NCBI GenBank assembly: GCA_003978765.1
Contig: QNYO01000007.1
Span: forward strand, 1-64,000
Origin: Hydrogenimonas sp.
Lineage (GTDB): Bacteria; Campylobacterota; Campylobacteria; Campylobacterales; Hydrogenimonadaceae
Length of the DNA stretch: 64,000 nt
Reading direction: 5' to 3'
Positions within the stretch are counted from its first letter, which is position 1, and each line of letters starts with the position of its first letter. Below the pieces are notes generated by a model that worked only from the letters and a program-made list of their open reading frames with translations, was not told where the DNA came from and made no database searches. This document shows, one piece after another, positions 1 to 64,000 of this stretch. Made by a program: the position numbers and the translations under genes.

Positions 1-205
1 CAAACAGAAAATGGAGCTGTTTGTGGTCAAAGTTTAGCAAGAAAAAGTGGTTACCATTGATCTTGATAAATGGCAACACTAACGATATGATCGTCACAAG
101 TCCAAAGAGCCAATACCGTTTGTAGCGGTATGGTACCCACCCCTCTAAAGATGTACCTCTGCTACCTTTGGTGTTGGTTGCTTGATGGATTGATTGTGTT
201 GCCAC
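1..205 (-). CDS. ccoG: Cytochrome c oxidase accessory protein CcoG, N-terminal part (truncated by window edge; GTG start)
   Basis: Minus-strand translation from GTG at 205: VATQSIHQATNTKGSRGTSLEGWVPYRYKRYWLFGLVTIISLVLPFIKINGNHFFLLNFDHKQLHFLF; runs off the left edge; position after ccoNOQP. Confidence 0.8.
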   Translation of the reverse strand, partial: MATQSIHQATNTKGSRGTSLEGWVPYRYKRYWLFGLVTIISLVLPFIKINGNHFFLLNFDHKQLHFLF

Positions 206-221
206 TTTGATAACCTACCCT

Positions 222-485
222 CTATTTTTCAAATTGATATTGATGTTTTGTATCCCCACCAACTGGTGCACCATGAACCACAACGTGTGCTTCATTTGAA
301 AGATCAGAACCGATCATCTTGATTCCCAATGGATCTTTGATCTCATACGATTGCTGTGCGGTTGCTTGCTGTGTCTCAATTGCTGCATATGTCAAGCCTC
401 CAAGAATAGAGAGCAGTAGTACTGTTGCAACCAACATACCAGTAATGCCATGAAGTCCAAATGCGCTTCCTTGTTTTTCCATCAT
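222..485 (-). CDS. DUF4006-family small membrane protein of the cbb3 operon
   Basis: 87 aa, one TM helix, located between ccoP and ccoG as in other Campylobacterota. Confidence 0.75.
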   Translation of the reverse strand: MMEKQGSAFGLHGITGMLVATVLLLSILGGLTYAAIETQQATAQQSYEIKDPLGIKMIGSDLSNEAHVVVHGAPVGGDTKHQYQFEK

Positions 486-492
486 CTACTCC

Positions 493-1317
493 TTATTCAC
501 TACGAGAGAGGCTAAGAATATAGGCACCGACAGCTTTCTCTTGAATTGGTGTCAAACGACCTTTAAAGCTTACCATCTTACCAATATAGCCTTTCTTACC
601 ACGCTCAAGAACATCAGCAACAAATGCTGGCGAACCATACTTGGTAAGATCCGGTGCCATACCACCCATACCTTTACCATCCATACCGTGACATCCTGCA
701 CAAACACCAAACTCTGCAGGCATCTCACCCTTCATACCGTTAGCAACATACTCTGCAACTTTCTTAGCAGCATCTCCACTAAGCATTCCAGCAGGCATCT
801 CACCCATTGGATAACCAAGCCCTTTTGAACCATTTTGAATTGTTGCAAGAACACCTGCAGCAGATCCCCATACGGTTAAGTCAGCGGCTTTACCACCCAT
901 ACCATCACCAGCGATACCATGGCATGGTGCACACTGAACAAGGAAGATTCCCTCACCCATCTCTTGAAGTGTCTGATCATCCGCATCTGCCCATTTGCTT
1001 TCAAACATCGCTGTATGTGCAGCGACCTCTTCATTATACTCACCAATTTGAGAATAGGCATCAACAGGATACCCCATTGTCCAATACCAAAGTCCCCAAA
1101 TCATTGTGCCAAGGAATGTGTATGCCCATCCTGATGGCAACTCATTTTTATACTCACCGATCCCATCCCAGTTCTCATCTGCAAGCTCACCGGTTGACTT
1201 ATCGGTTTTCATCTGCTTGATATATTTACCAGCAACGAACACCGTTAAGAAGAATATGATAACCGCTGCGAGCAGGGCGAGCTGGTTAATATTATCTTGA
1301 AAGATATTACTGTTCAT
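493..1317 (-). CDS. ccoP: cbb3-type cytochrome c oxidase subunit III (di-heme)
   Basis: Two CxxCH motifs (CAPCH, CAGCH), N-terminal TM, follows ccoQ. Confidence 0.95.
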   Translation of the reverse strand: MNSNIFQDNINQLALLAAVIIFFLTVFVAGKYIKQMKTDKSTGELADENWDGIGEYKNELPSGWAYTFLGTMIWGLWYWTMGYPVDAYSQIGEYNEEVAAHTAMFESKWADADDQTLQEMGEGIFLVQCAPCHGIAGDGMGGKAADLTVWGSAAGVLATIQNGSKGLGYPMGEMPAGMLSGDAAKKVAEYVANGMKGEMPAEFGVCAGCHGMDGKGMGGMAPDLTKYGSPAFVADVLERGKKGYIGKMVSFKGRLTPIQEKAVGAYILSLSRSE

Positions 1318-1541
1318 GACTGCTCCTTGTTTTCTTTCGTCTCGTCAGTTCCCTTATCGTTCGGTTCAACTGGCGTGGCATCGATTTCATCATCCAACGC
1401 CAATTTACCGTACTTCTCATAATTCCGTGTACCCTTCTTTTCTGCACGGTAGAGATGCAGGATATAGGCATACAGTACGACAACCAAAAAGAGGGTGAAG
1501 AAAAAGTATCCATACGCCTGCAACTCTCGAATATTTTCCAT
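1314..1541 (-). CDS. ccoQ: cbb3-type oxidase subunit IV / CcoQ-like
   Basis: 75 aa single-TM protein between ccoO and ccoP; 4-bp overlap with ccoP. Confidence 0.8.
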   Translation of the reverse strand: MENIRELQAYGYFFFTLFLVVVLYAYILHLYRAEKKGTRNYEKYGKLALDDEIDATPVEPNDKGTDETKENKEQS

Positions 1542-1549
1542 GCTAATCC

Positions 1550-2215
1550 TTAACGGAGGCTATTTAGATAGGCAATCAATGCAACAATTTCAGGAATTTC
1601 ACCACGTTCAACAGCCTCTTTAACATCCTTGTTTTTCATATCGGCTGCAATCTTCTTCGCATCTTCAAGTGCCTGTTTTTTCGCCTCTTCCCAGCTTCCA
1701 AGTTTGGTAAAGCCTGGCTGATCGTACGGAACATTAAAGACTTTTTTAACAGTCAAAGCTTCAGCATAAGCAGTCTCAAGATCGGCATTTTGTGTAAACA
1801 TATGTTTATAAGCTGGCATAATTGATCCAGGTACAACAGATGTTGGTTCCCACATATGGTTCTCATGCCAATCGGTTGTACGATACTCACCAACACGGTG
1901 CAAATCTGGTCCTGTTCGCTTCGATCCCCAAAGGAACGGACGGTCATACGCATACTCTCCACTCAAACTATATGGACCATAGCGGTCAGTCTCTGACTTA
2001 AATGGTCGGATGAGCTGTGAATGGCATGCATTACAGCTATCTTTAATATAGACATGACGTCCAGCAAGCTGGAGCAGCGTATATGGCTGCGTTCCTGCTA
2101 CTGGTCGAGAGGCTTGTGCAAAATCGGGTACAATCTCAATTAGTCCGGCAAATGCGATAACAAGAAAGACACCCACTGAAAAGAAAAATGGTCGTTGTTC
2201 TAGCCAATGAAACAT
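1550..2215 (-). CDS. ccoO: cbb3-type cytochrome c oxidase subunit II (mono-heme)
   Basis: CNACH heme motif, DSCNACHSQLIRPF. Confidence 0.95.
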   Translation of the reverse strand: MFHWLEQRPFFFSVGVFLVIAFAGLIEIVPDFAQASRPVAGTQPYTLLQLAGRHVYIKDSCNACHSQLIRPFKSETDRYGPYSLSGEYAYDRPFLWGSKRTGPDLHRVGEYRTTDWHENHMWEPTSVVPGSIMPAYKHMFTQNADLETAYAEALTVKKVFNVPYDQPGFTKLGSWEEAKKQALEDAKKIAADMKNKDVKEAVERGEIPEIVALIAYLNSLR

Positions 2216-2226
2216 TCCAGACCCCC

Positions 2227-3690
2227 TTATGCGCCCATTGGTGATGCAAATGCTGGCTCTTTTTCGAGCACTTTGTCACTTTGCATTGTTTTATAGAAGT
2301 TGTATGCCCACATGAAGAGACCAGTGACATACAACAATCCACCAATCGCACGAATTGTATAGTACGGATGCAGAACCGTTACAGTATCGATGAATGAGTA
2401 AGCGAGGTTACCATACTGGTCAACTGCACGCCACATCATACCTTGTGTAATACCTGCAATCCACATGCTTGAGAAGTAGAGAACAATACCAGTTGTCTGC
2501 AACCAGAACTGCATCTCCATCAACTTACGGCTATAGATTTCACGTTTAAAGTAGCGTGGTGCCATATGAAGAATTGCGGCAATAACCATAAATCCAACCC
2601 AACCGAGTGTACCATCATGGACGTGTCCTGGAATCCAGTCAGTGAAGTGTGCCAATGCGTTAACCGATTTAATCGCCTGAATTGGACCTTCAAGTGTTGA
2701 GAGCATATAGAATGTTGATGCAAGAACCATAAACTTAATGAGTGGAGACTCTTTAAGCTGATTCCATTCACCCTTCATTGTCAAGAGCATGTTAATTGCT
2801 GAACCCCATGAAGGAAGGATAAGAATAACAGAGAAGACAGACCCCATAGTCTGCATCCAATCAGGTACAGTTGAGTAGATCAAGTGGTGTCCACCAGCCC
2901 AAAGATAGACAAACATCAAACCCCAGAAAGAGAGAAGAGAGAGTTTATAAGAGAAGACTGGCTGACCTGACTCTTTTGGAAGATAGTAGTAGATCATTGC
3001 AACAATTGGAACTGTAAAGACAAATGCAACCGCATTGTGTCCATACCACCACTGAACCAATGCATCGTTCGTTCCTGAATACATCGAAACAGAATGGTAC
3101 CATTTACCCATACCTGTTACAAAGTAGGTTGGAACTTCCATATTGTTAAAGAGATAGAGCATTGCAACACCAAGGAAGAATGCAATAAAGTACCACATAG
3201 AGATGTAGAGTGTCTTTTCACGGCGCATACCGATCATACCAAACATTGCCATACCAAAAAGTACCCATACAACAACAGTCAGAACATCGAGTGGCCACTC
3301 CATCTCAGCATACTCTTTAGAGGTTGTAATCCCCATTAACTCTGTTGTCACCATCAATGCTGCAAGAAGCAGATAGAGCCAAAAATGGGCTTTTGCCAAC
3401 CCATGCACAAAACTATTCTCTTTCAGAGAAACTTTCAATGTTCGTTGTGCAATATAGTACATTGCCGCCCAAATTCCACTCAATGTAAAACCAAATGCTA
3501 CAACATTGGTATGAATTGGTCGAAGACGGCTAAATGTTCCATACTGTCCAAACCATTCATTCATGCCTGGGAATGCCAATTCAAAGGCAATATATGTACC
3601 AATCGACATACCGACAATACCAAAAATGATTGCAAGGTACGCAAACCATTTGGATACGGTATAGTCGTATTCCAACCCTGCATTTTGCAT
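2227..3690 (-). CDS. ccoN: cbb3-type cytochrome c oxidase subunit I
   Basis: Multi-TM heme-copper oxidase; conserved WWYGHNAVAF and GHVHDGTLGW segments. Confidence 0.97.
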   Translation of the reverse strand: MQNAGLEYDYTVSKWFAYLAIIFGIVGMSIGTYIAFELAFPGMNEWFGQYGTFSRLRPIHTNVVAFGFTLSGIWAAMYYIAQRTLKVSLKENSFVHGLAKAHFWLYLLLAALMVTTELMGITTSKEYAEMEWPLDVLTVVVWVLFGMAMFGMIGMRREKTLYISMWYFIAFFLGVAMLYLFNNMEVPTYFVTGMGKWYHSVSMYSGTNDALVQWWYGHNAVAFVFTVPIVAMIYYYLPKESGQPVFSYKLSLLSFWGLMFVYLWAGGHHLIYSTVPDWMQTMGSVFSVILILPSWGSAINMLLTMKGEWNQLKESPLIKFMVLASTFYMLSTLEGPIQAIKSVNALAHFTDWIPGHVHDGTLGWVGFMVIAAILHMAPRYFKREIYSRKLMEMQFWLQTTGIVLYFSSMWIAGITQGMMWRAVDQYGNLAYSFIDTVTVLHPYYTIRAIGGLLYVTGLFMWAYNFYKTMQSDKVLEKEPAFASPMGA

Positions 3691-3729
3691 GCAAACCTCC
3701 TTAATTTAATGATCTTGATACCAATCAAG

Positions 3730-3773
3730 AGAATATTACAAGAATATTACAGTGACATCATAGTGACATTTTT
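3730..3773. promoter_or_regulatory. Four helically phased 11-bp direct repeats upstream of ccoN (candidate regulator binding site)
   Basis: AGAATATTACA-AGAATATTACA-GTGACATCATA-GTGACATTTTT, 40 bp upstream of the ccoN start. Confidence 0.55.
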
Positions 3774-3839
3774 ATGAAGGTAGGCTTAAAAACTGTTAAC
3801 AATAAATTAACTTTTTTTCTAAGAAAAATTTTATATTAA

Positions 3840-3866
3840 GAGCACCAGATCGAGCATCTGGTACTC
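3840..3866 (-). terminator. Stem-loop downstream of TonB receptor
   Basis: GAGcACCAGATcgagcATCTGGTaCTC, 9 bp after the stop at 3876; weak U tract. Confidence 0.5.
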
Positions 3867-3875
3867 TCTGTTCTT

Positions 3876-5870
3876 TTAGAAGTGGTATGTAAGATGACAG
3901 TAGTAGTAGCGTCCTGGTTCATTTAGTAACATAGGTAGATCATTGCTACCTGTCACAAGTGTCATATCGGCATATGTATTGGTGACAGCATAGGTACGTC
4001 CAAAAAGATTATCGATACCAACAGTTGCTTCAAAGCTTTTTGTTATATTTTTCTTAACTTTTAGATCAAAAACCGTGTATCCTGAAAGCTCCTGCTCATT
4101 ATTATCAGCATCATAATCTTTCCATCCGCTTGCAGCAGTCATACTTAATTTTATCATTAATGTATCACTATAATCATAGGTAAGTGCCATATTCCCTTTT
4201 AAAGGTGGAATATTTGGCATATCGGTATCTGTTTGACCTATCAGAGGATGATCTTTCTTACCACGCATATAGAGTGCACCAAAATCGATAGAGAGGTTAT
4301 CTGTTACTAAGTAGGTTCCATCCAGCGTCATACCATAGAGCTTGGCATCGACATTTTCATACTTATTCTCGACTTGACTACTATTAAAAGCGATGAAATT
4401 TTTTAAACGACTATAGAAGAGTTTCCCTTTGACAAACATACGTGTCAACTCTTTTTCAACACCCATATCTGCTTCATAATTTGTTGTCTGTTCGAGTGTT
4501 GGAGTTCCGATATAGATCCCTGTCTTATCTTGAAAATACAACTCTTTTCCATCGGGAACTCTTGTCGATTTTCCAACGCCTGCAAAGAGTTTTGTCGTCT
4601 CATTTAGATGATAGCTACCAAAGAGAAATCCACTGAAAGCGTTATACTCTTTTGCTTGGATAGTAGGGTCAGCATTACTGACTGATGTATCATCATATCG
4701 TAAACCTACCTGCATCTCTACACGCCCAAAAGATCTATCATACTCAGTAAAGAGAGCACGATTTTTTGTTTCAGCATAGTTGATACTCAATATACCTGTC
4801 GAATACTCTCCATGCCACTTTCGCTTGCTTGCATCAACACCATAAAAGAGAGTTCCATCTGCCCAGTCGATACTATTTTTAACTTTTCCACCATAGATAC
4901 GAGAGTCCATTACATTTTCCATCACCATATTCATCATCTCTGCTGAGAGACGATAGTAGGTTCCCATAGGGTGATAGACCCATGCATTGTAAAATTCAAA
5001 ATCCAACTCTTTTGAATATTTTCCTAAATTATAAATAATATATTTTGTATTAAAAATATCGGAATTATCCTTAAGCGCATCCATGGGAGAGTTGGGATAG
5101 AGAATATCTTCACTTCGGTTCACTGTATAACTGATTCGAAACTCTTGATTATCAGCCACATTGGCATAAAGTTTCATAAGTGCTGTCTTTTTGGTATAGG
5201 CATCCATATCATGATAGTCTGGTGCATATTTTCTTCCAAGCTGGTCAGGATGTGTTGCCACATAAGCATCCACTTGTTCAGCCAATGTACGACCATCTCC
5301 ATCTCGATATTGACCACTACTCTCTCTAGAAGCCCCAATAAAAAGTCTTATAGAATCATTCCCTCCACTTGCTTCGACACCGATTTTCCGATAACCCCAA
5401 CTTCCGATATTAAGATTTGCCTCACCCTGAAATGTCTGACTGGGTGCACGTGTCTCAATCTCGACAAGACCACTCAACGTACCGAAGTTTTCGACATCAT
5501 ACGGTCCCTCTTTAACAATAATAGTTTCTATATTACTTGCAAGCACATGGGATATAGGGGGGTCCATTCGGTTGGGACATCCTCCATAAATTTTTCCCCC
5601 ATCAATCAAAACATTAATATTATCTTTACGCATCCCTCGCAAAATAATATCATTGGCAATACCACTACGTCGAATTAACTGAATACTTGGATCAATTTTA
5701 TAGAGAGCCTCTGCTATATCAGCCGATCGCACCTCTTCACCAGCAACATCTTTAACAACTGAAGTGGTGATTGTTTCTTCAACTGTTACAGCATCCAGTC
5801 TAATATCTTCAGCATACAATAAAGAAGCAGTCATTGATGAGAGCAGGAGAAACGATTGTGCAGTTTTCAT
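3876..5870 (-). CDS. TonB-dependent outer-membrane receptor, OprC/NosA-like (putative copper)
   Basis: Plug and barrel architecture, signal peptide, terminal aromatic (HLTYHF); GGCPNRMDPP (CxxxM) and HPM (HxM) motifs. Confidence 0.85.
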   Translation of the reverse strand: MKTAQSFLLLSSMTASLLYAEDIRLDAVTVEETITTSVVKDVAGEEVRSADIAEALYKIDPSIQLIRRSGIANDIILRGMRKDNINVLIDGGKIYGGCPNRMDPPISHVLASNIETIIVKEGPYDVENFGTLSGLVEIETRAPSQTFQGEANLNIGSWGYRKIGVEASGGNDSIRLFIGASRESSGQYRDGDGRTLAEQVDAYVATHPDQLGRKYAPDYHDMDAYTKKTALMKLYANVADNQEFRISYTVNRSEDILYPNSPMDALKDNSDIFNTKYIIYNLGKYSKELDFEFYNAWVYHPMGTYYRLSAEMMNMVMENVMDSRIYGGKVKNSIDWADGTLFYGVDASKRKWHGEYSTGILSINYAETKNRALFTEYDRSFGRVEMQVGLRYDDTSVSNADPTIQAKEYNAFSGFLFGSYHLNETTKLFAGVGKSTRVPDGKELYFQDKTGIYIGTPTLEQTTNYEADMGVEKELTRMFVKGKLFYSRLKNFIAFNSSQVENKYENVDAKLYGMTLDGTYLVTDNLSIDFGALYMRGKKDHPLIGQTDTDMPNIPPLKGNMALTYDYSDTLMIKLSMTAASGWKDYDADNNEQELSGYTVFDLKVKKNITKSFEATVGIDNLFGRTYAVTNTYADMTLVTGSNDLPMLLNEPGRYYYCHLTYHF

Positions 5871-5874
5871 TGGG

Positions 5875-5950
5875 AATTTCCTTCTACAAGATTGTGAAAG
5901 ATGCCACCTCAGTAAGGAGTAGGAGCTTGAAGTGGCCTTAGAAGGAAATT
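5875..5950 (-). promoter_or_regulatory. Structured leader/operator region of the TonB receptor
   Basis: Perfect 12-bp inverted repeat AATTTCCTTCTA (5875-5886)/TAGAAGGAAATT (5939-5950) enclosing stem GCCACCTCA (5903-5911)/TGAAGTGGC (5928-5936); SD AAGGA lies in one arm, TATAAT overlaps the other. Confidence 0.55.
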
Positions 5951-5985
5951 ATAAAATAGTGATGTTAAGTTGGTGTTAATTTATC

Positions 5986-6014
5986 AAACGCGGATTGAGA
6001 GGTTATCCGCGTTT
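5986..6014 (-). terminator. Stem-loop overlapping the end of carA
   Basis: Perfect AAACGCGGAT-N9-ATCCGCGTTT. Confidence 0.55.
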
Positions 6015-7133
6015 AATCATCTCCAAAAACTGAGTAAAGACATAACGGCTTTCATGTGGTCCCGGTGAAGCCTCAGGGTGGTGTTGTACCGACATAATTG
6101 GACTCTCTTTATAGCGAACCCCTTCAATCGTTCCATCAAAGAGGTTGGTATGGGTCACTTCGGCAATTTCAGTAATGGCATCAGGTACATTGTAGTTATG
6201 GTTTTGTGCTGTAATCTCCACAGTACCTGTCACAACATTTTTCACAGGATGGTTACCACCATGGTGACCAAATTTGAGTTTATAGGTTTCATAGCCATGA
6301 GCAATAGAGAGAAGCTGGTGCCCCAAACAGATACCAAACATCGGTACTTTTGCTTCGATCAACTTTTTAATCTTCTCTTGCTCCTCTTTGAGAATCAATG
6401 GATCTCCAGGACCATTGGAGAGGAAAACACCATCAATTTCACCCGCTTGGTAACGCTGAATCAGCTCATCAACATCAACAGTATTGGGTACAACTTCAAC
6501 CTGCATACCTGCCTGTGTCAACTCATTTAGAATATTGCGTTTGACTCCAAAATCGAGTGCAACAATCTTTGCCTGTGGCTCTGGTACATCATTGTAGCAA
6601 TATTTGGTTGCATCATAATGACCCGTTGTATGAAGGTAAGCCTCTTTTGTGCTCACCATTTCGATATAGTTCACTTCACTAATATGTGGTGCTTCGGCAA
6701 GCATTTTAGCCAGTGTCTCTTTGTCACTTACCTCTGTGGAAGCGATCATCATCATCGCTCCCTCTTCACGCACCATCTTGGTCAAAAAGCGCGTATCAAT
6801 ATCACAGATTCCAAGCACACCAAACCGTTTGAGAAGCTCATGAAGAGGCTCTTCACTACGAAAATTTGATGGCATATCCTGATATTGACGAACAATAATT
6901 CCCTTACACCATGCCCCTTTTGACTCCATATCATCGGCATTACAGCCAACATTCCCAATCTCAGGCATGGTAAATGTTACAAACTGACCAGCATAACTTG
7001 GATCGGTTACAATCTCTTGATACCCTGTCATCGAGGTATTAAAGACGATTTCGCCAACCTGTGTTCCGTCAGCACCAAAGCTCTTGGCTTCTAAATAGGT
7101 TCCATTTTCAAGATAGATATAGATTGGTTGCAT
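6003..7133 (-). CDS. carA: Carbamoyl-phosphate synthase small subunit
   Basis: Class I glutamine amidotransferase motif GICLGHQLL; N-terminal LENGTYLEAKSFG. Confidence 0.96.
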   Translation of the reverse strand: MQPIYIYLENGTYLEAKSFGADGTQVGEIVFNTSMTGYQEIVTDPSYAGQFVTFTMPEIGNVGCNADDMESKGAWCKGIIVRQYQDMPSNFRSEEPLHELLKRFGVLGICDIDTRFLTKMVREEGAMMMIASTEVSDKETLAKMLAEAPHISEVNYIEMVSTKEAYLHTTGHYDATKYCYNDVPEPQAKIVALDFGVKRNILNELTQAGMQVEVVPNTVDVDELIQRYQAGEIDGVFLSNGPGDPLILKEEQEKIKKLIEAKVPMFGICLGHQLLSIAHGYETYKLKFGHHGGNHPVKNVVTGTVEITAQNHNYNVPDAITEIAEVTHTNLFDGTIEGVRYKESPIMSVQHHPEASPGPHESRYVFTQFLEMIKRG

Positions 7134-7684
7134 TACATCATCCCCCGCTTGCGAAGCTCCTCTTCATAGAGGCGTTCAAAAATTAGATCATACTCATCTG
7201 TTCCTGGAATCAGTTTACGCTTATAGTGCGACATCTTCTCCAGTACAATATCCTCAATCTCTTCAAACGACTTCATATAGTCTTCAATCGCTTTAAAAAT
7301 AATCCCACGAACCTGATTCTCACTCACTGTATAATCGATCAGATCCTCTTCCCAAAGTTCATCTAAAATCTGATGTGAAAGGTTGCTATAGCGCTCTTCA
7401 ACATTGAGAATGACACCATACTCTGGTGCGAGCCGTTTTTTAATCATCCAAAAAAGTTGACGCACATCGGCACGCATAAATTCGATCTCATCCTCTTTCT
7501 CTTCAAGGAGCTCATTGACACGCTCTTCAAGTGCTCGCTCCTTCTTCACATCCTTTTCGATCACCTCTTTGGCTTTTGCAATCACCGGTTCAAGACCTTG
7601 TGTGATCTCTATAAAAGCTGCGTTCGCCAGATCGATTCCGATTTTATTGGCCATATAGGGTGCATGGGCTGAACTCAACTTCAT
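7133..7684 (-). CDS. DUF507 family protein
   Basis: 183 aa, MKLSSAHAPYMANKIGIDL; directly upstream of carA. Confidence 0.75.
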   Translation of the reverse strand: MKLSSAHAPYMANKIGIDLANAAFIEITQGLEPVIAKAKEVIEKDVKKERALEERVNELLEEKEDEIEFMRADVRQLFWMIKKRLAPEYGVILNVEERYSNLSHQILDELWEEDLIDYTVSENQVRGIIFKAIEDYMKSFEEIEDIVLEKMSHYKRKLIPGTDEYDLIFERLYEEELRKRGMM

Positions 7685-7816
7685 AACGCGCCTTTATGTT
7701 GTCCACTTTTTTAAGCGAACATAATTTTTTGAAAGTTTATCGAAAGTTTGGTAAGAGAGGAGTTAAAAGCAGAGAACTAAAGAGCAAAAGGATAAGAGGG
7801 TTATCCAGTTAACTCT

Positions 7817-8362
7817 TTAGAGACTCTTTTTCTCTTGCTTAAGATCTTTTGCCTGATGCGAATCTTTTTGTAAAAGTGTTGTAATTTCTGAAGCTTTTTG
7901 TGGTGCCATTTTTGCAAGAATTCTACCAACAGATCGAGGTTTTAAGAGGATCAAAATATCTGCTGCATCTTGGGGATCCATCTGCTCTAATACTTGTGCG
8001 GCTGCAGAAGGTTGCATCTTTGAGTAGGATTTTGCAACTTTATCGATTTTGGCCTCTTGAATCGCCTTTAAAAGCTTCTCATTCTCTGCAATCAATGCCT
8101 CAATACGCTGACGCTCCTCATCAAGTTGGCGACGTGTTGTATTGAGTTCACGCTCTTGTGTAAGCAGTCGCTCCTCTTTACGCTTCAGCATTAATTCAGA
8201 GGCCTCTTTGAGGGCTTCATAAGCTTGACGGGCTTCATCAATTGCTTCAAGCTTCAGAGTAAGCTCCTCTTTGCGCTCTTCAAAAACTTTATTACACTCC
8301 AAAAGTTGAGAGGTCTCTGCAAAGAGTATCACAGGCACCAGCATTAGCATGAATCTTTTCAC
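7817..8362 (-). CDS. MotE/PDP-like protein (flagellar-motor-associated, MgtE-N-like C-terminus)
   Basis: Signal peptide, coiled coil, then KMQPSAAAQVLEQMDPQDAADILILLKPRSVGRILAKMAPQKA. Confidence 0.7.
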   Translation of the reverse strand: MKRFMLMLVPVILFAETSQLLECNKVFEERKEELTLKLEAIDEARQAYEALKEASELMLKRKEERLLTQERELNTTRRQLDEERQRIEALIAENEKLLKAIQEAKIDKVAKSYSKMQPSAAAQVLEQMDPQDAADILILLKPRSVGRILAKMAPQKASEITTLLQKDSHQAKDLKQEKKSL

Positions 8363-8799
8363 ATCGGCTCCTTCTTTTCTCCATTTCGATCACGCCAAAA
8401 ACGCTGTGACGCAATCTCATCAAGCAATCCCTGTTCAGCCCGTTTTCGCTTCATAATCACGCGTTGGATCACCTGCGACTCAATACTTTTGGCCTGTTCA
8501 TATGCAACATGCGCCTCTTTAAGTGAAGTCTCTAAAGCATATTTATGCTGCTTTGTCACCTCAATCTGTTGCTGAAGCATCTCAAGTGCAGATTGAATGG
8601 CACGTTTTTGATTCAGAATTGCTCCAAGTGCTCTGCCCATACCAGAGGCGGGAATCGTCATCGCCCGCTCATCGGCACGTAACGCTTCTTTTTGCGCAAG
8701 AAGCGACTGAAGTTTCCCATTCACAACCGCCAACTCCTGCTCCACACGCTCAAACTGCTGTTTGCGGAGTTTTGTCAGTGCGCGGTAGTTCTTGGGCAC
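8359..8799 (-). CDS. fliJ: FliJ-like flagellar export chaperone
   Basis: Short all-helical coiled-coil protein coupled to a MotE-like gene. Confidence 0.6.
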   Translation of the reverse strand: MPKNYRALTKLRKQQFERVEQELAVVNGKLQSLLAQKEALRADERAMTIPASGMGRALGAILNQKRAIQSALEMLQQQIEVTKQHKYALETSLKEAHVAYEQAKSIESQVIQRVIMKRKRAEQGLLDEIASQRFWRDRNGEKKEPM

Positions 8800-8811
8800 C
8801 TCTTGAAACCT

Positions 8812-10912
<2,101 letters not shown>

Positions 10913-10916
<4 letters not shown>

Positions 10917-12025
10917 TGTTGCTCGTTTGCGTAATAGACTTCATTAAAGACTTTGGATGCCGTACCATCGTAAGGGCGTCGTCCAAGTTTGTCATACGCC
11001 CACTCAATCGCATTCACAACCCAAGCACTTTCATACACAGGAATCAAGCCCATCTGATTGATACGGAAGAGTTTTCCTTTCAGATGATCCTGTCCACCTG
11101 CGATATTGACACCAAACTCAGTTTTGAGAATCGATCGGAGAGCATTGGCCTCTTCATCATACACTGCACTCATTGAGAGTGCTGGTGTTTTAGGATAGAG
11201 CTGACAGCCAATCGCTTCAAGTGCCGCACGTGTTGCCAAAGCACGCGCTTTTGTATCACTATAGAACTTATCATACCCTTCTGCTTCAATCAGCTCAAGC
11301 ATCTTATTCAAGCCGATAATCAGCGTTGTTGGTGCAGTGTAGGCAGTTGTATTTTGACGCTGTTTTTTAATCTCACTTGTAAGGTTGAAGTAGTAACCGC
11401 GTCCATCACCAATCTTTTCGACCGCTCGGTTACTTAGACCAATCATTGCCATACCTGGTGGCAACATCAACGCCTTTTGACTCCCTGCAATCAAGGCATC
11501 AATATGGGTTGTATCAATCGGTTCGACACCAACAGCCGTAATTCCGTCAGCAATCACCATAATATCTGGGTTTATTGCTTTAATGGCTGCAGCAATCTCT
11601 TCTACAGGGTGGCGCAAACCACCTGCACTCTCGCTCACTTGAATACAGAAGGCATCGATATCGGGATGCTCTGCCAATGCTGCTTTGACATCCTCAACAC
11701 TTGCTGGAGTATCCCATGCATATTTAAGTTCAACATGCTCCAAACCAAAAGCTTGAACAATCTTACCAAAGCGTTCACCAAACTTTCCAGCATTGATGGT
11801 GAGTGCCTTTTTCACACACAGGTTGGTGACACATGCCTCCATTGCACCTGTACCGCTAGAGGCTAACATAACACACTCATCCATACCAAAGAGTCGCATC
11901 AACCGCTCACGTGCCTCTTTGAAGATCGCTTCAAACTCTGGTGTTCTGTGGTGAATTGTGGGGCCTGCCATTGCCATACGGACAGCTTCGGGAACTGGCG
12001 TAGGACCAGGAGTAAAAAGTAGCAT
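10913..12025 (-). CDS. Class V aminotransferase (alanine-glyoxylate/serine-pyruvate type)
   Basis: LLFTPGPTPVPE, HHRTPEF, PLP-lysine region AGSQKALMLPPG. Confidence 0.88.
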
Positions 12026-12112
12026 TCGCCTACCTTTAAAACAGAAATTTTGACTGATTATAGCAAATATCTACTGAAAAATATGTGACAATCTATAAGC
12101 AGTTGAGAGATT

Positions 12113-12132
12113 GGAGGCTGATTATAGCCTCC
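12113..12132. terminator. Stem-loop downstream of YceI-like gene
   Basis: GGAGGCT-gattat-AGCCTCC; no clear U tract. Confidence 0.4.
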
Positions 12133-12138
12133 ATAAAG

Positions 12139-12690
12139 TTATTGACAACGCTTTTTTGTCTCTATCTCAAAGGTGATCTTGATATCTTGCCATGTCTTCC
12201 CTTTATGCAGGTCATAACAGGCTTTATTAATACTCTGCAAAGCAGGAAGCATCTCAAAATCACCAAGATCCAGATACCCCTCTGCTTCAATACGATTCTC
12301 TTCACGTACGAGTTTCATCGGAATAGTCTTAGAGATACCATTCATCTCAATTTCTACATCAGCAATATCTTTGTGAAGACTCTTAATTTCAGCAGAGATT
12401 GTTTTTACCCCTTGAACATCGAAGAAAAACTTGACAAGTTTTGCATCACGTGCACGATTTTTAGAGTAGATCGTTGCCGTATCAATCGTAACATGTGCTC
12501 CTTCTAAGAGTGCATCAACTGTTTGATCGGGGCGTGCTTGCAGTTTAATCCCATGAAAGGTTCCACCAACAGCCACTCTTAAAGGTGTCTTATAAGCACT
12601 CCACGCTACTCCAATATCTTTAACACTGTATCGACACTCTCCTGCAAACAGGGCAGTTGCAACCATCACCCCCATCACCATCGCTCTCAT
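12139..12690 (-). CDS. YceI-like periplasmic protein
   Basis: Signal peptide and lipocalin-like repeats typical of the YceI family. Confidence 0.6.
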   Translation of the reverse strand: MRAMVMGVMVATALFAGECRYSVKDIGVAWSAYKTPLRVAVGGTFHGIKLQARPDQTVDALLEGAHVTIDTATIYSKNRARDAKLVKFFFDVQGVKTISAEIKSLHKDIADVEIEMNGISKTIPMKLVREENRIEAEGYLDLGDFEMLPALQSINKACYDLHKGKTWQDIKITFEIETKKRCQ

Positions 12691-12762
12691 ACACTTCTCC
12701 TACCGTTTAATATTGCGCTATCATATCAAAATCTGTCACAATAAAGCCATTAATTAGAAAAA

Positions 12763-14619
12763 TTAATCAAATGGCATCGTCTCCTGTCCAATCTCAAGGT
12801 AACGTGACCAGTAGTGATCCACAAAAGCACGCACCGTATCGTTTTTAGGTAGCCAAACCCCATCAACCTTCTCAACATAACTGGCTAAAAATTCACTGGC
12901 ATCCCGTTTAGGAAGATAGAACTCATGCGCCAATCGAATATAGCGTGCTTGATAGAGTGCTTTCTGTTTTCGGTAGGCCTCTTCACTCAAATCGATCGAA
13001 AGTTTTCCCGCTTCAAAGCGCAATACACCCGCTTCAAAGAGAATATCAAGGTGTAAAAGCCCCTCAACATAGTAAGGCTCCACCTCACCTGTCTTACGCC
13101 AACTCATCAGACTTACAGCACGTGCCACGGTATCGCGTAGCACCTCCTCTTTGAGTGCCCCATCTTCATGCATAAAGAAAGCCATGAGTCCGCCAACTGT
13201 CGCCTTAAACTCTTCGACATTCTTGTAGTTGCCACTCCCATTCATTTGGGTCTCAGTATCATCATCGACCCAAAGGATATGCCCATACTCATGACCAATG
13301 GTCGTAATTTCATACACTTTATGCCACAACTCAGATTGCTCAAACATGATGTTACGCTGATGAAGAACAAAGTCGTCACCAAAGGTTTCACGGGCAATAC
13401 GCATCACAGGTCGTGCCTTCTTACTCTCAAGGACATTATCAGCAAAGGCAAAAATCTTTTTACCAAGCTCTCGACTCACCTCGGTATCGTTCGGAACAAC
13501 CTGTGCGGAAAAGAGTCCTTGAAACTCTGCCCCATAAAAGAGGGCTGGTACACCAATATAGAGTTGGGTTCGCTCCACCTGTTTGGCACAGTTTTCATGG
13601 ACGCGTTGTGCCTCTTCACCAAACTCTTGTGCCAAAGCTTCCGACATCGCACGGATCTGTTCTGGGATCTTCGTCTCTTGCATCAATTTTGGCGAAGCAA
13701 GCCGTACATCCCACTCCAAAGCGACAGCTTTGCGGTAGTGATCTTCATAATATTCGAGTGGATGACCAATCTGAATCGGTGATGTAATCGCCATCCATTT
13801 GCGATCAACCTCCGCCCACTTCTTAATCAACCCCTCAATCTCTGTATGTGAAAAGGCATCAATCAGTGCATCGATATAGGCAAGCCACGCACTCTGCTGT
13901 CCAAAAACCTCATCCTCCATCTGTGCCAAAACACCACGCATATTCTCCAGTCTGTTGACCACATCCTGAACTTCCATACGGAAGGCTTTGGCATATGGAA
14001 CACTCTTATACCCTTTGCGTGTCTTTTTAAGTACCGAATAGCAACGGTCACCCACACACCCCTCTTCACGCAAGTCAAGGAGGTTTTCACTCTCCAACAT
14101 CTCATAAATCTTCTCTTCATCCCCATTGAAGAGTTCAAAGAGTTCACGATTCACCCCATGGATAATATGGGCTGTCCAAGCACTCTGCCAATTGCTCATC
14201 GCTTCACCCACACGATGCGCCTCTTTGAGCACCTCACGATAAAAGGGTGTTAAGAGTGCCTCCTCTTCAATCCAATCGAGCAGTTCGAGATGTCGTTTGA
14301 GATAGAAGTCGGCAACCATCTTATAGGCTGTCTCTTTCGCTTCAATAATCGCCTCTTCATCACGCCCCTCTTTTTCAAGCACCTGTGTCAAAGCATCATC
14401 ACGCAATCCAATCAGCCGTGTCAGTGCCGCCATCCGTGTTTCAGGTGTTTCAGGAAGCTCAAGACGTCGCAAAAAATCACCCACCCACGCTTCTGCTTCG
14501 GCATGACCACTATCGAGCAGATTGTAGTAACTGCCCAACTGCTTCTCTCTTCGCAGGATCTCATCATAGACCCGTTGAAGATCCTCCATAAAGATCTCTT
14601 GATATAGACTATTTTGCAT
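12763..14619 (-). CDS. ciaB: CiaB-family protein with HEYGH metallopeptidase-like motif
   Basis: 618 aa, size and features of Campylobacter CiaB; HEYGHILW followed by NVEEFKATVGG. Confidence 0.75.
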   Translation of the reverse strand: MQNSLYQEIFMEDLQRVYDEILRREKQLGSYYNLLDSGHAEAEAWVGDFLRRLELPETPETRMAALTRLIGLRDDALTQVLEKEGRDEEAIIEAKETAYKMVADFYLKRHLELLDWIEEEALLTPFYREVLKEAHRVGEAMSNWQSAWTAHIIHGVNRELFELFNGDEEKIYEMLESENLLDLREEGCVGDRCYSVLKKTRKGYKSVPYAKAFRMEVQDVVNRLENMRGVLAQMEDEVFGQQSAWLAYIDALIDAFSHTEIEGLIKKWAEVDRKWMAITSPIQIGHPLEYYEDHYRKAVALEWDVRLASPKLMQETKIPEQIRAMSEALAQEFGEEAQRVHENCAKQVERTQLYIGVPALFYGAEFQGLFSAQVVPNDTEVSRELGKKIFAFADNVLESKKARPVMRIARETFGDDFVLHQRNIMFEQSELWHKVYEITTIGHEYGHILWVDDDTETQMNGSGNYKNVEEFKATVGGLMAFFMHEDGALKEEVLRDTVARAVSLMSWRKTGEVEPYYVEGLLHLDILFEAGVLRFEAGKLSIDLSEEAYRKQKALYQARYIRLAHEFYLPKRDASEFLASYVEKVDGVWLPKNDTVRAFVDHYWSRYLEIGQETMPFD

Positions 14620-14652
14620 CTGCTATTCCTCTCCCCTTTATATCTTCATAAA

Positions 14653-15255
14653 CTATCTTTTTAGACTTCTTAGCATCTCAATAATTGGTTTGGCCAATGC
14701 CAATGCTTTGCTTCGATGTGAAAGCTCTCTTTTGATGGCTGGGTCAAGCTCACCAAGTGTCTGATCAAACCCTTCAGGAATAAACATGGGATCGTAACCA
14801 AAACCACCATCCCCTCTTGGTTCATCAATCACTTTACCAAACATCCACCCATGCATCACATACTCTGCTCCAGGTGCAAAGATAGCAATCGCTGCTGTAT
14901 AGTATGCTGGGCTCTCTTTGAGTCCTTTCTCCTTTAACCGCTGTAACAGTTTATTCAAATTCTGCTTATCGGTTGCCCCTTCACCTGCATAGCGTGCACT
15001 ATAGATGCCTGGTTCATTGTTAAGTGCCGGTACTGTAATACCACTATCATCACTAATCACAATCACATCGTCACGACCAAGTTTCTTAAAGATTGTCTCC
15101 GCTTTAATCCGCGCATTTTCAGCAAATGTGGTACCATTCTCTTCAATCTCAAGGGGTCCTAAAATATCACTAAAAGGGATCACATGATCCTCTTCAAAAA
15201 GTGCTTGAATCTCTTTAACTTTTCCCTTATTTGAGGTAGCAAGTACTATTTCCAT
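14653..15255 (-). CDS. rdgB: Non-canonical purine NTP pyrophosphatase (RdgB/HAM1)
   Basis: [32 protein letters not shown] motifs. Confidence 0.95.
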
Positions 15256-15364
15256 CTCTTTACGACCTTTTTATATAGTTATGAAAAATTACAAAATAAA
15301 TTTTACACATTAGACATGCTAATTGATGTATAATTTTGTCGAAATTTTACCATAAGGATCTATC

Positions 15365-16693
15365 GTGAAGGAGATTTTCAAAAAGGTACTCCCTTTAAGT
15401 CTCATCGTTGCTTTGAGATTTTTTGGTCTCTTCATTGTACTCTCAGTACTTTCACAGTATGCGATTGAGCTACCAGGTGGTACAGCACTGCTTGCTGGTG
15501 TGGCAGTCGGTGGTTATGCTCTCACACAAGCGGTTTTACAAGTACCGTTTGGTGTCATGAGCGATAAGATCGGTCGTAAGAAGACGCTACTAATTGGTCT
15601 GCTCATCTTTGCTGCAGGCTCTGTAATCAGTGCCATTGCAGACAATATCTATATCCTTCTACTTGGCCGATTCTTACAGGGTGCAGGTGCAATCGGTTCG
15701 GTTGTGACTGCGATGATTTCCGACCATGTCCGTGAAGATCAGCGTGCACATGCGATGGCTGTTATGGGTATGACGATTGCGATGAGTTTTGCGGCTGCGA
15801 TGATTATTGGACCAATTATCGGTGGTATCTACTCAGTTAGCCTACTCTTTTGGATGACTGCCATCTTAGCCCTTCTTGCCTTGGCAATCCTCTTTACTGC
15901 TGTACCAGAACCACCAAAAATTATCCATAGTTACTCTGAGGAGGAGGCAAAGATTAAACATGTCTTTAAAGATAAAGATTTAGTGCGCATGTATATCACC
16001 TTCCTCTTTCATAGCTCAACTATGGCCATCGCCTTTTTCCTCATTCCAGTTGTGATGAAACAGAAGTTTGGTATGGGTCCAGAGACCTACTGGAAAGTCT
16101 ATCTACCTGCTGTCTTCTTCGGTATCATGGCAATGGGTCCAGCAGCGGTCTTTGGTGAAAAGTATGGCAAAGGGAAACAGGTCTTTTTGATCTCTATTGC
16201 ATTTATTGCTGTGGCATTTATTTTGATGGGATGGAGCAACTCGATTCTTTGGTTTGGCGTGGGTGCCACCTTCTTCTTTATCGGCTTTAATATGTTCGAA
16301 CCACTCTTGCAAAGCTTTGTCAGCAAATTTGCGAAAGTCCACCAAAAGGGTGCAGCACTCGGTGTAGCCAACACATTTGCCTATATCGGTATCTTTTTAG
16401 GTGGTGCGATCGGCGGTTGGCTCTATCAACACTTTGGCGCAAGTGGTATTGCAACCTTTGTGCTCATCGTTTCAATCTTCTGGGCAGCTTGGATCTATAC
16501 AATGCGCAATCCTGGGGTACGTGATAACCTATTCTTGCCATTTAAAACATATGATAAGACAAAAGTTGATGGTCTTAAAATGGTCAATGGTGTCACCGAC
16601 TTCTATCTCAATGAGACTGAAGAGATCATCGTGGTCAAATTTGACAAAGAGATTGTCACAGCCGACGTCATTAAAACCTTCCTTCAAAAGTAA
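15365..16693 (+). CDS. MFS transporter
   Basis: 12 TM pattern, GVMSDKIGRKKTL motif A, small C-terminal soluble domain (YajR-like). Confidence 0.85.
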   Translation: MKEIFKKVLPLSLIVALRFFGLFIVLSVLSQYAIELPGGTALLAGVAVGGYALTQAVLQVPFGVMSDKIGRKKTLLIGLLIFAAGSVISAIADNIYILLLGRFLQGAGAIGSVVTAMISDHVREDQRAHAMAVMGMTIAMSFAAAMIIGPIIGGIYSVSLLFWMTAILALLALAILFTAVPEPPKIIHSYSEEEAKIKHVFKDKDLVRMYITFLFHSSTMAIAFFLIPVVMKQKFGMGPETYWKVYLPAVFFGIMAMGPAAVFGEKYGKGKQVFLISIAFIAVAFILMGWSNSILWFGVGATFFFIGFNMFEPLLQSFVSKFAKVHQKGAALGVANTFAYIGIFLGGAIGGWLYQHFGASGIATFVLIVSIFWAAWIYTMRNPGVRDNLFLPFKTYDKTKVDGLKMVNGVTDFYLNETEEIIVVKFDKEIVTADVIKTFLQK

Positions 16694-16707
16694 CACCACT
16701 CCATACC

Positions 16708-16743
16708 ATCCCTCTCTGTACACTTTATGTGTCAGAGAGGGAT
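16708..16743 (+). terminator. Strong stem-loop after MFS gene
   Basis: ATCCCTCTCTG...CAGAGAGGGAT. Confidence 0.6.
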
Positions 16744-16837
16744 CTTCACAATCCATCAATCTCTCTTTCAATCTACTAATAAAAGATTTATTTTTTGAAA
16801 GATATAATTAAAACATCTATTAAATAAAGGTATTAAA

Positions 16838-17389
16838 ATGAATTTTAAAGTATTGCTGGCTCTGCTAACACTCCTTCAACTACACCTCTTTGCACTTGAT
16901 GATATAAGTGCCATTCCTGAGTCTCAAAAAAAGGTTGTTGATAGCATTATTCTCAAATTAGACACACCCAATACCCAAAAAGTTCGTAAAATCATTCTTG
17001 AACAGCTTCAACCCTTTTTTGAAAAAGATTGGTCAGCCCATTGGGTCACCAACTATACAGCAGCCAATAGCAAAATCGAAAAGAGTGATACAAAATTTGT
17101 AGATGTCATGATCTACAACAATGAGAGAGTGACCAATATCAACTTTATCTTCTTTAAAAAAGAGAGACAACTTGTTATCCATATTAAACAGTATATTGAG
17201 GGTCAATCTGACAATATTCTAAAACTCTACAATAAGACCAAAAAGAATCCAGACTATGAGCGTGAAAATGAGACCGACCACTATGCCTACTTTACAAAAA
17301 AAGGGTATATGGATGTCAATGTCTATCATATCAAATCCCCTTGTGGCATGGTCATTTATGAATCCACAGAGTTTAAAGATATTGAATAA
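16838..17389 (+). CDS. Secreted hypothetical protein
   Basis: Signal peptide MNFKVLLALLTLLQLHLFA; no family recognised. Confidence 0.6.
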   Translation: MNFKVLLALLTLLQLHLFALDDISAIPESQKKVVDSIILKLDTPNTQKVRKIILEQLQPFFEKDWSAHWVTNYTAANSKIEKSDTKFVDVMIYNNERVTNINFIFFKKERQLVIHIKQYIEGQSDNILKLYNKTKKNPDYERENETDHYAYFTKKGYMDVNVYHIKSPCGMVIYESTEFKDIE

Positions 17390-17482
17390 GGGATGGAGTG
17401 TATCGATCCTGCAAAAAGGTTATGAATTATCAATTGATTTTTTTCCTTAAATACCCTATAATCGTGCAAAAAAGTTAATTCC

Positions 17483-18031
17483 ATGCAGGTGAAACAGTAT
17501 AGTGTCAAAGTCTTTGAAGTTACCATTGAAAATGAGGAGGAGTTTTTAGCCTTTGCACGTAAAAATAGTCTCTTACTCAAACGCTATCTACTCCTTCTTA
17601 AAGGTGATGTCACACCAACCATTGAGGCTTTTTTAGAAGAGGAAGAGATCGCTTTTACACATAATCTCTCCCTCCAACCACCCAATGACAAACCCCAACA
17701 CTTTACAAAGCAGAGTGGTTTAAGAATTATCGATCAACTGGTACGGAGTGGGCAAGAGATTATTGAAAAGCGTGACCTACTTGTTCTTAAGAGGGTCAAT
17801 AGTGGTGCAACCGTCCATACAGATGGCAACTTTATTGCCCTCTCATCAATTGATGGCCATATTGAGTGTAATGGCGACTTTATGCTTTTGAAACCTTCAT
17901 CCAAAGCATCCATTATCTTTAATGGAGTGGACATCTCTGAAGCGATGGATGAAGAGATCTTTTATAAAATACGTCTTGAAAATAATGAGATTCTCATATC
18001 AAAATATGCAAAGGATATTCAATGGGCATAG
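17483..18031 (+). CDS. minC: Septum site-determining protein MinC
   Basis: C-terminal beta-helix (VNSGATVHTDGNFIALSSIDGHIECNGDFM), overlaps minD. Confidence 0.9.
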   Translation: MQVKQYSVKVFEVTIENEEEFLAFARKNSLLLKRYLLLLKGDVTPTIEAFLEEEEIAFTHNLSLQPPNDKPQHFTKQSGLRIIDQLVRSGQEIIEKRDLLVLKRVNSGATVHTDGNFIALSSIDGHIECNGDFMLLKPSSKASIIFNGVDISEAMDEEIFYKIRLENNEILISKYAKDIQWA

Positions 18032-18837
18032 TATTTGCAGTGATTAGTGGTAAAGGGGGCGTTGGAAAGACGACCACCTCTGCCAACCTTGCCATCGGTA
18101 CAGCTATCGAAGGTAAAAAGACCGTTGTCGTCGATTTTGATATTGGACAACGCAACCTTGACATGATTTTAGGTCTTGAGAATCGTGTTGTTTATGATAT
18201 TACCAATGTAATGGATGGAGATGCCACCCTCTCACAAGCACTCATTAAAGATAAGCGTCAAGAGAACCTCTACTTTCTTGCAGCATCCCAAACCAAAGAT
18301 AAGTCGGTTCTTGATCGCGAAAAGGTTAAAAAACTGATCGATCAACTCAAAGAGGAGTTTGACTACATCTTCCTCGACTCGCCTGCTGGTATTGAGGGTG
18401 GATTTGAACATACGATTCTCTATGCTGACAATGTGATTGTCGTTGTCAATCCAGAGGTCTCTTCGATTCGTGATGCCGACCGTGTCATTGGATTGGTCGA
18501 TGCCAAGAGCCATAAAGCGAAAGAGGGAGAGAGGGTTGGCAAGTTTTTGGTTATTACCCGTATCGATCCTGATCTGATTGAAAAGGGAGAGATGATCTCA
18601 ACCGAAGATATTCTTGATATTCTCTCTATCAATCTATTGGGAAAAGTGCCTGAGGATAAACGTGTCATCGATGCTTCAAACACTGGTAAACCTGTGATTT
18701 TGCATGAATCTTCACCAGCTGGTGAAGCCTACAGCCGTATTGCCAAACGTCTTTGTGGTATCGATGTCCCATTTGTCGATGTGGAATCACCTGAAGTACG
18801 AGGATTCCTTCAAAAAATAACAGGACTCTTCAAATGA
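18022..18837 (+). CDS. minD: Septum site-determining ATPase MinD
   Basis: Deviant Walker A SGKGGVGKTT. Confidence 0.97.
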   Translation: MGIVFAVISGKGGVGKTTTSANLAIGTAIEGKKTVVVDFDIGQRNLDMILGLENRVVYDITNVMDGDATLSQALIKDKRQENLYFLAASQTKDKSVLDREKVKKLIDQLKEEFDYIFLDSPAGIEGGFEHTILYADNVIVVVNPEVSSIRDADRVIGLVDAKSHKAKEGERVGKFLVITRIDPDLIEKGEMISTEDILDILSINLLGKVPEDKRVIDASNTGKPVILHESSPAGEAYSRIAKRLCGIDVPFVDVESPEVRGFLQKITGLFK

Positions 18838-19073
18838 GCTGGTTTGGAAATCTTTTTAAAAAAGAGACAACAAGTGCCCATATTGCAAAAGATCGGTTGA
18901 TGATTGCGATTGCGACCGATCGCCAAAATAGTCTCATTCCCAATATGGATGAGATGCGTGCAGAGATTATTCGTGTCCTTGAAAAGTATATCTGTATCAA
19001 TGATATTGAGATCAAAAAAGAGAATAAAGGTGAAGTTGATCTCCTAGAGATTGAAGTGATTATGAAAAAGTAG
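18834..19073 (+). CDS. minE: Cell division topological specificity factor MinE
   Basis: 79 aa, immediately after minD, DRLMIAIATDRQ. Confidence 0.92.
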   Translation: MSWFGNLFKKETTSAHIAKDRLMIAIATDRQNSLIPNMDEMRAEIIRVLEKYICINDIEIKKENKGEVDLLEIEVIMKK

Positions 19074-19091
19074 CAACGTGGTTCGCTCCGT

Positions 19092-20312
19092 TTAACGGAG
19101 CATCACCACACGCACCATCTCACCAGCCTCTTTATCACCCTCCTCTTCGGTTAACCACAAAAGTCCTGTATTGCCAAGTAGATTGGTTAAGATAGCACTA
19201 CTTCCACTCTTTTTGCCCTCAAAGTCACAAAGATATTCACCCCCTTCAAGGCGTAGATTGCATGCTGTAAATTCAGCTTTATTTTTCGCCTTTTTCCGAT
19301 AGCCTTCCAGCAATCTAGCATGCACAACAGGCAGTTGATACGTACGCCCTTGCAGACGATACAGAATCGGTAATACATAGAGGATAAAGGTGACCGTTGA
19401 GGAGTAAGCAAATCCTGGCAGTGCGACAATATATCGATTCTCTTTCTGTGCCACCATGATATGTTGCCCAGGCTTGATGCGTACCCCTTTAAAGATGACC
19501 TCGCACCCCAACTCATCACGAATCACATCTTTAACAAAGTCATAATCGCCAACACTCACACCACCCGTTGTGACAACAATATCCGCACTACGCAGTGCCT
19601 CTTTCATCGCAGAGGTGATGACCGAACGCTCATCGTGGACACTCCCCAACTGTATCGGTTCACCACCATGCTGTTTCACCAAAGCTTCAAGAGTATAGTT
19701 ATTGGAACTTCGTATCTGTGCAGGGTTGTCACTGCATGCACCAAGCTCTAATACTTCACTTCCTGTGGCAAGAATCGCTACTTTTGGCTTTTGAACAACC
19801 AGTGGTGCAACCACATTGAGGCTTGCCATCACACCCACTTCAGCAAAACCGATCGTCTCTCCCTTTTTGACAAGCACGTCACCCTTTTTAAAATTCTCTC
19901 CAACAGGGCGTACCGCAAAACCTTCTGGAACAGGTTCATCAATCGTAATCCCACCATCTTTTACTGTCACATTTTCGATAGGGATCAGCGTATCGGCACC
20001 TTCTGGCATCAAGGCACCCGTAAAGGTTTTAATCGCTGTACCAGGGACAACACGCAACCCCTCTGTATCACTACCTGCTGGATTCTCTTCAATAATCTCC
20101 AAACGACCCTCTGCTTGATTTTTACCAATAATTGCATAGCCATCCATCGCCGATGTCGGATAATGCGGTGAATTCTCTTGTGCCACAATATCTTCAGCCA
20201 AAACACGACCAACAGCATCGGGTAGATAGACCTTTTCAACGCCTACAGGCTCAATCTGCAAACTATCCATCTTCTCCATCGATGCTTCAAATGAGATAAA
20301 TGCCATCCTCAC
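19092..20312 (-). CDS. moeA: Molybdopterin molybdenumtransferase
   Basis: TTGGVSVGDYDFVK, SAMDGYAI, GSEVLELG motifs. Confidence 0.95.
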   Translation of the reverse strand: MRMAFISFEASMEKMDSLQIEPVGVEKVYLPDAVGRVLAEDIVAQENSPHYPTSAMDGYAIIGKNQAEGRLEIIEENPAGSDTEGLRVVPGTAIKTFTGALMPEGADTLIPIENVTVKDGGITIDEPVPEGFAVRPVGENFKKGDVLVKKGETIGFAEVGVMASLNVVAPLVVQKPKVAILATGSEVLELGACSDNPAQIRSSNNYTLEALVKQHGGEPIQLGSVHDERSVITSAMKEALRSADIVVTTGGVSVGDYDFVKDVIRDELGCEVIFKGVRIKPGQHIMVAQKENRYIVALPGFAYSSTVTFILYVLPILYRLQGRTYQLPVVHARLLEGYRKKAKNKAEFTACNLRLEGGEYLCDFEGKKSGSSAILTNLLGNTGLLWLTEEEGDKEAGEMVRVVMLR

Positions 20313-20755
20313 CCCTCTTTACTTAATAGTCCACTACCCGCCATTGGTGTTGAGCGTTCCGCCGCATAGATGCGCTCTCCATCGATCACATCATATTTCC
20401 AAATCGGGGCATTGGCTTTGAAATCCTCCACAAAAGCATCAAGCATCTCCAGTGCCACACGCCGTTTACGGCTAAAGATGGCACAGGCAAAAGAGGATTT
20501 ATGCACAGGTACATCCCCTTCACTATGCGCCATTGCCAGCAAAGCCCCCTCTTTTGCCAGTTTTGTTTTCCATCCATCAAACCACTGTTCAAGCAGAGGA
20601 CGGTAAATATCGAAACTCAGTGCTTCAATTCCCCCCTCTTCACGAACAGTTCCTACAAAGCTCACCATCGCCCCATAGTTTCTATTATGCTCTGCATTGT
20701 ACCAACGGCTTAAAAGTTGATCGACATCAATTGGACCTTGATAAATGAGTACCAT
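20309..20755 (-). CDS. moaE: Molybdopterin synthase catalytic subunit
   Basis: GAMVSFVGTVRE, AHSEGDVPVHKSS; overlaps moeA. Confidence 0.92.
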   Translation of the reverse strand: MVLIYQGPIDVDQLLSRWYNAEHNRNYGAMVSFVGTVREEGGIEALSFDIYRPLLEQWFDGWKTKLAKEGALLAMAHSEGDVPVHKSSFACAIFSRKRRVALEMLDAFVEDFKANAPIWKYDVIDGERIYAAERSTPMAGSGLLSKEG

Positions 20756-20857
20756 ACCCTATCCACACCTTTCTTTAAAGAATCGAACCAGTATCTTACT
20801 TGTTCAGAAATTCATCAATTTTGCATAGTATCGTATTGAGTTTTTTTGACTTACAGG

Positions 20858-20964
20858 TTTGCAGACTATAAACTCGTAAATCTCTCTTGCAAATCATCTT
20901 ACTTAGCCCTTCTGACTACCCGGACCTTGCGGCTGCAAGTTTGCAGACCGCAAGCTCGTAAATC
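20858..20964. repeat. Pair of 25-bp imperfect direct repeats between moaE and moaD
   Basis: TTTGCAGACTATAAACTCGTAAATC (20858-20882) and TTTGCAGACCGCAAGCTCGTAAATC (20940-20964); 21/25, all four differences transitions. Confidence 0.7.
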
Positions 20965-21005
20965 GCTAAAAATGAGACGCAGGTCTCATTTTTTTAACGC
21001 GATTT
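20960..21005 (-). terminator. Nested hairpin downstream of moaD
   Basis: AAATCGC-t-AAAAATGAGAC-gcag-GTCTCATTTTTTT-aac-GCGATTT overlapping the moaD stop. Confidence 0.7.
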
Positions 21006-21225
21006 ACCCCCCACAAACGGGTGGAAGGAGGCTTATTTTATCACCATCTTTGAGCTCTACATCAAGGCGATTGACCATCGTATCATTCACAGCGACTGCA
21101 CAATTCTCGAGCCACACCTTAATCTCAGGATCCTGCTTTAAAATCTCTGCAACATCGGCAAGTGTTTTGGCATCAATCTCAATCGGCTCTTTGCCAATCG
21201 GTCCCAAAAACTCCACTTTAACCAT
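21004..21225 (-). CDS. moaD: MoaD/ThiS-family sulfur carrier
   Basis: 73 aa ending in PPVCGG (terminal diglycine). Confidence 0.85.
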   Translation of the reverse strand: MVKVEFLGPIGKEPIEIDAKTLADVAEILKQDPEIKVWLENCAVAVNDTMVNRLDVELKDGDKISLLPPVCGG

Positions 21226-21278
21226 AAATTTTCCTCAATTTTTTAGATTGATTATATCATACAGGGTATAATGCCGGT

Positions 21279-21950
21279 ATGATTTTTGGAAAAATAGAAT
21301 ATCTGAACCTTTTACCATTTCACATCTTTCTGAAACGCTATCTTCGCCATAGTAGTGAGAAGAAGGCGTGGCAATTGCGTGGCTCTGTTCCATCGCAAAT
21401 TAACCGGGCATTTATCGCCAAACGGATCGATGCGGCTGTCATCTCTAGTATCAAAAGCCGTCGGTATCGCTGTAGCGATTTTGGCATTGTTGCCGATGGT
21501 GCAGTGCAGAGTGTCCTATTAATCCCTGGTAAGGCACAAACCGACAAAGAGTCAGATACCTCCAATCAACTTGCTAAAGTCTTAGGACTTCAAGGAAAGA
21601 TTATTATTGGCGATAAAGCACTACGCTTTTGGCTCGAACATCCCGATAGTGCCATCGACTTAGCAACCGCTTGGAAAGCACAAGAGGGGCTCCCCTTTGT
21701 CTTTGCACGTCTATGTGCCCATCCACCCCACTGTCAACGCATTCAAAAGATGACCGAAGCCTTCTTTAAAGCACCTCCCAAGATCCCTTACCGTATCCTA
21801 CGTGATGCCGCAGACAAACATGGTCTTACTCCCCGCCAACTCCAAAACTACCTTCAACATATTCACTATAAGCTTGGTTGGCGTGAAAAACGAGCACTTC
21901 ACCGTTTCTTCGCACTCAGCCACACCTACCAACACCCTAAGAAGCGTTAA
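21279..21950 (+). CDS. mqnA: MqnA-like menaquinone biosynthesis (futalosine pathway) protein
   Basis: FGKIEYLNLLPF and the SBP-like fold of MqnA/MqnD. Confidence 0.65.
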   Translation: MIFGKIEYLNLLPFHIFLKRYLRHSSEKKAWQLRGSVPSQINRAFIAKRIDAAVISSIKSRRYRCSDFGIVADGAVQSVLLIPGKAQTDKESDTSNQLAKVLGLQGKIIIGDKALRFWLEHPDSAIDLATAWKAQEGLPFVFARLCAHPPHCQRIQKMTEAFFKAPPKIPYRILRDAADKHGLTPRQLQNYLQHIHYKLGWREKRALHRFFALSHTYQHPKKR

Positions 21951-21959
21951 CACACGCCA

Positions 21960-21979
21960 TTGCACTCTTTTGAGTGCAA
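21960..21979 (+). terminator. Stem-loop after mqnA-like gene
   Basis: TTGCACTC-tttt-GAGTGCAA. Confidence 0.45.
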
Positions 21980-22123
21980 CTATTCACTTTTACTCATTAT
22001 CCAAAAAATAGAAATATATTGTTTTTTTAGATATATAATTATTTTGATATAGCCGTTATCTGTTTGATAAAGAAAAAGTTTATTTAACTTTGGATAAATA
22101 TTGATTGCAATACAATAGGCAAC

Positions 22124-23059
22124 ATGAAACGAATCATTCTATTATCTATTTATTTAATAGTCAGTGTCTGGGCAAATGAGCCGATTCAACCCATTCCTCA
22201 ACATATCGACTATGATGTATCCAAAGCAACTTTAGGAAAATATCTCTTTATCGATCCTAATCTATCCTCTGATGGAACGGTTGCATGTGTAAGTTGTCAC
22301 AGTTTTGAGACAGGTGGTGCCGATCCACGTCCTGTATCGATTGGTGTCAAAGGGCGTAAAGGGAGTGTTAATGCTCCAACTGTTTACAATAGCTACTTTA
22401 ACTTTCGTCAATTTTGGAATGGACGGGCAAAAGATCTTAAAGAGCAAGCCGAAGGACCACTCCACAACCCTGTTGAGATGGATATGAACCCAGAGGATGT
22501 AGAGGCCTATTTGCGTCAAAACAGTACCTACCGTACCCTCTTTAAAAAGGTCTATGGCACCGAACCAACCTATCAACAGACACTGGATGCCATTGCAGAG
22601 TTTGAAAAAGCACTCTATACACCCAATGCCAAATTTGATCGCTATCTACGCCATGAAGTTGAACTCTCTGAAGAAGAGAGTCAAGGGTACTACCTCTTTA
22701 AAACCCTTGGGTGTATTACCTGCCATAATGGTATCAATATTGGGGGCAACAGCTACCAAAAGTTTGGTCTTATTATCCCCTATACATGGGAAAACTGTTT
22801 TCCTGATCGCTTTGCCGTTACCCAAAATCCTCAAGATAAAAATGTCTATAAGGTTCCCACTCTACGAAATATCACACTCACAGCTCCCTATTTCCACAAT
22901 GGCAGTGTGCTCACCCTCAAAGAGGCTCTACAAAAGATGGGTTATCACAACTTAGGATTTGACTTAAGCCCTGATGAGATCACAGCACTTATTGCTTTTA
23001 TGAAAACACTCACAGGTGAGCAACCTAAAATCTTACAAGAGAGCGATACTACACCATGA
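22124..23059 (+). CDS. Di-heme cytochrome c peroxidase (MauG/CCP family)
   Basis: CVSCH and CITCH motifs, signal peptide, TAPYFHNGSV. Confidence 0.93.
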   Translation: MKRIILLSIYLIVSVWANEPIQPIPQHIDYDVSKATLGKYLFIDPNLSSDGTVACVSCHSFETGGADPRPVSIGVKGRKGSVNAPTVYNSYFNFRQFWNGRAKDLKEQAEGPLHNPVEMDMNPEDVEAYLRQNSTYRTLFKKVYGTEPTYQQTLDAIAEFEKALYTPNAKFDRYLRHEVELSEEESQGYYLFKTLGCITCHNGINIGGNSYQKFGLIIPYTWENCFPDRFAVTQNPQDKNVYKVPTLRNITLTAPYFHNGSVLTLKEALQKMGYHNLGFDLSPDEITALIAFMKTLTGEQPKILQESDTTP

Positions 23060-23132
23060 TGAGGGTAATTATTGACAATTGTTACAACAGTAAGACTCAA
23101 AGCTTTGGATCATCGAGAGGAGCATCACTAAT

Positions 23133-25244
23133 ATGAAACGACTCTATCTAAAACTTTTTGCTGCACTCATTGCTGCAGGATTGGGGCTTGCCCTACTACT
23201 CTATCAACAAAGCTTTCTTAAAAAGAGTTTTCAGACCGAAACAGCCATTAAGAGTTCCCTGCAATCGATTCAACACGATCTTCTACTTTTACAATATCTG
23301 ACATTACAGACAAGCTATTTTCTCTATTTCAATAATGATAAAATCTTTACAAAAACCTATACTATTGAGAAAACATTACAACAACTCATTGATCACCCTC
23401 TCTTTCAAAAGGAGAACTTTCAGAGCAGTGCCCAACAGCTCCACACCTTTCAAAAAAAGTTTTTAACATTTAAAGATCTTATTACCCAGTTTCTTACCAT
23501 CAATGCTGCTCTTAAAAATAGTACTGTCTATCTACCAACCCTCTCGCTCAAAGCCTTTGAGATCTTTGACAAAAGAGATCCTCAACACTATCAAATCATC
23601 CAGATGCTAACCAAAATCAATGCACGTATCTTTCTTACCAAAAGTGCCCTCGATAGTACATTTATGGATGAGCTCAAAAACTACCATAACAGTCTCTACC
23701 AAATCGAGACAACCTTGAAAAAACCTGCACACAAGCGGTTGCTTCAGACTGCTTTAAACCACTTAGAGATCTTTATCAACTATTTTCCTCTCTTTCAAAA
23801 AGATCTTCATACCATTTTAGATCGTTCAACCCTTGAAGCACTCCATCAAACAATGAAGATCTTTGATGATGAAGCGACACAAAACTATGAGACTCTCAAT
23901 ACCGTCTCTCAACTCTTCTTACTCCTCTATCTTCTGAGTATTTTGGTTGTTCTCTACTTTATCTTCCATTCAGAGAAGGAGAATATTAAACTTCGACGTA
24001 CAAAAAATGCTCTCCATAAATCGCTTGTTGTCGATCCTCTTACACGGTTGGGCAATCGAAAAACCTACAAACGTGACTACCGAAATTTCAAACACCCAGC
24101 CATGGTTCTTTTCAATATTGATAAATTTAAACATATTAATGAGTTTTATGGAAGTGCTATTGGAGATGCGATCTTAAAACAGGTCGCACAACGGCTTCAA
24201 AGTGACTTTGCCAAAGATTTTCCTGAGGCACACTTCTATCGCTTAGGGGGAGATGACTTTGCCATTGTCTTTGAGTATCAAGGCGAACAACATCTGCATC
24301 AAGTGATTGAGAAGGTTTTGGAGCTTTTCAATAACCAAACCTTTAGTACCAATGGTGTTAGTGTCGATATTACCATCTCAATTGGTGCAAGCTATACCGA
24401 TAAACTCTTTGAAACAGCCGATATGGCACTCAAATATGCCAAACAGTCACGACGCGAACGCTATGCAATCTACAACCCAACACTCGACACGTCAGATATC
24501 ATTGCCAAAAATATTAAAGAGCTCAAACAGCTCAACCAAGCCATTAAAGTTGATGCCATTATCCCCTACTTCCAACCCATTTTTGACCTGCAAACCAACC
24601 AGATTGTCAAATATGAGTCTTTGGCACGACTACGTATTAGTGTAACCGAAGTCTTAACCCCATTCCACTTTCTCCATGCTGCCAAAGAGGCAAAACTTAG
24701 TAGTCTTATCACTTCTGTGATTTTGGAAAAGACCTTAGAGAAAGCACGGATCACCCAGCAAGCTTTCAGTGTCAATATCTCATCAGGAGATATCGATCAT
24801 GCAGGGACCCAACAGATGATTATCCCTATGCTCTCACGCTTTCGTGATGTTGCCCATTTAATCACTTTTGAGATTTTAGAGAGTGAAGAGATTGAAGATT
24901 ATGACCTGATGTTTCAATTTATCCAAGCAGTTAAAGAGTATGGATGCCAAATTGCAATCGACGATTTTGGTAGTGGATACTCAAATTTTGAAAAACTTCT
25001 AAAAATGGATATCGATTTATTGAAAATTGATGGTACACTGATTCGAGATATTGACCATGACCAACATGCTGAAATGGTTGTTACTACAATCTGCAATTTT
25101 GCCAAAAAAGCAGGGATCCGAACTGTTGCAGAGTATGTTCACTCTCAAGAAGTTTTAGAGAAGGTCAAAGCACTCGGTATCGAAATGGGTCAGGGCTTCT
25201 ACCTTGGAAAACCTGAACCCGATATTATCACCCATAAGGAATAG
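23133..25244 (+). CDS. Membrane GGDEF-EAL protein with periplasmic sensor region
   Basis: Two TMs bracketing a periplasmic helical domain; GGDDF degenerate GGDEF; EAL-type ESLARL, FEILESEE, DDFGSGYSN. Confidence 0.9.
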   Translation: MKRLYLKLFAALIAAGLGLALLLYQQSFLKKSFQTETAIKSSLQSIQHDLLLLQYLTLQTSYFLYFNNDKIFTKTYTIEKTLQQLIDHPLFQKENFQSSAQQLHTFQKKFLTFKDLITQFLTINAALKNSTVYLPTLSLKAFEIFDKRDPQHYQIIQMLTKINARIFLTKSALDSTFMDELKNYHNSLYQIETTLKKPAHKRLLQTALNHLEIFINYFPLFQKDLHTILDRSTLEALHQTMKIFDDEATQNYETLNTVSQLFLLLYLLSILVVLYFIFHSEKENIKLRRTKNALHKSLVVDPLTRLGNRKTYKRDYRNFKHPAMVLFNIDKFKHINEFYGSAIGDAILKQVAQRLQSDFAKDFPEAHFYRLGGDDFAIVFEYQGEQHLHQVIEKVLELFNNQTFSTNGVSVDITISIGASYTDKLFETADMALKYAKQSRRERYAIYNPTLDTSDIIAKNIKELKQLNQAIKVDAIIPYFQPIFDLQTNQIVKYESLARLRISVTEVLTPFHFLHAAKEAKLSSLITSVILEKTLEKARITQQAFSVNISSGDIDHAGTQQMIIPMLSRFRDVAHLITFEILESEEIEDYDLMFQFIQAVKEYGCQIAIDDFGSGYSNFEKLLKMDIDLLKIDGTLIRDIDHDQHAEMVVTTICNFAKKAGIRTVAEYVHSQEVLEKVKALGIEMGQGFYLGKPEPDIITHKE

Positions 25245-25245
25245 C

Positions 25246-28200
25246 ATGGAACTTGATCGAAAATATGCCGACACCTGTTTACAGATTCTTCGTAATGATG
25301 ACTTGACACTGCCCGATACGATCGCCAAAACACTCCAAACAGAGGCTTTTGCCGCTGAATTTATCACCGATCAAGATGGTACCCCCTATCTTAAGATCTA
25401 TAGCCACCAACACTTCATGCTATCACAAATCGTACCGATTCTAAAAAATATCGGTCTCATGATCCATAGCGAAATATCGTATGAGATCACTTTAGATCGT
25501 ACCACTATCCATGTCAGTCGCTACAGAATTGTCCATGAACAGCTTGATGAACTCAAACGCACCCAAAACAATATTCTTCACCTGTTAGAGACGATGCTCT
25601 GTGATCCAACACTTCCTAATACATCACTGCTCCGTCTGACACTTCTTGAAAATATCTCCCCCAGAGAGCTTGAGCTTCTTACGGCACTCATTGAGTTTGA
25701 AAACCAACTTGTTCCCTCATTCAACGAAGTGACGATTACCAATATTTTGATTAAACACCATGCTATCACCAAGGCACTTCTCAACTACTTCTTTACCAAA
25801 TTTAATCCAAATATGAAGTACCGCAAACGTGAGATGAGTCGCCATGAAGAGCAGATCAAAGAGATGCTCCATCCCATTACACACATTACTGAAGATCAAG
25901 TGATCCGAACACTCTTTGAAATTATTCAACAGATGGTTCGTACCAACTTCTTTTTAGACAAACCTGCCATCGCCTTTAAAGTCCATACGAACAAGATTGC
26001 AAGTAAGATGGTCGGTATTCAACCCCATATTGAAGCCTTTGTTCACCACTATCGTCTTAGTGGTGTCCATCTTCGCATGGGACCTGTCAGCCGAGGTGGT
26101 ATTCGATGGAGTGACCGTTTTGAAGATTTCCGTGTTGAAGTACGCTCGTTAATGCTCACCCAAGAGGGGAAGAATGCAGTGATTATTCCAAGTGGTGCCA
26201 AAGGGGGCTTTATTATCCGTCTTCCTAAAGAGGAGATCACCCACGAAACCTTTGCCCACTTCTATGAACTCTACATCGATGCTCTGCTCGATCTTGTCGA
26301 TAACCAAAAAGAGCATCGCACCATTGTTGATCCCCGTATCATCCGTTATGATGAGGATGATACCTACTTTGTCGTGGCTGCCGATAAGGGAACAGCCCAT
26401 ATGAGTGATACCGCCAATGCCATTGCACTTCGACGCGATTTCTGGCTTGGTGATGCCTTTGCAAGTGGTGGAAGTAATGGCTACAACCATAAAAAACTTG
26501 GTATTACCGCCAAAGGTTCTCTGCGATCGGTTGAACGCTTCTTTATTGAAGAGGGGATCAACTTCTATGAAACCCCTATTACTGTCATCGGTATCGGCTC
26601 TATGAATGGTGATGTCTTTGGAAATGGTATGCTTCAAAGTCGCTACTTCAAACTTTTAGCAGCCATTAGCCATAATGAGATCTTTATTGACCCCGATCCA
26701 AATCCAGAAATTGCCTATCAAGAGCGTAAACGCCTCTTTGAAGCGAGTCCCAAAGGGGGTTGGAGATATTATGATCCTAAAAAGATCAGCAAAGGTGGGG
26801 GTGTTTTCAACCGAAATGATAAAGAGATCCCGCTCTCAACGCAGATTCAAAAACTCTTCAAAACCACACGCCAAAGTATGAGTGGTGAAGAGATGGTTCA
26901 AGCCATTTTGCGTCTCAAAGTCGATATGCTTTTTAATGGTGGTGTCGGTACCTATGTGAAAGCAAGCTGGGAGAGTAATCTGGATGTCGGGGACAAAGCA
27001 AATGAGAATGTCCGTATTAATGCATCCGAGTTGAAAGCAAGAACAGTATGTGAGGGGGGAAATCTTGGCTTAACGCTTCCTGCACGTATCGAATATGCCA
27101 AACTGGGTGGATTTATCAACCTTGATGCGATCGACAACTCGGCAGGTGTGAACACAAGTGACTATGAAGTGAACCTCAAAATTGCCCTTGGAGATCTTCA
27201 GCAAAAAGGGTTAATCGATGAGAAGAGCCGTCTTGAAGCCCTCCAACACCATGCACAGATGGTGACTGAGAGTGTCTTATGGACCAACTATCACCAATCA
27301 CTGGCTATCTCTCTCGATTACCGAAGAAGTCAAAAAGATCTGCTCCCCTTTTTAGAGACCATTGCACTCATTGAGCGTAAGCTCCCTATCTTTAACCGCC
27401 AGCGGTTCCATATCCCAAAAGATGAGAAGATTTCAGAAATTTTAGATGAGTCGGGTGGTATTGTACGTCCCGTCCTTGGAACCCTTCTCTCTTATGCCAA
27501 AATCTTTGTCAAACGCTATCTGCTTGCAAGCACCATTCTTGAAGAGCCATTTGCACAAGAGTATCTCTTTAAATATTTTCCAAAATCGTTTGCAACCATC
27601 TACGAAGAGGAGATTATGAACCATCCGCTGAAACGTGAAATTGCTGCCACTGTCATTGCCAACCGTGTCATCAATACAGCGGGAATTACCTTTATCAGTG
27701 ACTTTGAAACCTTAGGAGAGGAGCGCTTCTTATCAAAGATCAAGAGTTACCTCATCTGCAATCAACTCTTTGACTGCAATACGATACGTTACGAAATCTT
27801 TCAACACGACTATAAAATTCCAGTGATACAACAGTATAGCCTTCTTTTTGATATTGAGACAACCCTTTCTTTTAGTGTTAACTGGATGATGCACCACCTT
27901 CAGCCCGATCAAATTCATGCCCCTACCCTTCTACGCTATAAGAGTGAACTCTCAACACTGATGGCATTAACACCTGATGATCAAATCACCCCAATTATTC
28001 CTAAAGCCCCTCATCTGAACCGATTCTTCTACCATCTTCCCTATATGAAATTTACGATTGCAGCCATTATTCTGCATGAAAAGAACCACCGCCGTTTCGA
28101 TGAGACTGCCCGACTGATGCATACCATTATTCAAGAGCTCCATATTAATGATATTTTAGAGGCTCTTGAGAACTATCAGCCCAAAAAGGAAGAGGAACAC

Positions 28201-28455
28201 ACAATAAAAAAACAGCTCAAAGAGTTTGTTGAGTTTTCTGTCACATCATTGAGTGAGAAGGTGATCCGCTATCAACGCAAAGATGAGACCATTAAAGAGG
28301 CACTACAAAACTATCTTCAAGACTATAAAGAGCGCTACCAGATACTCCAGATGCGTTTCAAAAACTTTCTCGATCAAACAGAGATTCAAGAGTTGGAAGA
28401 TGTCGCCATCTTGGTCAACTCTTTGATTCAACTAACCCTGGATAACCCTCTATAA
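25246..28455 (+). CDS. gdhB: Large NAD-specific glutamate dehydrogenase (GDH_180-like)
   Basis: MELDRKYADTCL start one base after the preceding stop; GGVGTYVKASWESNLDVGDKAND-like region, GGIRWSDRFEDFR. Confidence 0.85.
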   Translation: MELDRKYADTCLQILRNDDLTLPDTIAKTLQTEAFAAEFITDQDGTPYLKIYSHQHFMLSQIVPILKNIGLMIHSEISYEITLDRTTIHVSRYRIVHEQLDELKRTQNNILHLLETMLCDPTLPNTSLLRLTLLENISPRELELLTALIEFENQLVPSFNEVTITNILIKHHAITKALLNYFFTKFNPNMKYRKREMSRHEEQIKEMLHPITHITEDQVIRTLFEIIQQMVRTNFFLDKPAIAFKVHTNKIASKMVGIQPHIEAFVHHYRLSGVHLRMGPVSRGGIRWSDRFEDFRVEVRSLMLTQEGKNAVIIPSGAKGGFIIRLPKEEITHETFAHFYELYIDALLDLVDNQKEHRTIVDPRIIRYDEDDTYFVVAADKGTAHMSDTANAIALRRDFWLGDAFASGGSNGYNHKKLGITAKGSLRSVERFFIEEGINFYETPITVIGIGSMNGDVFGNGMLQSRYFKLLAAISHNEIFIDPDPNPEIAYQERKRLFEASPKGGWRYYDPKKISKGGGVFNRNDKEIPLSTQIQKLFKTTRQSMSGEEMVQAILRLKVDMLFNGGVGTYVKASWESNLDVGDKANENVRINASELKARTVCEGGNLGLTLPARIEYAKLGGFINLDAIDNSAGVNTSDYEVNLKIALGDLQQKGLIDEKSRLEALQHHAQMVTESVLWTNYHQSLAISLDYRRSQKDLLPFLETIALIERKLPIFNRQRFHIPKDEKISEILDESGGIVRPVLGTLLSYAKIFVKRYLLASTILEEPFAQEYLFKYFPKSFATIYEEEIMNHPLKREIAATVIANRVINTAGITFISDFETLGEERFLSKIKSYLICNQLFDCNTIRYEIFQHDYKIPVIQQYSLLFDIETTLSFSVNWMMHHLQPDQIHAPTLLRYKSELSTLMALTPDDQITPIIPKAPHLNRFFYHLPYMKFTIAAIILHEKNHRRFDETARLMHTIIQELHINDILEALENYQPKKEEEHTIKKQLKEFVEFSVTSLSEKVIRYQRKDETIKEALQNYLQDYKERYQILQMRFKNFLDQTEIQELEDVAILVNSLIQLTLDNPL

Positions 28456-28481
28456 TGATAATGATGATGTAAGGAGTCGCC

Positions 28482-29840
28482 GTGAAAACAGTTCAAGAGA
28501 TGAAAGAAGATATTACCCTCTATGACATCTGTACCAAAGATGTCATCTCAATTACACTTAATGCAACACTCCAAGATGCGATCACTTTGATGCATCAAAA
28601 TGGATTAAGAGATGTCGTCGTCATTGATGAGACAACCAAAAAGTTTGGAATCTTAACCGTTGCAGATATTATCAAAGAGGAGGCTTCAACAACGCCCGAT
28701 CTACCTTTACGGGAAATCAAACTCGAACCCTGTATTGTTGAGTCCAAAAACTGTTATGTCAAGCATGTGATCCAGAAACATGGTCTGGGATTCAACTATA
28801 TCTGTCTGATTGAAGATGATCAACTCGTGGGAATTGTCTCAAAAAGTGATATTATCACCAACTATGATCCACAACTCCTTGCAAACTTTGAACGGCTCAT
28901 CGATCTCATCAACTACCAAAAGATCAACTATGTTCCTCACGATATGGCCACCAAAGAGGCGATTATGCTCTTAGAAGAGGATATCGATGATGCCATTATT
29001 ATTCAAAAAGAGGGAAAATCTGTCGGTATTGTCACGATACGTGATGTTCTAAAGATCTTTGCCAATAACCAGTCACTTGAAAAGCCGATCTCAACATATA
29101 TGAGTACACCTCTTCAGACCCTTCCCAAAGAGGCAACAGTTCAAGATGCCCTTAAATTCTTAACCCAAAGACACTTTAAACGGGCCATTATTGCGGATGA
29201 ATCAGGAAAGATTTTGGGCATCATTTCACAAACTGAGTTGACACGTCTGCTCTACAATAAGTGGCTGGAGTTGACACGTCAAAGCTTCGATTTGGCAAAA
29301 AAGGCGGTAGAGTTGGAGAAGATTGCCATGATCGACCCACTCACCCATGCCTATAACCGTGCCCAATTTGAGAAGACTATCGAAAAAGAGGAAGAACGTA
29401 TCCGACGCTACAACACCTCCTTCTACTCACTCATTTTGATCGATATTGATAACTTTAAAAAGGTGAATGATACCTATGGCCATGATATTGGTGATAGTGT
29501 CTTAAAAGGGTTCGTCGCCAATATACAGTGCTATCTAAGAAAAAATGATATTCTCTTTCGCTGGGGTGGTGAAGAGTTTATTATCTTTTTACCCCAAACA
29601 TCGTGTCAAAATGCCATTATTGTGGCAGAAAAAGTGCGCGCAATCATAGAAAAACAGCCCTTTAAAGGACCAGGACATGTGACATGCAGTTTTGGTGTTA
29701 GTGCCAAGCGTGCCATTGATGATGATGTCACATCCATCATTAAACGGGCAGATATTGCACTCTATCGTGCCAAACAGAATGGCAAAAATCGGGTCGAAGC
29801 CGATTGTGATACCCTCTTAACAGGGACGACTGATTACTAA
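28482..29840 (+). CDS. CBS-domain diguanylate cyclase
   Basis: Two CBS pairs followed by a GGDEF domain with GGEEF. Confidence 0.9.
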
Positions 29841-31097
29841 CCCTATCTCTTCAGCAAGCTTAGCACGATAACGACACATATCGAAATCCTCAATCTGGGC
29901 TACACCATCCTCAATAGCCGCCTGCGCAACAGCAGAGGCTTCCCAGAGTAGGACCCGTCTATCAAAGGGTTTGGGAATCAGATAGTTAGGACCAAAAACG
30001 ATCTCTTCACCACCATAAGCATCTTTGACATATTGTGGCACTGGCACTTTAGCCAAATCGGCCAATGCCTTTGCTGCTGCCATCTTCATCCCTTCCGTAA
30101 TCGCTGTTGCCCGTACATCAAGTGCCCCACGAAAAATGAATGGAAAGCCTAAAACATTATTGACCTGATTGGGATAATCACTTCGACCCGTTCCCATCAT
30201 CACATCATCACGCACTTCAGCAACCGCTTCCGGTAAAATCTCTGGAGTCGGATTGGCCAATGCAAAGATAATAGGATGGGGTGCCATCGAAGCAACCATC
30301 GCTTGAGTGACAAGCCCTGCACGTGACAAACCAAGAAGCATATCGGCACCCTGCATCGCATCTTCAAGAGTACGTGCCTCGGTATCGATCGCAAACTCTG
30401 CTTTATAAGGGTTGAGATCATCACGCCCCGCATGAATCACTCCTTTGGAATCAAGCATCACAATCTGTTGTGCACCCATTAAGCGATACATCTTGGCACA
30501 CGCAATACCGGCTGCACCAGCACCAATCACAACAATCTTCATCTTTGCAATATCTTTACCTGTCAACTGCAGTACATTGATCAAGCCTGCTGTTGTAATG
30601 ATAGCGGTACCGTGCTGATCATCGTGCATCACAGGAATCTTCATACATTTTTGGAGCTGCTCTTCAATCTCAAAACATTCAGGGGCTTTAATATCTTCGA
30701 GGTTAATCGCACCAAAGGTGGGTTCAAGTGCTTTGCAGATGGTGATGAGTTTCTGTGGATCTTTTTCATCAATCTCAATATCGAAAGCATCGATATTGGC
30801 AAACTTTTTAAAAAGAACCGATTTTCCCTCCATCACAGGCTTACTTGCCAAAGCGCCAAGATCACCAAGCCCAAGAACAGCGGTACCATTGGTAATCACA
30901 GCAACAAGATTGGCTCGATTGGTGTAGGTATAGGAGAGGGATGGGTCTTTTTCAATCTCTAAACAGGGGTCAGCCACACCTGGAGTGTAGGCCATGGAAA
31001 GATCGCGTGCCGTGTCACACGGCTTAGTGACATGCACACCAATCTTTCCACCTTGATGGTAGGTTAAAATCGCCTCTTTGGTGATCTTACGAGGCAC
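29817..31097 (-). CDS. Malic enzyme
   Basis: [36 protein letters not shown]. Confidence 0.95.
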
Positions 31098-32487
31098 TTG
31101 TCATCTTCACATGCTCACACAGCTTCTGAATACGTGTGATCGTCTCCTCTTTACCAATAATACTCATCACATCACTCAAATCTGGACCTCCAAGACGCCC
31201 AATCAATGCAACACGAAGAGGCATCCCTATCTTTCCAAAACCGATCTCCTGCTCTTTGACAAAATCTTCCAAAAGTGTATGATAGTCGGTTGGAAGATGG
31301 AGTGTATCAGTCGTCTCTAACTTTTTCATAAAGGCTTCAAGAATCTCAACAGCATTCCCTTTCATCGCCTTCTTGATCGCCTTTTCATCATAACTTTTTG
31401 GTGTTTCCAACACCTCTTTAATCTGCTCTGCCATCTCTTTGATAGTCTTACAGCGCTCTTTGAAAATATCGAGAAGAATCTCGCGCTTATCATGGTTCAA
31501 AAGATAGAGACCAAAATCTTCAAGAAGTTTTGCTAACCGATCATTGGAGCTGTTTTTGATATAGTGGGCATTGAGCCAAAGGAGTTTGTCAGGATTGTAC
31601 TGTGATGCTGATGCATTAATATCGCATGGATCAAAATATTCAAGCATCTCCTCCATACTGAAGATCTCTTGATCTCCATGACTCCAACCAAGACGCACCA
31701 AGAAATTCAGCAGTGCTTCAGGCAGATACCCCATACGCTTATAATCCATCACATCAGCCGCACCATCACGCTTAGAGAGCTTTTTACCCCCTTCACCCAA
31801 AATCATTGGAACATGGTAAAAGCGTGGCAATTTAAAACCAAGGGCTTCATAGACGATAATCTGCTTCGGTGTGTTGTAGAGGTGGTCATCGCCACGAATC
31901 ACATCGGTCATTCCCATCAAAGCATCATCGATGGCGACAACAAAGTTGTAAGTCGGCGTTCCATCACTGCGTGCAATAATAAAGTCATCGACCTCATCCG
32001 CTTTAATCGTAATCGTCCCCTTAATTCCATCTTCAAAGACAATATCACCCTCTAATGGAGCTTTAATCCGTACAACAGGCTTGACACCAGCAGGCGGTGT
32101 TCCAGTAAAATCACGGTAGCGTCGATCGTAACGTGGTCGCTCTTTGCGTGCAAGTTGCTCTTCACGCAGAGCATCAAGCTCCTCTTTGGTCATATAGCAG
32201 TAGTAAGCTTTCCCTTCATCCAACAGCTGTGCAATATACTTTTTGTAAAGATCGAAACGATCCGATTGATAGACCGCTTCACCATCATAATCCATACCCA
32301 CCCAATCAAAAGCCTCAAGAATCGCTTTGGTCGCTTCAGCTGAGTTACGACTCTGGTCGGTATCTTCGATACGCAGTTTAAACTGCCCACCATTTCTTCG
32401 TGCCCAAAGATAGTTAAAGAGTGCTGTTCTTAAACCACCAATATGCAAAAATCCCGTTGGGGATGGGGCAAAACGTGTTACTACCAT
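31087..32487 (-). CDS. gltX: Glutamyl-tRNA synthetase
   Basis: [29 protein letters not shown]. Confidence 0.97.
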
Positions 32488-32686
32488 AATTTTTCCACCT
32501 TCAAATAAAAATTGCTTTGACTAGAGCCTCTCACATTTGACTCTAGATTTTCACCCTTGTGTATGATTTTAGCTGAAAATCATGAATGTTTCATTATAGT
32601 TTCTTTTAGATAAAAAGCTGATACAATAGCACCCATAATCGTATCAATCACACCCAATAAACCCCTTTTAAAGGTAGAAAAACTCT

Positions 32687-33529
32687 ATGATTCGACATAT
32701 CAAACATCTTCTTATCTCCACACTCCTTTGTGGTGCCCCTCTCTTTGCAGGTCTTGTGGATGCCATTAGCATTGTTGTGGATGGTGAACCGATTACACTC
32801 TATGAGATCTATAAGACCCAAAAGAAACTGGGTTTACCCAAAGAGCGTGCTGTTGAGTATCTGATCAAACAGCGTCTTAAAGATGAGGAGCTCAAACGCT
32901 TTGGAATTGAAGTGGATGATTTTGATGTCAATCAAGAGATCGAACGGATTGCCCAACAAAATGGTATCGACTCTCTGAAAATGCGTAGTATTTTGGCCAA
33001 TCAAGGAGTCACATGGGCACGTTACAAAGAGAAAATTAAAGAGAGACTTCTGCAAGAGCGTCTCTATCGCCAAATTCTTAGTACCAAGATTCAGCCACCA
33101 AGTGATCGAACATTGAAAGAGTATTATGAACTCCATCGTAACGCCTTCTCTCTTCCCAAAGCAATTCAAGTAGTTCAGTATAGTGCCCCATCCAAAGAGG
33201 TACTCAAAGAGGTTATGCGTAATCCATTGGCATCGATCCCAGGGGTCACCCAGTCATCTCAAACCATTACAACCGATCAACTCAATCCTCAACTCCTTTT
33301 TCTACTCACCCAAACACCTAAAGGGGAGTTTACGCAGATTATCCCTACCAATGGGCAATATGTCACCTTTTTGATTCAAGAGTTTATCAATCCACAGCCT
33401 ATTCCATTTGAACAGGTTAAGCAGAAAGTCTATGCCCAGTGGATGGAAGAGAAACGTAAAGAGGCGATTGAGAGCCACTTTGAAAAGCTTCGTGCTGCTG
33501 CCAATATCAAAATCCTTCGCACACCCTAA
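32687..33529 (+). CDS. SurA/PEB4-like periplasmic chaperone/PPIase
   Basis: Signal peptide, SurA_N helices, C-terminal parvulin-like segment. Confidence 0.7.
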   Translation: MIRHIKHLLISTLLCGAPLFAGLVDAISIVVDGEPITLYEIYKTQKKLGLPKERAVEYLIKQRLKDEELKRFGIEVDDFDVNQEIERIAQQNGIDSLKMRSILANQGVTWARYKEKIKERLLQERLYRQILSTKIQPPSDRTLKEYYELHRNAFSLPKAIQVVQYSAPSKEVLKEVMRNPLASIPGVTQSSQTITTDQLNPQLLFLLTQTPKGEFTQIIPTNGQYVTFLIQEFINPQPIPFEQVKQKVYAQWMEEKRKEAIESHFEKLRAAANIKILRTP

Positions 33530-34299
33530 TGACCATGAAAAGCTATCGATCGATTCTGCTCGTATGCATACTACTGGCACGACCACTTTTTGCCTATATT
33601 GATATCTCTCCCATTGAGATTGGACAACACCCTGCTACTAGCGGTTCATTGGCACTCTCCCTCTCCAATCAGCGAGGCAATACCAACAAAAGTGATATGG
33701 GAGTCAATATCAATCTACGGTACGATAGTAATACCACCTATGCCTTGTGGCTCCTTGGTGGCTATAACTATACCCATATCCCTGGTGTACAGATTGAGAA
33801 TCGGGGATTTGCCCATCTACGCTACCTCTATAAAATAGAGGATCCACTCTATGCCGAAACCTACCTACAAACCGAAAACAATAAGCTAAGAGAGATTCAA
33901 AACCGTTCACTCATTGGTACAGGTATTCGCTACCGCTTTTATGACAATAGTAAATATGGGCGTATCTATCTTGGTATCGGTCTGCTCTATGAGTATCTAC
34001 GATTTAGTAATACTCAGGTCGATCCCACAGAGTATAATCTGCGTGGAAACAACTACCTTCACTACACCAAGCGGTTAAAAAACAAAACAGAGATCAATGC
34101 CTTTATCTACTACCAACCCAATATTCGAGCTTGGGGAGATTACACCATTCACTCTATTGCTGAACTGCAGACCCCCATCTTTGAGAACTTCTATCTTCTG
34201 CTCCGATTCTTTAACGATTATGACTCAACACCACCAAAGAACAATCAGGTCAAACAGTACGATGTATCACAAAGAATTTCACTGATGTGGAAGTTTTAA
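33529..34299 (+). CDS. Outer-membrane beta-barrel-like hypothetical protein
   Basis: Signal peptide, amphipathic strands rich in Y/N/R, terminal aromatic (LMWKF). Confidence 0.65.
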   Translation: MTMKSYRSILLVCILLARPLFAYIDISPIEIGQHPATSGSLALSLSNQRGNTNKSDMGVNINLRYDSNTTYALWLLGGYNYTHIPGVQIENRGFAHLRYLYKIEDPLYAETYLQTENNKLREIQNRSLIGTGIRYRFYDNSKYGRIYLGIGLLYEYLRFSNTQVDPTEYNLRGNNYLHYTKRLKNKTEINAFIYYQPNIRAWGDYTIHSIAELQTPIFENFYLLLRFFNDYDSTPPKNNQVKQYDVSQRISLMWKF

Positions 34300-34314
34300 A
34301 AGAGGAGAAAGAAG

Positions 34315-34339
34315 AAGGGGCTTAACAGCCCCCTTTTTT
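34315..34339 (+). terminator. Rho-independent terminator
   Basis: GGGGCT-taac-AGCCCC followed by T6. Confidence 0.85.
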
Positions 34340-35675
34340 ACATATGTGATTCGAGATATTTGGTATCGAAGCGGTTTTCAATAAAGTCAGGGTTACGCAT
34401 CATGCGACGATGGAAATCGATGACAGTTTTGACACCACCAATCTCAAACTCATCCATCGCCCGACGCATCTTTTTAATCGCACGATCACGATCCTCTGCC
34501 CAAACAATCACTTTACCAATCATTGAGTCATAGTGTTGAGGAATAATATAGCCTGCATGGGCATGGCTATCGATACGCACATCTTTACCACCTGGTGCAA
34601 TCCATTTGTTGATCTTTCCAGGACATGGAATAAAGTTGACAGAGTCTTCGGCAGTAATACGACACTCAATCGCATGCCCTTTGAGTTGTACTTCACTTTG
34701 ATCAAAGAGTTTTTCACCCTCTGCAATGCGGATCATCCACTCAATAATATCGATACCACTGACCATTTCACTCACACAGTGCTCCACTTGCAGACGGGTA
34801 TTCATCTCCATGAAATAGAAGTTTTTATGCTTATCCACCAAAAACTCAAAGGTTCCAGCACTCTCATAACCAATATGTTTGGTCGCTTTGACTGCTGCTT
34901 CATGTAGTTTTGCACGTGTCTCATCATCAAGAAAAACAGCCGGTGACTCTTCAATCAACTTTTGATGGCGGCGTTGCATCGAACAATCACGCTCACCGAT
35001 ATGGACAGCATTGCCATAACGATCTGCCAAGACTTGCACTTCAATATGGCGTGGATTTTCGATGAACTTCTCCATATAGATCGTTCCATCACCAAACGCT
35101 GTAATCGCCTCACTCTCAGCGGCAAGAAAAGCGTTTTCGACATAGCTTTCGTCTTCAACCACACGCATACCACGGCCACCACCACCAGCCGCCGCTTTCA
35201 AGATGACAGGGAAGCCCATCTCTTTGGCCAGTTTTTTTGCCTCTTCGACAGATTTCACCGCCCCATCACTACCAGGAATGACAGGAACACCCGCCTCTTT
35301 CATCACCTGTTTTGCTTTTGATTTGTCGCTCATCAATGCCATCACTTCAACACTTGGACCGATGAACTTAATGTTATGGAACTGGCAGATCTCAACAAAA
35401 TTTTGGTTCTCACTCAAAAAGCCGTAACCTGGGAAAATCGCATCACACTGACTCACTTCAGCAGCGGCAATGATGGCTGGAATATTGAGATAACTCTCAC
35501 TACTTTTAGGTCCTCCGATACAGATCGTTGCATCGGCTAAACGCAGATAACTGGCATCTTTATCGGCAGTTGAGTAAACGGCGACAACCTCTTTACCCAT
35601 CTCTTTAATGGTGCGGATTGCCCGTAGTGCAATCTCACCACGGTTGGCAACCAAAATACGTTTAATTTCAGCCAT
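34338..35675 (-). CDS. accC: Acetyl-CoA carboxylase biotin carboxylase subunit
   Basis: RILVANRGEIALRAIRT, AAAGGGGRGMR. Confidence 0.97.
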   Translation of the reverse strand: MAEIKRILVANRGEIALRAIRTIKEMGKEVVAVYSTADKDASYLRLADATICIGGPKSSESYLNIPAIIAAAEVSQCDAIFPGYGFLSENQNFVEICQFHNIKFIGPSVEVMALMSDKSKAKQVMKEAGVPVIPGSDGAVKSVEEAKKLAKEMGFPVILKAAAGGGGRGMRVVEDESYVENAFLAAESEAITAFGDGTIYMEKFIENPRHIEVQVLADRYGNAVHIGERDCSMQRRHQKLIEESPAVFLDDETRAKLHEAAVKATKHIGYESAGTFEFLVDKHKNFYFMEMNTRLQVEHCVSEMVSGIDIIEWMIRIAEGEKLFDQSEVQLKGHAIECRITAEDSVNFIPCPGKINKWIAPGGKDVRIDSHAHAGYIIPQHYDSMIGKVIVWAEDRDRAIKKMRRAMDEFEIGGVKTVIDFHRRMMRNPDFIENRFDTKYLESHM

Positions 35676-35679
35676 CAGC

Positions 35680-36150
35680 TTAAACCTTTTCTACCAAGAA
35701 GAGTGGCATATCATACTCAACTGGCTGACCATCTTCGACAAGAATATCGAGAATTTTGCAATCAAACTCAGCCTCAAGTTCATTCATAATCTTCATCGCT
35801 TCAAGGATACAGAGTGTTTGACCTTTACGCACGGTATCACCAACATTCACGAATGGAGGAGAGTCTGGTGATGGGGCACGATAGAAGGTTCCAACCATAG
35901 GTGATGTCACATGCACAGCATTGTCAGGGATTCTCTTTTCATCAGCTGCCGGTGCCTCTGCAGCAGGTGCAGGTGCGGCTGCTTGTGGTGCTGGTGCTGA
36001 GGCTTGAACAGGGGCTGTAGCAACAACCACACCACCCTTTTCAAGCGTTAATCCAAAATCTCCATCTTCGATTTTTAGTTTGTTCAAATCGCTACTGTTA
36101 AATACTTTTATAAGCTCTTTTATCTCTTTCAAATTCATTACATTCTCCAA
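35680..36150 (-). CDS. accB: Biotin carboxyl carrier protein
   Basis: C-terminal EAMKIMNE biotinylation motif, Ala/Pro linker. Confidence 0.96.
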
Positions 36151-36202
36151 AAATTAAAGTAAGGTGTACTATAATATCACAATTTAATTTAGAGGATAAT
36201 TG

Positions 36203-36769
36203 ATGGGGCTAAAGAGCGATCGCTGGATACGAGAAAAGGCACTTAAAGAGAAGATGATCGAACCTTTTTGTGACGATCAAGTGGGTAAAGGTGTTGTCAG
36301 TTATGGTCTAAGTAGCTACGGCTATGATATTCGTGTCAGTAATGAGTTCAAAATCTTCACCAATGTCAATGCCGAGGTGGTCGATCCAAAACATTTTGAT
36401 GAGCGTAATGTAGTCGATTTTGAGGGGGATGTTTGTATCGTTCCACCCAACTCTTTTGCACTGGCACGCACCGTTGAGTATTTCCGTATTCCAAGAAATG
36501 TTTTGGCAATCTGTCTGGGCAAAAGCACCTATGCCCGTTGCGGAATCATCGTCAACGTTACGCCATTTGAACCTGAGTTTGAAGGGCATATCACAATCGA
36601 AATCTCCAACACAACACCCCTTCCGGCCAAAATTTATGCCAATGAAGGGATTGCACAAGTTCTCTTCTTTGAAGGGGATGAAGAGTGTGAAGTAAGCTAC
36701 AAAGATAAGTCGGGTAAATACCAAGCCCAAACAGGTATTACACTCCCACGTATTTTAGGTAAAGAGTGA
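36203..36769 (+). CDS. dcd: dCTP deaminase
   Basis: [30 protein letters not shown] at 36203 preferred over the TTG at 36200. Confidence 0.95.
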
Positions 36770-37230
36770 AACAGAATCTCACTCTCCTTCTCATCCTCCT
36801 CTTTGTGGGGGTAGCATTCTTTATCAACCATTCACACTCTCAAAGATCATTATCACACTCTACGATCAAACAGTCATCACCACAAACCCCTATAACCTCA
36901 AATGATAACTACCCTTTGCAGTCTGTAAACTATCTTGAAACCTATATTGAAGATATCATTAATCACGGCTCATCCCAAAATCTTGGCTTTGCTTATGGCG
37001 ATATGGAGGGAGGGTTTGCTGACAAAGAAGCAGCAAAAAAGATTACCGCCTATGTTATCACACTCTCTGGAAAACAACCGACCCACCCCGAATGGGTCAA
37101 AGAGGGGCGTACCTTCTACATCAGTAACTGTGGTGGATGTCATGGTGAAAATGGCAAAGGGATTCATGGCACCTTCCCCGATCTCACACGCAAAACACTG
37201 CTCGGCATTGCACGTCGTCTCAACGACTAA
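36766..37230 (+). CDS. c-type cytochrome (single heme)
   Basis: Signal anchor, [14 protein letters not shown] start overlaps dcd by 4 bp. Confidence 0.85.
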
Positions 37231-39002
37231 TGCTTCTCAATCCATTTACAAAGCAACCAAACCGCATAGAGATGGTGTTTAAAACGCCCTTTTTTTGACT
37301 TTTCTATCATAAATCGCACTGCTTCGGTATCAAAGAGCTTATAGCGTGCATTGATACGCTCTATCACATCCAACTCACCACTTGCATGGAGCCACTCCAT
37401 AAAGGGATACGAGAAGCCCTTCTTTTTACGCTCAATAATCTCCACAGGTAGATACCGTTTTGCTACTCTTTTGAGCAACCATTTCGGTTTTTCACCCATT
37501 CGCCACATAGGCTCACAACCAAAGAGTCTCTCAACCAATACCCGATCCATAAAGGGGCTTCGTGCCTCGATACCGTGTGCCATCGTAACACGATCAAGCT
37601 TTTTCAAAAAGACCTCTCCCAACTGCACCTTAATATCGATAAAGCTATACCACTGTGGTCCAACTGTTTGACCAAAACGGTCGATATAGTGGGCAATCCA
37701 TGTCAATGAATGGTCATCTTTGACATTCTGTTTTAAGAGGCGGTTTTGTTGGAGATCGGTAAAGAGTTCGGCTGAGGAGCGAAAGAGCACCGAATCATCA
37801 AAGATACGCTTGTACCACTCCCACTCTCGATTGGGGCTATAGTGGCTTCTAAAGTAGTTACGCAACCAATTTTTATACTTCAAATCACGCGCCTTTTCGA
37901 TGTCAGCCATCTCATAATAAGGACGATACCCAAAAAAGAGTTCATCAGCCCCATCACCACTAAGTAATACTTTAATCCCCTGTGATTGAATCTGACGACT
38001 TAAGAACCAAAGGGGAATCGCTGCCGGATCAGCAAGAGGTTCATCAAGATGCTCAATGAGTGCATCAGCAGTTTCAAGAAAATCTTCCATCCCCATCTCA
38101 AAGGTGTGGTGGTCACTTCCGATATGGTCTGCCACAATTTGGGCATACTTTCGTTCATCATACTTCTCAAACCCTTTGTATCCGATGGTAAAGGTTGGAA
38201 GTGGCTGGTTATACATCTTTTGTGCCATCGCAGCAACCAGCGAACTATCAACTCCACCACTTAACAACGCTCCAAGAGGAGCATCACTCACCAATCGATA
38301 GCGAATACTCTCGTGTAACAGATGGTCAAGCGTATCATCATCCATTGTTCCAGACTCTGATGTCACACCCATCACATCATGGGTCACAATCTCTACATGC
38401 CCCTTTTCATAACGCAGATACCCCCCTGGTTCTAACTGCATAATCTCAGGGTAGAAGGTGTGGGGTGAGATAGAGGATTGGTATGAAAGATAGGAGGTGA
38501 TACGGTCACGTGACCAACGTATCTGTGGAAATATCGCTCGAATCGCGCGAATTTCAGAGGCAAAGATAAAGGTCTCTCCCACTTGGGCATAGTAGAGCGG
38601 TTTTTTACCAAATGGATCACGCAAAAGGTGCAAAACCCCTTTCTCCCAAATCGCCATCGCATACATCCCCCGCAGATGTGTTGGCACGGTTTGACTCCAT
38701 CGCTGAAATGCTCGAAGTGCCACCTCTGTATCGCTTTGGGTGTGAAAAGTTCCACCAAGCTCCCTTTGAAGGTCACGATAGTTATAGATTTCACCATTCA
38801 TCACAATCACCGCACCATCTATCTGCATGGGTTGATTGGCTGTTGGATGTGGGTCGATGATGCTTAATCGATAGTGTCCTAAAAAGAGATCCTCTTTTGC
38901 AAAAAGACCATAGGCATCAGGACCACGATGTGCTAATGTTTTTAGAGCTCTCTTCGCCTCTTCTTTATGATAGGAGCCGATAATACCAAAGATACCACAC
39001 AC
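37227..39002 (-). CDS. asnB: Asparagine synthase (glutamine-hydrolysing)
   Basis: MCGIFGIIG N-terminal Ntn; LSGGVDSSLVAAM. Confidence 0.96.
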   Translation of the reverse strand: MCGIFGIIGSYHKEEAKRALKTLAHRGPDAYGLFAKEDLFLGHYRLSIIDPHPTANQPMQIDGAVIVMNGEIYNYRDLQRELGGTFHTQSDTEVALRAFQRWSQTVPTHLRGMYAMAIWEKGVLHLLRDPFGKKPLYYAQVGETFIFASEIRAIRAIFPQIRWSRDRITSYLSYQSSISPHTFYPEIMQLEPGGYLRYEKGHVEIVTHDVMGVTSESGTMDDDTLDHLLHESIRYRLVSDAPLGALLSGGVDSSLVAAMAQKMYNQPLPTFTIGYKGFEKYDERKYAQIVADHIGSDHHTFEMGMEDFLETADALIEHLDEPLADPAAIPLWFLSRQIQSQGIKVLLSGDGADELFFGYRPYYEMADIEKARDLKYKNWLRNYFRSHYSPNREWEWYKRIFDDSVLFRSSAELFTDLQQNRLLKQNVKDDHSLTWIAHYIDRFGQTVGPQWYSFIDIKVQLGEVFLKKLDRVTMAHGIEARSPFMDRVLVERLFGCEPMWRMGEKPKWLLKRVAKRYLPVEIIERKKKGFSYPFMEWLHASGELDVIERINARYKLFDTEAVRFMIEKSKKGRFKHHLYAVWLLCKWIEKH

Positions 39003-39129
39003 ATGAGACCTTTTAAGAAAAGTGTTGTGGGGATTATATCAAAGCGAATAAGGGAGAAAAGAGAAAATTGGAGGCAATCGCTAACTAGAGTCTGACACTC
39101 TCACAACTCGCTATATTTTTCGAAGGCAG

Positions 39130-39149
39130 GCTCGAAGAAGCTCTCGAGC
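39130..39149 (-). terminator. Hairpin downstream of the island operon
   Basis: GCTCGA-agaagctc-TCGAGC. Confidence 0.35.
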
Positions 39150-39225
39150 TATGATATAATCTTAGAACTATCGGTTATTGACACAAAACTCTGAACGGTC
39201 TCTCAAATTCCAATAATTTGTTAGG

Positions 39226-39735
39226 TTATTTTATCCACTCATCAATAATTTTTGTTAATTCTTTATCATATGTATCATGATTAGAATGTTCTTCAAGTGG
39301 ATTTTGCCACCATCTTTTATGTACTCTTACCCATTCTTTATAATCAACTAGATTTAGCATTTTTTCTTCATTTTTTGTATATGAATATGTATCTGAAATT
39401 AAATTAAAAATCATTTCACAATATTGTTCATATTGCAAATATTTTTTTACAGTTTCATCTTCAAAATTGATTTTAGAGTTTTTTCTATATTCTTCAGCAA
39501 AATCATCCCACCCGTCTATAAATTGTTTATTTTCTAAAAATGGATTATGAAAAGCAATATCTTGAATTTTAAATAATCTATCATTTATAGTATTTTCAAA
39601 TCCAAAAGCTCTATTTTTATGATAAAAAAATATGCTTAAACCTGTAGAAAATAGCAATGATAATGCTAAAACAATAGTTTTTAAATCAATATAATTCGAT
39701 TGTAACAAACAATGTATAGTTGCATTACTATCCAT
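39226..39735 (-). CDS. Single-TM hypothetical protein of the caspase/kinase island
   Basis: TM helix IVLALSLLFSTGLSIFFY followed by a ~140 aa soluble helical domain; 6 bp after the caspase-like gene. Confidence 0.65.
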   Translation of the reverse strand: MDSNATIHCLLQSNYIDLKTIVLALSLLFSTGLSIFFYHKNRAFGFENTINDRLFKIQDIAFHNPFLENKQFIDGWDDFAEEYRKNSKINFEDETVKKYLQYEQYCEMIFNLISDTYSYTKNEEKMLNLVDYKEWVRVHKRWWQNPLEEHSNHDTYDKELTKIIDEWIK

Positions 39736-39741
39736 ATCTAT

Positions 39742-40458
39742 TTATTCTCCAAGTGAAAATGGCAATATTTTTTTTGATTTAATACAACTGCATTGTGGAT
39801 TTTGCTTATTACTAGTTTTCTCTTGCACTATTTTTTTTGCTTGCAAGTAGGCTACTCTTGAATTTAGAATTTCTTCATTATTGTTTAGTGCGACTTTTAA
39901 TAAGTTATATGCGAAATATCCACCTAATTCTGAATCATCTTGTGATGATTCATCGATGCTACTTGAATATAATATAACTTGTTGATTAGGACATTTTATT
40001 ATGGCTTCTTGATACATTGCTCTGTAATCTTTATGGAATTTATATCGCTCTCCAAGACTTTCCATTGCTATTACAGTTTTTTCAAAAGGAATATCATTTT
40101 CTACTCCTGCACAAGTATCAAGTATTGTTATTTGTTTATTAGCTATATTGATTAATTCATTCTCATAAATAAAATCGTTATAAAGATATAATTTTCTACA
40201 TTCTTTCCAACTAGAATAACTACCGTGGCCACTAAATAATAAAAATACAAAATCATTATTTTCTTTTTTAATATCTTCTAACTTTTTTAAGACCTGTTCT
40301 TTTGTTTCGTCTAAAGATAGTATTATTTCATTTTCATACCACTTACCACCCATATTAGATTTCAGAAATTTATTATAATTTTGAACATCTTTTTTTACAC
40401 CCTCAAGATATTCTTCTGGTTCTCCTGAGTTTCCTATAATTAGAGCTCTTCTTTTCAT
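39742..40458 (-). CDS. Caspase-like (peptidase C14-type) protein
   Basis: MKRRALIIGNSGEP; His motif FVFLLFSGHGSYSSW; Cys motif ITILDTCAGVEND; good SD AAAGGA. Confidence 0.85.
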   Translation of the reverse strand: MKRRALIIGNSGEPEEYLEGVKKDVQNYNKFLKSNMGGKWYENEIILSLDETKEQVLKKLEDIKKENNDFVFLLFSGHGSYSSWKECRKLYLYNDFIYENELINIANKQITILDTCAGVENDIPFEKTVIAMESLGERYKFHKDYRAMYQEAIIKCPNQQVILYSSSIDESSQDDSELGGYFAYNLLKVALNNNEEILNSRVAYLQAKKIVQEKTSNKQNPQCSCIKSKKILPFSLGE

Positions 40459-40477
40459 GAGTATCCTTTATTAAATT

Positions 40478-40527
40478 TAACCTAACGACTGACTTCACTG
40501 ACAGGTTTACCTATTCGGTGCTAGGTT
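40478..40527. repeat. attC-like imperfect palindrome between kinase and caspase genes
   Basis: Minus strand AACCTAGC...GTTAGGTTA; R' consensus GTTRRRY matched, inner stem CACCGAATAGG/CCTGTCAGTG. Confidence 0.35.
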
Positions 40528-40539
40528 TTATTAGCATTT

Positions 40540-41613
40540 TTAATAACATTCATATTCATCTGGTCGTAAAGGTGGATAATTTCTACCTGAGTCTATATAT
40601 TTTTTTTGAAAATCTATAGGTTTATCATTTAAATCTCCGAAACGATAATCCCAGAAAAGTCCAGCAGCTACTCCTAATGACATTCTGCTTGAACTTTTAA
40701 CTTTAAGTAAACCTTCTAAAATTCTAATTAAAATATAATTATTATCCAATTTATCGTGGATTGAAGTAAGCTTATGGCTGATTATATTTTCAATTTCTTT
40801 TGTACATACTAAATGTGCATATTCTGAAATAGATTCAATATTTAAAATATCTTCACCTTTAAGAAGTTTATAAAATAATATACCAATAGCCCAAGCTTCT
40901 CCACAACCAGGATTATAACTGAAAGCATCTATTGGATTTGAAAATATTTCTGGTGGCAATGATCTAAAGGAACCTTCAATTCTTCTATTTACATTTTGAT
41001 AAATTTTTTCATTGCCATGTCCATCATCTTCATAATTAAATGCAAGTGGCATAATTGCATTACCAAAGTCAGTAATAATTACCTTTGCATCAACAAAGTT
41101 CCTAGCAGTATGAAACTGGTTAGCCCATTCTGGTTCTTCATCTAAAAAAATAATATTTCCAGGATGGAAGTCTCGATGTGAAATCATTGTTGCCATATAT
41201 GCCGCTGAACTGCAACATCTGTGGACTATATTAATTATTTCTTCTAAAGTAGGATTATTTAATTCTAAAAGAATTTTTTCTAAAGGTTTGCCATTTATCC
41301 ATTCTGTAGCATAGTAATATATTGGCAATGTTTCATGCTCACTAGCAATTAGTATACGAGGTACTATTTTTATAGGCTTCATTCTTTCTGATTCTAAGAA
41401 CTTTGCTTCCATTTTAAATTTATATAATTCTAACTCATTTCTTGGTGAAATTAAAAATTTAATAAATATTTTTTCATCAAAATTTTCAATATTAAAATAT
41501 TTAAAAGAGGAAGCACCATTTCCACCAAGTTGAGATTCTATTTGATACACTTTATTATCAATAGTAATTTGATCTAATTTGGCTAGAGTTAAAATATTTT
41601 TATCTTTATTCAT
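40540..41613 (-). CDS. Ser/Thr protein-kinase-like protein
   Basis: Gly-rich LGGNGASSFKYF, KIFIKFL lysine, ISHRDFHPGNIIF, IITDFGNA, SLPPEIF, AWAIGILFYKLLKG; ATG at 41613 overlaps the upstream stop. Confidence 0.85.
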   Translation of the reverse strand: MNKDKNILTLAKLDQITIDNKVYQIESQLGGNGASSFKYFNIENFDEKIFIKFLISPRNELELYKFKMEAKFLESERMKPIKIVPRILIASEHETLPIYYYATEWINGKPLEKILLELNNPTLEEIINIVHRCCSSAAYMATMISHRDFHPGNIIFLDEEPEWANQFHTARNFVDAKVIITDFGNAIMPLAFNYEDDGHGNEKIYQNVNRRIEGSFRSLPPEIFSNPIDAFSYNPGCGEAWAIGILFYKLLKGEDILNIESISEYAHLVCTKEIENIISHKLTSIHDKLDNNYILIRILEGLLKVKSSSRMSLGVAAGLFWDYRFGDLNDKPIDFQKKYIDSGRNYPPLRPDEYECY

Positions 41614-42015
41614 ACGAAACAACCTTATATTTTTCACAAAATAACATAATTTCATTACATGATTTTATTGCTTTTTGTAAGTTTCCTATTTGATATTCAT
41701 TTTCAATTATAAATTCTTCAATAGACATCCATGGATAATCTTCAATTTCAATTAAATCATGACATTTGGGACTCCAGCATATTTCGAAGTCACCTATAGG
41801 TTCAATTACTGCAATTTCTCCGTACTGTTTAGCACTTTGTATATCACCAGTACAAAAAATGCTTTGGCTTCTAAATCTTATGCCAAACTTTTTCATAAAA
41901 TACTCATCAACACGCTCATGTATATTTAAAGCTAAATTTCTAGGCTTACGATTTTTCTTGTAGTGATGATACTTCCAATTTCTGGTAAATTTTTAAAACC
42001 TCTATATAATTTGAT
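41606..42015 (-). pseudogene. Small island protein, frameshifted (possible ADP-ribosyltransferase-like LYRG protein)
   Basis: IKLYRGFKNLPEIGSIITTR[K] in one frame joins KNRKPRNLALNIHERVDEYFMKKFGIRFRSQSIFCTGD... in the next at A5 tract 41952-41956; one inserted A restores a ~136 aa ORF. Confidence 0.6.
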
Positions 42016-42021
42016 AGTATT

Positions 42022-42085
42022 ACCTCCACTGCTAACTATTTATTCACTTTCAAAAAATAGTATCAAAAACAATATATTTTGTCAA
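42022..42085 (-). promoter_or_regulatory. Sigma70-like promoter and Shine-Dalgarno of the island operon
   Basis: -35 TTGACA (42085-42080), 17-bp spacer, -10 TACTAT (42062-42057), SD GGAGGT (42027-42022), 6 nt before ATC 42015-42013. Confidence 0.75.
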
Positions 42086-42141
42086 TATAAAAACTTATAC
42101 TATATGTTTTTAATTATATTAAAACCTAAATTGCTAGTTAG

Positions 42142-42300
42142 TTAGAAAGAAGGATCTAGAGTACTCCATAAAAAGCTTGAAGAGCGATTTATGGAGCAAA
42201 GAATTATAACCGTTGAAAAAATTAGAAAAGGCGTTGAAACAGCCTTTTCTATGATAGTAGCTAAGCTTGATGAAGAGCAACAAGTGTTGTTGCTCAACTA
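42142..42300 (+). pseudogene. 3' remnant of an unidentified gene at island edge
   Basis: Open frame KEGSRVLHKKLEERFMEQRIITVEKIRKGVETAFSMIVAKLDEEQQVLLLN* begins directly after an in-frame TAG; no matching upstream gene. Confidence 0.35.
42275..42295. terminator. Perfect stem-loop at island/core junction
   Basis: GAGCAACAA-gtg-TTGTTGCTC; no U tract. Confidence 0.4.
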
Positions 42301-42310
42301 GAAATTTAGA

Positions 42311-43393
42311 TTAAAAAAATGCGACGACCCACTTCGTAATGAAATAACCACCAATCAAGAGCCAAGCAAACATAGCACTTGCTGTATAAAGTGGTGCTAG
42401 TCCAAGCCCTTTGAATTTTGCAAAGCGTGTTCCCATACCGAGTGCTGTCATTGCCATTGTTAACAAGAAGGTGTCAATGGCATTGATATTGGCAATAGCT
42501 GTTGTAAGCATCTGTGCCATACTCTCACTTGCACCACTCTGGATATAGCCTTGAATCAGTGAATTTACACCTGCCATACCGATAAAATAGACGGCAAACC
42601 ATGGAATCACAAGCTTCACACCACCCCCTTCAGCACCACTCTTTTTAGCACTGTATGAGAGGTAGATACCAAGCAAAATCAGCATTGGAGCGATCATAAT
42701 AACGCGGGTCATCTTAACAATCACAGCGGCTTTTGCCATTTCAGTGTCGGGACCATTCATACTTCCAACAGCAACAACCTGTGCCACTTCATGGATGGTA
42801 CCTCCTACATAGATACCAAATTCACGCCCTGTCATATCAAAGATACCCGAGGTATAAAGGATCGGATAAAGGAACATCGCAATCGTTCCAAAAAGGACAA
42901 CCATCGAAACAGCAACAGCCGCTTTATGCTCCTCTGATTTTAAAACAGGCTCCGTCGCCAATACCGCTGCTGCTCCACAAACAGAGGCACCCGAAGCTGT
43001 CAACATCGCGGTATCACGATCAAGTTTGAAGATCTTATGCCCCAACCATGTTCCAAGAATAAAGGTGGTTGAGAGCATAATGAGTGAAACCATAAACCCT
43101 TCGATACCCACTTCAGCAATCTGCTGAAAAGTGATACGAAAACCGTAAAAGACAATCGCAAAACGAAGAATCTTTTTTGCAGAAAAGACAATCCCCGTCT
43201 CCCATTCAGCTGGAAAGCGGTTATGGAGTGTATTCGCATAAAAGATACCGATGACGATACCGACAACCAGTGGTGAAATACCCAGTTTTTGGATAGGTGC
43301 AAGATCAGCAATATAGGTTGCAGCCGATGCAACGAGCGCAACAAAGATAATACCGCTAATCGTCCCCTTCCGCTTCTCTGGTGAAAATGGCAT
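42311..43393 (-). CDS. YeiH/UPF0324-family putative sulfate exporter
   Basis: Multi-TM; TASGASVCGAAAVLATEPV, GGTIHEVAQVVAVG; ATG at 43393 favoured. Confidence 0.85.
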   Translation of the reverse strand: MPFSPEKRKGTISGIIFVALVASAATYIADLAPIQKLGISPLVVGIVIGIFYANTLHNRFPAEWETGIVFSAKKILRFAIVFYGFRITFQQIAEVGIEGFMVSLIMLSTTFILGTWLGHKIFKLDRDTAMLTASGASVCGAAAVLATEPVLKSEEHKAAVAVSMVVLFGTIAMFLYPILYTSGIFDMTGREFGIYVGGTIHEVAQVVAVGSMNGPDTEMAKAAVIVKMTRVIMIAPMLILLGIYLSYSAKKSGAEGGGVKLVIPWFAVYFIGMAGVNSLIQGYIQSGASESMAQMLTTAIANINAIDTFLLTMAMTALGMGTRFAKFKGLGLAPLYTASAMFAWLLIGGYFITKWVVAFF

Positions 43394-43438
43394 TGTACTC
43401 CTTTTGTATAAAGTAAAAAAGAGACTTCTATTACCCAA

Positions 43439-43470
43439 AATTATAGTATTAGATTTTGGAATTATAATAT
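43439..43470. promoter_or_regulatory. Candidate LysR operator (direct repeat)
   Basis: AATTATAGTAT (43439-43449) and AATTATAATAT (43460-43470), 21 bp apart in a divergent promoter. Confidence 0.45.
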
Positions 43471-43549
43471 ATCCTCTTTTGATAAGCAAAATAAAATAAA
43501 TGTGATACAATAATAAGAATATTTGACATTATTGGAGTGAGAGTAGAAG

Positions 43550-44452
43550 ATGAAAGCAACACTACGCCAAATGGAGATCTTCCTTGAAGTCGCACATACA
43601 GGGCATCTGACAAAAGTTGCAGAGAAGATGGGGGTGAGTCAATCAGCGGTCTCAATGTCGATCAAAGAGCTTGAAAATATTATCGGATACAAGCTTTTTG
43701 ATCGCATCAACAAAAAGCTTGTTTTGAACGAAAAGGGGCGTGCTTTTGCTGAAGCGATTGCTCCATTGGTTGCAAAACTAAATGATATTGAAGAAGAGTT
43801 CAAAAATGATGAGAATAATGGGGAACTTCTCATTGGTGTCAGTACCACGATTGCTGACTACCTCATTCCTCCCATTATCTGCCACTATATGAATATCTAT
43901 CCTCATGTTAAGGTCAATCTCAAAATTGGAAATACCCGTCAAATTGCAGAGATGATCGAAAATGGTGCAATCGATATTGGATTTGTCGAAGGGCATGTTG
44001 ATTCTACATCGATTCAACAAGAGACGGTTGGACTTGACGAGCTGATCGTTGTCACAGGGGATAAGGAGCTTGCTGCCAATGAAGAGGGCTATTATATCGA
44101 TAACCTGTTAGATAAACAGTGGATTCTACGTGAAGAGGGCTCAGGTACGCGAGAGGTTTTTCTAACACATCTTGGAGAGATGGCATCGCAACTCAACCTC
44201 TTCTTAGAGCTTGGTCATCCTGAATCGATCAAAAATATGTTGATTCAAAGTGGTAAATGCCTCACGTGCCTACCGCGTATCAGTGTCATGAAAGAGCTTG
44301 AGCGTGGAGATCTCTTTGAAGTCAAAATCAAAAAGTTGAAGTTTGAGCGCCAATTCCTTCTCATTTACCATAAAGATAAGTACAAAACTTCTCTTCTCAA
44401 TAAATTTATCTACTTCACAAGAATTCAGTTGGGGAAAATACTCAAACGGTAA
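43550..44452 (+). CDS. LysR-family transcriptional regulator
   Basis: N-terminal HTH MEIFLEVAHTGHLTKVAEKMGVSQSAVSMSIKELE. Confidence 0.95.
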   Translation: MKATLRQMEIFLEVAHTGHLTKVAEKMGVSQSAVSMSIKELENIIGYKLFDRINKKLVLNEKGRAFAEAIAPLVAKLNDIEEEFKNDENNGELLIGVSTTIADYLIPPIICHYMNIYPHVKVNLKIGNTRQIAEMIENGAIDIGFVEGHVDSTSIQQETVGLDELIVVTGDKELAANEEGYYIDNLLDKQWILREEGSGTREVFLTHLGEMASQLNLFLELGHPESIKNMLIQSGKCLTCLPRISVMKELERGDLFEVKIKKLKFERQFLLIYHKDKYKTSLLNKFIYFTRIQLGKILKR

Positions 44453-44458
44453 CACCGC

Positions 44459-45040
44459 TTAAGCTTGGATCTTCTTAATCGCCAATTGATACTCTTCGGG
44501 ATGATTCAGATTCAAAAAGGGATCATCCCGATCAAATGGCACAAAATGGGTCGCTGATGATTTAAGAAGATACCCCAATCGATGCTGACCCTCTTGAACC
44601 ATCTGCATCAACTTTGGTAAAAGTTTTCGTGTATAGATACCACACATTGGATGGATACCATTTGGACTTTTGGCAATCACAGCCTCCATCTCCCCTGCGT
44701 TAAAAGATGAGACCATCTTTTCAATCACAGCTTCATCTACAAATGGGGTATCGACACTCAAAGCAAAAAAAGCCTCATCATCAAGGTGATGAAAAACAGC
44801 TAACAGACCAGCTGTCGGTGCATAGGTACCAAGTGTTTCATCATCAAAAATAAGGGGAGCTTCAAAAGAGAACTTATCACATTTGGTGCTGATATAGAGC
44901 TTTTGAAAGTGTGGAAGGAGTCGGCGATACTGATACTCTGTGAGAGTCTCATAACCGCCAAATGGGAGAAGTGCTTTATCTTCTCCCATGCGTGAGCTTT
45001 TACCGCCTGCAAAAATAACGCAAGGCAGAGAAAATTTCAT
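44459..45040 (-). CDS. mobA: Molybdenum cofactor guanylyltransferase
   Basis: VIFAGGKSSRMGEDKALLPFGG. Confidence 0.9.
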   Translation of the reverse strand: MKFSLPCVIFAGGKSSRMGEDKALLPFGGYETLTEYQYRRLLPHFQKLYISTKCDKFSFEAPLIFDDETLGTYAPTAGLLAVFHHLDDEAFFALSVDTPFVDEAVIEKMVSSFNAGEMEAVIAKSPNGIHPMCGIYTRKLLPKLMQMVQEGQHRLGYLLKSSATHFVPFDRDDPFLNLNHPEEYQLAIKKIQA

Positions 45041-46306
45041 TTAGATGTCACGAGGATCGACAATTTTACCAGCAATGGCACTTGCTGCTGCAACTGCTGA
45101 GTTGGCAAGATAGATCTCACTACTTCGTGCACCCATACGACCAATAAAGTTACGGTTGGTTGTTGAGATACAGCGCTCATTGTCACCAAGAATTCCCATA
45201 TAACCGCCAAGACATGCACCACATGTTGGGTTAGAGACAACCGCACCCGCATCAATGAGTGTATCGATATATCCTGCTTTTTCTGCTGCTTTGAGAATCT
45301 TCTGTGTTGCAGGGGTCACAATCATACGTGTATGGCGTGCAACCTTTTTACCTTTGACAATCTCTGCGGCAATCTTAATATCGCTAAGACGTCCATTGGT
45401 ACAGCTTCCAATAAAGACTTGATCGATTCTCAAATCGTCTGCAACAGCTTGACTGATTGGCTTACCATTACTTGGAAGGTGTGGATAAGCAATCACCGGT
45501 TCAAGTTTGCTCACATCAATCTCAATCACTTGACAATATTCGGCATCTTCATCTGAGTAGTGGAATTTTGGTTCACGTGCCAATGGTTTATCAGCAAGGA
45601 ATGCTTTGGTCACATCATCACATGCGATAATACCACTCTTCGCACCCGCTTCAATCGCCATGTTACAAAGACTAAAGCGGTCATCCATGCTCAAATATTC
45701 AATCGTATCACCGGTAAATTCAAGTGCTTTATAAAGGGCACCATCGACACCGATTCTACGGATCAATTCCAAAATCAAATCTTTTCCGTAAACATGTTCA
45801 CCTGGTTTTCCTGTAAAGACCACTTTGATCGTTTCAGGTACTTTAAACCAGTTACCACCGGTGATCATCGCAAATGCCAAGTCTGTCGATCCCATACCTG
45901 TTGCAAAGGCACCAAGCGCACCATGGGTACAGGTGTGACTGTCAGCACCAATAATTACATCACCGGGTACAACCAAACCCTTTTCAGGCAAGAGGGCATG
46001 CTCAATCCCCATATCCTTCTCATCAAAGAAGTGCTTGAGATTGTGCTTATAAGCAAACTCTCGGCTAATTTTCGCCTGATTGGCACTGGCAATATCTTTG
46101 GCTGGAATAAAGTGGTCCATAACGATTGAGAAACCGTCAGGATTTGCCAATTTTGTTGCACCACTCTCTTCAAATGCACGAATCGAGATCGGGGTTGTAA
46201 TATCGTTACCAATAACCATATCGATATTACACCGTACAATCTCGCCCGCTTTGACCTCACGTCCAACATGCTCGCTAAAAATCTTTTCTGTAATGGTCTG
46301 TCCCAT
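45041..46306 (-). CDS. leuC: 3-isopropylmalate dehydratase large subunit
   Basis: GADSHTCTHGALGAFATGMGSTD, FIGSCTNGR, NPTCGACLGG. Confidence 0.95.
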   Translation of the reverse strand: MGQTITEKIFSEHVGREVKAGEIVRCNIDMVIGNDITTPISIRAFEESGATKLANPDGFSIVMDHFIPAKDIASANQAKISREFAYKHNLKHFFDEKDMGIEHALLPEKGLVVPGDVIIGADSHTCTHGALGAFATGMGSTDLAFAMITGGNWFKVPETIKVVFTGKPGEHVYGKDLILELIRRIGVDGALYKALEFTGDTIEYLSMDDRFSLCNMAIEAGAKSGIIACDDVTKAFLADKPLAREPKFHYSDEDAEYCQVIEIDVSKLEPVIAYPHLPSNGKPISQAVADDLRIDQVFIGSCTNGRLSDIKIAAEIVKGKKVARHTRMIVTPATQKILKAAEKAGYIDTLIDAGAVVSNPTCGACLGGYMGILGDNERCISTTNRNFIGRMGARSSEIYLANSAVAAASAIAGKIVDPRDI

Positions 46307-46487
46307 GAAAATCCTTCTGGATGGCTTGACTGCCCGGATTATATCAAAAAAGAGCTGTTAACTCTCAAAGGTTATCAGCAATCCCTTATCGACTCTTTGG
46401 CATATCGTTCACGATTTAAGGGGTATGTTACAATGATAGTCATTCATCACTTTACCTATATTTATAGAAGGATTCAGTTAAATAGCC

Positions 46488-47813
46488 ATGAAATTTTACG
46501 AACTTCAAGCCATTGCAGAGTATTTACGTCACTTTAAACAGATCCGTTCCGCTGAAAGAGTTGATGACAATGTCATTCGTCTCGTTTTTGATAAAAACCA
46601 TGCGCTCGGTTTTGACCTCTCTCGTGGAGAGAGTGAAATCTTTTCAGCCCAAACGTATGAGAGTATGCGAAGCTACCATGCACCCTTTGATACGATGCTT
46701 AAAAAGCGTTTTAATGGTGCCAAAATCGTTGATGTCGATATGCCCCAAAATGATAAAATCATCCGCATTCACGCCTCCCTTCAAGGAGCCTACAAAGCCC
46801 AAACAAGCTTTCTACAACTTGAGTTTACAGGTCGTCATACCAATGCAATTATCCTTGATGAGCATGGGATTATCCTTGAAGCACTCCGTCATGTCGATAG
46901 TGATGCAAGCTACCGTGTCGTCCAACCAGGTATCGAGCTTAAACCACTGATTCCTTATGAAGGCAAACGGACAGAAGGAGTAATAGAAGATGTCGAAGCA
47001 TGGCTCAATGAGCGTGCCATACGACGCAGAGAAAAACGCCTCACTCAGCTTAAAAAACGCCATGCACAGAAGTTGAAAAAGAAGATTGCCCGTCTTCAAG
47101 AGGAGCTCAACCATCTTCCCGATCAATCAAAATTGGAAGAGAAGGCACAAACCTACGCCCTCTATGCATCCATCGTCTTGGCACATCTTCATCAGATTAA
47201 ACCCTACGATACCAAACTTGAAACGGAGGATTTTGAGGGTCATCCCATTACCATCGAACTCCCTGCCCTTCCCAATCCAAAGCGTATGGGAGAACACTTC
47301 TACACCCTCTCCAAACGCCTCTCCAACAAGGCGGCCCATCTACATATTGAAGAGGAGAATCTCAAAAGCCGTATCGCCTTTTATCAACGGCTTTTAGAGA
47401 ATCTGCAACAGGCACAGAGTGAAGCACAAATCGCCCTTCTCTTTCCACCCAAACAACAACGTAAAAAGAAGCAGACAAAAGCGCAATGTGAAATCTTCTG
47501 GATCGATGCCTTTCGGGTCATGGTTGGTCGGAATGAACGCGAAAATGAGTGGGTACTCAAACAGGCAAAAGCCAATGATATGTGGCTTCACCTTAAAGAT
47601 CGCCCCTCCTCTCACGTGATTATCCAAAGTGGCGGTCGCAAACAGATTCCCAAAGAGGTGATCGAAAAGGCTGCCAAAATCTGTGTTGAGACAAGTGTGA
47701 CTCAACCGGGTACCTATTTGGTCGATGTTACTCATAGACGCAATGTGAAAATTGTTAAAGGGGCACATGTCAACTATGTCAATTACGATACGCTAAAGGT
47801 CGAGAAAGGATAG
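46488..47813 (+). CDS. NFACT/RqcH-like (fibronectin-binding-family) protein
   Basis: NFACT-N features, central coiled coil, NFACT-R DMWLHLKDRPSSHVII. Confidence 0.85.
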   Translation: MKFYELQAIAEYLRHFKQIRSAERVDDNVIRLVFDKNHALGFDLSRGESEIFSAQTYESMRSYHAPFDTMLKKRFNGAKIVDVDMPQNDKIIRIHASLQGAYKAQTSFLQLEFTGRHTNAIILDEHGIILEALRHVDSDASYRVVQPGIELKPLIPYEGKRTEGVIEDVEAWLNERAIRRREKRLTQLKKRHAQKLKKKIARLQEELNHLPDQSKLEEKAQTYALYASIVLAHLHQIKPYDTKLETEDFEGHPITIELPALPNPKRMGEHFYTLSKRLSNKAAHLHIEEENLKSRIAFYQRLLENLQQAQSEAQIALLFPPKQQRKKKQTKAQCEIFWIDAFRVMVGRNERENEWVLKQAKANDMWLHLKDRPSSHVIIQSGGRKQIPKEVIEKAAKICVETSVTQPGTYLVDVTHRRNVKIVKGAHVNYVNYDTLKVEKG

Positions 47814-47818
47814 TCATC

Positions 47819-48145
47819 ATGGCAATCACTCCACTTGGTGGCATTATCTATGTCAATCAGAATATGCATGTCGCAGCATCCACACAAAATATGCAGTTTA
47901 ACCGTTACGATGTTCAAAATGCTGCAGCACAGGCGATGGTCAATGAGAAGCAGAAGATTGTTGACGAAGTGCGTCCACCCGAAGAGTTGCATCAGATCGA
48001 TCCAGAACGGGAACACACACGTCAAGAGGCTGATGAACAGAAGAAGCGATCTAAAAAGAGTGATGCCACGACCAAAAAAATGGAAGAAGAGAGTGGCATT
48101 ACACACGACGATGATGGCACCACTCATCTCGATATTCATGTTTAA
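47819..48145 (+). CDS. Small hydrophilic hypothetical protein
   Basis: 108 aa, starts 5 bp after preceding stop, charged C-terminal half. Confidence 0.6.
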   Translation: MAITPLGGIIYVNQNMHVAASTQNMQFNRYDVQNAAAQAMVNEKQKIVDEVRPPEELHQIDPEREHTRQEADEQKKRSKKSDATTKKMEEESGITHDDDGTTHLDIHV

Positions 48146-48203
48146 CCTTTTATCCGATATACTCTAATTAGAGTTTATTTTGGGTTTCATAAAAGGTTGT
48201 TGC

Positions 48204-48971
48204 ATGTCTCTGTTCTCATTTATTTCTCAAAATCGCGCCCGATTTATTACAGGTGCTATTCTTATTGCGATTGTTGTCTCCATTGGTTTGATTGACAACT
48301 TCTTTTTAATGTGGCTCTTTCTCGGTATTGTCTATCTCTTCTCATTCTATGAAGCGATGCGCCTCTTTCATATCGAGACAAACAACCAAATGTACACCTA
48401 TGCTGTCGTCATTTGGCTCTTAGCACTCATCTACCCCAATGCTGATGATCTCTTCTTTGTGGTGGCTGTCATCTTTGCCTCACTGCTTGCCTATACTCGT
48501 GACTTTAATACAAAACTTTTTCTCCCTTTTCTCTATCCGACAGCCTCCTTTCTCTTTTTGCTTGCACTCTACCACGACTTTGGTGTCAATGCGCTCTTTT
48601 GGTTACTCGTTGTCGTCGCATTAACCGATATTGGTGCCTACTTTACTGGCAAAATGATCGGCAAACGCCCTTTCTGTCCCACCTCACCCAATAAAACGAT
48701 CGAAGGGGTTGTTGGCGGTGTCTTGGTCGCAACCTTTGCAGGCTTCTTTAGCGGTAGTACACTGGTCGATTGGCCTCAAGCACTGGTCATCTCACTCGGT
48801 GTCTCTATCGCATCGGTTTTTGGTGATCTTTTTGAAAGCTACCTCAAGCGTGAAGCGGGTGTCAAGGATAGTGGTAACATTCTGCCAGGTCACGGCGGTG
48901 CACTCGATCGTGTCGATGGCTACCTCTTTGGTGGTATCGTGATGGTTCTTCTACTTAGGGGGCTTGTCTAA
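48204..48971 (+). CDS. cdsA: Phosphatidate cytidylyltransferase
   Basis: C-terminal signature SYLKREAGVKDSGNILPGHGGALDRVD. Confidence 0.95.
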   Translation: MSLFSFISQNRARFITGAILIAIVVSIGLIDNFFLMWLFLGIVYLFSFYEAMRLFHIETNNQMYTYAVVIWLLALIYPNADDLFFVVAVIFASLLAYTRDFNTKLFLPFLYPTASFLFLLALYHDFGVNALFWLLVVVALTDIGAYFTGKMIGKRPFCPTSPNKTIEGVVGGVLVATFAGFFSGSTLVDWPQALVISLGVSIASVFGDLFESYLKREAGVKDSGNILPGHGGALDRVDGYLFGGIVMVLLLRGLV

Positions 48972-50042
48972 GTGGTACTGTTAGGTTCTACAGGTTCCAT
49001 CGGTGTTAATACATTGGCGGTGGCTGAACGCTTTAATATTCGTGTGGAAGCACTTGTAGCAGGTCACAATATTGCTCGCTTAAAGGAGCAGATTCTTAAG
49101 TTTCAACCCTGTTTTGTCTGTGTTGCGACCAAAGCATTGGCCGAACAGATCGACCATCCCCGTGTCTTTTGGGGTGAAGAGGGGATTTTAGAAGTCATTC
49201 GTCGCAGCAGTTCATCAATTGTTGTCAATGCGTTGGTCGGTTTTTTAGGGCTACGCCCCACGATTGAAGCGATCAAAGAGGGGAAAACTGTCGCCCTCGC
49301 CAATAAAGAGTCACTGGTTGCGGCAGGTGCTTTTATCGATGCCAAATATCTCCGCCCCATCGATAGTGAACACTTTGGTCTTTGGTACCTTCTTAATGGT
49401 CGCAAACCCAAAAAGATGGTGATTACTGCCAGTGGTGGTGCCTTCCGAGACTGGCCCATCGAAAACATTCCCCATGCAACGCCCCAAGATGCCCTCAAAC
49501 ACCCCAACTGGAGTATGGGGGCTAAAATTACGATCGATAGTGCTACGATGACCAATAAGCTCTTTGAACTCCTTGAAGCCTATTGGCTCTACGGCTGTCG
49601 TGATGTTGATGCCATTATTGAACCCAAATCGGTCATCCATGCCTTTATCGAGTTTGCCGATGGTGCCACAACCACCCAGTTAGCCCATCCCGATATGAAA
49701 CTCCCCATCGCTTATGCACTGATGCAGGAGGTCAATGTTCCTATCCTTGACTCGGTGGATCTTCTCAAAGTCGGTTCCTTAGAGTTTCGTCAAATTACCA
49801 CCGAACGCTATCCTATTTGGAGTATTAAAGAGGATCTCCTTCAAAACCCCAAACGGGGCGTAGTGGTTAATGCCGCCAATGAAGTGGCAATTACAAAGTT
49901 TATGAATGGAGAGATTCCATTTGGTGCGTTATCTCAACTCACAATCAAAGCCTATGAACACTTTAGCGATGTCGATCCTCAAAGTATTGATGATGTCTTT
50001 GAGATTGACTGTGAAATAAGGAGATGGTGTGAAACCCAATAA
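48972..50042 (+). CDS. dxr: 1-deoxy-D-xylulose 5-phosphate reductoisomerase
   Basis: LLGSTGSIGVNTL, ALANKESLVAAG, ITASGGAFRD; GTG start abuts cdsA stop. Confidence 0.96.
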   Translation: MVLLGSTGSIGVNTLAVAERFNIRVEALVAGHNIARLKEQILKFQPCFVCVATKALAEQIDHPRVFWGEEGILEVIRRSSSSIVVNALVGFLGLRPTIEAIKEGKTVALANKESLVAAGAFIDAKYLRPIDSEHFGLWYLLNGRKPKKMVITASGGAFRDWPIENIPHATPQDALKHPNWSMGAKITIDSATMTNKLFELLEAYWLYGCRDVDAIIEPKSVIHAFIEFADGATTTQLAHPDMKLPIAYALMQEVNVPILDSVDLLKVGSLEFRQITTERYPIWSIKEDLLQNPKRGVVVNAANEVAITKFMNGEIPFGALSQLTIKAYEHFSDVDPQSIDDVFEIDCEIRRWCETQ

Positions 50043-50601
50043 GACCCTTCTACTCCACGGCTGGGGTGGTAGTGATGCCCCCCATTGGCAAGCATGGCTG
50101 GCTGGTGAATTGGCCAAACATTATGGTACTGTCAGCTTTCCACTGATTCAGCACCCCCACTTTCCACATCTGAACCGCTGGAAAAAGGAGGTCAAAGCAC
50201 ACCTTAACGATTTCAAACCGCATACCGTCATTTGCCACTCACTTGCCAATACCCTTTGGTTCCATCTTTGTCATGAAGGGGAGATTGAGCCTGTTGAAAA
50301 GTTAATCCTTGTCGCACCACCAAGACTCAATTGCGATATTGAAACCATCAAGAGTTTCTTCCCTGTCCAACCCCCTCAAAATCTCTTTGCCAAAAGTGCC
50401 ATGCTGGTGGTCTCAACCAATGACCCCTATATGAGTATGGATGAGGCATGGGATCTGCAAGAAACACTTGGTATTCCAATGAAAGTAATTGAGAATGCTG
50501 GTCATATCAATGCCGATAGTGGCTATGGTGAGTGGCCATGGATCTGGCAATATCTTATGAGCAATGAGATCTGTCCAACTGGAGGAGCCAAAGAGTCATG
50601 A
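50029..50601 (+). CDS. RBBP9/YdeN-type alpha/beta hydrolase
   Basis: LLLHGWGGSDAPHWQAWL, VICHSLA nucleophile region. Confidence 0.85.
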   Translation: MKPNKTLLLHGWGGSDAPHWQAWLAGELAKHYGTVSFPLIQHPHFPHLNRWKKEVKAHLNDFKPHTVICHSLANTLWFHLCHEGEIEPVEKLILVAPPRLNCDIETIKSFFPVQPPQNLFAKSAMLVVSTNDPYMSMDEAWDLQETLGIPMKVIENAGHINADSGYGEWPWIWQYLMSNEICPTGGAKES

Positions 50602-51590
50602 TTTTAAGCATTGAAAGCAGTTGTGACGACAGTTCTATTGCGATTACGGAGATTGCGACCAAAAAGCTCCTCTTTCACCGTAAAATTTCACAAGAGCGTG
50701 AACATGCCAAATATGGTGGTGTTGTCCCAGAGCTTGCCAGCCGACTCCATGCGGTTGATTTGCCAAAACTTTTAGAAGAGGCCAAACCCTATCTTAATGA
50801 TCTCAAAGCTGTAGCTGTTACCAACGCTCCAGGTTTGTCAGTGACCCTTCTTGAAGGGGTGGCAATGGCACAAGCTCTGAGTATTGCCAAAGGGTTACCA
50901 CTCATCCCGATTCATCACCTCAAAGCCCACATCTATTCTCTCTTTATTGAAAAAGAGGTGATCTTTCCAATGGTGGTCTTACTCATCTCTGGTGGTCATA
51001 CCATGGTTTTGGATGTCAAAGGGTATGATGATATTACAATCATAGCCTCAACAATGGATGATAGCTTTGGAGAGAGTTTTGATAAGGTTGCCAAGATGAT
51101 GGGGCTTGGTTACCCTGGTGGTCCTATTGTTGAACAGTTGGCAAAAAAGGGTGACCCTGAAAAATTTCCGATGCCGATCCCTTTGCAACACTCCTCTAAA
51201 ATCGCCTTTAGCTACTCTGGGATTAAAAATGCTGTCCGACTCCTTGTCGAAGCCAATCAACCCCTTGATGAACAGACCCAAGCCGATATTGCTGCTTCAT
51301 TTCAAAAAGCAGCCATTGCCCATCTGTTACAAAAGAGTAAAAAGATCTTTTCACATTTAAGACCAAAAGATTTTGCCATTGTTGGTGGGGCGAGTGCCAA
51401 TATGGCTGTACGTGAAGCTTTTTCCCATCTTTGTACCCAATTTGATTGCCGACTTCACCTTGCTGATTTGAGCTATTGTGCCGATAATGCGGCGATGGTT
51501 GGACGATGTGCAATCGATGCCTACCACCTCAAACATTTTACTGACCCATTAACGATTGAAGTTACACCACGTACGGAAAACTTTTTCTAA
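50598..51590 (+). CDS. tsaD: tRNA t6A threonylcarbamoyltransferase
   Basis: SIESSCDDSSIA, VVPELASRLH, VGGASANMAVR. Confidence 0.95.
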   Translation: MILSIESSCDDSSIAITEIATKKLLFHRKISQEREHAKYGGVVPELASRLHAVDLPKLLEEAKPYLNDLKAVAVTNAPGLSVTLLEGVAMAQALSIAKGLPLIPIHHLKAHIYSLFIEKEVIFPMVVLLISGGHTMVLDVKGYDDITIIASTMDDSFGESFDKVAKMMGLGYPGGPIVEQLAKKGDPEKFPMPIPLQHSSKIAFSYSGIKNAVRLLVEANQPLDEQTQADIAASFQKAAIAHLLQKSKKIFSHLRPKDFAIVGGASANMAVREAFSHLCTQFDCRLHLADLSYCADNAAMVGRCAIDAYHLKHFTDPLTIEVTPRTENFF

Positions 51591-51658
51591 TGGATAAAAG
51601 TTTATAGAAATCTTAAAACTAAGTTTTTTTAATTAAGAGTCTTTTTATCCTATTCGTG

Positions 51659-51693
51659 TACAATTACATTAATCGCATGCAAATGCGAATTAA
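51659..51693 (+). promoter_or_regulatory. tpx promoter -10 and adjoining palindrome
   Basis: TACAAT 51659-51664; TTAATCGCAT-gcaa-ATGCGAATTAA 51669-51693. Confidence 0.5.
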
Positions 51694-51730
51694 AAATGTT
51701 AATCAAAACATCAATAAAAAGGAATAACCT

Positions 51731-52249
51731 ATGGCAACAACTAAGCTCAAAGGTAATGAAGTCAAATTGGCTGGTAACGAAGTCAATGTTGGAGATAAAG
51801 CTCCAGAAGTCACTGTTGTAAATGCAGAAGGTCTTGCTGACAAAAAAGTTGGTGGTGCACAAGATAAAGTTCAACTTCTTGTTGTTGTTCCATCTCTTGA
51901 CACTCCAGTTTGTGCAGCTGAAACTCGCAAATTCAACGAAGAAGCTGCTAAAATCGAAGGTGTTGATACAACTGTTATCTCTATGGACCTTCCATTCGCA
52001 GCTGGTCGCTTCTGTACTGCAGAAGGTATCGAAAACTTGACTGTTGCTTCTGACTTCCGCAACAAAGATTTTGCAAACGCTTACGGCGTTCTTATCGCTG
52101 ATGGTCCACTTGCAGGTGTTACTGCTCGTGCAATCTTCGTTGTTGACAAAGAGGGAACAATCGTTTATAAACAACTCGTTCCTGAAATTACTGAAGAGCC
52201 TGATTACGCAGACGCTCTTGAAGCTGCAAAAGCTGCTGCAAGCAAGTAA
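51731..52249 (+). CDS. tpx: Thiol peroxidase
   Basis: VPSLDTPVCAAETRKFNEEA peroxidatic Cys motif. Confidence 0.96.
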   Translation: MATTKLKGNEVKLAGNEVNVGDKAPEVTVVNAEGLADKKVGGAQDKVQLLVVVPSLDTPVCAAETRKFNEEAAKIEGVDTTVISMDLPFAAGRFCTAEGIENLTVASDFRNKDFANAYGVLIADGPLAGVTARAIFVVDKEGTIVYKQLVPEITEEPDYADALEAAKAAASK

Positions 52250-52284
52250 GCTTTTCTGTTATAGCTGCTACATTTGGGGGAATC

Positions 52285-52314
52285 AAGGGAGAGCTTTCGG
52301 GTTCTCCCTTTTTT
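52285..52314 (+). terminator. Rho-independent terminator of tpx
   Basis: AAGGGAGA...TCTCCCTT then T run. Confidence 0.85.
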
Positions 52315-52405
52315 CGTGTCAATTTTTTCTCTACCAGCCCTACTTTGAGCATATAGTGTGTCATAAACCTTCAAAAAAAATTTTATTCAATCCAATCTAT
52401 ACATC

Positions 52406-52424
52406 TCCTCCTGAAACAGGAGGA
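52406..52424 (-). terminator. Stem-loop downstream of YeeE/YedE gene
   Basis: TCCTCCTG-aaa-CAGGAGGA; no U tract. Confidence 0.4.
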
Positions 52425-52433
52425 ACACGGTGG

Positions 52434-53039
52434 TTAAATATCAGCTTTCTCTTCGCGATCTTCTGGATCGAGATACTCGATATTTGGAATTAAGAATGCA
52501 ATAATGACAAGTGCAACGCCATAAATAAGTACCACAAGTGATTCATGCCCTTCAAAGAGTTTAGGAAGTGTTAATTTTCCAAAATCTGGTCCCATCAGTG
52601 GCTTTAACCATGGATAAGCCCATGTAAAGAAGAGTCCACCCATGATGCCACCAATCGCACCAACAAGAACATCGATACGCCCCTCTGCTACAGAGATTGG
52701 TCCTGTACCTGGACACTTTCCAAAGATTGCCATCGCAATTCCAAATAGAATACCACCTACAACCAAACCACCAAGCATAATCGGTTTAATATGGTAGTGT
52801 GCCCACCCCATCTCATTCATAAAGTAGAGTCCAATACTTGCTAACCCTATCGCTAAAAAGAGCATTTTAGGCACGGTCATATCTTCAAGCATCGCAAATC
52901 CAGCAATCTTTTCAAACTTATCGACCCGTGCATACTGGATAATAGCACCAAATACAAACCCGATAAAGAGCACCATCCAAACCGAACCATGCCCCTCATT
53001 GGCAACAATCTCAAACATATGCATAAAACGTTCAAACAT
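52434..53039 (-). CDS. YeeE/YedE-family transporter subunit
   Basis: Multi-TM; IFGKCPGTGPISVAEGRID. Confidence 0.85.
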   Translation of the reverse strand: MFERFMHMFEIVANEGHGSVWMVLFIGFVFGAIIQYARVDKFEKIAGFAMLEDMTVPKMLFLAIGLASIGLYFMNEMGWAHYHIKPIMLGGLVVGGILFGIAMAIFGKCPGTGPISVAEGRIDVLVGAIGGIMGGLFFTWAYPWLKPLMGPDFGKLTLPKLFEGHESLVVLIYGVALVIIAFLIPNIEYLDPEDREEKADI

Positions 53040-53041
53040 CT

Positions 53042-53548
53042 CTACTCTCCCTTACGTTTATAAAAGAGTCGCCCGGTAATCACCACCGTTGCCATGACAA
53101 TACCACCAAAGATAAGACCACTCACAGCAATTTGACTCGCTCCAGAGAGAAAGTGACCACTGGTACATCCACCTGCCAAACGGGCACCAATAATCATGAT
53201 AAAACCTGCAATAAAGCTCCAAACCAACCGTGAGACAACAGAGTTGTTTTTGCGCTCTTTCCAAAGTGTCGGCACAACACTCAAACGGAATGTTTTGGTC
53301 ACAAAGAGCGACATAAAAAGCCCGCCCAAAAAGGCACCAATCAACATCACCCCTTCCCATGCCCCTGCTTTTTCGATTTCAGCAACATACTCATACTCTG
53401 CTGGATCCAGACCAAAAATGATACTTGCAAAGTATGGGACATAGGTTGAAGCCCCTATTGGACGATCCGCACCCCATATCGAAAAAGTAAAAAGGATCAA
53501 GAGTGCCATCAAGATACCACCTGTTAACCAGGAAATTTTTCTTGGCAT
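53042..53548 (-). CDS. YeeE/YedE-family transporter subunit
   Basis: Multi-TM; RLAGGCTSGHFLSGASQIA. Confidence 0.85.
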   Translation of the reverse strand: MPRKISWLTGGILMALLILFTFSIWGADRPIGASTYVPYFASIIFGLDPAEYEYVAEIEKAGAWEGVMLIGAFLGGLFMSLFVTKTFRLSVVPTLWKERKNNSVVSRLVWSFIAGFIMIIGARLAGGCTSGHFLSGASQIAVSGLIFGGIVMATVVITGRLFYKRKGE

Positions 53549-53618
53549 AAGCTATCCTTCTGATAAAAATTTCAAGAAATTATATAAAAAATTAGTAGGA
53601 TTTATGAAATCAGTAGAT

Positions 53619-54407
53619 TTAATGAGAATTATGAATTATTTTGAGTTCAAGCTCCAACTTGATACCAAATATCGAAGAGACCCGTGTTTGTGCCAATGTA
53701 ATCAGTGCCATGGCATCCTCAAAGCGACCACCACCAAGATTGACAAGAAAGTTGGCATGCATATCACTCCAAGCCATCTGACCGATACGGTGTCCTTTCA
53801 ATCCAACCGCTTCAATCAGACGACCAGCATAATCGCCTGGTGGATTTTTAAAAGCACTACCAGCACTTGGAAGTGGTGGCTGATTCTTTCGTAACGCAAG
53901 GAGCGTTTCCGCCAATGCACGATCAAACCCCTTTTTTACGATAAAAGTTGCTTCATAGGCAATACCTGGGAGTTTGGCATAGCGATAACCGTGATCAATC
54001 TGATCTTTGGCAAATCGCCCCTTATCGGTTTGAATCTCTATAAGATGATTAAAGGTTTCGTAGGCTTTGACACCTGCATTCATCGCAAGCATTCCCCCAA
54101 GAGTACCAGGAAGCTTTGCCACATACTCAAACCCACCAATATCAAACTTTTTACAAAAGGAGAGAATCTTACCTGTCGGTGTTGCCGCACCAATAGTAAG
54201 ATAGTTACCCTCTCTCTTAATATAGTCAAAGTCACGACCAAGCATCATCAAAGGTGGCGGTGTCGGACCAACCAGCAGATTATTGGCATGACCAATCAGT
54301 GTATGGGTTTTAGGAGGTTGATCCCCTCTTTCCAAAACCATAATATCAATTTGTGGACCAACCTTGATGCTAGAAAACTTTGAAAAGTCGATGGTTCGTC
54401 TTCTCAA
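53619..54407 (-). CDS. murB: UDP-N-acetylmuramate dehydrogenase
   Basis: KLPGTLGGMLAMNAG, PSAGSAFKNP. Confidence 0.93.
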   Translation of the reverse strand: MRRRTIDFSKFSSIKVGPQIDIMVLERGDQPPKTHTLIGHANNLLVGPTPPPLMMLGRDFDYIKREGNYLTIGAATPTGKILSFCKKFDIGGFEYVAKLPGTLGGMLAMNAGVKAYETFNHLIEIQTDKGRFAKDQIDHGYRYAKLPGIAYEATFIVKKGFDRALAETLLALRKNQPPLPSAGSAFKNPPGDYAGRLIEAVGLKGHRIGQMAWSDMHANFLVNLGGGRFEDAMALITLAQTRVSSIFGIKLELELKIIHNSH

Positions 54408-54670
54408 AAAGCAAAACCCTTGATCATATTAAAAAGGCGTGTTGTAAAGTCGATCATCGTATTCATCATCCATGGCATTGTAATAATCATCACCAGTGCT
54501 ACCACAAGAATTTTAGGAATAAAGCTGAGTGTCATCTCATTGATCTGTGTTGTTGCCTGAAAAATACTGATCGCCAAACCAGCGATGAGTCCAGCAAGGA
54601 GCATGGGTAGAGAGAGAATCAACGCTGTTTTGAGTGTTTCAACACCAAGTGCAATCAACTGTGCTTCCAT
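54404..54670 (-). CDS. fliQ: Flagellar export protein FliQ
   Basis: 88 aa, two TMs, LIAGLAISIFQATTQINEMTLSFIPK. Confidence 0.95.
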   Translation of the reverse strand: MEAQLIALGVETLKTALILSLPMLLAGLIAGLAISIFQATTQINEMTLSFIPKILVVALVMIITMPWMMNTMIDFTTRLFNMIKGFAF

Positions 54671-54704
54671 AATTTTAATAACCCTTACTTTAGAATCAAT
54701 CTTT

Positions 54705-55616
54705 CTAACTGTTTCTTACATCCATATACTCATGAGGAATCATAAAAGATTCCGCACGAATAGGGCACTCATAGAAGTTGTGTTCATAGCCAATTTGAAA
54801 GAGACGATCGAGTGCTTCAAGCTGAATATCACTCATCGTAATCGAAGTTTCATTGGCATAGAGATCAAGATATTTGTCAAGAGCAACAGCATCGATACGG
54901 ACGAGATTGCGTTCAAGAAGCATTTTGGCCAAAAGCCCTCGGTGAGTATGGGCCACATCAACCGCTTGAATCAACGCTTTTTCAATGGCAATCGCACGTG
55001 ATAGCGGAATCGATCGGCGCAGTGCCATCCCCCCAAGTGGCAAGGGCAATGTTTTACCGGCAAGCTCTTGCCAAATATCCCAAATTTCAGACTCAACCTC
55101 TAAACGCTCATCAAAATCGAGAATACTCTCATGAATCAGTACTCCAGCATCGACCTCACCGTCTAACACCGCTTTCTCAATATCGAGAAAGTTTTTATAC
55201 ACAATACGTGCTTCAGGGTAAGCGATACGAAAGAGCATTGCATTGGTTGTATGACGACCGCTCAGTGCCACTTTAAAGTTGCGGCGCAATCGTTTCCCTT
55301 TGAGTTTAATCAACTTAGGACCATACCCCTCACCAAAACTGACAGCAGTACGCAAAAGTGCAAAATCATCACGAATCTTTGGATAGAGTGCAAAACTGAT
55401 CGCTGTCACATCATAGGTACCAGCAATCGCCCCTTCATTTAAGGTCTCAATATCGAGTGCAATATTCTTAAATGGTGCAGGTGTAGAGATCCAACCAAAT
55501 TTGATGGCATAATACATAAATATATCATCAGCATCGGGGGAGTGGGCAATAGTAATGGAAGATGGAGGATGGATAGTTGATGATAAATTCTTATCTTGTG
55601 ATATGACATGACTCAC
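54705..55616 (-). CDS. mqnD: MqnD-like 1,4-dihydroxy-6-naphthoate synthase (futalosine pathway)
   Basis: AHSPDADDIFMYYAI and SBP-like fold. Confidence 0.8.
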   Translation of the reverse strand: MSHVISQDKNLSSTIHPPSSITIAHSPDADDIFMYYAIKFGWISTPAPFKNIALDIETLNEGAIAGTYDVTAISFALYPKIRDDFALLRTAVSFGEGYGPKLIKLKGKRLRRNFKVALSGRHTTNAMLFRIAYPEARIVYKNFLDIEKAVLDGEVDAGVLIHESILDFDERLEVESEIWDIWQELAGKTLPLPLGGMALRRSIPLSRAIAIEKALIQAVDVAHTHRGLLAKMLLERNLVRIDAVALDKYLDLYANETSITMSDIQLEALDRLFQIGYEHNFYECPIRAESFMIPHEYMDVRNS

Positions 55617-55702
55617 GATGGATCACCCACTTTCTTTTTTTGGTTGATTTTATCGAAATAGTGTTAAAATATCTCTAATTTCAAAATTGACGTGAGGTAC
55701 CT

Positions 55703-56752
55703 ATGGAGATCGATCCGAATAAACAGAAGGCACTGGATGTCGCGATCAAGCAGATCGATAAGGCATTCGGTAAGGGAGCACTGGTTCGCCTCGGGGACAA
55801 AGAGATTGAGCCCATTGAAGCGATTAGTACCGGTTCTTTGGGTCTCGATATGGCACTCGGTATCGGTGGTGTACCGCGTGGGCGTATTATCGAAATCTAT
55901 GGACCAGAGAGTTCAGGTAAAACAACACTGGCACTACAGATCATCTCAGAAGCACAAAAAGATGGTAGTATCTGCGCCTTTATCGATGCAGAGCATGCTC
56001 TTGATGTTCGTTATGCAAAGAATCTTGGAGTCGATGTCGAAAATCTGCTGGTCAGCCAACCCGACTTTGGTGAACAAGCACTCGATATTGTCGAAACCAT
56101 CGCACGAAGTGGTGCTGTTGATGTGATTGTTGTTGACTCCGTAGCTGCACTCACCCCCAAAGCAGAGATTGAGGGGGATATGGGTGATACGCATGTCGGA
56201 CTACAAGCACGTCTCATGAGCCAAGCCCTCCGTAAACTGACCGGTATTCTTCATAAGATGGAGACTACTGTTATCTTCATCAACCAGATTCGTATGAAGA
56301 TTGGCACCATGGGATATGGTACTCCTGAAACAACCACAGGGGGTAATGCACTCAAATTCTATGCATCGGTTCGTATCGATGTACGCCGTATTGCCACACT
56401 CAAACAGGGTGAAAACCAGATCGGAAACCGTGTCAAAGCCAAAGTCGTCAAAAATAAGGTAGCCCCACCTTTTAGAATCGCTGAATTTGACATTATGTTT
56501 GGTGAAGGTATCAGTAAAGAGGGTGAAATTATCGACTACGGTGTTAAACTTGACATTATCGATAAAAGCGGTGCCTGGTTTAGTTATAAAGAGACCAAAC
56601 TGGGTCAAGGGCGTGAAAATGCCAAACAGACACTCAAAGATAATCCAGAGCTTGCAGCACAGATCGAAGAGGAGATTAAGCAAGCCCTTGGTATCGGAAG
56701 CACGATGCTTGAGATGAGTGAAGAAGAGATTAAATTAGCAGGAGAGGAGTAA
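55703..56752 (+). CDS. recA: Recombinase A
   Basis: [42 protein letters not shown]. Confidence 0.98.
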
Positions 56753-56757
56753 TAATT

Positions 56758-58026
56758 ATGGTATTTATTGATGATATTCGAGCCGACGAGGTTATGGACA
56801 GCCGAGGTAATCCAACTGTACGAGCAACTGTACGTCTAAGTGATGGTACAAGTGCCAATGCTATTGTTCCAAGTGGTGCAAGTACAGGAAAGCGTGAAGC
56901 ACTTGAACTTCGTGATGGTGGCGATCGCTATATGGGTAAAGGGGTGTTAACAGCGTGTGAAAATGTTAACATTAAAATTGCTGATGAGTTGATTGGACTC
57001 AGCCCATTTAATCAGAGTGAAATCGATGCGATTATGAAAGAGATCGATGGCACTGAAAACTATGGAAACCTCGGTGCAAATGCCGTTCTTGGTGTCTCTA
57101 TGGCCGTTGCACGTGCTGCAGCCAATAGCTTGAAGATGCCTCTCTATCGCTACCTTGGCGGTGCCAATGCGATGGTCATGCCAACCCCAATGCTCAACAT
57201 TATTAACGGTGGAAGCCACGCGGATAACAGCGTCGATTTCCAAGAGTATATGATTATGCCAACAGGTTTTGAGGAGTTCTCTGAAGCATTGCGTGCAAGT
57301 GCGGAAGTCTATCATAACCTCAAAAAGATCCTCAATGAGATGGGTCACAGTACAGCACTCGGTGATGAGGGTGGTTTTGCACCAAATCTCAGCAGTAACG
57401 AAGAGCCGATTGAAGTGATTATGCAAGCGATCGAAAAAGCGGGCTATAAACCTGGTGAGCAGATCTCAATTGCCCTTGATGTTGCAAGTAGCGAATTGGT
57501 GACAGAAGATGGCTACCGACTTGAGAGTGAGTCTCGCACACTCAGCAGTGAAGAGATGGTTGAGTACTATGAGCAACTCATCGCTAAATATCCGATCGTC
57601 AGCATCGAAGATGGTTTGAGTGAAGATGACTGGGATGGCTGGAAAGTATTGACAGAGCGCCTTGGTGGCAAGATTCAACTTGTTGGTGATGACCTCTTTG
57701 TTACCAACGCTTCGATTCTTGCGGAAGGTATCAACAAAGGGATTGCCAACTCTATCCTTATCAAGCCAAACCAAATTGGCTCAGTCAGTGAAACAATGCA
57801 AACCGTTCGTCTTGCACAGCGCAATGGTTACACCTGTGTCATGAGTCACCGAAGTGGAGAGAGTGAAGATAGCTTTATTGCTGACTTTGCTGTTGCACTC
57901 AATACAGGTCAAATCAAAACAGGTTCAACAGCACGCAGTGAGCGTATTGCAAAATATAACCGCCTACTTGAGATTGAACGTGAACTTGGATACTTTGAGT
58001 ATCTTGGTCGCGAAATCTTTGGATAA
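56758..58026 (+). CDS. eno: Enolase
   Basis: [25 protein letters not shown]. Confidence 0.98.
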
Positions 58027-58295
58027 TGTCCGATTTTGAGGTTGAACCAACCAAAGAGCACAGATCATGGGTGCTCTTTGGGTTGCCTCTAAAACGTATT
58101 ATGATCATTATCACTGCAGTCATTGTACTGGGTATCTATGCGGGTATTCTACTTTTTGGCCCCAACTCTTTAACGGTTCTTTTAAGCCTTGAAGAGCAAA
58201 GAGCCACGTATGAGACCTATATAAAAATACTGAAAGCCAGAAATGCGGCTCTTCAGAAAGAGTATTTTGAATTGAAACAACTGGAGCCGGAATGA
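58026..58295 (+). CDS. FtsB/DivIC-like septum formation initiator
   Basis: Short protein, one TM then coiled coil, immediately after eno. Confidence 0.65.
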   Translation: MSDFEVEPTKEHRSWVLFGLPLKRIMIIITAVIVLGIYAGILLFGPNSLTVLLSLEEQRATYETYIKILKARNAALQKEYFELKQLEPE

Positions 58296-58930
58296 TGAGA
58301 ACCTTACTGCTACTCTGTTTAAGCCTAATAGTCCTTTCTGCACGTGAAAACCCATTTCAACCAGTTATTGATCAGAATGTCCTACCTACGACATCCAACA
58401 TCACCAAAGCAGTCCCCTCTTTTCAAAAGATTCAAGTACGACTTCCTCATGATGCAAGAGTACTCAATTCGGTTGTCTTCTACTACCAGTCGATTGATGG
58501 ATCCATTAAAAATGAGCTGGTCACTGTTGATCGCGCAATCGATTGGCATAAACCTATTCTCATTACACAAGAGCATAAAAGCTTCACACTAAAAAATTCA
58601 CACCATACGAAAGTGCAGAAAGATCCAACACAATCGATCTACCACCCTCTTCCATTTATTGCCTTTGAGGTGCAACACAATCAACTCAAAATCGTCACGC
58701 AGAATAGAAAGATTCGCCACTTTCACCTCTCACACCCCTTTAAAGTTGTTGTCGATTTTGCTTACAATACAACATTTTTGACAAAACATATTCCATTGAA
58801 TCACCCCCCATTTCAAGCGATCGATATTGGCAACCATCAGGGCTATTACCGTGTCGTTATTACACTCGATGCCCCATACAAATATACCATCAAAAAAATG
58901 GATCATGGATACCTTCTTGACCTGCAATAA
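58292..58930 (+). CDS. AMIN-domain-like periplasmic protein
   Basis: Signal peptide; C-terminal KVVVDFAYNTTF...HQGYYRVVITLDAPYKY AMIN-like. Confidence 0.65.
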   Translation: MMRTLLLLCLSLIVLSARENPFQPVIDQNVLPTTSNITKAVPSFQKIQVRLPHDARVLNSVVFYYQSIDGSIKNELVTVDRAIDWHKPILITQEHKSFTLKNSHHTKVQKDPTQSIYHPLPFIAFEVQHNQLKIVTQNRKIRHFHLSHPFKVVVDFAYNTTFLTKHIPLNHPPFQAIDIGNHQGYYRVVITLDAPYKYTIKKMDHGYLLDLQ

Positions 58931-59438
58931 AAATATTCTTCTCATCGGTTTTATGGGATCAGGCAAAAGCACTGTGGGACGTATGCTTGCTCACAAGAGT
59001 GATCGCTACTTTCTTGATGTTGATACACTCATTGAAGCATCTGAAGGGCGTACTATCCCTACAATTTTCAAAGAGAATGGAGAAGCCTACTTTCGAGAGC
59101 TTGAGAAAAAGAGTGCCCAATGGATGGCAACATGCGTACGTGGGAGTGTCATTGCGACAGGTGGTGGTATGCCATTGGTCGTTAAAGAGCTGCACACCAT
59201 TGGTCATGTCATCTATCTCAAACTGCCATTTGAGAAAATCTTAGAGCGTATTACCCCTGAAGAGCGTGCAAAACGGCCTCTATTTCACGATCTTGCAAAA
59301 GCGAAACAACTCTTTGAGATGCGTGAAAAGATTTATGAAGCCGAAGCAGACATCACACTCAATGCTGATCGTAGTGTTGAAGAGATTGTTAATGAGACTC
59401 TTTTATGGCTTGATGAGACTCACGGGTCAACCACTTAA
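58905..59438 (+). CDS. aroK: Shikimate kinase
   Basis: ILLIGFMGSGKSTVGRML, ATGGGMPL; ATG 58905 preferred (overlaps previous gene). Confidence 0.95.
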   Translation: MDTFLTCNKNILLIGFMGSGKSTVGRMLAHKSDRYFLDVDTLIEASEGRTIPTIFKENGEAYFRELEKKSAQWMATCVRGSVIATGGGMPLVVKELHTIGHVIYLKLPFEKILERITPEERAKRPLFHDLAKAKQLFEMREKIYEAEADITLNADRSVEEIVNETLLWLDETHGSTT

Positions 59439-60561
59439 TAGCAACCATCGCAATAATAACCTCTAAAAGACTCGCTAATACAAAGGCTTCATAATTAAAC
59501 CGATCGATACTCTTTGCATGGTAGGCCAATGTAGCAACCGCAATCAAAAGTGTTAATGGCATTGCATGAGAAAGCCCGATAAGAAGAGCATTTTTAAAGC
59601 CACATCGAGGAATAAAAACAAAAGAGGCTAAGAGTCGTACGATAAGCATAATCCCTGCAATAATTGATGCCAAAAGAATAAATCCCTCTTTTTCAAACGC
59701 TTCCCAGGGCAGAGAGCTTCCAACATGGATAAAGAAGATTGGAATCAAAAAACCAAATCCAAAGCTTGAAAGCTTTCCTTCTAAATCCTCTTTATGGGAG
59801 AAGAAGGTGGCAATAAAGACCCCAGCAATAAATGCCCCAAAGGCGGTCTCTAACCCTAAGTAGATCATAATCGCAAGCATGATAAAGAGGGTCGCCATAC
59901 TCAGACGAATATCCTGCTCTTTGGTATCAAAATAGGGCATCATAAGATTGCGAATTTCAGGGTACCACCAAAAGAGTAGATGCAAAAGATAGTAAAGAAG
60001 TGCCAATGCACCGATAAAGAGCAGTAGCGTCGTAATCTTTGTGACAAACTCCAAACCGATACCATACTCAATCCCAGCACTTGCTAGTGTCAGGACGATA
60101 ATACTAATGAGTTCACCAAGAATACCAATCGTCAATGAGAGTTTAATCCATACACTCTCTTTACCAAACTCTTTAGAGAGTGCGGCAATCAATCCAACAG
60201 AGATGAGTGGGAAGATAATCATAAAGACAAAACTCATCCCAAGTTGATAGGCGATCAGTGTGGATAAAATATAGAGTGTTGCAAGATAGACCAATCCCGT
60301 CTTTAACATCTTAGGATCGGTTTTCATGAGCTTTTTAACATTGACTTCAAGACCTGCAACAAACATCAAGTAGAGAAAACCAAACTCTGCAACCAAATTA
60401 AAAAGCTCATTGTGACCATGACCAAAAAATCCAAGAGCTCCTGCTGTAGAGCCAAGCATAATTTCAACAGGAGCTGTTGGCAGTTTAATCACTTTGGCAA
60501 TAAATGGTGCCACCCAAATCAGAAGAGAGAGTGTGACAATGATGCTAACGTCACTGGTCAT
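59389..60561 (-). CDS. CPA2-type cation/proton antiporter
   Basis: ~12 TM Na+/H+ exchanger-like, FLYLMFVAGLEV, FGAFIAGVFIA. Confidence 0.88.
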   Translation of the reverse strand: MTSDVSIIVTLSLLIWVAPFIAKVIKLPTAPVEIMLGSTAGALGFFGHGHNELFNLVAEFGFLYLMFVAGLEVNVKKLMKTDPKMLKTGLVYLATLYILSTLIAYQLGMSFVFMIIFPLISVGLIAALSKEFGKESVWIKLSLTIGILGELISIIVLTLASAGIEYGIGLEFVTKITTLLLFIGALALLYYLLHLLFWWYPEIRNLMMPYFDTKEQDIRLSMATLFIMLAIMIYLGLETAFGAFIAGVFIATFFSHKEDLEGKLSSFGFGFLIPIFFIHVGSSLPWEAFEKEGFILLASIIAGIMLIVRLLASFVFIPRCGFKNALLIGLSHAMPLTLLIAVATLAYHAKSIDRFNYEAFVLASLLEVIIAMVAIKWLTRESHQAIKESH

Positions 60562-61399
60562 GACAGCTGGTTGCTATCTCATAGCCATATTTTTCAAGCA
60601 TGGTATGGTCACGCATCGGATCTTTCCCTTGAGTGGTGAGATAGTTTCCAATCACAATCGCATTGGCACCTGCTTCAAAGATTTTATAATCCTCATCACC
60701 AAAGGTAATCTCTCGCCCACCTGCTATCATGATACGGCGTTTGCCAAGCATTTGGCGTGCCATACGAATCATCTCTAACGCCTCTTCAATTGGTAGTGTC
60801 TTACCTTCAAGTGGCAGTGCTTCATTGGGATGGTAGAAGTTGATCGGGACCGATTCAGGATCAAGAGTTTGCACCGCTTCAAGCATTGCAATACGATCCT
60901 CCATCGTCTCACCCAAACCAAAAATACCACCCGTACAGAGTTTCAACTCCGCTTTTTTGACATTTTCACAGGTCTCATAGCGTTCTCTCCAATCATGTGT
61001 CGTACAGATCTGTGGATAAAAACGCTCTGAAGTTTCCAGATTGTGGTTGTAACTATCAACCCCATGATCTTTTAAAATACGAAGCTGTTCGACACTTGCT
61101 GTTCCATTGCAAGCAATCAGATTGAGATCTTCAACCTCCTTTTTCACCGCTTCTGCCGCTTCACAGACAAAACGTAGGGTCTTATCATCAATCCCTTTAC
61201 CAGCGGTGACAAGACAAAAACCGATTGCCTGTCGTGCTTTGGCCTGTTTCGCCTCTTCCACAATCGTTTCGATCGGTTTATGGTAAAAGCGTTCAATCTT
61301 TGCACCATACTTGACGCTTTGGGTACAAAACTTACAATCCTCAAGACAGTGACCACTTGAAATATTGCTAATCGCACATAAAAATACTTTCTTAGACAT
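60551..61399 (-). CDS. bioB: Biotin synthase
   Basis: Radical SAM CLEDCKFCTQS, TGGIFGLGETMEDR. Confidence 0.9.
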   Translation of the reverse strand: MSKKVFLCAISNISSGHCLEDCKFCTQSVKYGAKIERFYHKPIETIVEEAKQAKARQAIGFCLVTAGKGIDDKTLRFVCEAAEAVKKEVEDLNLIACNGTASVEQLRILKDHGVDSYNHNLETSERFYPQICTTHDWRERYETCENVKKAELKLCTGGIFGLGETMEDRIAMLEAVQTLDPESVPINFYHPNEALPLEGKTLPIEEALEMIRMARQMLGKRRIMIAGGREITFGDEDYKIFEAGANAIVIGNYLTTQGKDPMRDHTMLEKYGYEIATSCHDQ

Positions 61400-61922
61400 C
61401 TCTTCTTACTCTTTCACATAATTTTTTATGATAGTTCCAAGTTACTTCTTTGATGCGCCTTTGACAGTGGGTAATCTCCCACACATCATCACGTACATCA
61501 AGAAGCACCACTTCACTAATCGGCTTATTTCGTGCACACACTTCACCAGGGTTGATAAAAATCTCCCCTGTTATGCGACACTCCAATGAAAACTTATGGG
61601 TATGACCAAAGATAATCAGATCGGCATCCGTACTCAAAAACCATGGATGGTGCATCAACTTGATACGCAGATCACCAATCGAAAAGTAGTGTGGTTCTCG
61701 AAAGAGGTGAAACTTCTCTGTCAGTGGTGCAAGTTTACGATCATTATTACCTAGCACCGCCACATACGGCACCTTCACCTCTTCAAAATAATAGAGTACC
61801 TCTTCTCTTACAATATCTCCAGCATGAATGAGATACTCTGCACCATTTTCTAAGAGCATATCGATCGCTCTTTTGGCACGCCCTACTTTCTTATGGGTAT
61901 CAGAGAGAATGCCGATCTTCAT
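61392..61922 (-). CDS. YfcE-type metallophosphoesterase
   Basis: ILSDTHKKV, HAGDIV, VLGNND, FGHTHK. Confidence 0.92.
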   Translation of the reverse strand: MKIGILSDTHKKVGRAKRAIDMLLENGAEYLIHAGDIVREEVLYYFEEVKVPYVAVLGNNDRKLAPLTEKFHLFREPHYFSIGDLRIKLMHHPWFLSTDADLIIFGHTHKFSLECRITGEIFINPGEVCARNKPISEVVLLDVRDDVWEITHCQRRIKEVTWNYHKKLCERVRRDV

Positions 61923-61932
61923 CCATCATCCA

Positions 61933-64000
61933 TTAAGAGGAGCTACTATCCGCTGTGGCATCTTCACGATGTTTACACTTAAGACACTCATAGACATCTT
62001 TTCCTCTAAAGGTACGTCTTGCCATTGGATAGTCACACTCAGGACACTTCTTTTTTGTCACCTCAAACTTTGAAACAAAGGTACACTTAGGGTAGTTACT
62101 GCACCCAAAAAATTTACCACGCCGTGAATTACGCTCAAGCAGATCTCCCCCACACTCTGGACACTTTACATCAAGTGTTTTTGGTTTCTCAAGAGGTTTG
62201 GTATTTTTACACTTTGGATAGGCACTACACGCTAAGAAAGAGCCTCTGCGTCCACTCTTAATCACCATGGGTGCACCACACTTTTCACACACTTCATCGG
62301 TTGTTTGTGGTGTTGGCTTCTCTTCTCCCTCTTTATTGATCGCCTCAGTATAACGACATTTTGGATAGTTACTACATGCAATAAAGTCACCAAAGCGACC
62401 ACTTCGCAAGAGCAGTTCACTCCCACACTCTGGACACTCTCGTCCAATGGGTTCTGCTTTTTTGAGACTTTTAATCTCCTTTTTCCCTTTCTCTACCTTT
62501 TCAATGAAGGGGGTATAGAAGTCAAGCAGAAGTTTCTGCCAATCGATCTTCTTCTCAGCCACTTCATCGAGCTTCTCCTCCATCTCAGCCGTAAAGTTTG
62601 AATCCACAATTTCAGGGAAATGTTTCTCTAAAATCTCAATCACGGTAAAAGCAATCGGAGTAGGAATGAGCTGACGCTTCTCAATCTTGAGATACTCCCG
62701 TGATACAAGGAGTGAAATGGTTGGTGCATAGGTACTTGGACGACCAATACCAAGCGACTCTAACTTTTTAATCAAACTTGCTTCGGTATAGCGTGGTGGT
62801 GGTTCGGTAAAGTGTTGATTGGCTGTCAACTTCTCCAAAGGTACTTCTTCACCCTCTTTCAGTTCAGGAAGCAGTTTATCTTTCTCATCATACCCCATCA
62901 CACGGTAGAAACCATCAAAGATGAGTTTGCGCCCTGTCGCTTTGAAAACTCCATCATCACTCGCAAAGAGAATCGTTTGAGACTCTAAAATGGCATCTGC
63001 CATCTGGCTCGCTAAAAAGCGGTTATAGATCAACTTATAGAGCTTCAACTCATCAGGAGAGAGATATTGGGCAGCAATCTCTGGCGTGAAGTCAAGGCGT
63101 GTTGGACGAATCGCTTCATGCGCTTCTTGGGCACCTTTACTTTTAGAGGTGTAAATTTTTGGTTTCGATGGAAGATAGTTTTCTCCATATCGTTTCAAAA
63201 TAGTCTCACGTGCCGCATCACGCGCCTCTTGCGCAATATTGAGACTATCAGTACGCATATAGGTAATAACCCCCATCTGCCCTTTGTCTGTATTGACACC
63301 TTCATAGAGCTTTTGGGCAATCATCATCGTCTTTTTAGGAGAGAAGCTTAGACGACCCGAAGCACTCTGTTGAAGCGTTGATGTCATGAAAGGGGGTGGT
63401 GTCGAACTTTTACGCTGCTTCTTTTCGATACTTTTGACATGGAAAGTTTCACCTTTGAGGGTTGCCTCAATCTCACGTGCCTCTTTCTCATTGCCAATCG
63501 TCATCTTCTCGATCTTCTGCCCTTTATACTCTATCAAGCCCGCTTCAATCTCAGGTCGAAAAATTGCATCAATGCTCCAATATTCAACCGGTTGAAAGGC
63601 TTGGATCTCCCGTTCACGATCAACAGCAATCTTGAGTGCCGCTGACTGTACACGTCCAGCACTCAGCCCCTTTTGAATTTTAGATGCTAATAATGGTGAG
63701 AGTTTATACCCCACAATACGGTCAAGCAGACGGCGTGCCTGCTGAGCATTAACCTGATCCATATTGATTTTACGGGGGTTTTCTAACGCATGTTGAATAG
63801 CACTTTTGGTAATTTCATGAAAGACAATCCGTGGCAGAGTTTCAGGATCTTTACCAATCGCTTTGGCAATATGATAACCAATCGCCTCTCCCTCACGATC
63901 CTCATCGGTTGCGATATAGATTTGATCACTCTTTTTGGCCAACTCTTTAATCTGTTTCACAATTGCACTATGGTCTCTATCGACACGATATTGTGGCTCA
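61933..64000 (-). CDS. topA: DNA topoisomerase I (5' end beyond window)
   Basis: YIATDEDREGEAIGYH, MGVITYMRTDS; four C-terminal Zn-finger motifs; frame open to the window edge (EPQYRVDRDHSAIVKQIKEL). Confidence 0.96.
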   Translation of the reverse strand, partial: EPQYRVDRDHSAIVKQIKELAKKSDQIYIATDEDREGEAIGYHIAKAIGKDPETLPRIVFHEITKSAIQHALENPRKINMDQVNAQQARRLLDRIVGYKLSPLLASKIQKGLSAGRVQSAALKIAVDREREIQAFQPVEYWSIDAIFRPEIEAGLIEYKGQKIEKMTIGNEKEAREIEATLKGETFHVKSIEKKQRKSSTPPPFMTSTLQQSASGRLSFSPKKTMMIAQKLYEGVNTDKGQMGVITYMRTDSLNIAQEARDAARETILKRYGENYLPSKPKIYTSKSKGAQEAHEAIRPTRLDFTPEIAAQYLSPDELKLYKLIYNRFLASQMADAILESQTILFASDDGVFKATGRKLIFDGFYRVMGYDEKDKLLPELKEGEEVPLEKLTANQHFTEPPPRYTEASLIKKLESLGIGRPSTYAPTISLLVSREYLKIEKRQLIPTPIAFTVIEILEKHFPEIVDSNFTAEMEEKLDEVAEKKIDWQKLLLDFYTPFIEKVEKGKKEIKSLKKAEPIGRECPECGSELLLRSGRFGDFIACSNYPKCRYTEAINKEGEEKPTPQTTDEVCEKCGAPMVIKSGRRGSFLACSAYPKCKNTKPLEKPKTLDVKCPECGGDLLERNSRRGKFFGCSNYPKCTFVSKFEVTKKKCPECDYPMARRTFRGKDVYECLKCKHREDATADSSSS

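What the first reader, a model, noticed from the sequence alone, without database searches (positions are those of the whole stretch)
39220..42085. Kinase + caspase-like + TM-protein operon in an AT-rich island: best candidate for an undescribed conflict/defence system
Seen: four minus-strand ORFs in an island between asnB and a YeiH-family gene, with a visibly more AT-rich composition than the flanks. Gene order is small LYRG protein (frameshifted) -> complete Ser/Thr-kinase-like protein (start overlaps previous stop) -> caspase-like protein with SGHG/DTCAG -> single-TM protein 6 bp later, all behind one TTGACA-N17-TACTAT promoter. Knowledge: bacterial caspase-like proteases and Hanks-type kinases occur as components of abortive-infection or programmed-death modules. 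Inference: kinase as sensor/transducer, protease as executor, TM protein as substrate or membrane effector. I do not recognise this gene combination as a named system.
Basis: partly seen in the sequence, partly recalled or inferred. Interest (0 to 1): 0.78.

Follow-up and report, generated by a model that had tools for sequence, protein, structure and literature searches.

The report
Integron carrying two conflict-gene cassettes
The four genes are not one new defence operon but two separate two-gene conflict modules (a small undescribed protein plus a kinase, and a caspase-like protease plus a membrane protein), carried as two cassettes of a short chromosomal integron that has lost its integrase gene.

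Summary
The interpretation changes. (1) The promoter sits 12 bp upstream of AATAAATAGTTA (42033-42044), the attI core found beside the integrase gene in all four related integrons where one was found; 28 copies in 18 congeneric genomes against 4 for a reversed control. (2) The caspase+membrane-protein segment has a cassette's defining signature: its first bases are complementary over 9 nt to its own 3' end (0/5000 shuffles), as in related cassettes. The first cassette's own attC is degenerate. (3) Homologues split exactly at this boundary. Small protein+kinase recurs alone in Marinomonas, on a Pantoea plasmid and in a P2-like prophage. Caspase+membrane protein recurs on Leptospira plasmids. 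No locus but the window has all four. So this is a short integrase-less integron with two independent conflict modules. The small protein (broken here by a frameshift and lacking a standard start codon) is in no Pfam, NCBIfam or PADLOC family. Its fold matches multi-copy giant-phage proteins and nothing solved. Defence function is inferred, not shown. Interest: moderate.

The parts
42057..42085 (-). Integron cassette promoter (Pc): TTGACA-N17-TACTAT
   Evidence: Sequence read directly. A TATACT/TATAAT-type box sits at a similar place upstream of the attI core in many congeneric copies. Assignment as Pc is by position.
42033..42044 (-). attI core AATAAATAG|TTA; crossover G at 42036
   Evidence: Invariant in all four congeneric integrons that keep integrase sequence. 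Expected 0.02 times in the window. 28 copies against 4 for the reversed control in 18 genomes.
40486..42035 (-). Cassette 1: small LYR protein + kinase, ending in a degenerate attC
   Evidence: Begins at the attI crossover and ends at G40486. Its own start/end complementarity is only 6 of 7 (p=0.08), so its right end rests mainly on the start of cassette 2.
41606..42015 (-). Small LYR-family protein gene, broken: ATC at the start position and a frame change in an A-run near 41942-41946
   Evidence: Homologous to the Pantoea protein (E=1e-11) and the Marinomonas protein (E=1e-18).
40540..41613 (-). Ser/Thr-kinase-like protein, intact (beta-3 Lys, HRDxHPxN, DFG)
   Evidence: Pkinase E=7e-10. PADLOC PD-T4-6 models E down to 2e-11, partial. 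Catalytic residues invariant in relatives.
40486..40536 (-). attC of cassette 1, degenerate (R''-like TGCTAAT; no clear L stem)
39168..40485 (-). Cassette 2: caspase + membrane protein + attC
   Evidence: Cassette start GTTAGGTTA against 3' end TAACCTAAC, 9 nt, 0/5000 shuffles. Congeners obey the same rule with 8-10 nt.
39742..40458 (-). Caspase-like protease (Peptidase_C14), catalytic His (SGHG) and Cys (DTC) intact
   Evidence: Pfam E=4e-18. His and Cys invariant in the Leptospira relatives.
39226..39735 (-). Single-TM membrane protein with a C-terminal soluble part
   Evidence: TM at residues 20-38. Homologues adjacent to caspase genes on Leptospira plasmids.
39168..39228 (-). attC of cassette 2: R'' TAACCTAAC (39228-39220), L'' TTATTG (39216-39211), L' CAATAA (39180-39175), crossover G 39168
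   Evidence: Sequence read directly. Statistics. Its 5' part TAACAAATTATTGGA resembles congener attC TAACAAATCATTGGA.

Best explanation
The island is a short chromosomal integron without its integrase gene: a cassette promoter (Pc), the attI site and two cassettes read from Pc. Cassette 1 carries a translationally coupled pair, a small LYR-family protein and a protein kinase. Cassette 2 carries an independent pair, a caspase-like protease and a single-TM protein. Shown here by sequence comparison: platform, attI, cassette 2 boundaries, the two pairs as separate evolutionary units, intact catalytic residues, broken small-protein gene. Inferred mechanism: each pair is an anti-phage or toxin-type module captured by integrase-mediated recombination. 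In cassette 2 the caspase, once triggered, cleaves its membrane partner, releasing or opening it and damaging the membrane. In cassette 1 the kinase regulates the small protein, which resembles proteins that giant phages encode in many copies; the kinase more likely restrains it than the reverse, because the kinase stays intact where the small protein is lost. In this genome module 1 is therefore probably inactive and module 2 probably active. My confidence is about 0.85 for the integron/two-module architecture and about 0.4 for the functional mechanism; the number given here is for the whole reading with mechanism steps marked as inferred.
For: attI core shared with all four congeneric integrons retaining integrase sequence, rare by chance, enriched genus-wide, and followed by the cassette-end complement in eight congeneric loci. 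Cassette 2 self-complementarity of 9 nt. Pair 1 alone: Marinomonas L049, Pantoea L025, prophage L056. Pair 2: Leptospira plasmids. A 44%-identical caspase in G302 is followed immediately by a different 3-TM protein, so 'caspase + membrane partner' recurs with changing partners. Defence neighbourhoods: Shedu gene near the Leptospira pair; prophage cargo. Integrons as defence stores: Darracq 2025, Getz 2025, Kieffer 2025, cited in PMC12444791.
Against: No integrase gene or remnant in the window, and only Xer-like matches in the own genome, which is 80% complete. Cassette 1's own attC is weak (6/7, p=0.08). My crude attC scan did not beat shuffled sequence and the attC folds are not more stable than shuffles. 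Only three or four independent examples of each pair were found. In L. noguchii the membrane protein occurs without a caspase, and the L. mayottensis copy of it is truncated. No phenotype was tested.
Confidence: 0.7

Rival explanations
1. One reading: one four-gene abortive-infection system in which the kinase senses or transduces, the caspase executes and the TM protein is its substrate.
For: Same strand, one promoter, one run of genes in the window.
Against: Pair 1 occurs without caspase in three other lineages and pair 2 without kinase on Leptospira plasmids. A cassette boundary separates them. The small-protein gene is broken while the rest is intact.
Confidence: 0.07
2. Cassette 1 is a toxin-antitoxin pair: the small protein is an ADP-ribosyltransferase-like toxin (LYRG Arg, RSQxxFCT, GEIMLY Glu as R-S-E motif) and the kinase neutralises it by phosphorylation, as TakA does for TglT. 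(Compatible with the integron reading; it is a rival on mechanism.)
For: Arg, Ser/Thr and Glu columns are conserved. The element order of the confident model is compatible with an ART core (my reading). The kinase survives without the small protein. Kinase-as-antitoxin has precedent (PMC7205606).
Against: Foldseek against PDB gave no significant match; an ART, pertussis S1, had the best TM-score seen (0.32), but with E=5.8 and probability 0.03. No ART family matched in Pfam or NCBIfam and no PDB sequence relative was found.
Confidence: 0.3
3. Decaying genomic debris: horizontally acquired AT-rich genes of no current function, with attI and attC relics that no longer recombine.
For: No integrase, degenerate attC1, non-standard start codon and frame break in the small-protein gene.
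Against: Kinase, caspase and TM frames are full length with all catalytic residues intact, the promoter is near consensus, and attC2 is well formed.
Confidence: 0.2

Closest known systems
Chromosomal integrons as stores of anti-phage systems (Vibrio; Darracq 2025, Getz 2025, Kieffer 2025, cited in PMC12444791)
   Same: Pc, attI and cassettes carrying small conflict modules in a chromosome
   Different: Very short (two cassettes), integrase missing, different host group, modules not in the defence libraries searched
CALIN / integrase-less integrons reported in Sulfurovum sp. NBC37-1 (PMC10295459)
   Same: Cassette structures without integrase
   Different: Here attI and Pc are retained and only one well-formed attC exists, so the formal CALIN definition (two or more attC sites) is not cleanly met
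PD-T4-6 and other single-kinase anti-phage systems (PMC9519451; Stk2)
   Same: Eukaryote-like Ser/Thr kinase, relatives on mobile DNA; PADLOC PD-T4-6 models match to E=2e-11
   Different: Paired with the LYR protein in every locus found; matches cover part of the models; MADS mad6 scores better for two relatives
TakA-TglT (Rv1044-Rv1045) kinase-antitoxin pair (PMC7205606)
   Same: Two-gene pair with a kinase beside a possible toxin
   Different: No sequence relation shown; partner is the LYR family, not a nucleotidyltransferase; mechanism untested
Caspase-based bacterial conflict systems (EACC1-associated caspase NF047832; gasdermin-linked proteases)
   Same: Caspase-fold protease beside a membrane-associated partner
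   Different: Score far below the NF047832 cut-off (33.7 against 140 bits); partner is a single-TM protein of an unnamed family

Membership tests
Chromosomal integron | attI recombination site next to the first cassette | tested here: met
   AATAAATAGTTA at 42033-42044, as in four congeneric integrons
Chromosomal integron | Cassette promoter Pc upstream of attI | tested here: met
   TTGACA-N17-TACTAT 12 bp upstream of the attI core; activity not testable here
Chromosomal integron | attC sites ending each cassette | tested here: inconclusive
   Cassette 2: 9-nt start/end complement, 0/5000 shuffles, plus a 6-bp L stem. Cassette 1: 6/7, p=0.08. Crude scan not above chance.
Chromosomal integron | intI integrase gene | tested here: not met
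   No remnant in the window; only Xer-like hits in the own genome, which is 80% complete. Hence 'integrase-less integron', not a complete one.
PD-T4-6 defence kinase | Ser/Thr kinase matching the PADLOC models | tested here: inconclusive
   E=2e-11, partial and cross-matching many kinase models
PD-T4-6 defence kinase | Single-gene system | tested here: not met
   Kinase is paired with the LYR gene in all four loci (and the window)
EACC1-associated caspase systems | Caspase reaching the NF047832 cut-off | tested here: not met
   33.7 bits against a cut-off of 140
Caspase-fold protease (Peptidase_C14) | Domain match and catalytic His/Cys | tested here: met
   66.3 bits against a cut-off of 21.4; SGHG and DTC
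ADP-ribosyltransferase (small LYR protein) | ART fold | tested here: inconclusive
   Confident model (pLDDT 89) but no significant PDB match
TakA-TglT-type toxin-antitoxin | Kinase phosphorylates and neutralises a toxic partner | not testable with these tools
   Needs expression and kinase assays

The most novel reading that the evidence does not exclude
The small-protein+kinase pair is an undescribed conflict system in which bacteria, plasmids and prophages place under kinase control a protein fold that giant phages deploy in many copies, possibly as injected effectors: a domain shared between attack and defence.
Probability: 0.35. Interest if true: 0.72.

Novelty: new variant of a known kind. 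Interest (0 to 1): 0.5.

Why it matters
It extends the integron-as-defence-store idea to a bacterial group outside Vibrio and shows how an apparent multi-gene operon can be an integron array of unrelated modules, a trap for gene-neighbourhood discovery of defence systems. It also names two compact, testable pairs. One includes a protein family with no named domain whose only structural relatives found are multi-copy giant-phage proteins of unknown function.

Tried and rejected
Profile searches of the small protein and TM protein in Pfam, NCBIfam and PADLOC: nothing significant. Rfam over the island: nothing. General attC scan by box motifs: no better than shuffled DNA, replaced by the cassette start/end rule. 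DNA folding of the attC sites: not more stable than shuffles. intI remnant near attI: none. Empty-site comparison at the YeiH gene in congeners: neighbours differ, so no clean empty site. Kinase, caspase and TM searches over about 300-350 genomes of the phylum: almost only the window. LYR searches over 369 and 392 genomes around Marinomonas: only Marinomonas. E. coli genomes: none. ART identity of the small protein by PDB fold search: not supported. Weak TM-protein hits in G042, G100 and G141 had other partners or broken frames and were not used. The AlphaFold job for the TM protein did not finish.

Full report
Observation. The four minus-strand genes, the AT-rich island and the promoter are as described. 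The small gene is read in two frames that join near an A-run at 41942-41946, and its start position carries ATC, where the Pantoea homologue has TTG. The kinase keeps its beta-3 Lys, HRDxHPxN and DFG, and the caspase keeps SGHG and DTC.

Where the unit boundaries are. Homologues split cleanly. Small protein + kinase occur together, without caspase or TM protein nearby, in Marinomonas arctica (L049, 4-nt overlap), on a Pantoea agglomerans plasmid (L025) and at the end of a P2-like prophage contig next to tail genes (L056). Caspase + single-TM protein occur together on Leptospira plasmids in the opposite order, followed by a DEAD/DEAH helicase, with a Shedu gene close by in one. In L. mayottensis the TM gene is truncated, and in L. 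noguchii the TM gene occurs without caspase. In genome G302 of the same order a 44%-identical caspase is followed immediately by an unrelated 3-TM protein. So the caspase keeps a membrane partner while the partner's family changes.

What joins them here. Congeneric genomes carry integron integrases (TIGR02249: G002 above the cut-off, partial in G015, G009, G005). In all four, about 145-270 bp upstream of the integrase start, lies CAATAAATAG|TTA or GAATAAATAG|TTA, immediately before the first cassette. The window has the same 12-mer once, 12 bp downstream of the -10 box and just before the first gene; 0.02 copies are expected by chance in the whole window. Across 18 congeneric genomes it occurs 28 times against 4 for the reversed control, often behind a conserved GGTATACTTTGTTNATAC promoter-like stretch. 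A cassette's first bases must be complementary to its own R'' box (established knowledge of attC sites). This holds with 8-10 nt in G002, G009 and G005, and the exact 8-mer complement is found downstream of the motif in eight copies genus-wide. The window's cassette 2 obeys it with 9 nt (GTTAGGTTA/TAACCTAAC; 0 of 5000 shuffles). Cassette 1 only reaches 6 of 7 (p=0.08), so its attC is degenerate. No integrase remnant exists in the window.

The small protein. It matches no Pfam, NCBIfam or PADLOC family, but does match phage families phrog_11975 and phrog_15932 of unknown function. A phage contig encodes three tandem ~290-aa homologues, each starting MRLIKYINE. I note, as inference from my knowledge of the T4 head-protease consensus, that INE resembles a prohead cleavage site, so these may be packaged and injected. 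AlphaFold on the Marinomonas protein gave pLDDT 89 and pTM 0.85. Foldseek finds 18 significant viral models, mostly multi-copy proteins of giant phages (Atu_ph07, marine phages), one annotated with a Zeta-toxin domain, and nothing significant in PDB. An ADP-ribosyltransferase fold was my working idea from the motif pattern R...S-x-T...E; it is not confirmed.

Function. Shown: architecture, homology and intact active sites. Inferred: caspase acting on its membrane partner, kinase acting on the small protein, and both as phage or plasmid conflict modules. Loss of the small protein with retention of the kinase argues against a toxic kinase restrained by the small protein. Integrons storing anti-phage systems are established in Vibrio (Darracq 2025, Getz 2025, Kieffer 2025, as cited in PMC12444791), and integrase-less integrons are reported in Sulfurovum NBC37-1 (PMC10295459).

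Verdict. Observation confirmed. 'One undescribed kinase-caspase-TM system' is not supported; 'two separate conflict modules in an integrase-less integron' is. Interest 0.5.

Noticed in passing
L058-L085 (18 congeneric genomes): The attI core AATAAATAGTTA occurs 28 times against 4 for a reversed control, often with a conserved GGTATACTTTGTTNATAC box and frequently without a detected integrase nearby: a genus-wide set of small chromosomal integrons or orphan attI platforms.
   Followed up: partly
L055:2711-5309: A phage contig encodes three tandem ~290-aa LYR-domain proteins, each starting MRLIKYINE, which looks like a packaging propeptide.
   Followed up: partly
L086:419-3000: Caspase 44% identical to the window's, followed immediately by a 260-aa 3-TM protein and preceded by a HEWSH-containing (HExxH-type) protein: a related module with a different membrane partner.
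   Followed up: partly
L026 / L027: On Leptospira plasmids the TM+caspase pair is followed by a DEAD/DEAH-box helicase and a small gene, with a Shedu gene nearby in one plasmid: possibly a larger defence system.
   Followed up: no
window 42155-42303, + strand: An open frame ending KLEERFMEQRIITVEKIRKGVETAFSMIVAKLDEEQQVLLLN* lies between the YeiH-family gene and attI; it may be the tail of a disrupted gene.
   Followed up: no
L030 and L044 (G001:C1:1179762 and 1290779): Two YeiH-family copies give identical match statistics about 111 kb apart in one genome listed with 5% contamination: possible duplication or assembly artefact.
   Followed up: no
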